From positions 1 through 44,040 of the forward strand of contig JASHNX010000037.1 of the NCBI GenBank assembly GCA_030041415.1: a DNA stretch of 44,040 bases, in the 5' to 3' direction. This document shows, one piece after another, positions 1 through 44,040 of the stretch. The notes under the pieces were generated by a model. The model worked only from the letters and a program-made list of their open reading frames with translations, searched no databases and was not told where the DNA came from. A program made the translations under genes and the position numbers. This DNA comes from Candidatus Sulfotelmatobacter sp. (GTDB taxonomy: Bacteria > Acidobacteriota > Terriglobia > Terriglobales > Acidobacteriaceae). Each line of letters begins with the position of its first letter. The first letter of the stretch is position 1.

Positions 1-263
1 ACGCCCCCGCTCGCTTTTTTCGTCGGGCTCAGCAATTCCGCCATGCCATGCACCGGGCCAGATTGAGTTTGAAAGGCGACTTCGACAAAATCGCCTTGTC
101 CCAGCGATGACGGCAATTGCAGCACACCGCCAGTCGCCGAAATAGTTTGGAGTTTAGCTTTTGCGCGGCGGCCATCTTCTAAACGGATCGCAGCCAGGAC
201 AGAATCTCCAAGCTGAACCCTTGCCGCGCGCCGCGAAGAATGCGGTTGAGGGAAGTGGGTCAT
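1..263 (-). CDS. PilZ-like domain protein, N-terminal part (runs off left edge)
   Basis: Reading the minus strand from the ATG at 263-261 gives 87 codons open to the window edge, with an in-frame stop just upstream (276-278), so this is the first ATG of the frame. The peptide begins MTHFPQPHSSRRAARVQL and continues with alternating hydrophobic strands and a segment SATGGVLQLP. An N-terminal RRxxR-like arginine patch followed by a (D/S)xSxxG-like turn is the layout of PilZ domains, which bind cyclic di-GMP. The match is loose, because the second motif is SATGG rather than the classical DxSxxG, so c-di-GMP binding is uncertain. No strong Shine-Dalgarno sequence is visible. The C-terminus lies outside the window. 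It sits 186 bases downstream of the NAD(P)HX repair gene on the same strand. Confidence 0.6.
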   Translation of the reverse strand, partial: MTHFPQPHSSRRAARVQLGDSVLAAIRLEDGRRAKAKLQTISATGGVLQLPSSLGQGDFVEVAFQTQSGPVHGMAELLSPTKKASGG

Positions 264-449
264 AAGATAGGCCCACTATCACATTCCGGCAAAAGCGGTA
301 ACAGATTACGGAAGCCGACTGCCGGACTCCCGCGCAGGCCGCCGCTTTTCAACTCGAAAGCACCGGTTTCTGAGGCACATGCGGAGGTTTACTATATCGC
401 TAATGTCCCAACGGCCAGTTGGAGGACGTCGCACGCATGGCCACATCCA

Positions 450-2012
450 TCAGAACTCGACGATCTTTTCCTTTGAGGCCGTGCGCGTTCGGCGGAATGC
501 TTCCGGCAATCCGGAAAGCAAGTCCGTGGCGATCAACGAATGTTCACCCAACTTGTCACGCATCACGTCGCCCGCAAGGCCGTGTAAGTAAACCGCGGCG
601 GTCACCGCCGCGAAAGGATTCTTTGGGGACTGCGCCAGCATTCCCGCGGTCATGCCCGTAAGGATATCGCCCGTACCTCCCGTGGCCATGCCAGGATTGC
701 CGGTCGTGTTGACCCAGGCTTCGCCATTAGGTTGAACGACTAACGTGCGATGCCCCTTAAGGACGACGATTAACTCGTGCTCGCGCGCAAACTCGCGAGC
801 AATACCCAGCCGATCCTTTTGGACTTCGGCGATGCTGCAGCCAACCAGGCGCGCCATTTCTCCGGGATGCGGGGTGATCACGAGAGTGCGGCCTTTCCCA
901 TTTAGTTCGTTCGCTCGGCCTTCGAACGCGTTCAGTCCGTCAGCGTCGAGCACGGTCGGAAACTGAAGTTTCGCGATCAGATTCCGCACCAGTTCCGAGG
1001 TTTGCGGATTGCGCGAAATTCCTGGCCCAATCGCAAGTACTGTCTTCCCTTTCGTCAATTGCTCGATCAAATCGAACGCCGAGTTTGAAATCGTACCTGC
1101 ATCGGTCTCAGGCAACGGCTCGGTCATCAACTCGGGATGAAATCCTGCGACGGTCGCGAGTACGGACTTCCCCGTCGCTACCGTGGCAAGACCTGCGCCA
1201 ATGCGCAGCGCCGAAATGCCCGCCATGGCTGCCGCGCCCGCCTTGCCCAGCGATCCGCCAATGACGAGCGCGTGGCCGAAGTTTCCTTTGTTCGAATCGA
1301 CGGCACGTGGTGCAATTAACGCAGCAATGTCCCCAGGGGTGATTACATTCAATCGAAGATCGGAAACGATGGCTTCATCCGGTGATCCGATCGGAGCAAC
1401 GACCGTCGGGCCACTTGTCAACGAGGCGAACAAGTGCGCCGGACGCGGCGCAGTGAAGGTAACAATTGCATCCGCACGCGCTCTGGCTGCGGTCTCGGGC
1501 TGCATCGCATCGGCATCGGCACCGGAAGGAATATCGATAGCTACAACCGGAACATCGCCATTATTCGTTATTTCGATTGCGTTCGCATAAAGGCCGGTGA
1601 CGGGAGGCTTGAAACCGGTGCCGAGAATCGCATCGACGCATAAGTCAGCCGCGAGCAATTGCCGCACACGTTCAGTTCTCAAGTCCTGACCCGAATTAAC
1701 CACGGTGGCAGAGATTGGCAACCTGCCAAACATAACCGCCGCATCTCCCCGCAACTCGGCGGGATCGGCGAGCAAAATCACTTCCACGTGCTTGCCCTGC
1801 TGATGCAACCGGCGGGCAGCCACGAAACCATCGCCGCCATTATTCCCCTTGCCGCAAAAAACCATGATACGTATGGCCGACGGATATCGTGAGATTACGA
1901 AATCCGCCACAGCTTTCCCCGCGTTCTCCATCAAGACGAGCGAAGCCACACCGAAGCGTTCACCGGTAACGCGATCGATGGCTCGCATCTCGTTCGCCGA
2001 TACGATCTTCAT
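450..2012 (-). CDS. nnr: Bifunctional NAD(P)H-hydrate epimerase / ADP-dependent NAD(P)H-hydrate dehydratase
   Basis: 520 residues, the usual length of the fused enzyme (E. coli YjeF/Nnr). It repairs NADHX and NADPHX, the hydrated cofactors formed by heat or GAPDH side reactions. The N-terminal half (about 1-215) is the YjeF_N epimerase, with the nucleotide-binding loop GKGNNGGDG at 54-62 and VDAILGTG near 126-133. The C-terminal half (about 225-505) is the ribokinase-like dehydratase, with the signature NPGMATGGTGD at 439-449 that carries the catalytic aspartate. The ATG start is supported by the typical opening MKIVSANEMRAID; no good Shine-Dalgarno sequence is seen. It lies 137 bases downstream of an amino acid permease that has its own terminator, so it is probably a separate transcription unit. 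Family assignment is secure. Confidence 0.96.
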   Translation of the reverse strand: MKIVSANEMRAIDRVTGERFGVASLVLMENAGKAVADFVISRYPSAIRIMVFCGKGNNGGDGFVAARRLHQQGKHVEVILLADPAELRGDAAVMFGRLPISATVVNSGQDLRTERVRQLLAADLCVDAILGTGFKPPVTGLYANAIEITNNGDVPVVAIDIPSGADADAMQPETAARARADAIVTFTAPRPAHLFASLTSGPTVVAPIGSPDEAIVSDLRLNVITPGDIAALIAPRAVDSNKGNFGHALVIGGSLGKAGAAAMAGISALRIGAGLATVATGKSVLATVAGFHPELMTEPLPETDAGTISNSAFDLIEQLTKGKTVLAIGPGISRNPQTSELVRNLIAKLQFPTVLDADGLNAFEGRANELNGKGRTLVITPHPGEMARLVGCSIAEVQKDRLGIAREFAREHELIVVLKGHRTLVVQPNGEAWVNTTGNPGMATGGTGDILTGMTAGMLAQSPKNPFAAVTAAVYLHGLAGDVMRDKLGEHSLIATDLLSGLPEAFRRTRTASKEKIVEF

Positions 2013-2100
2013 GGCGGTCTCGAATCAGTGTATCGCGGCGAGGGCCAACAGATTGCTCATGACTCCTCTTGTCGACGGGAAGAATTGTGATTTTCTTCGC

Positions 2101-2135
2101 AAAAGGAAAGACCCTCTGCATGGCGTAGAGGGTCT
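2101..2135 (-). terminator. Rho-independent terminator of the APC permease gene
   Basis: A 9-bp perfect stem, AGACCCTCT (2109-2117) with AGAGGGTCT (2127-2135) and a 9-nt loop, is followed on the minus strand by TTTCCTTTT. It lies 15 bases past the permease stop codon, which is the expected place for an intrinsic terminator. Confidence 0.75.
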
Positions 2136-2149
2136 CACCGTTTCTCAAA

Positions 2150-3640
2150 CTAATCTGCCATGGTAGGCGTAGGTTTCCGTTCGATCGACCCGGAGCGCGC
2201 CGCCTGCACCTTGCTGTGCTTCCGCCCATAGCCGAAGTAAATGAATAGGCCAATGATCAGCCATACAATCAGCCGCAGTTGCGTCCAGTAAGAGAGAGAA
2301 ACAATCAACAGCCCGGAAAGGACGATCGCAAGAATCGGCACCAGTGGCACAAGCGGCGTTCTGAACGGACGGTTAACTTCCGGATGACTCTTCCGCATGA
2401 CCCAAACTCCCGCGCTTACCAGCACGAAAGCCAACAACGTACCGACGCTCGTCATTTCGTCCAGCACGCTTAGCGGGACCAGCGTGGCCAGGATCGCGAC
2501 AAAAATTCCTACTACGATCGAACTGAGATACGGCGTGCGGAACCGCGGATGAATCTTGGAAGCCCAGGGCCAAAGCAAGCCGTCTCGCGACATCGAATAA
2601 AACACGCGCGATTGGCCAAGCAGCATCACCAGCATCACCGTAGCTAGCCCAGCGATCGCACCCAGTTCAACCAGGAACGTGGCCCACTGCTGGCCGGTCA
2701 CGCGAATGCCGACAACCACCGGGTCGGGGACATTGAGCTGTGCATAAGGCACCAGCCGCGTCAACAAACCCGAAACCAAGATGTAGAGCACTGTACAGAT
2801 TACGAGCGAGCCGAGAATGCCGAAAGGCATGTCCCTCTTCGGATTCTTGGCTTCCTGTGCGGCCGTCGAAACCGCGTCGAAGCCGATATAGGCAAAAAAG
2901 ACCACTCCCGCTCCGCGTAAAATCCCCGACCATCCAAATTCTCCGCGCGTCCCGGTGTTGGGAGGAATAAACGGCGTCCAATGATTCGGCTGCCAGGAAT
3001 GAGAGAACAGAAACGCGGTGGCGAGGGCGATGAAGACACACACAACCGCTACTTTGAGAATAACGATAGCGGTCGTGAAGTTCGCCGACTCTTTGATGCC
3101 GATCACCAGAATCGTAGTGATGGCAATGATTACCAGAAATCCGATGTAATCATATTTCAAGTGCACGGGGATGCCGAAGAGAGTGAAGTTGGAAGTCGGC
3201 ATCTCCGGCAACCCCATGCCGAGGTCTTTGAGGAAGGCCCGAAAATGCCCGCTCCATCCAACAGCTACGGTCGCAGCGCCAAAGGCATATTCGAGAATCA
3301 GGTCCCAGCCGATAATCCACGCCACCAACTCACCTAGCGTCGCGTACGAATATGTGTATGCGCTGCCCGCGATCGGGATCATCGAGGCAAATTCGGCGTA
3401 GCAGAGTCCTGCGAATGCGCAAGCCACGCCCGCCAGCACGAACGAAATCACAATCGCCGGCCCGGCGAACTGGGCTGCCGCCTGCCCGGTGATCACAAAA
3501 ATTCCCGCACCAATAATCGCGCCGATGCCCAGAGTCAGCAGATTGATTGGTCCCAGGGCGCGGCGTAAGCCATGCTCGTCGGTCTCCGACGCTTCCTTCA
3601 TCAGGGTGGGCAGGTCTTTTTTTGCGAAAAGATTCGCCAT
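2150..3640 (-). CDS. APC-superfamily amino acid permease (cationic amino acid transporter type)
   Basis: 496 residues with about 12 hydrophobic segments, the normal architecture of the family. The first membrane helix holds the substrate-contact motif GIGAIIGAGIFVITG (about 38-52); the unwound G(A/S)G(I/L)F stretch is diagnostic of APC transporters. The hydrophilic N-terminus (FAKKDLPTLMKEA) followed by LRRALGPINLLTLGIGAIIG resembles the YfnA/CAT-like subgroup, which imports amino acids by proton symport across the inner membrane. The substrate cannot be read from sequence. The ATG at 3640 is preceded by AAGGAG at a 9-nt spacing. A second, different APC permease lies 27 bases upstream on the same strand, so the two are probably co-transcribed. 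A terminator follows the stop codon. Confidence 0.92.
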   Translation of the reverse strand: MANLFAKKDLPTLMKEASETDEHGLRRALGPINLLTLGIGAIIGAGIFVITGQAAAQFAGPAIVISFVLAGVACAFAGLCYAEFASMIPIAGSAYTYSYATLGELVAWIIGWDLILEYAFGAATVAVGWSGHFRAFLKDLGMGLPEMPTSNFTLFGIPVHLKYDYIGFLVIIAITTILVIGIKESANFTTAIVILKVAVVCVFIALATAFLFSHSWQPNHWTPFIPPNTGTRGEFGWSGILRGAGVVFFAYIGFDAVSTAAQEAKNPKRDMPFGILGSLVICTVLYILVSGLLTRLVPYAQLNVPDPVVVGIRVTGQQWATFLVELGAIAGLATVMLVMLLGQSRVFYSMSRDGLLWPWASKIHPRFRTPYLSSIVVGIFVAILATLVPLSVLDEMTSVGTLLAFVLVSAGVWVMRKSHPEVNRPFRTPLVPLVPILAIVLSGLLIVSLSYWTQLRLIVWLIIGLFIYFGYGRKHSKVQAARSGSIERKPTPTMAD

Positions 3641-3667
3641 GCTGAACTTCTCCTTGGTATAGCCAGT

Positions 3668-5239
3668 CTAAGCGCGGCTGGAATTCTGTCGTGCGTTTCT
3701 CGACCACGCATAATACACGGGGATGCCCAGCAGAACCACAATCAGCCCCGGCCACGTGTACTGCGGTTTATAGCGCAATAGTACGACATCGACGAATAAA
3801 GCCATCACAATATAAATTGCCGGCAACAACGGATAACCAATGGCCCGGTAAGGCCGCGGGGCGTCCGGGTGCGAGCGGCGCAGAATGAATAATCCAAGTA
3901 TCGTCAAAATGTAGAACACCAGCACGGCAAAAATAATGTAGTCGAGGAGCTGGCCGTAGCTTCCCGAAAGACAAAGTACACACGCCCAAACCATCTGCAC
4001 CATGAGCGAGACCGCCGGTGTCTTGTAGGTAGGATGCAAGCGGGCGACGCTGCGGAAGAACAAACCATCCTTGGCCATCGCGTAATAGACGCGCGCTCCA
4101 GAAAGAATCAGCCCGTTGTCGCACCCGAAGCTGGAAATAAGAATGGCTGCCGCCATGAGAAACCCGCCCAACGGCCCAAACATCTGAGTCATCACGGCCG
4201 TCCCGACGCGATCTTCCGCCGCGTATTTGATACCCCGGCCCAGAACTGTCGCCGCGCCGGACGTGCCATCGAGCGGAAGCGTGATCAGATATACAAAGTT
4301 GCAGGCGATATAGAGCGCGATCACCACCCCGGTCCCTATAGCCAACGAGAGAGGCAAATTCCGGCTGGGATTCTTAACCTCGCCCGCTGTGAACGTCACG
4401 TTATTCCAGGCGTCAGCCGAAAATAATGAACCGGTCTGGGCTACCGCAATGATGGTCAGCGTACCCACCGCGACAATCGGCCCGCCGACACCCACTTGAA
4501 CTGCGTGTCGCGCGCCGAGCGCGGCGTTATACCAGAAATTCCCGCTGAAGTTTGCTGCAAGGGCTTGCGCGTTGCGGCCGAGCGCCAGGCCAAGGAATGC
4601 CAGCGCCAGCAACGCGCAAACCTTCGCCGCGGTAAAGACATTCTGAATAATTGCACCCGTTTTCAGCCCGAAGATATTCACTACCGAGAGAAGAATGACG
4701 AGGAGAACGGCAACCAGGTTCTGGGTATTCACCCCCACATCCATATTGCCGAGAACCATAGGCCCAATCGGGATGGGCGGGACTTTCCAGAGGTGAAGAA
4801 TCCAATGAGAAGAAGAAATCGCTGGAAAAAAAATCCCGAGAAACTTTCCGAAGGCCACACCAACCGCGGCGATCGTTCCCGTTTGAATTACCAGAAACAG
4901 AGTCCAGCCGTAGAGAAAGCCCCACAACGGGCCAAGTGCCTCGCGCAGATAAACGTATTGGCCGCCGGCTCGCGGCATCATGGCGGCTAGTTCGCCGTAA
5001 CTGAGCGCAGCGACGATGGTCATGAATCCGGTCACTGCCCAGGCTGCAATCAGCAGGGCTGGCGAGTCAACTTCGCGGGCAATTTCTCCGGAAACGATGA
5101 AGATGCCCGAGCCAATCATTGAGCCCATCACCAGCATAGTCGCGCTGGTCAGGCCAAGGCCTTTGACCAGTTCCGCATCCTGGTGACTATGAACTTCCCA
5201 GTCGGTTTTCGGGGGTGGCTGCGTTGTCGGTGTGCTCAG
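3668..5239 (-). CDS. APC-superfamily amino acid permease (LAT/SteT-like), probable CTG start
   Basis: The first ATG (5137) would start the protein at MLVMGSMIGSGIF, cutting the first membrane helix in half. Reading upstream in frame, 34 more codons are open back to a CTG at 5239-5237. It is preceded by a perfect AGGAGG (5245-5250) at 5-nt spacing, and no ATG, GTG or TTG lies between. The added peptide ends VKGLGLTSATMLVMG, which restores a full first helix with the APC motif GSMIGSGIF. This gives 523 residues and about 12 membrane segments. The later helices (GELAAMMPRAGGQYVYLRE) fit the L-type amino acid transporter group, which exchanges or imports neutral amino acids at the inner membrane. 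The exact substrate is unknown. It sits directly upstream of the other permease and 58 bases downstream of thiE. Confidence 0.88.
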   Translation of the reverse strand: MSTPTTQPPPKTDWEVHSHQDAELVKGLGLTSATMLVMGSMIGSGIFIVSGEIAREVDSPALLIAAWAVTGFMTIVAALSYGELAAMMPRAGGQYVYLREALGPLWGFLYGWTLFLVIQTGTIAAVGVAFGKFLGIFFPAISSSHWILHLWKVPPIPIGPMVLGNMDVGVNTQNLVAVLLVILLSVVNIFGLKTGAIIQNVFTAAKVCALLALAFLGLALGRNAQALAANFSGNFWYNAALGARHAVQVGVGGPIVAVGTLTIIAVAQTGSLFSADAWNNVTFTAGEVKNPSRNLPLSLAIGTGVVIALYIACNFVYLITLPLDGTSGAATVLGRGIKYAAEDRVGTAVMTQMFGPLGGFLMAAAILISSFGCDNGLILSGARVYYAMAKDGLFFRSVARLHPTYKTPAVSLMVQMVWACVLCLSGSYGQLLDYIIFAVLVFYILTILGLFILRRSHPDAPRPYRAIGYPLLPAIYIVMALFVDVVLLRYKPQYTWPGLIVVLLGIPVYYAWSRNARQNSSRA

Positions 5240-5250
5240 GAATTCCTCCT
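5237..5250 (-). promoter_or_regulatory. Ribosome binding site deciding a CTG start
   Basis: On the minus strand AGGAGG (5250-5245) is followed by AATTC and then CTG (5239-5237), the only plausible initiation codon that keeps transmembrane helix 1 of the permease whole. This is the strongest Shine-Dalgarno match on this strand in the first 10 kb, and it points at a non-canonical start. Confidence 0.65.
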
Positions 5251-5297
5251 GTCGTTGGTCACGGGTGCTTGGCGGTCCGTCACACTGCTTGAGAACT

Positions 5298-5960
5298 TTA
5301 CCTCAGAATGCGCAAAAATTCCTCAGCTGATTTGCCCGGCTCCAGTAACAGATCAGATATCACAGCCACGCAATCGGCTCCCGCATCAATCACAGAAAAG
5401 GCATTGGTGCGCGTGATTCCGCCAATTGCGACCAGCGGCTTGCGGGTGAGTCGCCGCGCCCGGCGCACGCCTTCAAGGCCAACGGCCGGATCAGGTTTTT
5501 CCTTGCTAGTCGTCGCGAAAACTGGCCCGATTGCAAGGTAGTCCGCCGAGGTTTGATCGGCTTCAGCGAGCTGCTCGGGATTATGCGTCGAAACCCCGAG
5601 CCAGCGATCAGGCCCGATGATCTTGCGGACGGACTCCGGCAGCAGATCGTCCTGCCCGACGTGCACGCCGTCGAACTCAGCGATCAGTGCGAGATCGGCC
5701 CGGTCGTTCATGATGAGCCGCACCCCGGCTTGCCGCACTGGGTTCCCCATGTCCCGCTTCTTTTGCGAAACGTGGGAATCGAGGCGTTCCCTCAACTCCC
5801 GCGCCTGCTCCAGCATCTGACGTGCGTTCCCGGATTTGTTGCGGTACTGAATGAGCGTTACGCCCGCGGACGCGAGTTGCCCAGCTGCTGCGAACAATCC
5901 CTCCGTGCTCGCAAAATAAGCCGGGTCAAGAATGGCGTAGAGACGGGGAAGTCGCGGCAT
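5298..5960 (-). CDS. thiE: Thiamine-phosphate synthase
   Basis: 220 residues, standard for ThiE, a cytoplasmic TIM barrel. It joins HMP pyrophosphate to HET phosphate (carboxy-thiazole phosphate) to make thiamine monophosphate. Recognisable motifs in order: GVTLIQYRNK (beta-2, pyrophosphate-binding Q and R/K), LIMNDRADLA, GVHVGQDDLLP, the glycine-rich GPVFATTSK, and VAIGGI near the C-terminus that closes over the phosphate. The spacing is as in Bacillus ThiE. The ATG is at 5960 with the expected N-terminus LPRLYAILDP; no clear Shine-Dalgarno sequence. No other thi gene and no TPP riboswitch is visible in the 130 bases upstream, so it appears to be an isolated thiamine gene. Its downstream neighbour, 58 bases away, is an amino acid permease. 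Confidence 0.95.
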   Translation of the reverse strand: MPRLPRLYAILDPAYFASTEGLFAAAGQLASAGVTLIQYRNKSGNARQMLEQARELRERLDSHVSQKKRDMGNPVRQAGVRLIMNDRADLALIAEFDGVHVGQDDLLPESVRKIIGPDRWLGVSTHNPEQLAEADQTSADYLAIGPVFATTSKEKPDPAVGLEGVRRARRLTRKPLVAIGGITRTNAFSVIDAGADCVAVISDLLLEPGKSAEEFLRILR

Positions 5961-6022
5961 CGGTCGCTTCAGTCTATCCGCTTTGCGAAGCGCTCACCAC
6001 CGCTCGAGCCAACAGCGGATGC

Positions 6023-6056
6023 CCCACCCTTATCGCGTTTCCTGCGACAAGGTGGG
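6023..6056. repeat. Intergenic hairpin, REP-like inverted repeat
   Basis: CCCACCCTTATCGC (6023-6036) pairs with GCGACAAGGTGGG (6044-6056) with one mismatch and one bulged base around a short loop. No T-run follows on either strand, so it is more like a palindromic intergenic repeat unit than a classical terminator. It lies between the stop of the small secreted protein gene (6090) and the start of thiE (5960). Confidence 0.6.
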
Positions 6057-6089
6057 AACCGATATGTACTCGATTGACCGTGATGCGGA

Positions 6090-6665
6090 CTATCGCGACA
6101 GTTCGCAAATCCAGTTCACTTCCCAGGTCTCGCCGCCGTCCGGCGAAAAAGACTGCTCCATGCGGGCCGACGTGGGAGAGATGTTCGTCCACACGTAGCG
6201 CACGAAGATGGCTCGGCCCTTGAAATCTTCCTGATCGAAAAATTCCCCGCGATTCCCCGTAAACGAACCGACTACCGGCGGCAGGCTGAGAGTTCCGTTA
6301 TCGAGATCGACGAGATAGATGCTCCACTGCCGCGATGTCGGGTTATAAAGCCGGAGCGTCTGCCCCTTGATATGAAGCTTCTTGTCGGTGCTCCAAACCT
6401 CAAACTGCTCGAAGTTCGCATTGCTGTCGAGAAGTTTGTGGTGGTTCGAAATGCCGTCGTACTCGATCCAGACGTTGGAATTGTTTAGCCGGTCCGGCAA
6501 GCGGCGGACGTGAGCTTTCCAATCGCCGATCAGGAAATCAAAATCGTGCGAGCCGTCTCGCTGCGGAAGGAGGGCCGGATTCGAGACGGTTTGAGCATGC
6601 AACGGGGCGGCCAATATCGCGCCGAGAAGGAACAGTAGAAACGGTCCGATCTTGCTGAATTTCAT
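6090..6665 (-). CDS. Small secreted protein, DUF1579/lipocalin-like
   Basis: 191 residues. Residues 1-24 form a signal peptide (positive MKFSK, hydrophobic core, cleavage after LHA before QTVSN), so the mature protein is exported. It contains DFDFLIGDWKAHVRRL, then a run of alternating strands including IEYDGISNHHKL and QWSIYLVDLDNGTLSLPPVVG. The FLIGxW opening and the strand-rich body resemble DUF1579-like or lipocalin-fold proteins of unknown function common in Acidobacteriota and Bacteroidota. No catalytic motif is visible. The ATG at 6665 has AAAGGA about 9 bases upstream. It is flanked by an intergenic hairpin downstream and by accC upstream, with 120 bases of gap on the accC side. The fold call is by pattern only. 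Confidence 0.75.
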   Translation of the reverse strand: MKFSKIGPFLLFLLGAILAAPLHAQTVSNPALLPQRDGSHDFDFLIGDWKAHVRRLPDRLNNSNVWIEYDGISNHHKLLDSNANFEQFEVWSTDKKLHIKGQTLRLYNPTSRQWSIYLVDLDNGTLSLPPVVGSFTGNRGEFFDQEDFKGRAIFVRYVWTNISPTSARMEQSFSPDGGETWEVNWICELSR

Positions 6666-6785
6666 CTGGATGAATCCTTTCCAGAGGTCAGATGCGGCAG
6701 AAACGGTTTCGTTAGCAGAACGGAGGGCCGCGATCGCGCTCAGTTGGCCAGGGGACCAGCACAGATGATTACTAGCTGCAACAGC

Positions 6786-8135
6786 TCACTTCCCCTTCGC
6801 TAGAAATCTCTCAATAAACCCCGTATCAAACTTCCCTGCCCGAAAATCCGCATCGGCAAGAATCTTACGGTGTAACGGAATCGTCGTGTGCACGCCTTCG
6901 ACAATGAACATCTCGAGCGCCCGCGACATCCGCGAAATGGCCTCCGGACGGTCCTTGCCGCGCACAACGAGCTTCGCAATTAGAGAGTCGTAATACGGCG
7001 GAATGACTCCCTCGGCATACAACGCCGTATCAACCCGCACTCCCGTCCCCCCGGGAGGATTGAACGCCGTAATCTTCCCCGCCGATGGGGTGAACTTTTC
7101 CGGGTGCTCCGCATTAATCCTGCACTCGATCGAATGCCCGCGATGCACGATTGGGCCCATTAGGACTTCGTCCATGCGCGCACCAGCGGCGATCATGATC
7201 TGCGATTTCACCAGATCGACGTCGGTAACCATCTCCGTTACAGGATGCTCCACCTGGATGCGCGTATTCATCTCGATGAAGTGCAGGCTGCGGTCGCGCC
7301 CCATCAAAAATTCGATCGTCCCTGCGTTGGTGTAGCCGATTTCAGCGAGTGATTTGCAGAGAACCGATCCGATGCGCTCGCGCAACTCGGGCGTCACCTG
7401 GGTTGAGGGCGATTCTTCCAGCAGTTTCTGATGCCGCCGCTGGATCGAGCACTCGCGCTCGCCCAGACTGATCACGCTTCCGTGTTCATCCGCAAGAACC
7501 TGAAACTCGATGTGGCGCGGATGTTCCACGTACTTCTCCATGTACAAGTCGCCGTTGCCAAAAGCACCGGCGGCCTCCGACTGCGCGGCCTTGTAAAGTC
7601 CCGGCAGATCCTCCGCCGTGCGCACAATACGCATGCCGCGCCCACCACCACCCGCCGAGGCCTTTAAGATAACCGGGAACCCTACCTGCCGCGCCCATTC
7701 GAGCGCTTCGTCTTCGGACGCGACGATCCCATCGGAGCCAGGAAGAATAGGTACGCCTGCGCGCTTCATGGCAGCCCGCGCCTTTTCTTTTTCTCCCATC
7801 AACCGCGTTACTTCCGGGCGCGGCCCGATGAATTTGATCGCGCTCGTCTCGCAAACTTCGGCAAAATTGGCGTTTTCCGCCAACAACCCGTAACCGGGAT
7901 GCACGGCATCGACATTGGCGATCTCCGCTGCACTAATGACTGCCGGTATGTTCAGATAGCTCTGCGCCAATTGCGGCGGACCGATGCAAATCGCCTCGTC
8001 TGCGAAACGCACATGCAAGGAGTGACGATCGGCTTCGCTGTAAATGGCCACGGTGCGCACGCCCAGTTCCTTGCAGGCGCAAATGATGCGCAGGGCAATT
8101 TCTCCGCGATTAGCAATCAGGATCTTCTTGAACAA
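6786..8135 (-). CDS. accC: Acetyl-CoA carboxylase, biotin carboxylase subunit
   Basis: Catalyses ATP-dependent carboxylation of biotin on AccB, the first half-reaction of fatty acid synthesis. From the TTG at 8135-8133 the protein is 449 residues, the same length as E. coli AccC, and opens [17 protein letters not shown], the conserved N-terminus. A longer frame exists from an ATG at 8234, but its extra 33 codons are a translated inverted repeat, so it is rejected. Motifs: the ATP-grasp glycine loop [12 protein letters not shown], the biotin-carboxylase signature [14 protein letters not shown] with the metal and catalytic residues, and RINAEHPE. No strong Shine-Dalgarno sequence precedes the TTG; translation may depend on the upstream accB, 119 bases away. 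Identity is certain and the start is likely. Confidence 0.95.
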
Positions 8136-8156
8136 TGGTGATTGACCGTTAAAAAA

Positions 8157-8242
8157 ATTGTTGATTGATGATTGTTGACTGATGATCGAACGCCCCTCCA
8201 CGGGGAGCTTCTGATCAACAATCAAAATCAACAATCAACAAT
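8157..8242. repeat. Imperfect inverted repeat between accB and accC
   Basis: The left arm, built of TTGTTGATTG/TTGTTGACTG units (8157-8186), is mirrored by a right arm of TCAACAATCAA units (8213-8242), around a centre holding a small hairpin CCCCTCCACGGGG. Each arm is itself internally repetitive. The element fills most of the accB-accC gap and could fold in the accBC mRNA, forming an attenuator, a processing site, or a decayed mobile repeat. Confidence 0.7.
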
Positions 8243-8254
8243 GATGTCCCGCTC

Positions 8255-8740
8255 TCACTTCTGTCTTATTGCGAACAACTCTTGCCCATACTCGATTGGC
8301 TGCCCATTACTAGCCATCTTCTTTACGATTTCGCCCGCTACATCCGACTCGATCTCGTTCAGAAGTTTCATGGCTTCGACGATGCAAAGCACCTGTCCCA
8401 CTTCAACCGAATCGCCGACTTTGGCAAAAGGCGGCGCGCCCGGCGACGGCGACTCATAAAACGTTCCCACGATCGGAGATTTCACGATGTAAAGGTTTTC
8501 TTCCGGGGAAGTACCAGCAGGCGGCGCCGCCGGCGCGCCGGTAACTGGAGCCGCTATGACCTGCGCCGCCGCAGCGGGCACAGCAGGCACAGCCACAAAC
8601 GGCACATCGCTCCGTGCCTGCACGATGGCCGCCTGGCCCCGTTTGATTTTCACTTTGACATCGCCACGCTCGAGTTCGAACTCGGCGATATCTTTTTCGA
8701 TTAAGAACTCAATGAGTTCTTTCAGCTCTTTTTGATTCAT
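8255..8740 (-). CDS. accB: Acetyl-CoA carboxylase, biotin carboxyl carrier protein
   Basis: 161 residues. The N-terminal domain (about 1-40, [19 protein letters not shown]) is followed by an Ala/Pro-rich flexible linker (about 45-90) and a C-terminal biotinyl domain. The biotinylation motif EAMKL places the modified lysine at K125, 36 residues from the C-terminus, as in E. coli AccB. The thumb region is present (SPSPGAPPF). It carries carboxybiotin between AccC and the AccAD carboxyltransferase in the cytoplasm. The gene lies between an M24 aminopeptidase upstream and accC downstream, an order often seen in bacteria (pepP, sometimes efp, then accBC). accA and accD are not in this window. Confidence 0.96.
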
Positions 8741-8845
8741 TCGCGTGCGGTGGGACCGCCTGACATCTTTGCTGCGTGAAACTTAGACCGGAAACTCCCG
8801 CGGTATTTGCCCGGGCCAAGAACGCCGGGAAGCTATATAAGAAGA

Positions 8846-9925
8846 CTAGACCGCCACAAAATCCTTGCCGGTCGGCGTCAATATTTCGCAGCCGTTGGCC
8901 GTAACGGCTACCATGTCCTCGATTCGAATGCCCCATTCGCCGGGGAAGTATATGCCAGGCTCGATCGTGATGACCATTCCCGGGTTCAGAACTTCGGTTT
9001 GCGCGGCGGCGACCCGGGGCGGTTCATGGATCTCCAAACCCACGCCGTGGCCCGTGGAATGCGTAAAATAACGGCCAAAACCTGACTTGGCAAGGACTTT
9101 CCGCGCGGCAGAATCAACATCCCCGACGGTGATTCCGGACCGAACGGCTGCGATTGCGGCTTCCTGCGCCGTCTTGACCGCATAATAGGCGCTTCGCGCC
9201 TTATCCAACTCGAGTCCGACCCATACAGTACGAGTCTGGTCCGAACAATAACCATTCAGTATAACACCGAAATCGCAGACCACGAACCCGCCGGGCGCGA
9301 TGCATTGTTCGCTCGCCCTGCCATGCGGCAACGCCGACCTCGCGCCGGACGCGATGATAGTTGGGAACGACATACCCTCGGCCCCTGCTCGTCGAGCCTG
9401 ATACTCCATTTCAGCTGCCACCTCAACTTCTTTGACTCCGGGCTTGATCACTTCCAGTGCCCGGTCGAATAAACTGGCTCCCAGTTGCACCGCCGATCTA
9501 ATACACTGCAGCTCTTCTTTATCTTTCACCATACGTGCGCGCTCGACGAATGGAGGCGCGTTGAGCAAGCGCAAGCCTGACGGCAGCAGGTCGAGCAGGC
9601 GCTTTCTTTCCGCCACAGTGAGATGCTCGGCTTCGATTCCAAGTTTCCAGCGCTTGTGATGATGGCCAATCCAATCGCCAATGGCTTTCAATACCGCGTT
9701 TCGGGCAATGATGACTTTGGCGCCCTTCACCTGCTCCTGCGCCTGCCGCCGATACCGTGAATCGGTGAAGAAAACTTTTTCACGTTCCGAGACCAATAAA
9801 AAACCGGCGCTGCCAGTAAATCCACACAGATAGCGGATATTGGGCAGATGGCTAACCAGGATGGCATCGATCTTGGATTCGCTTAGCTGTTGACGCAGAT
9901 TCTTCTGGCGAAGAGAGAAGTTCAT
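8846..9925 (-). CDS. pepP: M24 family Xaa-Pro aminopeptidase
   Basis: 359 residues, typical of the shorter Xaa-Pro dipeptidase/aminopeptidase group. The N-terminal creatinase-like domain (about 1-125) contains the sequence IRYLCGFTGSAGFLLV. The C-terminal pita-bread domain carries all five dimetal ligands in order: the Asp of CDFGVILNGYCSD and its second Asp, the His of STGHGVGLEIHE, the Glu of TIEPGIYFPG and the Glu of IRIEDM. It should therefore be an active Mn/Co-dependent cytoplasmic peptidase that removes residues before proline. It is 105 bases upstream of accB on the same strand, possibly one transcript. The symbol is used in the general sense; it could equally be named a proline dipeptidase. 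Confidence 0.9.
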   Translation of the reverse strand: MNFSLRQKNLRQQLSESKIDAILVSHLPNIRYLCGFTGSAGFLLVSEREKVFFTDSRYRRQAQEQVKGAKVIIARNAVLKAIGDWIGHHHKRWKLGIEAEHLTVAERKRLLDLLPSGLRLLNAPPFVERARMVKDKEELQCIRSAVQLGASLFDRALEVIKPGVKEVEVAAEMEYQARRAGAEGMSFPTIIASGARSALPHGRASEQCIAPGGFVVCDFGVILNGYCSDQTRTVWVGLELDKARSAYYAVKTAQEAAIAAVRSGITVGDVDSAARKVLAKSGFGRYFTHSTGHGVGLEIHEPPRVAAAQTEVLNPGMVITIEPGIYFPGEWGIRIEDMVAVTANGCEILTPTGKDFVAV

Positions 9926-10029
9926 TTCTGCGAGTTTAGCAAAACTAAGGGAGGCTACCGTAAACGCAATACCTTCGGAATCTCAATCGCTATGATGCGA
10001 ACGTCGGTCGCGACTACTTCGACGCAGTG

Positions 10030-10054
10030 TTGACCACAGATGAGCAGCTATAAT
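10030..10054 (+). promoter_or_regulatory. uvrB: Weak candidate promoter for uvrB
   Basis: A perfect TATAAT at 10049-10054 lies 81 bases upstream of the uvrB start. The nearest -35-like hexamer, TTGACC (10030-10035), is only 13 bases away, so the pair is not a good sigma-70 promoter. No recognisable LexA box was seen in the 210-base gap between the divergent aminopeptidase and uvrB. Confidence 0.3.
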
Positions 10055-10135
10055 AGAGAGATTCACTTTCGTTGAAAGTCCCGTCTGAGAGGTACCGGAC
10101 ACATTCTCGATCTTCCATACGGGATTCGTTTTGCT

Positions 10136-12127
10136 ATGGATTTCAAACTCGTATCTAACTAGAAGCCGCAGGGCGATCAGAAAGCGGCGATCGAATCGCT
10201 GAAGCGCGGCGTCTTCGATCGCGAGCAGCATCAGGTTCTGCTCGGCGTTACCGGATCGGGCAAGACCTATACGATGGCAAAAGTGATCGAGGCTGTGAAC
10301 CGGCCCACGCTGGTGATGGCACACAATAAGACCCTCGCCGCGCAGCTTTATCACGAATTCAAAAATTTCTTTCCGAACAACGCGGTCGAGTATTTCGTTT
10401 CCTATTACGACTACTATCAACCCGAAGCCTACGTACCCGCCGCCGATCTTTACATCGAAAAAGAAGCCACAATCAACGACGAACTCGACAAGCTGCGGCT
10501 TTCGGCCACGCGCTCTCTATTCGAGCGCCGCGACGCGCTGATCGTCGCTTCTGTCAGCGCCATCTATGGTCTCGGCTCTCCCGAAGCCTATTACGGCATG
10601 ATGCTCTTCCTCGAGAAGGGCCAGAAGATCGCTCGGGAAGACATTACTCGCAAGCTCGTCGACATTCTTTACGAGCGCACCAATGGTGAATTTCGCCGCG
10701 GCACCTACCGCGTGCGCGGAGATGTCATTGAAGTTTTCCCCACCTACGACGACATGGCCTACCGCATCGAGCTGTGGGGGGATCAGGTCGAGTCCCTTTC
10801 GCAAATCGATCCGCTCTTTGGCACGGTCAAGCAGAAATACATGCGTCTGCCGATTTATCCGAAGACGCATTACGTCATGAAAGACGAAACTCGCGCCAAC
10901 GCCGTTGAATCGATCAAGAAAGAACTCGCGTGGTGGGAAGTGGAACTCGAAAAGCAGGGCCGCATGGTCGAGTCGCAACGCGTTCATCAGCGCGTAAAGT
11001 TCGATCTTGAAATGATCAAAGTGATGGGCTACTGCCACGGGATCGAAAATTATTCGCGGCATTTTACGGGACGCATGCCGGGCGAACCTCCTCCAACCCT
11101 GCTCGATTACTTTCCGCGCGATTATGTGATGTTCGTCGACGAATCGCACCAGACCGTTCCGCAGTTGCGCGGCATGTATCACGGCGACCGCTCCCGCAAA
11201 GAGGTTCTGGTCGAATACGGATTTCGTTTGCCTTCTGCGCTCGATAATCGTCCGCTGACGTTCGAAGAGTTCGAGCACCGTACGAATCAACTGGTTTACG
11301 TTTCGGCGACACCGGGGCCGTATGAGCTTACGAAATCGGCAGGTGTAGTGGTCGAACAGATTATCCGTCCCACGGGATTAATCGATCCCGAAGTCGAAGT
11401 GCGTCCGGTCAAAGGACAGATCGACGACCTCCTGCACGAAATTCGAAATCGCGTGGCGAAAGGCGAACGCGTGCTCGTGACGACTTTGACTAAGCGCATG
11501 GCCGAGGATTTGGCTGAATACTATGCCGAAGTTGGCGTGAAGTGCCGTTACATGCACTCGGAAATTGAAACGCTCGAACGCGTCAAGATTCTTCGCGATC
11601 TTCGCAAAGGAGAGTTTGATGTTTTGATCGGCATCAATCTTCTGCGTGAAGGGCTCGACCTGCCCGAAGTCTCGCTGGTCGCGATTCTTGACGCCGATAA
11701 AGAGGGTTTCTTGCGCTCGCAAGGATCGTTGATTCAGACCATCGGCCGCTGTGCGCGCCATCTCAACGGCCGCGCCATTCTCTACGCCGACCGCATGACC
11801 GATTCGATGAAGCAAGCCATGGATGAAACCCTCCGCCGCCGCGCCATTCAATCCGCATATAACGAAGCGAACGGCATTACGCCCGAATCCATCGTGCGCC
11901 CGCTCGATATGACGCTGGCTGGAATCGTGGCGGCAGATTACGCAGATCTAACCGCAGCTGAGCCTGACGGTGTGCCGGAATTCAAATCCCAGGAAGAACT
12001 CGATGCCTACATCGCAAAACTCGAAACCGACATGCGCGAAGCCGCCAAGCAGTTCGAGTTCGAGAAGGCAGCGAAGTTGCGGGATGCGATCAAGGAGTTA
12101 AGAACGAAAGAGTTTTTATTCGCCTGA
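10136..12127 (+). CDS. uvrB: UvrABC excision nuclease subunit B, interrupted by an in-frame TAG at codon 9
   Basis: UvrB verifies DNA damage and loads UvrC in nucleotide excision repair. From the ATG at 10136 the frame gives 663 coded positions, the normal UvrB length: MDFKLVSN, stop, [13 protein letters not shown], then Walker A GVTGSGKT (37-44), the beta-hairpin region [12 protein letters not shown], helicase motifs including DESH and the [18 protein letters not shown] segment, and a C-terminal UVR motif. Codon 9, where the family has an aromatic residue in YxPxGDQ, is TAG. The next ATG (10274) starts at residue 47, after Walker A, and the product would lack ATPase activity. No ATG, GTG or TTG lies between the TAG and Walker A. 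Everything after codon 9 looks under normal selection, so either the mutation is recent, the base is a sequence error, or the TAG is read through or bypassed from CTG. Confidence 0.93.
10160..10162 (+). other. uvrB: In-frame amber codon in uvrB
   Basis: TAG in frame with both the conserved N-terminal MDFKLVSN and the following KPQGDQ. A single change from TAC (Tyr, third base C to G) would explain it, because the family consensus here is Tyr or Phe. Confidence 0.9.
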
Positions 12128-12374
12128 CTCTCGAGAACTGAAACTCCCGCAATCACCTTTCTTGCCCCAGAGTCCATTCACCACTCCTGAAGTCTGGTGA
12201 AACGGGGACAGCTTCGCTAACCCATAACCCACCCATCCGGTCACAATTTGACGTCCAAATGACAAATGCGATGCCGCTTCGATATACAGTTCGGAAACCG
12301 CTGCGCCGTTCAGGCGTCAGGCATTTCCGTTCGATAAGAAGGGGCAAGGAACGAGACCTACCGGATAAAGGCTA

Positions 12375-13805
12375 ATGCGAATTAAATTTTCAGCTGTTCT
12401 CTTGCTCATTCTCTTTCTCGTCGCTGCGGCGTCGGCCCAGTCGACTGTGCCCTCGCTCAATGAGATTTTTGCTTTTCCCTGCGCGTCGTTTACCTGTCCG
12501 GATGGCTACTTTCCCGTCGAGTTGATCGAAGGCGCTAACGGCAATTTCTACGGTTCGGCTGTGGGCGGCGGAACAGGAACAAATGCACAAGGCACTATTT
12601 TCGAAATCACTCCCGCAGGTCAAATCTCGGTGATCTACAGTTTTGCCGAAGAGTCAGATGGCAGCCTGCCGAACGGCTCCGCTCCCGGCGCACTGGTCGA
12701 AGGCATGGACGGTTTCCTCTACGGCATCACTTCCGAGAACGGCGCCAACGGCTTCGGCACGATTTTCAAGCTGAGCAAGAGCGGCACAATTCAGGTGCTG
12801 CACAACTTCTGCAGTACATTGACCTGTTCCGACGGCGCCAATCCCAGTTTCTTGATGCAGGCGATCGACGGCAATTTCTACGGCGCAACCGGACCTACTG
12901 ATTATCCGACCAGCGTGCTTTTTCGCATGACGCCCTCGGGCACCTACACCGTCCTTCACACTTTCGATAGCAAAACTCAGCCCGATGGCACCGGCGTCTA
13001 TGGTATGGTGCAGGCCTCCGATGGCAATCTCTATGGAACCACCGTCGCCGGCGCGCAGTTCAAGCCATACAACAGTTTTTTTCGCTTCGATCCGGCGACC
13101 GGTATATACGAAATCCTTCACGGCTTCAACACGTCCAACATCAATCTTCCCGGCGTCGCCACTAGCGCTCCGGTGTTAACTTCAAGCGGCGAGTTTTTCG
13201 GTCTTCAGGCGTTTTCCACTCTTTATAAAGTCGGCCCGACTGGCGCGTATGAAAAGCTTGGTTCTCTTTCATCCACGCAATTTTTCGATGGCAATATCCT
13301 CCAGGCTTCCGACGGTAATCTATGGGGCAACTTCGATGGCGGCACCTGCGGCACACCTGAAGGAATTGCCTTCTCCGCGAGCACGAGCGGCGCACTTTTG
13401 CAGAGCTTGACCTTCAATTGCATGACGGTGGGTGAACAATTGGGAGCGATGCTCCAGGCCGCCAATGGCAGCTTTTACGGCGTCACTCTGGGCAATGGAG
13501 GTGTAAACGACAATCCTATCGATAACGGCACCATCTGGAGCCTCGACGCCGGATTGCCCGCGCCCTCTCCTGGCATAACCGCATTCCTTCCGACTTCCGG
13601 CCAAACTGGTGCGCACCTACTCGTGCAAGGCAATCATTTCGTTGGCACGACTGCAGTCACCATGAACGGCGTGAGCGCAAACTTCGAGGTGTTGAGCGTA
13701 AATTACATTCGCCTGACCGTACCCTCTGGCGCAACAACCGGGCCTATCTCCGTCAGCAACGCGGGTGGCACCGTCAAGAGCGAGAAGGCATTCACGATTG
13801 AATAG
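12375..13805 (+). CDS. Secreted GloVer-type tandem repeat protein with C-terminal IPT/TIG domain
   Basis: 476 residues. A signal peptide (about 1-22, ending SAQ) is followed by at least seven repeats of about 35-60 residues, each with a core such as GNFYGxxxGG, GTIFxxTPxG and VLHxFxxxxDGxxP. This is the pattern of the GloVer-containing tandem repeats (TIGR03803-like), which probably form a beta-propeller. The last 85 residues (PGITAFLPTSGQTGAHLLVQG onward) are an IPT/TIG immunoglobulin-like domain. It is exported, probably cell-surface or extracellular; the ligand is unknown. Such proteins are abundant in Acidobacteriota and Verrucomicrobiota. It is convergent with the CheR gene at 13821, only 15 bases apart, and preceded by a 247-base gap after uvrB in which no clear promoter was found. 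Confidence 0.85.
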   Translation: MRIKFSAVLLLILFLVAAASAQSTVPSLNEIFAFPCASFTCPDGYFPVELIEGANGNFYGSAVGGGTGTNAQGTIFEITPAGQISVIYSFAEESDGSLPNGSAPGALVEGMDGFLYGITSENGANGFGTIFKLSKSGTIQVLHNFCSTLTCSDGANPSFLMQAIDGNFYGATGPTDYPTSVLFRMTPSGTYTVLHTFDSKTQPDGTGVYGMVQASDGNLYGTTVAGAQFKPYNSFFRFDPATGIYEILHGFNTSNINLPGVATSAPVLTSSGEFFGLQAFSTLYKVGPTGAYEKLGSLSSTQFFDGNILQASDGNLWGNFDGGTCGTPEGIAFSASTSGALLQSLTFNCMTVGEQLGAMLQAANGSFYGVTLGNGGVNDNPIDNGTIWSLDAGLPAPSPGITAFLPTSGQTGAHLLVQGNHFVGTTAVTMNGVSANFEVLSVNYIRLTVPSGATTGPISVSNAGGTVKSEKAFTIE

Positions 13806-13820
13806 CAATCGACTAAGACA

Positions 13821-14888
13821 CTACCTTCCGTACGCCGCGCTGGCGGCCAGCGGCTTGCGGTGAAACGTATAGCCATCGAAGGTTTCCGAGCGGAAATTCA
13901 GATTTGAGCTGGCTAGTTTTTCCGTCTGGCTGAGAAAGAGATACCCTCCCGGCTCCAGATACAGATGCAGGCGCTCCAGCAAGGCGATACGCTGGGCGCG
14001 GGAAAAATGCGGTAGCACATCCATGCAGAAAATCACGTCGAAACGGCCGATGTAACCAGGGCGGGCAAGGTTCATGCAGTTGAACGTCACCAGGCTGCGC
14101 AGGCGAGGTTTCACCAATAAATGAGTGCAGCTTACCCGGGAGGCCTGGGAAGCGATCGCGTCCCCATTTCTTGAAACCCTTTCGGTTTCGCCTTCTGCGC
14201 ACAAAACCGAGGGCGAAGAAATCTTGGAAAAATAATTTCGGATACTGGCTGGGGGCAGACCGTCCAGCGCGGACTGCGGATAAACGCCGCGATCGGCGGC
14301 TTCGATATTGCGCGGAAGTAAATCGCTGCCGACAATGTGCAGCGAGAACACAGGCTTCACGCCAGTGGAATTGTTTACATTGTCGGCGATGCCTCCGCTG
14401 CGCCCAGTCTTACCATTGCCGTTTCCGTTGCCCGACGGCGTGGTAATGTTTGCCGGAGCACTTCCCCCCTGGCTCAGGCCGTCGCAGACGGCCATCGCAA
14501 TCGAATACGCTTCTTCTCCAGTGGAGCATCCGGCGCTCCAGATGCGCAGCGGACTGGGACCATCCACCGACTTGCGCGCGCAAAGTTGCGGGACGACCTG
14601 CCGCGCCAAAGCATTCAGCGCCCCGGGATGGCGATAAAATCCAGTGGTCGCATTAATCAGGCCATCCAGCAGAGACGACCAATTCGCGGGATCCTGATCT
14701 TGAGAGCGGAGGCGCTCGAACAGAACAGCTGACGATCCGAGATCCTGGACTTCGATGTAATCGGAAACGTGCGCGATCAACTGGCTATTGGGGCAATCGA
14801 GAACTACCCCGGTTTGCCGCTCCACCAGCAGGCGCAACTCGGAGAGTTCGTGTTCGAGGATCGTGCTGGTTGCCATTAGCTTGTGCAT
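13821..14888 (-). CDS. CheR-family methyltransferase with low-complexity inserts
   Basis: 355 residues. The N-terminal all-alpha CheR_N domain (about 10-80, LRLLVERQTGVVLDCPN) precedes the SAM-binding domain with motif I RIWSAGCSTGEEAYSIAM, then DLLPRNIEAADRGVYPQSALDGLP and a late IFCMDVLPHFSRAQRIALLERL. CheR methylates glutamates of chemoreceptors with S-adenosylmethionine. Two insertions set it apart from the 303-residue CheR at 29026: a Gly/Asn/Ser-rich stretch of about 35 residues after motif I, and about 40 residues before the FNCMNL strand. No receptor, CheA or CheB is adjacent; the upstream genes are an orphan DHp protein and two unknown proteins. It may methylate a receptor encoded elsewhere. 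The start is the first ATG (14888); an alternative is 14876. Confidence 0.87.
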   Translation of the reverse strand: MHKLMATSTILEHELSELRLLVERQTGVVLDCPNSQLIAHVSDYIEVQDLGSSAVLFERLRSQDQDPANWSSLLDGLINATTGFYRHPGALNALARQVVPQLCARKSVDGPSPLRIWSAGCSTGEEAYSIAMAVCDGLSQGGSAPANITTPSGNGNGNGKTGRSGGIADNVNNSTGVKPVFSLHIVGSDLLPRNIEAADRGVYPQSALDGLPPASIRNYFSKISSPSVLCAEGETERVSRNGDAIASQASRVSCTHLLVKPRLRSLVTFNCMNLARPGYIGRFDVIFCMDVLPHFSRAQRIALLERLHLYLEPGGYLFLSQTEKLASSNLNFRSETFDGYTFHRKPLAASAAYGR

Positions 14889-15020
14889 AGAATCGTCCCA
14901 AACTACCCTTTAAAAATCTGCTTCTGCAGGGCGAAAATCGAACCCCTTGCTAAACCAATCGGTCCGCCTCTCCGTTCTTACTCTTCCTTCTCAAGGCGCA
15001 TGAAGCTCGCGAGGCGAGTC

Positions 15021-15704
15021 TTAATCGCCGGCGGCAGCCGCACGGTATCTTCCGGAATCGCGTTCCACCTGCTGCGCGACCACGTTCATCTCTTTTTCCA
15101 GCGACGAAAAACGCTGCAGCACCTCGTGGATGCGCAGCGTCATATTGCGAATGGTTTCAATCTGTGCGCGCGCCTGGGCCGATAGGCTGCCAGGTTCCAC
15201 CAGCAACAGATCGGAATTTCCGAGAAGCGAAGTAAGCGCGTTATTGAGCCCGTGCCGCATCTCCAGCATGTACCTTCCCAGCATCGCGTCGCGCTCAAGC
15301 TCGGCGCATTTTGCTTCCGCGGCTCGTGCCTGAGCTTCGGCGCGAGAGCGCAGCACTGCCTCCTGAGCTGAGTGAACCAGTGCATTCAACCAGTTTTCAT
15401 CGGAACCGAGCACGGTGGCCCGCGGCCATCGGCCGCGAACCAGCTGCGCCTTGGCCACATTTTCGCAAATGCAGAACAGCGGCTGCTGCGTCGCGTGCAA
15501 GGGTTCCATGATTACCGAGAGCAGATCTCTGCGCAGGGGCCCAACGATCGCAACTGCGAAATTCTCCACCGAACGCGGCCAGAGATCTCCACTTAACAGA
15601 GTGAACGTGGGCACATTGCGCTCCATCTGCCAGCGGGCCGTCACGCTGCGGGAAAACTCCACGTCATCGGAGATAATCAGTACACTTGGATGATCGACCC
15701 GCAT
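15021..15704 (-). CDS. Pseudo-receiver fused to orphan histidine-kinase DHp domain, no ATPase domain
   Basis: 227 residues from the ATG at 15704, chosen over a TTG at 15749 because GAGAGG lies just before it. Residues 1-105 resemble a receiver (VLIISDDVEFSRSV supplies the acidic pair), but where the phospho-acceptor Asp should sit the strand reads VAIVGPL, so this is a pseudo-receiver. A predicted coiled coil (about 115-150, AQEAVLRSRAEAQARAAEAK) leads to an H-box-like helix RYMLEMRHGLNNALTSLLGN, the HisKA pattern with a candidate phospho-histidine, and a second helix. The protein ends there: no N, G1 or G2 box follows. It may act as a histidine phosphotransferase of the Spo0B/ChpT kind or as a kinase-dimer decoy. 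It is 94 bases downstream of an unknown gene and 132 bases upstream of CheR. Confidence 0.7.
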   Translation of the reverse strand: MRVDHPSVLIISDDVEFSRSVTARWQMERNVPTFTLLSGDLWPRSVENFAVAIVGPLRRDLLSVIMEPLHATQQPLFCICENVAKAQLVRGRWPRATVLGSDENWLNALVHSAQEAVLRSRAEAQARAAEAKCAELERDAMLGRYMLEMRHGLNNALTSLLGNSDLLLVEPGSLSAQARAQIETIRNMTLRIHEVLQRFSSLEKEMNVVAQQVERDSGRYRAAAAGD

Positions 15705-15798
15705 TCGCCTCTCGGTGTTGCTCGCCTCGCTGATTGTTCTTCCTCGCAAGATTGCCAGTCAATTGGCGTTCAGTCGTGAACTTCATCTTTTTCGGGCT

Positions 15799-16920
15799 TT
15801 ACTTTTCTGCGTTTCCGTCGGCGCCCCAGCCTGTCCCTGTAGAAATCTCGAACTCGGGAGCATCCTTCTTCGCCGCGGGCGGCTGCGTCTTGGCAGGGGC
15901 CGGTTTTGGCAAAGCCGATCCATTGGCAGGCGCCGGCGAAGCTGCGACACCCGCGGCCGCCGCACGCATAGGCTTTTTCGCTGCGGTCGCAGCAGGGTTC
16001 GCTGCGACTTTGCTTTGCGCCGCGCCAGCGGTATTTCTGCCCAGTGCCGTTTCAACCGATGCGCGCAGGTCCACGAGCATCCGCAAAGGCTGGCCGGACG
16101 AGTATTCTGCCTGAAACATCACCTTCCAGGACTGGCATATCATGCGCAGCCGGACCACTGGCTCCTGTGCGGAAAACTGCGCTCGTCGGCAGTCAATGGT
16201 TTCAACCCCTTTGGATTCGAGCTCGCTCAGTCCATCTAGAATGCCGTTGAGTTCGGCTAGCATGAGCCGGAAGAAGGCGCGCCGCATGAGATAGCCAAAG
16301 CGCGTGAAGGCAACCAGCGCAACCGGCATGTAGAAGAGAGAACCGGCTTGACCCTTTGCCTTGCGTCCCTGCTCCAGCACGCCGCCATGCAGCAGTTCAT
16401 TCAGGGTGCGGCATTTTCGCGCATTCTCCAGAACTCGATCCAGCCCGGTCAGCCACACCGGAGCCTTGAGTTCGACCTTGCCAAGCACCGGTTCCATTGC
16501 CTTTGCCACATAAGCCAGATTAGCTCCGTCGTCATTGAGATTATCCGGAGCAATCTGGCTGAAATACTGCACCAGCAGGAAGTCAATCTTGTCGCGCATT
16601 GCGTCGTTGTGAACCGGATTTGCGAGAAGATGCTGAAGCAATGCGGCGATGCTGGTCGGATCTACTGTTGAGCTGGTTTGCAGAAACTGCCGCAGCTGAT
16701 GAACCTGAATGAGTTCATCCATCTGATTTAGCCACAATTGACCCTGTTCGACAGTCTCCGCCGAAGGACTTTCCGTCCCGGATTCCAGTTCAGCGGCGCA
16801 GCTTGGAAGATCAACGACGAACTCGCGCGCCAATTCGGCGTACATCGGATAAAGGCGTTGAATGGTGGCCCAGACGGCGGCAAGGTCTGGAGTTGGCGTT
16901 TCGGGTTGCGACGGAGTCAT
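15799..16920 (-). CDS. Unknown helical protein with Ala/Pro-rich C-terminal tail
   Basis: 373 residues, function not recognised. Residues 1-285 are predominantly helical (YAELAREFVVDLPSCAAEL; DKIDFLLVQYFSQIAPDN; FGYLMRRAFFRLMLAELNGIL), with no signal peptide and only one weakly hydrophobic stretch (SLFYMPVALVAF), so it is probably cytoplasmic. Residues 290-373 are a low-complexity Ala/Pro/Lys tail ending in EFEISTGTGWG, typical of a flexible tether. The ATG overlaps the stop of the upstream small gene by four bases (ATGA), showing translational coupling. It lies in the same direction as the orphan DHp protein and CheR, so a role in that signalling cluster is inferred, perhaps as a scaffold. 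No enzyme motif could be identified. Confidence 0.8.
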   Translation of the reverse strand: MTPSQPETPTPDLAAVWATIQRLYPMYAELAREFVVDLPSCAAELESGTESPSAETVEQGQLWLNQMDELIQVHQLRQFLQTSSTVDPTSIAALLQHLLANPVHNDAMRDKIDFLLVQYFSQIAPDNLNDDGANLAYVAKAMEPVLGKVELKAPVWLTGLDRVLENARKCRTLNELLHGGVLEQGRKAKGQAGSLFYMPVALVAFTRFGYLMRRAFFRLMLAELNGILDGLSELESKGVETIDCRRAQFSAQEPVVRLRMICQSWKVMFQAEYSSGQPLRMLVDLRASVETALGRNTAGAAQSKVAANPAATAAKKPMRAAAAGVAASPAPANGSALPKPAPAKTQPPAAKKDAPEFEISTGTGWGADGNAEK

Positions 16921-17285
16921 GGTTTTATGATCCAGTTGGGGACGGAGTTAAGAAAGCGCGCCGCCACGGCGGTGCATCCAGGGTGATATTGCACGGCAAC
17001 AACGGAGGCATCAGCGTCAAGCGATCCGTCGGAGTTGCGGAGGCGGAGCACATCGGCAAACTCGAGGGGGGTTGTGCACGCGAACAGAACTTCGCGGGGG
17101 GTTCCGAACTCGATCACTGTGCTTTCCTGCACGCCGCGTGCCGCTGCCTGATCGGCATCATTGCCGGGCGGGCGCCAGAATTGAACAGGAATTCGCACAG
17201 GGGTGGCGTCGGGGAAAAAACGTGCGAGATCGGCGACCTTGCTGGCCTGCCCCGCGCGCGATGGTGCTGTGGCTTGTTGCGCCAA
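16917..17285 (-). CDS. Small unknown protein, possibly PilZ-like, TTG start
   Basis: 122 residues from a TTG at 17285-17283, supported by GGGGAAGGG about 7 bases upstream. No ATG gives a better start. After a short charged N-terminus (SKVADLARFFPDATPVRIPVQFW) the chain alternates short hydrophobic strands: STVIEFGTPREVLFACTTPL, FADVLRLRN, ASVVAVQYHPG, TAVAARFLN. Strand-rich proteins of this size with a central TPLEFADVLRLR-like segment resemble PilZ barrels, but the RxxxR and DxSxxG motifs are absent, so c-di-GMP binding is not supported. The stop overlaps the next gene's ATG by four bases, so this is the first gene of the minus-strand cluster ending in CheR. The hairpin at 17381-17420 lies in its 5' region. 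Confidence 0.65.
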   Translation of the reverse strand: MAQQATAPSRAGQASKVADLARFFPDATPVRIPVQFWRPPGNDADQAAARGVQESTVIEFGTPREVLFACTTPLEFADVLRLRNSDGSLDADASVVAVQYHPGCTAVAARFLNSVPNWIIKP

Positions 17286-17380
17286 GCGATTACCCTTCCC
17301 CTACCGCCCCCGGATCGGTCCGTTCTGGAGGCTCTCGATCGAACTCGACCAGAACTTTTTTACGATTTGCAATGCGGTTG

Positions 17381-17420
17381 GGCTCCCCCTCTTCCCGGTT
17401 AGGAAGAGCATTGGGGAGCC
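17381..17420. other. Strong intergenic hairpin
   Basis: GGCTCCCC (17381-17388) and CTCTTCC (17389-17395) pair with GGAAGAG (17402-17408) and GGGGAGCC (17413-17420): 15 base pairs with a 6-nt loop and one 4-nt bulge (CATT). No T-run follows on either strand, so it is not a simple terminator. It could be a leader structure of the minus-strand cluster or a small RNA core. Confidence 0.65.
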
Positions 17421-17559
17421 AGAATCCGCGGTTACAGGCGCAGAAGTTGCACGACCGAGACCAGAATTCCGAACGGAAGGATTAGCACTGGGGCGTTCGT
17501 GTTTTCACGAAGTTACAAGCTCCCGCGTGGTTTGAAATCGCCATCTTTAGCGTGCGACC

Positions 17560-17603
17560 GTCTCAGCTTGAGACACTCGTCTCAAATTTCTTTCCCTTAT
17601 AAT
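17560..17603 (+). promoter_or_regulatory. Palindromic operator and -10 box of the FecR-domain gene
   Basis: GTCTCA-GCT-TGAGAC (17560-17574) is followed by a third half-site, so that TTGAGAC-ACTC-GTCTCAA (17568-17585) forms a second overlapping palindrome. TATAAT lies at 17598-17603, with no -35 hexamer at 16-18 bases. The first palindrome is centred near -43 from the expected start of transcription, the position of class II activators. The same core, TCTCARCTTGAGA, recurs at 25825. Confidence 0.5.
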
Positions 17604-17739
17604 TGCGCCCAATCAGATAAACCGGTCGGGCAATCCTGAGCACAACCACATTCGTGTCTTAGGGTTCGAGCATCAGACTCGGCTTTAATTCCGCGAAGTT
17701 CGGGTTTCGCGACAAAGATAAAGAAAGGTTGGGGCAAAA

Positions 17740-19788
17740 ATGAAAAAGTGGAAGTTCTACAAGAAAAAAAGCAGATGGTCGAGCGCACTACTCGGCCTCG
17801 CCCTGTTGTCAATCGGAATCGCAGTTCCCACAGCCGTGAAGGCACAAGATGATCCGCCCACAAGAGTGGCCCGATTGGGCTATCTCGAAGGATCGGTTTC
17901 TTTTCAGCCGGCCGGAACCGGCGACTGGATCGGTGCAGTTCCAAACCGGCCAATGAGCACGGGCGACCAGCTCTGGTCCGATGCCGAATCACGCGCGGAG
18001 TTGCAGCTCGGCTCTGCCGCTATTCGTCTTTCGGAAAACACCGGTATTTCGCTCCTTAATCTCGACGATCACACCGTGCAGGTTCAGTTGAGCGCCGGGA
18101 CGATTAACGTCCGCGTGCGACGCCTGCGCAGCGATGATGATTTCGAAATCGATACGCCCAACCTGGCTTTCAACATCGCCGATCCGGGAAGCTATCGCGT
18201 GCAGGTGGCTGAGGACGGCAGCTTAACCATCATTAGCGTCCGCGCCGGCGACGGGGACGTGACCGGCGGCGGCCAAGCCTACTCTATGCAAGCCGGCCAG
18301 GTCGGCTATTTTGACGGGACGAATTATCTAAACGCTGATGTCGAACCGATCGACGAACCCGATCAGTTTGATCTTTGGGTCGAGGGTCGCGATCACCGCT
18401 ACGAAATCTCCCGATCCGCGCAATATCTGTCTCCCGATGTCGTGGGGTACGAAGACCTCGACGATTACGGCTACTGGCAGGATGATCCGGGGTATGGCCA
18501 TATTTGGTTTCCCAACCGCGTCGAATACGGCTGGGCGCCTTATCACACCGGCCACTGGGCCTGGATCGATCCGTGGGGCTACACCTGGGTCGACGATGCG
18601 CCCTGGGGATACGCGCCATTCCACTACGGACGTTGGGTCTTCGTAGCGGGACGCTGGGGCTGGGTTGCTGGTCCTCCCGCGCAGCCTCCGGTTTATGCTC
18701 CCGCGCTGGTAGTTTTCGTCGGTGGTGGTGGAGGCTGGGGCGGAAATGTCGGCTGGTTCCCATTGGGCCCGCGTGAAGTGTATGTACCGACATATCCCGT
18801 CAGTCAGGCTTACATGACGCAGGTCAACGTAAGTAGTACTACCGTAAACGTCACGCAGGTAACGACCATCTACAACACAACCATCATCAACAAGACCACG
18901 ACCATCACGAACGTCACTTACGCCAACCGAACTGTGCCGGGCGCCGTAGTAGCCGTTCCGCAGGGTTCGTTCGCGGGGGGACAACCCGTGGCGAAAGCAG
19001 CGGTGAAGGTAACACCGCAACAAATCGCCGCCGCTCCGGTGAGCGCTCATGTCGCCGTGAATCCTACCCGCGACAGCGTGTTGGGAGGCAGAGCTTCGAC
19101 CGCGGGACATGTCGCCGCTCCTCCCGCGGCGGTAATGAACAGGCAGGTGGTCGCGAAGAAAACTCCTCCGCCCCCGCCGGTTCCGTTCGAGAAGAAACAG
19201 GCCGCAATGGCTACCCATCCCGGCCAGCCATTGCCAAGAGAGCAGTTGGCGAGTTTGCGTCCACCATCGGCGATGAGGCCAGCCGTAAAGGTCGCGCCGC
19301 CGGCGCCGAAACCAGTGAAGCCGCCGTCCGGACATCCGAGTCCCGCAGCGGTGGCTGCGAAGAGCGGACAGCCCGCACCGGCCGCACAACCTGCTCCTGC
19401 TGCGCGACCCGGACAGCCCGCGCCTGCTGCCCGGCCGGCTCCAGCGCCTGCGACCGCAAAAGAACCGCTTCGTCCTGCGAATCCGCCGGCCGCGGCTCCG
19501 CATCCCGCACAGCCGGCACCGGCTCAACCTGCTCATCCGGCCGCGCCTCCAAAACAGCCGCCAGCGCAACCAAACCGGGCACCCGCGCCAGAACCGAACC
19601 GTCCGCCAGCCGCGCAACCAAATCGCGCGCCGGCTCCACAACCTCATCCCGCAACGCCTCCGCCGCAGCAGCAACATCCGCCGGCTGCAGCAGCCAAGCC
19701 GGCTGCACCTCCGCCGAAACAGCCGCCGAAGCCGCAGACCCCAGAGGAGAAAAAGAAGCAGGAGCAGCAAAAACCACAGGGAGAATAA
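17740..19788 (+). CDS. Secreted FecR-domain, DUF6600-like protein with proline-rich tail
   Basis: 682 residues. A long positively charged N-terminus (MKKWKFYKKKSR) and hydrophobic core form a signal peptide ending near KAQ (about 36). Residues 45-150 match a FecR-like domain (ARLGYLEGSVSFQPAG; LQLGSAAIRLSENTGISLLNL; FEIDTPNLAFNIADPGSYRV). Residues 205-350 carry the DUF6600 hallmark of a W/Y/G-rich block with repeated GYxW, GHWAWIDPWGYTWVDDAPWG and GRWGWVAGPP. A Thr/Val/Asn-rich stretch follows, and the last 230 residues are Ala/Pro-rich low complexity suited to spanning the envelope. It is exported, function unknown; here FecR is a structural domain and need not imply iron regulation. It has its own promoter region with the shared palindrome and is closed by a bidirectional terminator. 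Confidence 0.85.
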   Translation: MKKWKFYKKKSRWSSALLGLALLSIGIAVPTAVKAQDDPPTRVARLGYLEGSVSFQPAGTGDWIGAVPNRPMSTGDQLWSDAESRAELQLGSAAIRLSENTGISLLNLDDHTVQVQLSAGTINVRVRRLRSDDDFEIDTPNLAFNIADPGSYRVQVAEDGSLTIISVRAGDGDVTGGGQAYSMQAGQVGYFDGTNYLNADVEPIDEPDQFDLWVEGRDHRYEISRSAQYLSPDVVGYEDLDDYGYWQDDPGYGHIWFPNRVEYGWAPYHTGHWAWIDPWGYTWVDDAPWGYAPFHYGRWVFVAGRWGWVAGPPAQPPVYAPALVVFVGGGGGWGGNVGWFPLGPREVYVPTYPVSQAYMTQVNVSSTTVNVTQVTTIYNTTIINKTTTITNVTYANRTVPGAVVAVPQGSFAGGQPVAKAAVKVTPQQIAAAPVSAHVAVNPTRDSVLGGRASTAGHVAAPPAAVMNRQVVAKKTPPPPPVPFEKKQAAMATHPGQPLPREQLASLRPPSAMRPAVKVAPPAPKPVKPPSGHPSPAAVAAKSGQPAPAAQPAPAARPGQPAPAARPAPAPATAKEPLRPANPPAAAPHPAQPAPAQPAHPAAPPKQPPAQPNRAPAPEPNRPPAAQPNRAPAPQPHPATPPPQQQHPPAAAAKPAAPPPKQPPKPQTPEEKKKQEQQKPQGE

Positions 19789-19803
19789 CCTCTGCCGCTC
19801 GTG

Positions 19804-19834
19804 AAAGCACCTTGGCTATCCAGGGTGCTTTTTT
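19804..19834. terminator. Bidirectional intrinsic terminator between FecR gene and NtrC-type gene
   Basis: AAAGCACC (19804-19811) pairs with GGTGCTTT (19824-19831), followed by a T-run on the plus strand; on the minus strand the A-rich left flank is short. It sits 16 bases after the FecR stop and abuts the stop of the convergent sigma-54 activator gene at 19833, so it probably ends both transcripts. Confidence 0.85.
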
Positions 19835-21329
19835 ATTGCAGAGTTGGCGTTGGTTCCGAAGTTGCGCCGCCATTGATGTTGTACCTCTTCAGCTTCCGGT
19901 ACAACGTCGCCCGGCTGATGCCCAACATCCGCCCGGCAAGAGCTTTGTCGCCGCGGACTTGCTCGAAGACGCGCTGGATTGTAGCGCGTTCGATATCCTC
20001 GAGGTCCGTGGTGGAAAGCGAAGTGTGAACCGCACCGTTTTCTGGCAGGACCGCCTCGTCCGCGATTGCGGCATCGGAGATGGATCCTCGTTCGGAATCT
20101 GATGACACGCGAGCCGAGGAACTCAGGCCGGCTATAGTTTGCGGCAGATCGCTGGGATCGATCACGCGTCCGTTGCCAAGGGCGACAGCCCGCTCGATGC
20201 AGTTTTCCAACTCGCGCACATTGCCCGGCCAGTCATAATTCATCAGAGCCTTCAAAACGGCGTTGGAAACGCGCAAGTCGGCGCCGGGAGCGTAGCGCTC
20301 GCAGAACCAGTTCACCAGCAGCGGAATGTCGCTGCGGCGCTCTCGCAGCGCGGGAACGTGAACCGTGACAACGTTCAGCCGGAAATAGAGATCCTTGCGG
20401 AAGGTTCCGTTTTTATACGCGGATTCCAGATCGCGATTGGTTGCCGCGATGATGCGCACATCGACCTTGATCCGCTGGTTGCTGCCGACGGGCCTCACTT
20501 CTTTTTCCTGTAGCACACGCAACAGCTTTGCTTGCATTTCGAGGGGCAGTTCACCAATTTCGTCGAGAAAGATCGTGCCCGTATCGGCCGATTGAAAAAG
20601 TCCCTGCTTCGATTTCAGGGCTCCGGTGAAAGCTCCTTTCTCATACCCGAAAAGTTCGCTTTCAATCAGCGTAGGCACGAGCGAACCACAGTCGACGGCA
20701 ACGAATGGACGATTGGCGAACGCTCCGCGGAAATGGATGGCGCGCGCGATCAGTTCTTTCCCCGTTCCGCTCTCTCCAGAAATCAACACCGCGGTGCGGG
20801 TATCTTTTAGCCGCGAGGCGACGCGCAGAACTTCTTGAATCTTAGCGGACGATCCGATGATGCCATGAACGGCAGTTTCCGAATCCATGCGCTGGCGCAG
20901 GAATTCATTCTCTTCTACCAGCCGCACTTTCTCGGCCATGCGCCGCAAAAAGAGGCGCAGCTCTTCGAGCGGCGAGAACGGTTTGGTGATGTAGTCGTAA
21001 GCCCCAAGTTTCATCGCCTGCACGGCCGTTTCAATCGAGCCGTGCCCGGTCATGAGCGCTACTTCAGTGCGTGGCAGGAGTTTCTTTGCTTTCTCCAAAA
21101 ATTCCAGGCCCGACATATTCGGCATCACCATGTCGCTCAGGATCATGTGAACCGGCTGTTCTTCGAGCAGGGTGAGCGCGGATTCGCCGCTGTCGGCTTC
21201 CAGACAGATGAAGCCGAGCGCTTCTCCGACGGTGATGCAAAGTTTGCGGATGGTCTGTTCGTCATCGACGATAAGCAGCCGGACTCGCAGCTCTTCTGTA
21301 TTCAACGATTTGTTCAGTGTGGCGGTCAC
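19833..21329 (-). CDS. NtrC-family sigma-54-dependent response regulator
   Basis: 498 residues. A receiver domain (about 15-130) has the phospho-acceptor D66 in MILSDMVMP and the lysine in ITKPF. The AAA+ domain (about 155-390) has Walker A GESGTGKE at 185-192, the sigma-54 contact loop GAFTGA at 232-237, Walker B FLDEIGELP and the arginine-finger region. A Fis-type helix-turn-helix ends it (GRMLGISRATLYRKLKRYNI). It activates RNA polymerase-sigma-54 when phosphorylated. The start is GTG at 21329, overlapping the stop of the upstream receiver gene as GTGA, so the two are translationally coupled. Its kinase is very probably the 1318-residue sensor two genes upstream. No -24/-12 promoter was recognised in this window, so targets are unknown. 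Confidence 0.95.
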   Translation of the reverse strand: MTATLNKSLNTEELRVRLLIVDDEQTIRKLCITVGEALGFICLEADSGESALTLLEEQPVHMILSDMVMPNMSGLEFLEKAKKLLPRTEVALMTGHGSIETAVQAMKLGAYDYITKPFSPLEELRLFLRRMAEKVRLVEENEFLRQRMDSETAVHGIIGSSAKIQEVLRVASRLKDTRTAVLISGESGTGKELIARAIHFRGAFANRPFVAVDCGSLVPTLIESELFGYEKGAFTGALKSKQGLFQSADTGTIFLDEIGELPLEMQAKLLRVLQEKEVRPVGSNQRIKVDVRIIAATNRDLESAYKNGTFRKDLYFRLNVVTVHVPALRERRSDIPLLVNWFCERYAPGADLRVSNAVLKALMNYDWPGNVRELENCIERAVALGNGRVIDPSDLPQTIAGLSSSARVSSDSERGSISDAAIADEAVLPENGAVHTSLSTTDLEDIERATIQRVFEQVRGDKALAGRMLGISRATLYRKLKRYNINGGATSEPTPTLQ

Positions 21330-21742
21330 CGGGCTTTCCCCATGGTTTTTTCGATAGCGGCAATAAGATCCTGCACGCGGAAAGGTTTTTCCAGATAAAG
21401 CGCGCCGATCTTTCGGAGCGTGGTGACAGTTTCTTCGTTGGCGTAATCGCCGGTGATGATAACCACTTTATCGGCAAGATCCGGGCGGTTTTGAGAAATC
21501 CAGCTGTGGACCTGGGCGCCGTCGACGCCGCCGGGTGTACGCATATCGGAGATGACGCCAAGAAATCGTCCCTTCTCGAGCAGGCCCAGGGCTTCTGCGC
21601 CTGACTCAATGCACACGACTGGATAGCCGTTGCGCTCCAGCGTGGCGCTAACTAGAGCCATGATCGAAGGTTCGTCCTCGATCAGAAGAACCGGCAATAA
21701 ATCGGGTTGCGCCTCTTGGCGTGTGATTGCGGATGAGCTCAT
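21326..21742 (-). CDS. Single-domain response regulator
   Basis: 138 residues consisting of one receiver domain: acidic pair in LLIEDEPS, phospho-acceptor D66 in VISDMRTPGG, the Thr of VIITGDYA and the conserved lysine in YLEKPF. There is no output domain. It lies between the giant histidine kinase and the NtrC-type regulator, with four-base overlaps at both ends (ATGA upstream, GTGA downstream), so all three are made from one coupled operon. It could act as a phosphate sink or as an intermediate that tunes the kinase-to-NtrC transfer. An insertion after the acceptor (TPGGVDGAQVH) is typical of receivers in hybrid kinases, suggesting this domain may once have been the C-terminus of the kinase. 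Confidence 0.92.
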   Translation of the reverse strand: MSSSAITRQEAQPDLLPVLLIEDEPSIMALVSATLERNGYPVVCIESGAEALGLLEKGRFLGVISDMRTPGGVDGAQVHSWISQNRPDLADKVVIITGDYANEETVTTLRKIGALYLEKPFRVQDLIAAIEKTMGKAR

Positions 21743-24700
21743 GGCTGATTGACTCCTGCGGCCACACCCAAAGACGCAGTGTGCGGCGCGGCGGGAAAGC
21801 GAACAATAAACGTGGCCCCAACTCCATCCGGGTTGTTATGGCAAAGAATCTCGCCCCCATGCTCCTTCACGATCCCGTAGCAGATGCTCAGGCCGAGACC
21901 GGTTCCCTTGCCGACTTCTTTCGTGGTGAAGAAGGGATCGAAGATTCGGTCGGGATGAGAAATGCCGTTACCGTTATCGCGAAATGAAACCTCAACAGCT
22001 TTTTCCGTCCGGGCAGTCGTGATTCCGATATGGGCAGGCCGGCCGGTTTCGTGCACAGCATCGTACGCATTATTGAGAATATTCAAAAAGACCTGCTGCA
22101 GCTGGTGCGCGTCCCCCATGACCTCGGGCAGACTCTCGTCCAGGTGTTCGATGACTTCGACGCCGTGGCTCGAGAAATCGTAGGAACGCAGCTGGATTGT
22201 GCGGCGGAGGATCAAATTGAGCTGCACCGGATTACGTTGTGGCGGCATTTGCCGGGCGAAGCTGAGCAGGTTCTGCACTATCTGCTTGGTACGTTGCGCT
22301 TCCTGCAAGATCACGCGCAGGTCTTTCCGTGCGTTGTCGGGAAGTTCGGGATTCTCAAGAAGTAGATCGGCAAAACCCAAGATCGCGGTAAGTGGGTTAT
22401 TTACCTCGTGAGCCACACCGGAGACAAGTTGCCCCACAGCAGCCATTTTTTCGGTGTGGACCAGCTTGTCGCGCAGCTCGGCCGAATCGGTGATATCGGT
22501 CATGACAACGACGATGCTGTTGATGTTGTTTTGCTCGTCGCGCATGGGGCTGAGATTCACCGAGAACTGGCCGGCATTGCCGTTGCCGCGCAGGATTTTT
22601 AGTTCCAGATTGTCGACCTGCCCGCCTCGAAGCGTGGCCTGCAGCGCATCGGATAGCACGCGCACATAGCCGGGAGCCGCAAGCTCGAGCAAAGGCCGTC
22701 CGATCAGGTCGCTCTGCTCGAATCCAGCTTCGTACCAGCGGCGATTCGCATAGCTGATCAGGCCGGCCGTGTCGGACACGAGAATGAAGCTCTGCGTGTT
22801 GCTGAGAATTTTGCCGGAAAAATCGCGCTCCCGCTGCAGTTCAGATTGATAGGTGTGCAGCCCGGTGACATCGAGCATCAAGCCTCGAATCTGCACAAGC
22901 TTTCCGGAAGCATCGTGCATCCCGAAGGCATTGATCAGCACATAGATCGGCGATCCGTTCTTGCGGCGCAGCGTCGCCTCGAAGTTACGCAGCAGGCCGT
23001 CTTTTTCCATCTCTGCCGCGTGCAGCAGACGCTGCTCGGGAGTGAAATAGATCTGCGTCGGGATGTCGACCTGCAACAGTTCCTCTCTGCTGTCATATCC
23101 GAGCATGGTAACCAGCGCGTCATTGACTTCGACAAAGCGGCCCTCGGGAGTGCTGAAGAACAGCCCCTCCTGAATATTGTCGAATAGCTCGCGGTAGCGG
23201 CGCTCGGCTTCGCGGCGGTCTGTGATGTCTTTCAGTACGTGAATGGTCTGAAGACTCTCGCCCGAAGCTCCGTGCACCCGCGATGTGGAAACCAGATAAG
23301 TACGGTCGAGTGCGGGATGAACGAATTCGTCTTTGCTCTCTGTACCCGAGCGGCAAAACGGGCAAGAATAAAGTGTGGGCTCATTAGTGAGTGCGAGCAG
23401 GGCACGCATGTTGACGCCGATTAGTTCGCTGGGCGCAACCCCAATCATGGCAGCCAGCGAGCGGTTGACCCGCAGGACCTTATCGCTTTCGTCGTGCACC
23501 ACGATGTAGTCGGTGATGGCGTCGAAGATTTCGAGCCAGTGGCGGCTCGCTCTCTCCATCCTGTTGAATAAGCGGGCATTCTCGAGGACCATCGCCGCGT
23601 GGCTGGCGATGGCTTGCAGAAGTTCTCGATCCTCCGCGTCGAGTGTGCCAGGGCGCCCGGAGATGCAGAGCAGTCCCGCCAGTTCACCGTCCGAGGCGCC
23701 AATACGCACTGCGACGCAGTCATCCCAACCAAGAGCCGAAGACAGTTCCGGCGTGAGAAGCTCTGAAGCCGGACCGGCGATAATCGATTCACTCCGTTTC
23801 GCGGCTAATTTTGAAAGCGCTTGCGCAACCTGTTCCTGCAGCGCTCGATCTTCTGCTGGAGGGATCGTGACTGCTTGGCTTGCCCCGGACCTGTGTTCCG
23901 GTTCGGGAAAATTGGCAGATTCTTTGCCCGGAGAATTTTTTGTGGCTCGTTGGCGCAACACCACGATGTCGGCTTTTCCTTCGCGAAAAAGAACCACCGC
24001 GCCGCTGAGAGCGTCCGATAGTTCGATGGCACAATCGACGAATTTGCGCGCAAATTCGGGCGGGCGCATCGCCCCGTCGAGCTCGCGGGTGAGCCTGCTT
24101 AAAGTTTCGGCGCGCCGCCGGTGCTGTTCCGCTCGATGCAGGTTGTGTGCAGCCTCAAGCACCACCGAAACATGCGTCGCCAGAGCCCGGGCGCGACGAA
24201 TATCCTCCTGCGAGATTCCGCTTTGGTCCAGCCGATCGAGCACTCCGAACATTCCAAGCAACGATCCCGCGGTGCCTGCCAGGGGCACAGTAAGCAACTG
24301 CCGAGCCCGGTATTCCGAGACGACTCTGATATTCACCCCGGGAACTTTTGTAAGATCGTCGGACCAGAAAACCTCTTTGGCGCGCAACGCCCGTGTTGCA
24401 ACGCCTTCGGGAAAGATGTCATCCACCCGGCGCGGTTCGCCACGATCGGCCGCATAACGCACGCGGAATTCTCCGTGCTCCTGCAGAGCCACAAAGCACC
24501 GCCCAAACCCCAGGAAATCCGCGGCGCGCACAACGAACGCCTGCAGCGAATGCTCGAGGTCGCGGCTGGAGCTTAGTTCGGAAGAAATCTCCAGTAACTG
24601 ATGAAGTTCCCGCGCCTGCCCCTGAGCCGTCGAGCATAGTTCGGCATGGGCAACCGCGACCGCCCCGAAGCCGGCGATCGCCATAACCAGCGACTTTTCT

Positions 24701-25695
24701 TCCGTCGTAAAGGCGCCGGTCTGTCGCGGATAAACCAGAATCGCTCCCTGCGTCTGCGAAGTGCGAAAGGGCGCGGCAACCAGGGTTCCGGCAGAAATTA
24801 GAGTTCCGAGGGAAGGCTGCTCAGTGCTGATGCTGATCGAGATCGCCTCTCCCGCAGAAACGGCTCGCTGCGCGAGGTCGGCCGCGAAGCGGATCGTCTG
24901 ACGGTCGTGCGCGGCGCGGAACGCAACCGCCAGTTGGGGAGTCTCGGCTGAAACCGCTTTTAGTTCGAACGGACCATCTCGTCGAAGCAAAACCGACACG
25001 AGTCGGGCCCGCAGCAACACCCGCACTCGATCCGCGAGCGACTCAATGACGGAAACAACATCGGGAGTTCCATGCAGGACATTGGCCACCTGGGCCAGAA
25101 TCTCGGCCCGGCGATGCTCCTCGCGCGAGGCTTCGCCCAGGCGCGTCGCTTCCAAAAGACTGCCCAACTGTCCCGCCAGAATCGTGGCCTTGGCCGCAAG
25201 GTCCTCGGTGAAAAACCGCTTATCGGAATCATGCAGGAAGGTGGCTGCGCCGATAGCTTCGCCAAAGACCACCAATGGAGCCGCCATCAGCGATTGCGCT
25301 TCGAACTGATGCGCTGCCGGAAAAGACGGGTTCGGTTCCCAGTCGTTGACGAAAATAGTGCGCCGTTTGCGGACGGCCTCGGAAGTAACGGCGCTTTGCT
25401 GCGGCAGCAGGCGCAATCCGATGAACCGCTCAGCCATTTTGCCATCAGCCTGTTCCCCGACAAGTTCACCACTTGCATGAAGACGCCAGAAATAAACGCC
25501 GCTTACCTGGAAGAACTCGCGACACGCGCGACAGAAAAACTGGATTAGCGAAGCTGCATCAGCCCGGCCGGCTGCCTGGTTCGCGATTTGTAAGAGCAGG
25601 TTCTGAAAAGCTTCCTCAAAGCCGGCCGCCACTGTGGCCGTCGAACCCTTCGACTCCTGGCTTAAGTCTTTCAGGGCCGCACCGCTTCCTTCCAC
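21739..25695 (-). CDS. Large cytoplasmic GAF/PAS multi-sensor histidine kinase
   Basis: 1318 residues, no membrane segment, GTG start at 25695. Domain order: four GAF-like modules (about 30-190, 200-360, 365-525 and 530-715), three PAS domains (about 715-840, 830-955 and 960-1080), a HisKA domain with H1096 in SGVAHEVNNPLTAILGF, and a HATPase_c domain with N box NILNNAYDAV, G1 RDNGNGI and G2 GTGLGLSICYG. The H box and ATPase are those of NtrB-like kinases, matching the NtrC-type partner downstream. The first PAS carries a CPFC motif at about residues 777-781. It probably integrates several cytoplasmic signals. No Shine-Dalgarno sequence is obvious, so the GTG start is the best of weak options. 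It is first in a three-gene operon and divergent from the chemosensory operon. Confidence 0.93.
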   Translation of the reverse strand: MEGSGAALKDLSQESKGSTATVAAGFEEAFQNLLLQIANQAAGRADAASLIQFFCRACREFFQVSGVYFWRLHASGELVGEQADGKMAERFIGLRLLPQQSAVTSEAVRKRRTIFVNDWEPNPSFPAAHQFEAQSLMAAPLVVFGEAIGAATFLHDSDKRFFTEDLAAKATILAGQLGSLLEATRLGEASREEHRRAEILAQVANVLHGTPDVVSVIESLADRVRVLLRARLVSVLLRRDGPFELKAVSAETPQLAVAFRAAHDRQTIRFAADLAQRAVSAGEAISISISTEQPSLGTLISAGTLVAAPFRTSQTQGAILVYPRQTGAFTTEEKSLVMAIAGFGAVAVAHAELCSTAQGQARELHQLLEISSELSSSRDLEHSLQAFVVRAADFLGFGRCFVALQEHGEFRVRYAADRGEPRRVDDIFPEGVATRALRAKEVFWSDDLTKVPGVNIRVVSEYRARQLLTVPLAGTAGSLLGMFGVLDRLDQSGISQEDIRRARALATHVSVVLEAAHNLHRAEQHRRRAETLSRLTRELDGAMRPPEFARKFVDCAIELSDALSGAVVLFREGKADIVVLRQRATKNSPGKESANFPEPEHRSGASQAVTIPPAEDRALQEQVAQALSKLAAKRSESIIAGPASELLTPELSSALGWDDCVAVRIGASDGELAGLLCISGRPGTLDAEDRELLQAIASHAAMVLENARLFNRMERASRHWLEIFDAITDYIVVHDESDKVLRVNRSLAAMIGVAPSELIGVNMRALLALTNEPTLYSCPFCRSGTESKDEFVHPALDRTYLVSTSRVHGASGESLQTIHVLKDITDRREAERRYRELFDNIQEGLFFSTPEGRFVEVNDALVTMLGYDSREELLQVDIPTQIYFTPEQRLLHAAEMEKDGLLRNFEATLRRKNGSPIYVLINAFGMHDASGKLVQIRGLMLDVTGLHTYQSELQRERDFSGKILSNTQSFILVSDTAGLISYANRRWYEAGFEQSDLIGRPLLELAAPGYVRVLSDALQATLRGGQVDNLELKILRGNGNAGQFSVNLSPMRDEQNNINSIVVVMTDITDSAELRDKLVHTEKMAAVGQLVSGVAHEVNNPLTAILGFADLLLENPELPDNARKDLRVILQEAQRTKQIVQNLLSFARQMPPQRNPVQLNLILRRTIQLRSYDFSSHGVEVIEHLDESLPEVMGDAHQLQQVFLNILNNAYDAVHETGRPAHIGITTARTEKAVEVSFRDNGNGISHPDRIFDPFFTTKEVGKGTGLGLSICYGIVKEHGGEILCHNNPDGVGATFIVRFPAAPHTASLGVAAGVNQP

Positions 25696-25735
25696 TCACT
25701 GGGACTAATTCTCATAAGTGATTGAAACTATTGGA

Positions 25736-25765
25736 AAAATACGTCCGAATCTCATTTTGAGTCAA
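25736..25765 (-). promoter_or_regulatory. Candidate sigma-70 promoter of the giant histidine kinase
   Basis: On the minus strand TTGACT (25765-25760) and TATTTT (25741-25736) are separated by 18 bases, about 40 bases before the GTG start. A degenerate copy of the palindromic box, TCTCA-TTT-TGAGT (25750-25762), covers the -35 element and spacer, where a repressor would block polymerase. Confidence 0.4.
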
Positions 25766-25824
25766 GCAAAATGGCGGAACGGGTGCCAAACTGTGAAATC
25801 CCGAGAAAAAACGCCATGTTTCGA

Positions 25825-25854
25825 TCTCAACTTGAGAACTCTTTATAACTCAAG
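25825..25854. promoter_or_regulatory. Palindromic box TCTCAACTTGAGA upstream of the chemosensory operon
   Basis: A perfect 13-bp palindrome (25825-25837, arms TCTCAA and TTGAGA around one C) is followed by CTCAAG at 25849-25854, which makes CTTGAG-N12-CTCAAG with TATAA in its middle. Its core differs by one base from the box at 17561-17573. Confidence 0.5.
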
Positions 25855-26025
25855 AAAACAATGAGACGGGCCTAATTCCGAAACGAGTCTGCCCAACACT
25901 CTTCAGGATTGATTTAAGTCTATACTTTTCAATCACATCCTCTGCGTTACTTTGGTTTTCCAAAAACCTGTTCCGTGGCCTCGGCTTTGCTCCTATGGGA
26001 TCACCACGATTGTGCCGGAGGAACT

Positions 26026-26391
26026 GTGTCTTTGCGTAAGGGAGGAGTCGCTGTACTGATCGCCGCGGTGGCAATTATCACAAGCGCAGTCGGAGTAGCT
26101 GCCCAAAACCAAAACCAAAGCCAGACCCAGGATTCGCAAAACGAGATTGTTCGCCGGGCAAAAGTGAAGGTGCAGCCGATCTATCCAGATTTGGCCAGGA
26201 AGATGAACCTTACGGGAACGGTGAAAGTTGCGGTGGTGGTTGCTCCTAACGGCTCGGTCAAAGAGGCCAAGGTCGTTGGCGGACATCCTGTACTGGCCGG
26301 CGCTGCACTCGATGCGGCGAAGAAGTGGCATTTTGAACCGGCGTCGGTAGAGACCTCAGGGGTGGTCGATTTCAAGTTCGAAGCTCAGTGA
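26026..26391 (+). CDS. Small exported TonB C-terminal-domain protein
   Basis: 121 residues from a GTG at 26026 with GGAGG four bases upstream; an in-frame ATG at 25975 lacks a ribosome site. A hydrophobic segment (about 7-23, [20 protein letters not shown]) is a signal peptide or membrane anchor, followed by a short Gln/Asn linker. The rest, [26 protein letters not shown] and then [14 protein letters not shown], is the TonB_C fold of energy transducers. True TonB has a longer proline-rich periplasmic spacer, so this minimal form may not span the periplasm; it could be a periplasmic adaptor instead. It precedes the chemoreceptor gene by 31 bases and is probably the first gene of the chemosensory operon. 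No ExbB/ExbD or TonB-dependent receptor is nearby. Confidence 0.85.
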
Positions 26392-26422
26392 TCGCGGCAA
26401 GCGCTTCAGCCGGAGGAACGGC

Positions 26423-28399
26423 ATGACGATTGGGAAAAAGTTATACAAGAATTTCGGAATCATCCTCAGCATGGTGGTCGTGCTGTTCATAGTGAACCTG
26501 GTGGCGGTGCACAGGGAACACGCCGCGAAAGATACCGCAAAGGTGTCGTTGGAATTGGCCGATGCAACCAACGATGTGCGCTTTCAGATGATGCAAAACC
26601 GTCTATACCTGAGTAATTACTTGCTTAGCGGCGACACCCGCGAAGTCGACCGTATGAATGACGGGATGCGCGTTCTCGGAGAAAAGCTGCAGCAGGCAAA
26701 AAACCTTTCGAACTCCGATCAGGAAAGAACCGCGCTCAGCAAAGTGGACCAGTTGGAGCAGGCATGGGCTAAAGAGTTCGCCCAGCCCCTGATCGACAAA
26801 CGCAAGGATGTCGACTCTGGAAACGCTACGGTGGCTGAACTCCAGATTTATTACCTGCAGAAAGACGCATCTTCCTGGGTGAAAAATTCGACCGAAGCGC
26901 TCGATGTAGCCGATGGCGAGAACCGCAAGCTCGTCGAGGAAGGCCGCAAATCGGACGAGACCGCCAGCACCCTCACGATTCTTGCCGCGATCATCAGCAC
27001 CATGGTTGCTCTGGGCCTGGGCATCATCGTCGCATTCAAAACCGCACAGTCCATTACCGACCCATTGACCAATCTCATGAAGGTCTCGCGTCAGATCGGC
27101 GACACCGGCGACCTCGAACACACGATCGACGTCAACCGCCAGGATGAGATCGGAGAACTCGCTCGCACCTTCGCCAAGATGGTGAATTACCTCAAAGAAA
27201 TGGCGGGTGTTTCCGAAGCCATCGCCGGCGGAGATTTGACGGTTGAGGTCAAACCACGATCGACTCACGACACTCTGGGCAACGCCTTCGCAAAAATGGT
27301 GGAAAGTCTTGGGCGGCTCGTGCGCAGCGTGCGTGACGCCTCCGCGCAAGTCGCCAGCGCTTCCGGCCAGGTAGCAAACGCGTCGGACGACTCAGCCAAG
27401 ATCGGCCTGCAGGCTTCTTCCGCCATCGACGAAGTCACCAGCACCATGCACGAGATGAGCGTCAACGTGCAGAACATGGTGAAGAGCACGCAAGTTCAGG
27501 CTTCGAGCGTAAGCGAGACTTCCGCCTCGATCGATCAGATGGTGGCCTCGATCCAGCGCGTCGCCGACACTGCCAAAGTGCTCCTCGATATTTCCAACCG
27601 CTCGCGCGAAGAAGTTCACAGCGGCATCACCACGATGGAAAAGGCCACCGACGGCCTCAACCGCATTAACGCCACCATCACTTCTTCCGGTGAGATCATC
27701 GGAGCGCTCGGTGCTCGAGCAGACGATATCGGTAAGATCATCGAGGTCATCGACGATCTGGCCGAGCAAACCAACCTTCTGGCTCTCAACGCCGCCATCG
27801 AGGCTGCACGCGCAGGCGAGCATGGACTTGGTTTCGCCGTGGTCGCCGACGAGGTCCGCAAACTGGCAGAGAAATCGGCGCAATCCACCAAAGAAATCTC
27901 CGAGCTGATCCAGAGCATTCAGAAAGAAGCTCGCAAAGCGGTCGAAAACATGGACCGATCCACAGGCATTGTGAACGAAGGCCTCGATCTAGGCGGCGAA
28001 CTGAACGCAGCGCTGCGCAAGATTTCGAATGTGGTCACCGAAGTCTACAAGTTCGCCCAGGAAATCGGCGCAGCTACCAACGAACAGTCTCACGGTTCGT
28101 CTCAAATTGCGCGCGCCACCACTCGGCTGAACGAAATCACCCACGAAATCAACTCCGCCGTGGAAGAACAGGCATCGGGCGCACAGGCTGTTGTAAAGGC
28201 GATGGAGCGAATGCGCGAACTGGTGCAGCAATCGACTTCCGGTTCCACCGAGTTGGCCGCCTCTGCCGAGCAGATGTCGAAGATGTCGCGCGGCCTGCTC
28301 GATTTCATGGATCGCTTCACGCTGGATGAGACTGCGCAGGAAGAAGCCTCGGAAGAGAACGCCTCGAAAAATCGAAAGGCGGCTGCGGCGCGCGCCTAG
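26423..28399 (+). CDS. Methyl-accepting chemotaxis protein
   Basis: 658 residues. Transmembrane helix 1 (about 12-32), a helical periplasmic sensor of about 150 residues (four-helix-bundle type), transmembrane helix 2 (about 185-208), a HAMP domain (about 210-262, with a possible second HAMP-like unit to 300), then a long cytoplasmic coiled coil. The signalling tip reads [30 protein letters not shown] in the usual hairpin and continues [22 protein letters not shown]. No CheR-binding pentapeptide is present at the C-terminus. It should form the receptor array with the downstream CheW and CheA. The ATG has GGAGG six bases upstream. It is the only receptor in the window. Confidence 0.96.
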
Positions 28400-28411
28400 G
28401 GCAGGCTATCG

Positions 28412-28912
28412 ATGAACCGCGAACTGCACATCGTCGGCTTTCAGGTGGGGCGCGAGACTTATGGCGTTCCTATCACCTCCCTGCACGAGATCGTGCGCGT
28501 GCCCGAGATCACTGCCGTTCCCGACGCTCCGGACTATCTCGAAGGTGTCATCAATCTTCGCGGAAAGATTGTTTCCGTTATGGACCTGCGCAAGCGCTTC
28601 GGCGACAAGCAGGCAAAACTGAAAAAGCAAAACCGCATTCTCGTGGTCGAGCACTCGGGCAAGCTGGCGGGGCTGATCGTCGATTCTGCTTCGGAGGTTC
28701 TCAAGATTGCCGGCGAAGACATCGAGGCTCCTCCTGCAGTATTTCAGGAGGGCGGTCTCAACTGTGTCACCGGCCTCGGCAAGGTGAAAGAACGGTTAAT
28801 CGTGCTGTTGGATATGACCAAGCTGCTGGCGCCGGCGAATCTGATCCAGGAGAAAGCAGCGGAAGATAAGGCTGGCAAGGCAGAAGCAAAGGCAGCGGGG
28901 AGCACTCGATAA
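28412..28912 (+). CDS. cheW: Chemotaxis coupling protein CheW
   Basis: 166 residues, a CheW domain with an extra charged, Ala/Lys-rich tail of about 25 residues. Opening HIVGFQVGRETYGVPITSLHEIVRVPEITAVPDAPDYLEGVINLRG is the classical CheW signature, including the receptor-contact NLRG loop (split here over two short quotes: APDYLEGVINLRG and the following KIVSVMDLRKRFG). It bridges the receptor tip and the regulatory domain of CheA in the array. It starts 12 bases after the receptor stop, so the two are co-transcribed. The family is certain. Confidence 0.95.
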   Translation: MNRELHIVGFQVGRETYGVPITSLHEIVRVPEITAVPDAPDYLEGVINLRGKIVSVMDLRKRFGDKQAKLKKQNRILVVEHSGKLAGLIVDSASEVLKIAGEDIEAPPAVFQEGGLNCVTGLGKVKERLIVLLDMTKLLAPANLIQEKAAEDKAGKAEAKAAGSTR

Positions 28913-29025
28913 GTGGAAATTCGCCAGGCGATCGGTCGCTGAATTGGTCATGTCGATCGGCTTTCGAAACAGGTCGGAATAAAGAATTGGAATTTAAAAG
29001 TCGCGTGTCATAAGCGAGAACAAGC

Positions 29026-29937
29026 ATGGGGACATCAGGAGCAGCACCTGCTCCAATTTTGACGGAAGCGGAACTGCGGTTGTTGCAGGCGCTGGTCTAC
29101 CAGGAGTGCGGCATGCACTTCGACGAGCGCCGCACGCACTTTTTGCAGGATCGTTTGCTGCGGCGGCTCAAGGAGTGCCGTGCCGATTCCTTCTACGCCT
29201 ACTATCGCCTTCTGATCAGCGCGGAAGGCAAACAGGAACTCGCCCAGCTGGTCGAGAACCTGACGGTCAACGAAACCAGCTTCTTCCGTCATAAAGCGCA
29301 GCTGGATCTGTTCCAGAAGCACGTGCTCGAAGAAATGTTGAAGCGCAAACAGGCACACCGCGAGTATTCGGTCAGGGTATGGAGCGCCGGCTGTTCGACC
29401 GGGCAGGAAGCCTACACGCTCGCGATGCTCTCGGCGGATGCGCTCGCCTATTACTATTTGCGCAATCCACTGCCGGTAGAGATCTCGCTGCCCAAGCCAT
29501 TGGTGCCTCCGCCATGGCGCGTGGAAATCCTGGCCAGCGATATCAGCTACTCCGTCCTGCGCACAGGACAAGAGGGCGCTTACAACGATCACCAGATGTC
29601 GAGCGTCGACTACAGCTTCCGCCTGCGTTATTTCGACAAAGTTGGCGACCGTTATGCCATCAAGAAGGCTCTGAAGGAAATGGTTCACTTCGATTTTCAC
29701 AATTTGAAAACCGAATATCTGCCGCAGCGCAACGACGTGATCTTCTGCCGCAACGTGATGATGTACTTCGACGAGGCGGAGCAGAAGCGCTTGATCGAAA
29801 AGTTTTATCGCTGCCTGAACCCGGGCGGCTACCTGTTCGTAGGACATGCGGAAAGCCTGTTGGGGCTGACCGACAAGTTTCAGATGGTGCACCGCGACAG
29901 CGGCACGGCTTATCAGCGGATTGAGGTAAAAGAGTGA
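29026..29937 (+). CDS. cheR: Chemoreceptor methyltransferase CheR
   Basis: 303 residues. CheR_N (about 12-75, LRLLQALVYQECGMHFDERR) precedes a Rossmann SAM-dependent domain with VRVWSAGCSTGQEAYTLAM (motif I), EILASDISYSVLRTGQEG, and NDVIFCRNVMMYFDEAEQK followed by PGGYLFVGHAESL. It methylates glutamates of the receptor, opposing CheB. It lies 113 bases after cheW; this gap holds no obvious promoter. Its stop overlaps the GTG of cheA (GTGA at 29934-29937). It is shorter than the CheR at 13821 because it lacks both low-complexity inserts. Confidence 0.95.
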   Translation: MGTSGAAPAPILTEAELRLLQALVYQECGMHFDERRTHFLQDRLLRRLKECRADSFYAYYRLLISAEGKQELAQLVENLTVNETSFFRHKAQLDLFQKHVLEEMLKRKQAHREYSVRVWSAGCSTGQEAYTLAMLSADALAYYYLRNPLPVEISLPKPLVPPPWRVEILASDISYSVLRTGQEGAYNDHQMSSVDYSFRLRYFDKVGDRYAIKKALKEMVHFDFHNLKTEYLPQRNDVIFCRNVMMYFDEAEQKRLIEKFYRCLNPGGYLFVGHAESLLGLTDKFQMVHRDSGTAYQRIEVKE

Positions 29938-32132
29938 CCAACACACCCGACGAGCGCGGAGCAGAACTGCGGGAGCTGTTTTTCGAGACCTCGCAGGAGC
30001 TGCTGCAAGCGCTGAACGAAGAATCTCTCAAGCTGGAGAAGACGCCCGGCGACGAGGAGATCGTGCGTTCCATCCGGCGGATTGTCCACACGCTGAAGGG
30101 TGACTCGGCCGCTTGCGGGTTGCGCGAGTTGAGCGAGCTGGCCCATCAGTTCGAGGATGCCCTATCGCTCGAGGGCGCAGCCGCCCATGCCGCGCTGGCC
30201 GAGATTTCTTTTGCCTCCGCCGACGTGTTTACTGCCATGATCAAGGCATACCACGCCGGTGGCGTACTGCCAGCGACGGATGCATTGCGCAAAAGAATTC
30301 AGGAGCTCACCGCCACGCCCGCGGCCGCGGCCGGCAAGTCCCGCCGCAAGAAGAAGCGAGTCGATCCCGCAAAGCATGTCGCGAAGGATTGGACCGAAGT
30401 AGAAAAGTTAGCTGTCGCGCAGGCGCAAGCATCCGGCCTAGGATTATATGAAGTGGTGGTGAAGATTGATCCCCACTGCGCGATGCCGATTGCGGCGCGG
30501 CAACTGATCCAGAATGCCATCAGCCAAACTGGTAGGGTTCTGGTGCTGCGGCCCGATTCGAAGTCAACCGCCGCCTCCAAGCAGGTCGAGTTTGTCCTCT
30601 CAAGCTCCGAGTCGCCGGACGTGATCACCGGCAAGTGCAGGATCCCGACGATTGCAGGGGACGTGGCGATCAGCTGCATTCAGTCCCCGCACCGCGCAAA
30701 AGCCCCTGCGAAAAACGCGAAAGCTCCGGAATCGCTTGCGCCACAAAATACGACTTCTGCCGATCCGGAAGTCTCATCTCCTGTAGAACCGGGTCCAGCT
30801 CCGGCCGTTGAGACTCGTGCCTCGCAACCGGAGCCGTCTGCACCTCAGACGGCTGCCGAAAACATCCTGCGGGTAGAAGCCGGACGAATCGACAACGTGC
30901 TCAATCTCGTCGGCGAACTGATCATCGGCAAGTCCATGCTGCAGCAGGCGCTGAACGAATTTGGCAAGCGTTATCCGAAAGAACTGCTACGCGGAAAGTT
31001 CGCTGATGCCATGGCATTCCAATCGCGGGTATTGAACGACCTGCAGCGCTCAGTGATGAAGATCCGCATGGTGCCTGTAGATCAGCTGTTCCGGCGTTTC
31101 CCTCGCATTGTGCGCGATGTGGCCCGGCAGCTTGGACGCGAAGTCGATCTCGAAGTCAGCGGCCAGGACACCGATCTCGACAAAGGCATTCTCGACGCCA
31201 TCGCCGAGCCTCTGACGCACTTGGTGCGCAACGCCGTCAGCCACGGCATTGAGACTGCCGACGAGCGCCGCAGCCATGGCAAACCGCCGCGGGGAACCAT
31301 CCGGCTGCACGCTTATCACCAGGGAAATCAGGTAGTCGTCGAGATCAGCGATGACGGCCGCGGTATCGACGCAGCAAAGATTCGCAATAAAGCTCTTGAA
31401 CTCGGCATGACCACGCCGGAGGAAGCTGCACGTCTGACTGAGGCCGAAACCCTGGAATTTATTTTCCGTCCGGGATTCAGCACCGCCGAACAAATCACGG
31501 AGATTTCCGGACGTGGCGTGGGCATGGACGTGGTACAGAGCGTATTGCAGCGCCTGAAGGCCACGATCCAGGTTGAGACCCGTGCTGGTCGAGGAACTAC
31601 GTTCCGGCTCAAGCTGCCTCTGACTCTGGCCATCATCAAGGCCCTTATGTTCTGGGTGGAGAAACGGCTTTATGCCATTCCGCTCAACGCCGTCAGCCAG
31701 ATTGCTCGAACCCGCGAGTCCGACGTTCATCAGGTTGACAACTACGAAGTCTTGCAATTGCGGAATCAGGTTCTTCCATTGCTCAGGCTGGGAAGGCCTT
31801 GTATGCCCGACGCCGATCGCCACGCGAGCAAGTTATTCGTGCTGGTCATTACTGTGGGCGAGAAAAAATATGGGCTGATCGTCGATGCCTTGGAGGGAGA
31901 AGAAGAATTGGTGATCAAAGCTTTGGACGATCAGACCTTCTCAACCGATCTTGTCAACGGTGCTTCCATCCTGGGAGACGGAAAGGTAGTTCTCATATTG
32001 AACCTGCCGGCGGTGGTTGAGCATGTGGCCAGGACTCGCCCGCGCGAGCAGGGCACCTCGAATTTTGGATTGCTGCTGAACCATGACGATCGCGCGCGAC
32101 TGGCGATGAGCGCGACTGGAGGCCAGGCATGA
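29934..32132 (+). CDS. cheA: Chemotaxis histidine kinase CheA
   Basis: 732 residues, GTG start overlapping the cheR stop. P1 Hpt domain with phospho-histidine H52 in RRIVHTLKGDSAACG; a P2-like segment (about 165-240) in an Ala/Pro/Lys linker; P3 dimerisation starting RVEAGRIDNVLNLVGELIIGK (about 310), split from P4, whose N box is HLVRNAVSHGIE, G1 DDGRGID and G2 GRGVGMDVV; and a P5 CheW-like domain (LMFWVEKRLYAIPLNAV onward). There is no attached receiver. It autophosphorylates at the receptor array and passes phosphate to CheB and the CheY-like protein downstream. The short C-terminal extension after P5 (about 30 residues) is of unknown role. Confidence 0.96.
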   Translation: MTNTPDERGAELRELFFETSQELLQALNEESLKLEKTPGDEEIVRSIRRIVHTLKGDSAACGLRELSELAHQFEDALSLEGAAAHAALAEISFASADVFTAMIKAYHAGGVLPATDALRKRIQELTATPAAAAGKSRRKKKRVDPAKHVAKDWTEVEKLAVAQAQASGLGLYEVVVKIDPHCAMPIAARQLIQNAISQTGRVLVLRPDSKSTAASKQVEFVLSSSESPDVITGKCRIPTIAGDVAISCIQSPHRAKAPAKNAKAPESLAPQNTTSADPEVSSPVEPGPAPAVETRASQPEPSAPQTAAENILRVEAGRIDNVLNLVGELIIGKSMLQQALNEFGKRYPKELLRGKFADAMAFQSRVLNDLQRSVMKIRMVPVDQLFRRFPRIVRDVARQLGREVDLEVSGQDTDLDKGILDAIAEPLTHLVRNAVSHGIETADERRSHGKPPRGTIRLHAYHQGNQVVVEISDDGRGIDAAKIRNKALELGMTTPEEAARLTEAETLEFIFRPGFSTAEQITEISGRGVGMDVVQSVLQRLKATIQVETRAGRGTTFRLKLPLTLAIIKALMFWVEKRLYAIPLNAVSQIARTRESDVHQVDNYEVLQLRNQVLPLLRLGRPCMPDADRHASKLFVLVITVGEKKYGLIVDALEGEEELVIKALDDQTFSTDLVNGASILGDGKVVLILNLPAVVEHVARTRPREQGTSNFGLLLNHDDRARLAMSATGGQA

Positions 32133-33232
32133 ACCAGCCGGCCAAAAAAGTACGCGTCCTGGTGGTCGACGATTCCGCGCTCATGCGCAAACTGATTCCG
32201 CAGATGCTGGAGGCCAGTCCGTCGATTGAAGTGGTTGGAACCGCGATGGACGGAAGTTTCTGCCTGAAGAAGATCGAAGAGCTGCATCCGGATGTGATCA
32301 CGCTCGATCTGCAGATGCCCGGGATGAATGGCATCGACACGCTGAAAGAGATTATGCGGCGCAATCCCCTGCCGGTAATCGTCGTCAGTTCGCACAGCAC
32401 CGAAGGCGCGTCGGTAACGTTCAAGGCGTTGGGGCTGGGCGCTTTCGATTTCGTCACCAAGCCGCAGGACGCCACGACGCACATGGGCGAAACGGAAAGC
32501 GAACTGATCGCCAAGATCAAGGCTGCTGCCGAGTGCAAAGTCGTGCGGCCCGGACGTCTGATGGGCATGCCGAGTCGCCCGGAAAAAATATCTGCCCAGA
32601 AATCCCCGCGGCCGACCAAGCTGGTTGCGATTGGAATTTCCACCGGCGGTCCGCAGGCGCTCGAATTTCTTCTGGCGCAGCTTCCGCCCGATTTTCCTGG
32701 AGCAATCGTAATCGTGCAGCACATGCCGGAGGGCTTTACCGATATGTTCGCCCGCCGGCTGGATGAAATCTGTTCGTTGCGCGTGAAAGAAGCGCAATCG
32801 GGAGACATCCTGCAAGCGGGACGTGTCCTGGTCTGTCCCGGAAGCCGCCATATGCGCGTGAAGCGGCTCACGATGGGAGACGTGGTTGTGCTGAGCGACG
32901 AACCGCGCGTCAACGGTCACCGGCCGAGCGTCGATGTCCTGTTCGGCAGCGCGGCAGAGGAGTTTGGAAAAGACGCAATCGCCGTCCTGATGACCGGAAT
33001 GGGCGATGACGGTGCAGAAGGTTTGGGCGCGGTAAAGAAAGCCGGCGGCATAACCATTGCGCAAAGCGAAGAATCTTGCGTGGTTTTCGGAATGCCGAAA
33101 GCCGCGATCGAACGGGGATACGCGACCCGAGTGGTGGCTCTGGATGTGCTTGGCTCTACCCTGCAAGCCCTCTGCAGCCGCGACGAAACTGATCGGCCTC
33201 GTGCGGGAAAGGCAGTTCGAGCCGGGTCGTAG
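32129..33232 (+). CDS. cheB: Chemoreceptor glutamate methylesterase/deamidase CheB
   Basis: 367 residues. A receiver domain (1-120) has D60 in VITLDLQMPG and the conserved lysine in VTKPQD. After a linker of about 40 residues comes the methylesterase domain with the catalytic triad S171 (IGISTGG), H198 (VQHMPEGFT) and D294 (GMGDDGAEG). Phosphorylation by CheA activates removal of methyl groups from the receptor. The ATG overlaps the cheA stop by four bases (ATGA), so it is translationally coupled. Length and domain order are normal for the family. Confidence 0.96.
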   Translation: MNQPAKKVRVLVVDDSALMRKLIPQMLEASPSIEVVGTAMDGSFCLKKIEELHPDVITLDLQMPGMNGIDTLKEIMRRNPLPVIVVSSHSTEGASVTFKALGLGAFDFVTKPQDATTHMGETESELIAKIKAAAECKVVRPGRLMGMPSRPEKISAQKSPRPTKLVAIGISTGGPQALEFLLAQLPPDFPGAIVIVQHMPEGFTDMFARRLDEICSLRVKEAQSGDILQAGRVLVCPGSRHMRVKRLTMGDVVVLSDEPRVNGHRPSVDVLFGSAAEEFGKDAIAVLMTGMGDDGAEGLGAVKKAGGITIAQSEESCVVFGMPKAAIERGYATRVVALDVLGSTLQALCSRDETDRPRAGKAVRAGS

Positions 33233-33302
33233 CCACAGTGCCACGACCTGAGTCATCTGTGCGGCGGGAAACCGCCGTGTTGGAATGTTACAGGAGGTTG
33301 TT

Positions 33303-33737
33303 ATGGAGCAGTTTGCAGCCGTAAAACGCAGCAAGGACGGACAACCAGTCCGGTACTTGATTGTGGACGATTCGGTCTTCGCGCGCAAAAACCTTGCCCG
33401 CATGATCGAGAGCTTCGGCGGGCAGCTGGCGGCGGAAGCCGGTGACGGGCTGACGGCCATCAGCGAGTTCGAGCGCACCCATCCCGACATCGTGCTCATG
33501 GATATCACGATGCCGCAGATGGAAGGCATCGAGGCCGCCGAAAAGATCGTGCAGGCGCATCCGGACGCGCGCGTGGTCATGGTGTCTTCCGTGGGGTACC
33601 AGGAGAACATCGTGGCGGCGTTGCAGCGCGGCGCGCGGCATTTCGTGCAAAAGCCGGTGAAGCCGGAAGTGCTGTACGAAGTCATCAAGTACGTTCTCGG
33701 AGAAGACGGCGCGGTCGCGGCCGGCGCGGGGGCTTAG
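33303..33737 (+). CDS. CheY-like single-domain response regulator
   Basis: 144 residues from the ATG at 33303, chosen because a perfect AGGAGG (33292-33297) sits five bases upstream; an alternative start at 33285 has none. It is a receiver with the acidic pair in LIVDDSVFARK, acceptor D67 in IVLMDITMPQMEG, the Ser/Thr pair VMVSS and lysine in FVQKPVKP, plus an unusual N-terminal extension of about 15 residues and an Ala/Gly tail. The downstream output is not known, because no flagellar switch genes are present. It is probably the main CheA target in this operon and the substrate of the CheX-like phosphatase four bases downstream. Confidence 0.93.
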   Translation: MEQFAAVKRSKDGQPVRYLIVDDSVFARKNLARMIESFGGQLAAEAGDGLTAISEFERTHPDIVLMDITMPQMEGIEAAEKIVQAHPDARVVMVSSVGYQENIVAALQRGARHFVQKPVKPEVLYEVIKYVLGEDGAVAAGAGA

Positions 33738-33741
33738 TCTC

Positions 33742-34239
33742 ATGAAGATGGAGCTGATTCAGCCTTTCATCAACGCGGCTGATGCCGTGCTGTCGCAGGG
33801 GCTTCAGGGCACGACGAAGGTCGGCAACCTCTCGATGGAAGAGGCCGCCTATCGCCGTAAAGGCGTGGCCGGAATGGTGGCGCTCACCGGCGACATCGAG
33901 GGCCGCATCCTGCTCGATCTCGAGCCGCAAACCGCCGTGCGCGTAGCCAGCCACTATGCGGGCGCACAGCTGCCCGAATCCGATGGACTGATCAAAGAAA
34001 CCATTTTCGAGCTTGCCAACCAGGTCGTAGGCAACGCCATCTGCGCGCTCAACGACCAGGGCTTTCATTTCCGCGTCCACCCGCCCGCGCTGGTCACGTC
34101 GGACGAAGCTGACAAGAGCAGCGAAGATGTGGAAGCACTGATGATCTGCTTTGAAACTCCTATGGGAAATGTTTTCATGAACGTCGCCCTTCGCTACAAC
34201 CAGCGCCGTATGAGCGACCACGCCGCCGCAGGAAGATAA
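33742..34239 (+). CDS. CheX-like CheY-P phosphatase
   Basis: 165 residues matching the CheC/CheX/FliY phosphatase fold. The catalytic ExxN motif is visible as E90 and N93 in KETIFELANQVVGNAI, with the family opening PFINAADAVLSQ and the strand GRILLDLEPQTAVRVA. Only one ExxN motif is present, as in CheX. It should hydrolyse phospho-Asp on CheY-like receivers; the receiver gene directly upstream (gap of four bases) is the obvious partner. It is the last gene of the chemosensory operon. Confidence 0.88.
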   Translation: MKMELIQPFINAADAVLSQGLQGTTKVGNLSMEEAAYRRKGVAGMVALTGDIEGRILLDLEPQTAVRVASHYAGAQLPESDGLIKETIFELANQVVGNAICALNDQGFHFRVHPPALVTSDEADKSSEDVEALMICFETPMGNVFMNVALRYNQRRMSDHAAAGR

Positions 34240-34282
34240 GCTTTCGGCTTTCGGCTCGTGGCTTTTGGCTATTAGCTTCTGG
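34239..34282. repeat. Short degenerate tandem repeat of (T)TTGGCT/TTCGGCT units
   Basis: Directly after the CheX-like stop the sequence runs through variants of AGCTTTCGGCT, TTTCGGCT, CGTGGCT, TTTTGGCT and ATTAGCTTCTGG. This is a slippage-prone tract, not a hairpin terminator. Confidence 0.5.
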
Positions 34283-34362
34283 GTTGCATCCCCATTTCTT
34301 ACAGCTGGTGTTCACCCACAACAGCCGCCCCTGAACCTCTTTTCGACCAAAATCAACCCGAT

Positions 34363-34404
34363 GTCATTCCGAACACGCGCGAAGCGTGGGTGAGGAACCT
34401 GCTT
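34363..34404 (-). repeat. Dispersed intergenic repeat, copy A (inverted, degenerate)
   Basis: GTCATTCCGA ... GAGGAACCTGCTT, the reverse complement of the copies at 34523, 35963 and 37085, with a central hairpin CACGC-GCGAA-GCGTG. Ends match; the middle has diverged. Confidence 0.6.
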
Positions 34405-34522
34405 AACCAGCTTTCGACTCAGCCTGTCCATCGCAGGCTGATCGATCTCTCGTCCTCCGACAGCACACCAAGCTCCCGCAAGAAAGCTTTTGTGGGAGAA
34501 TCCGGTTCGCCGTCGCATAGGA

Positions 34523-34569
34523 AAGCAGATTCCTCCTGGCTCGCTATCGCTTGCGGGCGTCGGAATGAC
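34523..34569 (+). repeat. Dispersed intergenic repeat, copy B
   Basis: AAGCAGATTCCTCCTGGCTC, then GCTATCGCTTGCGGGCGT and CGGAATGAC. Nearly identical to copy C at 35963-36008 over its whole length. Confidence 0.75.
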
Positions 34570-34714
34570 AAGGATGGCGGATGGTGCAGGGGCAACGTGG
34601 GGCAAACAATTTACAAACCCCTGACATCCTCGAACACGCGAAGCGGTAGGCTGGCGCTTCCCGGTCGAAGTTTCGAAGGCCGGAATTGACTACCGTTACG
34701 AGGAGACCGGATCG

Positions 34715-35914
34715 ATGAAGCGCACACATATCCAGCCGCGCGGGTTCAGAGCGTTTAGCCTGGCCGCGCTTTGCATGTTGTTTTCACTCGCGTTTTCGCT
34801 TTCGGCCGCGGCACAGTCTGAAGCGAAAGCGCGTCCGATCGGCCCGACCGGAGTGCTGGTTCACAGCAAGTTCGGCGGACAGATTTTCGGCCACGATCTT
34901 GACCAGAACGGCACGGAGGGACTGCTCAGCGAGGACGCGATCTTGCCGAGTGGAAATGTTTTGGCTACGGTCGAAACTTTCGATCAGGCGACGGGAAAAA
35001 TTCTGGATTTAGAACAGGCAATCGAGGGAGCCGACAACCTTGTGACCATGGGAGTCGTGGGCACGAGCACGGGACTGGTGGAGCACGAGCACGTCACCGG
35101 AATCTACGTGACCAAGCGGATTTATGAGGAGCTGAATCCGCTCAGCGCAAACAAACTCACCAGTGTCTGGAAAGCGCCGCTGGTTGCGGATCAGATCATC
35201 ATCGGGGTGAGCCGCACGCAGAGTACGCCGACGACTGCGGTAATGGCCTTCGATAACAATAATACGTTTACAACCTTTGTCTTCGGCAGCAACGTAGTGG
35301 CGAATACGTTTGGCCCGATGGTTACGCTGACCGATCCAACGTTTCAGTTCGAGAATACGCCGCAAGTCGGATATGACAGCACGACAAATCAGGCTGTGAT
35401 CGCGGCTTCGGAAGGAACGGTGGGCGGTCCGGCGCCGCAGATCGCGCTGGTGGATCTGACGACCGGGGTGGTGACACAGTTCACGGGAATTCTCGGCCCG
35501 CCGCCGTTTCATCAGGGATTCATCAATGGGTTGGCTGTGGATTCGGAGGACGGAATCGCGGTAACCACAACCGAACTCGACTTCCGCGTCGAGTTCTACA
35601 ATTTGGCGACGCAAACCGGCTTTGCGGTGGTCCTGCCGAACGCGAATGGCCAGATCGAGAGCGGGACGGACGTGGAATACGATCCGGTGAACAAGCTGTT
35701 TTTTGTGGCGCAGGAGGTTTCGAGCACTGCGCCGGGAAGCAGCATTCAGGTGTATGACATCAACGGAAATCTGGTCGAGTCGCTGAACGGATTTAGTTTT
35801 TCGGATGCATTCAATGTGATCGGCACGCACATCACGCTGAACCCGAAAACTCGCACGGGATACGTCGACGGACCGAATTCGGGCGTGACCGAACTGCAAC
35901 AATTCACGTACTAG
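34715..35914 (+). CDS. Secreted protein of unknown function, probable beta-propeller
   Basis: 399 residues. A signal peptide is visible after a basic N-terminus (hydrophobic AALCMLFSLAFSLSAAAQ, cleavage after AAAQ at about 34). The body is strand-rich, with blocks of about 45 residues ending in patterns such as TTNQAVIAASE, IALVDLTTGVVTQF, GLAVDSEDGIAVTTTE and VEYDPVNKLFFVAQEV, the look of a YVTN/NHL-type beta-propeller. It has no catalytic motif and no C-terminal anchor. ACGAGGAG lies about 10 bases before the ATG. The gene is isolated between repeats; its function is not recognised. Confidence 0.8.
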   Translation: MKRTHIQPRGFRAFSLAALCMLFSLAFSLSAAAQSEAKARPIGPTGVLVHSKFGGQIFGHDLDQNGTEGLLSEDAILPSGNVLATVETFDQATGKILDLEQAIEGADNLVTMGVVGTSTGLVEHEHVTGIYVTKRIYEELNPLSANKLTSVWKAPLVADQIIIGVSRTQSTPTTAVMAFDNNNTFTTFVFGSNVVANTFGPMVTLTDPTFQFENTPQVGYDSTTNQAVIAASEGTVGGPAPQIALVDLTTGVVTQFTGILGPPPFHQGFINGLAVDSEDGIAVTTTELDFRVEFYNLATQTGFAVVLPNANGQIESGTDVEYDPVNKLFFVAQEVSSTAPGSSIQVYDINGNLVESLNGFSFSDAFNVIGTHITLNPKTRTGYVDGPNSGVTELQQFTY

Positions 35915-35962
35915 GGCTGCCTTGGACAAGGTAGAAGAGCATTTGCGGTCGTCCGCGGGCGG

Positions 35963-36008
35963 AAGCAGATTCCTCCTGGCTCGCTATCGCTCGCTGGCGT
36001 CGGAATGA
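35963..36008 (+). repeat. Dispersed intergenic repeat, copy C
   Basis: AAGCAGATTCCTCCTGGCTC, then GCTATCGCTCGCTGGCGT and CGGAATGA. Lies between the secreted protein and the DUF72 gene. Confidence 0.75.
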
Positions 36009-36053
36009 GATCATCCAGGCAGCGGCCCGCAGCACGGCCGAAGCGGCAGCTTT

Positions 36054-37031
36054 TCAAAACAGCTTGCTCGTCTCGCCGTCTTCTGCCGGGTCGGCGATTC
36101 TTCTCAGCTCCGGATATTTTTGAATCAGCGTTTCTGGCGCCTTTACGCGGCGGCCGCTGATCATGGCTTTCAATTCGAGCGCGTTCACCCCGGCTTTGCT
36201 TTCGAAGTGGTTGTTGGTAATGACATAAGTTGCCTGGGCCTTTTCCGCAACGTTCACGATACGGTCTTTCCAGCCGGCGAGCTCGCGCCCGCTGTAGAGA
36301 TAGTTGTAGCGGTCATTGCGGTTATCGGAGTCGAACCACTGCTCGTAATTCCGTCCGTGCAGACGGATGTAGCCGATCGCGCCGGTGACGTGTTCGGTGG
36401 GGAGAAGCGAGCGGCCGAGCAGCGGCTGGTCGATGTTGCAGAAGCCGACATTCGCCTGCGCAAAGGCGGCCAGAGTTGTGGGATCGTTCCAGCTCGAGTG
36501 GCGCACCTCAACCACGCGGGGATATTCGATGAACTGGCGAAGCAGGCGCTCGACATATTCGCGATTTAAAGACGTGTTTTTAAACGAGACGGGGAACTGG
36601 ATGAGGAGAGCGCCGAGGAGTCCCTGATTCGCAATTGCATCGAGCCCTTCGCGCGTGAGGCGTTCGTCTTCGTCGGTCGGGCGGATGGTTGCGGCGGAGG
36701 TTGGCTCCATCACAGCGATCGGAGAATGCGTGAATGCGCGATAGAGCTTGGCGGTGAAGAGGAAGTTGGAGTTGACCGAAGAGACCTTCCGGCACCAAAG
36801 CTTAGCGAGTTCCGGCTTGAGCGGTCCGTAGAATGAAGTGTTGATTTCAGTAGTGTCGAAAAAGCGAGCCAGATATTCGAGGGGATGGATTTTTCGCCGC
36901 GACATCCCGGGAGGATAAAAAATTCCTTCCCAGTCTTTATACGACCATCCGGCGGTGCCGATGCGCAATCGAGAAGAGGATGTTGGCGTTGCCTCGGGTT
37001 GCTCGGTGCGTTCTGGCTGCGAAGCTTCCAT
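36054..37031 (-). CDS. DUF72 domain protein (YecE-like)
   Basis: 325 residues, of which about 20-290 is the DUF72 TIM-barrel-like domain: RIGTAGWSYKDWEGIFYPPG at the start, the FDTTEINTSFYGPLKPE strand-helix, FTAKLYRAFTHS, LGALLIQFPVSFKN, VVEVRHSSW, and the YIRLHGRNYEQWFDSD near the C-terminus. The molecular function of the family is still unknown; weak structural links to endonuclease IV-type barrels have been proposed. A flexible N-terminus (ASQPERTEQPEATPTSSS) precedes it. It is monocistronic, flanked by dispersed repeats on both sides. Confidence 0.9.
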   Translation of the reverse strand: MEASQPERTEQPEATPTSSSRLRIGTAGWSYKDWEGIFYPPGMSRRKIHPLEYLARFFDTTEINTSFYGPLKPELAKLWCRKVSSVNSNFLFTAKLYRAFTHSPIAVMEPTSAATIRPTDEDERLTREGLDAIANQGLLGALLIQFPVSFKNTSLNREYVERLLRQFIEYPRVVEVRHSSWNDPTTLAAFAQANVGFCNIDQPLLGRSLLPTEHVTGAIGYIRLHGRNYEQWFDSDNRNDRYNYLYSGRELAGWKDRIVNVAEKAQATYVITNNHFESKAGVNALELKAMISGRRVKAPETLIQKYPELRRIADPAEDGETSKLF

Positions 37032-37084
37032 GGCGATCCGCAGACGGTGGGCAAGGGAAGGTTAGCACAGCGGTGCAAACGCAA

Positions 37085-37121
37085 AAGCGAATTCCTCCTG
37101 GCTCGCTGGCGTCGGAATGAC
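37085..37121 (+). repeat. Dispersed intergenic repeat, copy D (shortened)
   Basis: AAGCGAATTCCTCCTGGCTC, then GCTGGCGT and CGGAATGAC. It lacks the CTATCGCTCG middle of copies B and C, consistent with deletion between the two GCTCGCT repeats. Confidence 0.7.
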
Positions 37122-37169
37122 AAGGGGGATGGTGAACGCGAAGCCAACGGGCGACGCTTCGATTGCGGT

Positions 37170-38141
37170 TTACTGCAGCGCCAGTACCACCCAATAGGCG
37201 CCGGTCGGGTAAGTATCCGTGCGGGCGTAGCACGCGCCTACGGAGAAGCTGCGCCAATCCTGCATGGAGAAAGCCTGGCTGGCGTTGGAAGGCAGCACTT
37301 CCGGCCGCAAAGTGGTGTACGTCAGCACAGTGTAGCGTTGCGCGAGTTGGTGAATCGAGAAGGTTTGAAGTTTGTCGGCTTTTGCCATGGTGCAGGCGGC
37401 GTCGTCGGCTGCAGGCAAATCCTGGCGAGCGAGGGCAGGTTGTCTGGCTCGCCGCCGCGATAGAGATACGGCTGCCGCAACCTGATCTTTGAATTCTGCA
37501 GCCGAGTATGCAGGGAGGGCGTGGGCGAAATCCTGCACGATGTAAAGCTGATTTCCAGAATGAACCACGCCGATGCCGATTACGTTATACGCCGCATTGA
37601 GCAGATTGGCGCGATGCGGCGCAGAAAGCATCAGGTGGTGATGACCGTCAGCGGCGTCAACGTCGAAAGCTACGTTTTCCGCCTCCTGATCAAGCTGTGT
37701 GCGAGTTGCGGTGGCGAGGCGTTCCGGCAGAGAAAGCTCGTTGGCAAGCTGGTGCGAGAGTTGACCGGCTGCCAGCATCGCTTCAGCGTGCGCGCGGGCT
37801 GCCTGGGTAAGTCCTGTGTCGAACTTCAACGGCGGTGCGCCCACCTTGGATCTTTCCTGATTCGCGAGATCCAGAAGCATCGCTTCTGCGGAGGAATCGT
37901 AAGGTGAGCTAAACGGAATATCCGCGTCGGCCGCAGCACGTAAGGTAGGTTCGTGACTTCCTTGAGTTCCGCTGGGTTGTTCCGGCCCCGCCACCAGGCC
38001 GGACGAAGGCTGCATTCCGGCAGCACCCAGAATCAGCAGAAATGCCCATGCCCCGCGTCGGGCGGCCACTTTGAGGTGAATGGCTTCGCGGCTCGCCCGG
38101 TTGGCAAAACTTACGCCGGCAGATTGAGTCTTCCCTCGCAT
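37170..38141 (-). CDS. CAP-domain (SCP/PR-1-like) secreted protein
   Basis: 323 residues. A basic N-terminus and the hydrophobic AWAFLLILGAAGMQ (about 31-44) act as an export signal. The CAP domain (about 85-215) shows LLDLANQERSKVGAPPLKFDTGLTQAA in order (two adjoining motifs), HAEAMLAAGQLSHQL with the cavity histidine, AENVAFD, HLMLSAPHRANLLNAAYNVIGIG and the closing YIVQDFAHAL. All four CAP signature positions are present. A C-terminal region of about 100 residues with three to four Cys/Thr-containing strands is of unknown function. Bacterial CAP proteins are extracellular, with roles in lipid or peptide binding. It is divergent from rmuC. Confidence 0.9.
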   Translation of the reverse strand: MRGKTQSAGVSFANRASREAIHLKVAARRGAWAFLLILGAAGMQPSSGLVAGPEQPSGTQGSHEPTLRAAADADIPFSSPYDSSAEAMLLDLANQERSKVGAPPLKFDTGLTQAARAHAEAMLAAGQLSHQLANELSLPERLATATRTQLDQEAENVAFDVDAADGHHHLMLSAPHRANLLNAAYNVIGIGVVHSGNQLYIVQDFAHALPAYSAAEFKDQVAAAVSLSRRRARQPALARQDLPAADDAACTMAKADKLQTFSIHQLAQRYTVLTYTTLRPEVLPSNASQAFSMQDWRSFSVGACYARTDTYPTGAYWVVLALQ

Positions 38142-38261
38142 GCCTTATGTGGGGCTTCCCTCTCGAACGAACGCGAGCCTGACAAGGCTCCTCTTAGTTG
38201 CCAAACTTGCCTCTAGTGCTAGGCTAGGAGCTGAAATTTCCCCGGAGAAGTTACCTTCGCT

Positions 38262-39650
38262 ATGGAACCAGCTGTCGCAGGGTTCATCGGCCTGTTGTTT
38301 GGAGGCTTGATTGCTTGGCTCGCGCTGCGCTCGCGCCACGCTGGGGTAAGCGCGCGTTTGTCTTTGGTGGAAAAGGAGTTAGCAGCTGAAAAGGCAAGCC
38401 TGGAGCGGCTTCAGCAGGCTCACAACGATCTGATTGCGGCAAGGGCACGGCTGGAATCGACCCTTGAATCGGAACGGAAGACCAGCAACGAAAAGGTCGA
38501 GTTGGTCACTCGCGCGAGCGATGATTTGCAAAATGCCTTCAAGGCGCTCGCTGCGGAAGCTTTAAGAAGCAATAACTCGTCATTTCTCTTGATCGCGGAA
38601 GAGAAACTCAAGCATTTTCAAGCCCAAGCTCGCGGCGACCTGGAAGCGCGGGAGAAGGCGGTTGCCGATCTGGTTGCGCCGGTTCGCGAGTCGCTGAACA
38701 AAGTGGATGCGCAAATTCAGCAGATGGAAGTCGCACGCGGCGATGCTTACGGCGAACTGCGAGCGCAGGTTCAATCGCTGATCTCAACGCAGAAAGAATT
38801 GCAATCGCAAACCGGAAATCTGGTCCGGGCCCTGCGCACACCCAACGTGCGTGGACGCTGGGGCGAGATTCAGTTGCGGCGCGTGGTCGAAATTGCCGGC
38901 ATGCTTTCCTATTGCGATTTCGCCGAGCAGGAAACCATCACAACCGAAAACGGCAGGTTGCGGCCCGACCTGGTGGTCAAGTTGCCCGGAGGCAAGCACG
39001 TCGTGGTTGACGCGAAAACTCCCTTGCAGGCGTTTCTCGATGCATTCGAGACAAGCGATGAAGACGCCCGGCGCCTGTGCCTCGCCAACCACGCGCGGCA
39101 GGTTCGCGATCACATGAAGGTCCTGAGCGGAAAGAACTATTGGGAGCAATTCGAATCGACACCGGAATTTGTCGTGATGTTTCTTCCCGGCGAAACTTTC
39201 TTCAGCGCCGCGCTCGAACAGGATCCCGGTTTGATCGAGCACGGAGTTCTCAACAAAGTCATCCCGGCCTCGCCGACCACGCTCATTGCACTGCTCAAAG
39301 CGATTAATTACGGATGGAATCAGGAAAAACTGGCGCGCAACGCGCAGCAAATCAGCGCGCTTGGAAAAGAATTGCACGATCGTCTGCGCTTGCTTGCCGG
39401 ACACATCGCTTCTGTTGGCTCGGGCCTCGACCGCGCGGTCGAGTCGTATAACAAAGCCGTTGGCTCGCTTGAAAGCCGCGTGCTGGTCTCGGCGCGGAAG
39501 TTTGCCGAACTCGGCACAAGTGTCGCCGAAGATATTCCGGAACTCGAGCCGATTGAGACAACTGCGCGGGCGCTTTCGTTCGAGTGGGATGACGAGATCC
39601 CGATCTCCGAAGAGCGAGAAAACCAAGAGCCCGAGAAAAAGGCCGGGTAG
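38262..39650 (+). CDS. rmuC: RmuC family protein, DNA recombination
   Basis: 462 residues. An N-terminal membrane anchor (about 4-22, VAGFIGLLFGGLIAWLAL), a coiled coil (about 25-130, LVEKELAAEKASLERLQQAH) and the RmuC domain (about 180-430) with RGRWGEIQLRRVVEIAGML, the nuclease-like core VVDAKTPLQAFLDAFE and NYWEQFESTPEFVVMFLPGE. RmuC limits inversion rearrangements at short inverted repeats in E. coli and has a predicted PD-(D/E)XK nuclease fold. The length matches the family. The start ATG has GGAGAAG about 10 bases upstream. It is not in an operon with recombination genes. Confidence 0.94.
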   Translation: MEPAVAGFIGLLFGGLIAWLALRSRHAGVSARLSLVEKELAAEKASLERLQQAHNDLIAARARLESTLESERKTSNEKVELVTRASDDLQNAFKALAAEALRSNNSSFLLIAEEKLKHFQAQARGDLEAREKAVADLVAPVRESLNKVDAQIQQMEVARGDAYGELRAQVQSLISTQKELQSQTGNLVRALRTPNVRGRWGEIQLRRVVEIAGMLSYCDFAEQETITTENGRLRPDLVVKLPGGKHVVVDAKTPLQAFLDAFETSDEDARRLCLANHARQVRDHMKVLSGKNYWEQFESTPEFVVMFLPGETFFSAALEQDPGLIEHGVLNKVIPASPTTLIALLKAINYGWNQEKLARNAQQISALGKELHDRLRLLAGHIASVGSGLDRAVESYNKAVGSLESRVLVSARKFAELGTSVAEDIPELEPIETTARALSFEWDDEIPISEERENQEPEKKAG

Positions 39651-39754
39651 CGGTCACTATACAGCCCAGTTTCAAAAAGGCTTAATCTTCTGAGAGTTCT
39701 TGTTTGATCTTCTCTTGTCGCAAGTCCCTTTCCCGAAAGACGTTCCTGCAGCTT

Positions 39755-39782
39755 TAAAGCTCGCTGCCCCCATTGCCGATAA
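39755..39782 (+). promoter_or_regulatory. Sigma-28 (FliA)-like promoter match
   Basis: TAAA (39755-39758) and a perfect GCCGATAA (39775-39782) are separated by 16 bases; the FliA consensus is TAAA-N15-GCCGATAA. It is 101 bases upstream of the PAS-PAS kinase gene and inside an intergenic gap. It is followed by a hairpin, TGCATCG-TTACG-CGATGCA (39798-39816), in the leader. Confidence 0.45.
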
Positions 39783-39882
39783 CCCGCTTGCTGACCGTGC
39801 ATCGTTACGCGATGCAGCCTGTGTGGTCTCGATTTCCCGCTTAGATAAAGACCAAAGAATATAAGGAGCCGTCGTCGGTACC

Positions 39883-41532
39883 GTGAAGTCTGCTACCGCT
39901 TCTCGTCCAGGCAAAGCTGATGTCCGCGTTGTAGCCACGAGTGCGCCTGCGATGCCCGGCGGCGATAGCAGAACCCAAGAAGAAATCCTAGACAGGCAGG
40001 CAGTCCGCGATTTGGCGGACCAGAAATTTGCCCTCGACCAGCACTCGATCGTCGCTACGACCGATGTTCATGGAACAATCACTTACGTCAATGACAAGTT
40101 TTGCGAGATCAGCAAATACTCGCGCGAAGAACTGGTCGGACAGAATCATCGAATCGTCAACTCCGGCCACCACCCAACGGCGTTTTTTACGCAGATGTAC
40201 CGGACGATTTCGAACGGAAACGTCTGGCACGGTGAGATTTGCAACCGGGCGAAAGACGGTTCGCTCTATTGGGTCGAGGCGACAATCGTTCCTTTTCTCC
40301 ATCCCAATGGCAAACCCAGGCAATACCTCGCCATCCGCACTGATATTACTGAACGCAAACGGGCCGAAGAGGCATTAAAGGACAGTCTTGCCGGCAAGGA
40401 AGCTTTGTTGAAAGAACTGGCCGATCAGAAATTTGCGCTCGATCAGCACGCCATCGTCGCTACCACAGACGTCCAGGGAACCATCACCTATGTGAATGAC
40501 AAATTCTGCGCTATCAGTAAATATTCGCGCGAGGAGTTGGTTGGGAAAAATCATCGCATCTTGAACTCGGGCCACCACCCGAAGGAATTTTTTCAGGAAA
40601 TGTATCGCACGATCGCGAACGGCAAAGTGTGGCGGAACGAAATCTGCAATCGCGCCAAAGATGGCTCGATTTATTGGGTCGATACGACCATCGTTCCCTT
40701 CGCAGGCAACCACGGGAAACCCTACCAGTACATCGCGATTCGCGCCGATATTACCGAGCGCAGGGCCGCGGAACAGCAATTGGAAAAGCAGGCGGAAGAG
40801 CTTACCCAGCAAGCGAGGGAGTTGGCCCGCTCGAACGCTGATCTCGAGCAGTTTGCTTACGTTGCTTCTCACGACCTGCAGGAACCGCTGCGCATGGTTA
40901 CCGCGTACACCGAGCTTCTAGCCGAACGCTACAAAGGCAAGCTGGATGAAAACGCCGACAAGTTCATCGGCTACGCGCAGGACGGAGCGACACGCATGCA
41001 GGTGCTGATTCAGGACCTGCTGGCTTTTTCGCGCGTGGGAAGAAAAGAAGATGCAATCGGCACGGTCGATTGTGCTGCGGTGATGCAAGAAGTGAAGCAA
41101 CTGCTCTCTTCGGCGATCGAGGAAAGCGGTGCGGTGGTCATCTGCCGCGAACTTCCGAAAGTAGACGCCGTTCACACCCAGATGGTGCAGCTGTTTCAGA
41201 ACCTGATTGGAAACGCGATCAAGTTCCGCGGGAAAGAGGCCCCGCGGATTCTTGTAGAAGCGGCAAGAAAAAATGGACAGTGGCTCTTCGCGGTAAAGGA
41301 CAACGGGATCGGCATCGCGCCGGAGTACGCGGAGAGCATTTTTGTAATCTTTCAGCGATTGCACGCACGCGCTGAGTATCCCGGGAACGGAATCGGACTG
41401 GCGATCTGCAAGAAGATCGTGGAGCGTTACGGGGGAAAGATCTGGGTAGAGTCGCAGCCCGGAGCAGGGTCCACGTTTCTCTTCACCGTGCCGGTTCGCG
41501 CTTCCCAGAAAGCCGAGGCTGCGCACGCATGA
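39883..41532 (+). CDS. PAS-PAS histidine kinase
   Basis: 549 residues, GTG start with AAGGAG 14 bases upstream (long spacing; an internal ATG at 39952 is an alternative). Two tandem PAS/PAC modules (about 46-160 and 181-295) are near-duplicates, each running DQKFALDQH, VATTDV.GTITYVNDKFC, SKYSREELVG, NSGHHP and ending in ITER. A coiled coil (about 296-322) leads to a HisKA domain with H330 in YVASHDLQEPLR, and a HATPase_c with NLIGNAIKFRG, KDNGIGI and GNGIGLAICKKI. The HDLQEPLR box is that of the phytochrome/Cph1-like group, which signals to Rcp1-type receivers; just such a gene follows with an ATGA overlap. Cytoplasmic, ligand unknown. Confidence 0.94.
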   Translation: MKSATASRPGKADVRVVATSAPAMPGGDSRTQEEILDRQAVRDLADQKFALDQHSIVATTDVHGTITYVNDKFCEISKYSREELVGQNHRIVNSGHHPTAFFTQMYRTISNGNVWHGEICNRAKDGSLYWVEATIVPFLHPNGKPRQYLAIRTDITERKRAEEALKDSLAGKEALLKELADQKFALDQHAIVATTDVQGTITYVNDKFCAISKYSREELVGKNHRILNSGHHPKEFFQEMYRTIANGKVWRNEICNRAKDGSIYWVDTTIVPFAGNHGKPYQYIAIRADITERRAAEQQLEKQAEELTQQARELARSNADLEQFAYVASHDLQEPLRMVTAYTELLAERYKGKLDENADKFIGYAQDGATRMQVLIQDLLAFSRVGRKEDAIGTVDCAAVMQEVKQLLSSAIEESGAVVICRELPKVDAVHTQMVQLFQNLIGNAIKFRGKEAPRILVEAARKNGQWLFAVKDNGIGIAPEYAESIFVIFQRLHARAEYPGNGIGLAICKKIVERYGGKIWVESQPGAGSTFLFTVPVRASQKAEAAHA

Positions 41533-41978
41533 ACATGACATTTCATCTTCTTATCGTGGATGACAACCCGGCCGACGTCTCGCTGGTGCGGGAAGGCATG
41601 GCTGCGGCTGCATATTCCGGAAAGATCGAGAGCGTTGGGGATGGCATCGAGGCGCTGGCGTTTCTGCAAAAGAGAGGGGATTTCGCCGATGCAGCCAAAC
41701 CCGATCTGGTGATTCTGGATTTGAATCTGCCGAAACGAGACGGCCTGGCCGTCCTGGCCGCGATCAAAGCCGGACCGGAATTGCGCAAGATCCCCGTCGT
41801 CGTTTTCAGCAGCTCGCAGCTGAGCCGGGACATTTCGCGCAGTTACGAGCTGGGAGCAAATTGCTACGTCAACAAGCCGGGAAACCTGCGCGACTTTTTT
41901 TCCACCATGCGAGCCATTGAACAGTTCTGGTTTAGCTCGGCCAGCTTGCCGCCCAGAGGAGACGAAAACCGCAAATGA
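41529..41978 (+). CDS. Rcp1-like single-domain response regulator
   Basis: 149 residues, one receiver of the Rcp1 type: LLIVDDNPADVSLVREGM, SVGDGIEALAFLQKRGDF, acceptor D64 in LVILDLNLPKRDG, VVVFSSSQ and the lysine in CYVNKPGNL. The insertion after the third strand (DFADAAKPDL) is typical of receivers that partner phytochrome-like kinases. Four-base overlaps (ATGA) with the kinase upstream and the receiver-kinase downstream show a coupled operon. It is the probable first acceptor from H330 of the upstream kinase. Confidence 0.94.
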   Translation: MNMTFHLLIVDDNPADVSLVREGMAAAAYSGKIESVGDGIEALAFLQKRGDFADAAKPDLVILDLNLPKRDGLAVLAAIKAGPELRKIPVVVFSSSQLSRDISRSYELGANCYVNKPGNLRDFFSTMRAIEQFWFSSASLPPRGDENRK

Positions 41979-43567
41979 ATCCGCAGACGACGAACGTGTT
42001 GCTGATTGAAGATAATCCGGGAGACGCCGATCTGGTTCGCCTTCGCCTGGTCGAAGGGAAGTCGCCGGTGAAGGTGAACTGCGTGAACCGGCTTGCCGAC
42101 GGCCTGGCATCGCTGGAGACGGAAACTCCGTCGGTGGTTCTGCTCGATTTGAATCTGCCCGACAGCCGTGGTGCTGAAACCTTTCGCCGGGTGATGGAGC
42201 ACTCGCCTCACGTTCCCGTGGTCGTTCTCTCGGGCCAGGATGACGAGGCGCTGGCGATGAAGGCAGTACATCAGGGCGTTCAGGATTACCTGGTCAAGGG
42301 CAATATATCGAGCAAGCATCTGGAGCGAGCCATCCGCTATGCGGTGGAGCGGCAAGCGCTGCTGCGCGCGCTCGAGATCAGCCAGAAGCAGAAGATCGAG
42401 TTCAAGAACCAGTTTCTTTCCCACATTTCGCACGAGCTGCGCACACCGCTCACTTGCATTCATCAGTACGTGACCTTGCTGCTTGATGGCATCGCGGGGG
42501 CGATTTCACCCGACCAGAGCGACCATCTGAAAACGGTTTTGAAGAGCGTAAACCAGTTGCACGCGATGATTCGCGACCTGCTGGAAGCGGCACGCGCGGA
42601 AAGCGGGAAGATGCGGATTGAACCGCGATGCGTTTCTTTGCGTGAGCTCGTTCAGCAGGCGGTGGCCATGCTTCGTCCGTCGGCGGATGAAAAGAACATT
42701 GGACTCGAAATCGGGCTTGATCAGCGGCTGCCTTTGCTCCTCGCAGACCCGGATCGCATCTTGGAGGTGCTGATAAACCTGGTTGATAACGCGATCAAGT
42801 TCACGCCGAGCGATGGCGCGGTCATGATCCAAGCCAACATGGTCGATGCCGATCCCGGTTCGGTCTACGTTGCGGTCAGCGACACCGGGCGCGGCATCAG
42901 CCCGGAAGCGAAAAATCTGATCTTCGAGCGCCTTTACCAGGACCCCGACGCGCCCGATAACAACCGCTCTGGCCTGGGTCTTGGCCTGTTCATCTGCCGG
43001 GAGATCGTTCGCCTCCATGAAGGACGCATCTGGGTTTCGAGCGAGCCCGGGCAAGGCAGCACATTCACGTTTACCCTGCCCGTCTATTCGCTCGCCAAGC
43101 TGCTGGCACCCGTGGTCGCGTATCAGGGCAGCTTGCGGCCGGCCTTTGTGCTGGTGCGGGTAGAACTGTTGCCGCATGTCAATCCTCCCGGCGGCTCATG
43201 GAAAGAAACATGCCAGCAGTGCCTGGACGTAGTGCGTCGATGCGTCTATCTCGATAAGGATCTCGTTCTGCCTCCGATGGGCACGTCGGGAACTTCTGAG
43301 ACGTTTTTTATTGTGGCCTCGACCGACCTGCAGTGTTCCGGCATTATGACCACCCGCATTCGCGAGCAACTGGAGCGGATCGATCAGCTGAAAGAAAAAT
43401 GCAGCGTCGCCATTTCAGCGCTTCCTATTGAAGTTCCTGCCAGTTCGGCCGATGAATCGCTGGAGAAGCAAGTGCAAATGCTCGCCGACGGCGTAACCCA
43501 GATGATCTTGCGAAGCATGGAACGCAAGCACTTGTCCGACCCAAGAAGCGGAAGGCAGTCCCACTGA
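41975..43567 (+). CDS. Receiver-histidine kinase with degenerate GGDEF-like C-terminal domain
   Basis: 530 residues. An N-terminal receiver has D58 in VVLLDLNLPDSRG and lysine in YLVKGN; a helix follows, then HisKA with H153 in HISHELRTPLTCIHQY, and HATPase_c with NLVDNAIKF (268-276), DTGRG (303-307) and GLGLGL (333-338). The last 150 residues are not kinase: FVLVRVELLPHV, CLDVVRRCVYLDKDLVLPPMG, SETFFIVASTD, MTTRIREQLERID and KCSVAISALPI follow the strand-helix order of a GGDEF domain, but SETFF replaces GG(D/E)EF, so no cyclase activity is expected. It overlaps the Rcp1-like gene by ATGA and probably takes phosphate from it. Confidence 0.9.
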   Translation: MNPQTTNVLLIEDNPGDADLVRLRLVEGKSPVKVNCVNRLADGLASLETETPSVVLLDLNLPDSRGAETFRRVMEHSPHVPVVVLSGQDDEALAMKAVHQGVQDYLVKGNISSKHLERAIRYAVERQALLRALEISQKQKIEFKNQFLSHISHELRTPLTCIHQYVTLLLDGIAGAISPDQSDHLKTVLKSVNQLHAMIRDLLEAARAESGKMRIEPRCVSLRELVQQAVAMLRPSADEKNIGLEIGLDQRLPLLLADPDRILEVLINLVDNAIKFTPSDGAVMIQANMVDADPGSVYVAVSDTGRGISPEAKNLIFERLYQDPDAPDNNRSGLGLGLFICREIVRLHEGRIWVSSEPGQGSTFTFTLPVYSLAKLLAPVVAYQGSLRPAFVLVRVELLPHVNPPGGSWKETCQQCLDVVRRCVYLDKDLVLPPMGTSGTSETFFIVASTDLQCSGIMTTRIREQLERIDQLKEKCSVAISALPIEVPASSADESLEKQVQMLADGVTQMILRSMERKHLSDPRSGRQSH

Positions 43568-43603
43568 AAGTCACCCATTCCACCGTTCACAAGGAGAATT
43601 GCG

Positions 43604-44005
43604 ATGCCCAAACCGAAGATTCTGGTCGTGGATGATGATCCCGATCTGGTGCGTGCCATGCGCCTGCGGTTGCGCGCCAACAACTATGAAGTAGCCACAG
43701 CGACCGATGGCTATTCCGCGATCGCTTCGGCGCAGAAAGAGCGGCCCAGCCTGATTATTCTCGATCTCGGCCTGCCGGTCGGCGATGGGTTTGTCGTTCT
43801 CGAGCGCCTGCAGAACAGCGACGCGCTGGCTGGGATTCCGGTAATTGTTCTCAGCGCGCGCGATCCGCAGACGAACGAGGAACGCGCACTCAAGGCAGGC
43901 GCGGCAGCGTTCTTTCAGAAGCCGGCGGACAATGACGAACTGATGAATGTCATCCGGGTCAGTCTCGGCCACACAAAAAATCAACCTGCGCCGTGGCCCT
44001 CATAG
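43604..44005 (+). CDS. Single-domain response regulator
   Basis: 133 residues. Receiver with ILVVDDDPDLVRAM, acceptor D54 in LIILDLGLPVGDG, VIVLSARD and lysine in FFQKPADNDEL. There is no output domain. AAGGAG lies about seven bases before the ATG. It starts 36 bases after the receiver-kinase stop in the same direction and is likely its phospho-acceptor and the last gene of the operon visible here. The remaining 35 bases of the window hold nothing that can be called. Confidence 0.93.
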   Translation: MPKPKILVVDDDPDLVRAMRLRLRANNYEVATATDGYSAIASAQKERPSLIILDLGLPVGDGFVVLERLQNSDALAGIPVIVLSARDPQTNEERALKAGAAAFFQKPADNDELMNVIRVSLGHTKNQPAPWPS

Positions 44006-44040
44006 TCTCCCAAAGGCAGTTCGGACGGAACGAGGGCCAG

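Follow-up and report, generated by a model that had tools for sequence, protein, structure and literature searches.

The window analysed here, a stretch of 44,040 nucleotides, corresponds to contig C88 in a draft genome of 4.81 Mb that is split into 350 contigs; the genomes closest to it come from soil metagenomes and are assigned to Candidatus Sulfotelmatobacter or Acidobacteriaceae. It carries a uvrB frame with a single interruption, an in-frame TAG at codon 9, and the features of the locus are collected in Table 1.

Table 1. Features of the uvrB locus and its neighbours, in window coordinates
Feature	Position	Strand	Remark
M24 peptidase gene	8846-9925	-	neighbour of uvrB
uvrB frame	10136-12127	+	663 codons plus stop, one interruption; ATG at 10136
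Codons 1-8 (MDFKLVSN), 5' of the TAG	10136-10159	+	start kept in 70 of 71 relatives
In-frame TAG, codon 9 of uvrB	10160-10162	+	Tyr in the relatives read
37 start-less codons with the KPQGDQ segment and Walker A	10163-10273	+	coding signal strongest of its kind in the sample
ATG 10274, codon 47, first standard in-frame start 3' of the TAG	10274-10276	+	
Frame without Pfam match	12375-13805	+	neighbour of uvrB
CheR-type methyltransferase	13821-14888	-	neighbour of uvrB

Past the TAG, the frame is open from 10163 to the stop that ends at 12127. It matches the curated UvrB model NF003673 over its whole length, scoring 1051 bits with X at codon 9 and 1043 bits for the 654 residues 3' of the TAG (cut-off 743), and what it lacks is an uninterrupted run of codons from the start to Walker A. 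The first-pass annotation, which had reported an in-frame TAG at codon 9 of an otherwise intact uvrB, is thus confirmed. It had further stated that no standard start lies between the TAG and ATG 10274 and that initiation at this ATG would cost the P-loop, and both statements hold: the in-frame codons of this interval include no ATG, GTG or TTG, and the Walker A lysine is codon 43, four codons before codon 47, so that the product from ATG 10274 is devoid of the P-loop while still reaching 982 bits with NF003673 (cut-off 743). Among the near-cognate starts looked for, the interval contains only ATC 10190, CTG 10199 and CTG 10238.

In the solved UvrB chain 2fdc_A, residue 12 is the counterpart of the codon 3' of the TAG, which places the TAG at residue 11. 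In UvrB, Tyr11 makes contact with the ATP adenine; among the literature matches listed, no title dealt with UvrB Tyr11 or with nonsense or readthrough in uvrB. Scanning of positions 9926-10290 for promoters and terminators gave no match. By eye, a degenerate heptamer-like repeat (AAGAGCT / AACAGCT) stands directly 5' of the uvrB start in many relatives, including L035, L038, L041, L048, L050 and L053; the window does not have it.

No second copy of uvrB was found in the 350-contig assembly; the other UvrB_inter match, considered as a candidate, belongs to a frame that is truncated at a contig end and that we read as mfd. The partners of UvrB are represented by a UvrC match within an open frame of 646 codons and by two UvrA matches, whose frames are open over 1010 and 772 codons.

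Codon 9 and constraint on the uvrB frame

In named public genomes, 80 uvrB loci were compared, in 71 of which the match starts directly after codon 9, so that this codon could be read directly. All 71 have Tyr there (TAC 65, TAT 6) and none has a stop; three further loci, in which the match begins one residue later (from residue 2), have TAC, and the remaining six start too late for the codon to be read. A second, overlapping set of whole genomes, with 29 uvrB loci of which three are too short at codon 9, gave Tyr in all 26 readable loci (25 TAC, 1 TAT). The comparison with close relatives that had been proposed for this codon consequently returned TAG in none of the 71 + 3 loci, and the suggestion that an aromatic residue has been replaced can be narrowed to Tyr, the residue of every relative read. 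An ATG or GTG occupies the place of the uvrB start in 70 of 71 relatives, the exception being L094, in which the ATG lies one codon upstream.

The rest of the frame bears the marks of a maintained gene. Relative to L033, its nearest relative (98% protein and 87% DNA identity over uvrB), the frame 3' of the TAG differs by 221 synonymous and 14 other codon changes, with 8 and 2, respectively, falling between the TAG and ATG 10274. An alignment of the window with 46 relatives, chosen from the 71 by equal ungapped length (with the omission of at least one such relative, L102), contains 416 invariant sites, and at no site invariant in all 46 relatives does the window carry a private change. Outside the TAG, uvrB is evidently under strong purifying selection, in line with what had been claimed for the 654 residues that follow the stop. 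Given the intact constraint and the lack of private changes, uvrB was functional until the very recent past or is so to this day; an old pseudogene is rejected by the same codon-difference pattern and absence of private changes.

The start-less stretch was also compared with other genes in a sample of 1.40 Mb of the genome, window included, in which 957 genes of at least 150 aa were called. In 275 of these, an upstream stop is followed by 15 or more codons without a start, and among them uvrB ranks first for the coding signal of that stretch; in an earlier scan of 547 genes, it ranked first by a similar measure among the 55 in which such a stretch, following a stop or a contig edge, comprises 25 or more codons. 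The protein-like stretch between the TAG and ATG 10274 is not due to chance.

Isolated stops in the draft genome and the probable origin of the TAG

Internal stops flanked on either side by coding signal were searched for with a recall of 67% at the threshold used (33% in a cruder first version), as simulated on the same genes that had trained the model. The matches were mostly judged by eye to be gene ends or antisense frames, the spans read being 6 of 35 in the internal-stop scan, 4 of the 38 new ones in the 957-gene scan and 12 of 19 in the first version. The scan is able to find recoded stops, since it picked out three cases of cysteine-to-TGA replacement. Clear isolated stops of the non-selenoprotein kind in conserved genes number two in 1.40 Mb, namely the uvrB TAG and a TAA in serA (phosphoglycerate dehydrogenase; L161:16447 (+), G000:C156). 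When read through the TAA, serA scores 580 bits against TIGR01327 (cut-off 454). All 29 relative serA loci were read at this codon: all 22 loci of the same genus have lysine there, and the seven more distant loci have lysine (1), proline (3), glutamine (1), aspartate (1) or arginine (1).

At a probability of roughly 0.6, we regard the uvrB TAG as a wrong base, or as a base of a minority strain that entered the consensus of a fragmented draft. A one-base flaw in the assembly would then have turned a Tyr codon into TAG, and the working uvrB of the organism would most likely keep Tyr at codon 9 and yield an ordinary full-length UvrB. That the base is wrong, or atypical of the population, we infer from Tyr in the relatives, the intact gene and the serA stop; wrong or minority bases offer the best explanation because the two stops differ and are isolated in unrelated, otherwise intact conserved genes. 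Two signs expected of an assembly error were found, a codon intact in relatives and a further isolated stop elsewhere in the draft. Assembly errors are known to cause spurious pseudogenes, as published for low coverage (Cooley and Wright, 2024; PMC11017572), and two stops in 1.40 Mb would be of the order of the published assembly-error figure, which applies to low coverage and includes frameshifts. The case described here resembles those spurious pseudogenes in that an isolated stop lies in a constrained gene of a draft with more than one such stop, and differs from them in that its cause is inferred. Against a wrong base, the uvrB frame has no other sign of error, the clear cases are only two in 1.40 Mb and were recognized mostly by coding statistics and by eye, and a real, recent nonsense mutation would give an identical sequence.

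Such a mutation, with loss of UvrB and of nucleotide excision repair in this strain, comes next in rank as a possible but unlikely alternative. Translation would stop after eight residues, and the product from ATG 10274 would lack the P-loop. This reading takes the sequence as given, agrees with the failure to find a UAG-reading tRNA and with the two open release-factor frames (see below), and predicts no further decay after a recent loss, which is what is observed; as in ordinary nonsense mutations of repair genes, one codon has become a stop and the rest is intact. It is weakened by the serA stop in the same draft, which would imply that two unrelated conserved genes were lost recently, and by the open frames of the UvrC and UvrA matches, although a very recent loss would show likewise. 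If the TAG were real and fixed, the organism would be a natural excision-repair mutant in soil or would exemplify UAG readthrough in a repair gene.

Four options had been offered by the first-pass annotation, and of these one wrong base is favoured by Tyr in all relatives, the lack of decay, the lack of a UAG-reading tRNA among those read, TAG being a common terminator and the serA stop; loss of the repair step, suppression or readthrough, and CTG initiation are each rated lower. The uvrB TAG thus most likely reflects a wrong or rare base of the draft rather than a new reading of the genetic code, and it cautions against equating an isolated stop in a conserved draft gene with gene loss or recoding before the reads have been checked.

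Decoding of UAG and alternative initiation

It is improbable that a real TAG is read through, whether with a suppressor tRNA or through leaky decoding, and that some full-length UvrB is thereby made. In natural recoding, as outlined in PMC10778597, UGA and, in rare cases, UAG or UAA specify selenocysteine, and UAG specifies pyrrolysine. The uvrB case shares with the systems described there a stop codon within a conserved frame; it departs from them in that neither a UAG-reading tRNA nor a PylS over the cut-off was found, TAG is a common terminator and the residue replaced is Tyr, not cysteine. The search for a TAG-suppressing tRNA, one of the checks proposed, was negative: none of the 44 RF00005 tRNA matches, all of which were read, has a CTA or TTA anticodon (reading UAG/UAA), and none occurs in the sampled sequence either. 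In a first look, 150 of 167 candidates were scored for RF00005 and 150 of 644 for the tRNA-Sec model, which adds one gene, with anticodon tca (C343, L310), its other 12 matches lying at places already read. With no Cys tRNA and no Ile-GAT found among the 44 matches, the draft does not hold a full set of tRNAs, and this leaves some room for readthrough, as do the constraint on the frame 3' of the TAG and the UGA recoding described below. In E. coli, TAG is read through to some degree, less than TGA (PMC11126739).

Pyrrolysine decoding is rejected, the best match to PylS (TIGR02367) reaching 21.5 bits against a cut-off of 178, and so is a readthrough-promoting RNA structure, the fold 3' of the TAG being nothing unusual (z -0.94). 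Two frames with the PCRF release-factor domain, taken for RF1 and RF2, are open (360 and 355 codons). Genes of the sample end with TAG in 305 of 957 cases (TGA 362, TAA 290), so that suppression would be costly. No second clear in-gene TAG was found in the 1.40 Mb sample, with most matches judged by eye, and no relative read has TAG at codon 9. With the UAG-reading tRNA absent among the 44 matches and TAG neither avoided as a terminator nor recurrent within genes, UAG recoding is not supported. Slimmer still is the chance that the TAG is real and fixed and that UAG is read inefficiently as an amino acid by a suppressor or allo-type tRNA missing from the draft; readthrough would in that case set the limit to repair, and UAG would be decoded alongside the recoding of UGA to selenocysteine.

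The genome recodes UGA, given the presence of SelB over the cut-off (C348) and of tRNA-Sec. Three likely selenoproteins have TGA at a cysteine position (L186:10516 (-), L169:3946 (-) and L179:2753 (-)); they are AhpC/TSA-like, CMD (AhpD-like) and DUF3179, and all three families are among the selenoproteins catalogued in PMC9312934. As a separate observation, a tRNA called Leu(taa) at L158:17602-17692 (-) (G000:C92) scores 30.6 bits as tRNA and 49 as tRNA-Sec. Judged by eye, it can fold with eight pairs in the acceptor stem and four in the T stem, in the manner of allo-tRNAs that have been described in Acidobacteria (PMC7609411). The ARAGORN drawing shows a tRNA of the ordinary type, and it would read UUA, not UAG.

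Non-AUG initiation 3' of the TAG, giving a shortened UvrB, can be set aside as the least probable reading: ATC 10190, CTG 10199 and CTG 10238 are all in frame and 5' of Walker A, but any of the three would drop the conserved KPQGDQ segment, which makes this reading less likely, and 70 of 71 relatives keep their start eight codons 5' of the Tyr codon. Elsewhere in the genome, the beginning of a ubiE/menG-like frame (L274:2506-2590 (+), G000:C98) seems to lie 26 codons 5' of the first ATG, GTG or TTG of that frame, after the stop of an aroB-like frame (both named by eye); this start-less stretch would be due either to a further wrong base or to initiation at an unusual codon.
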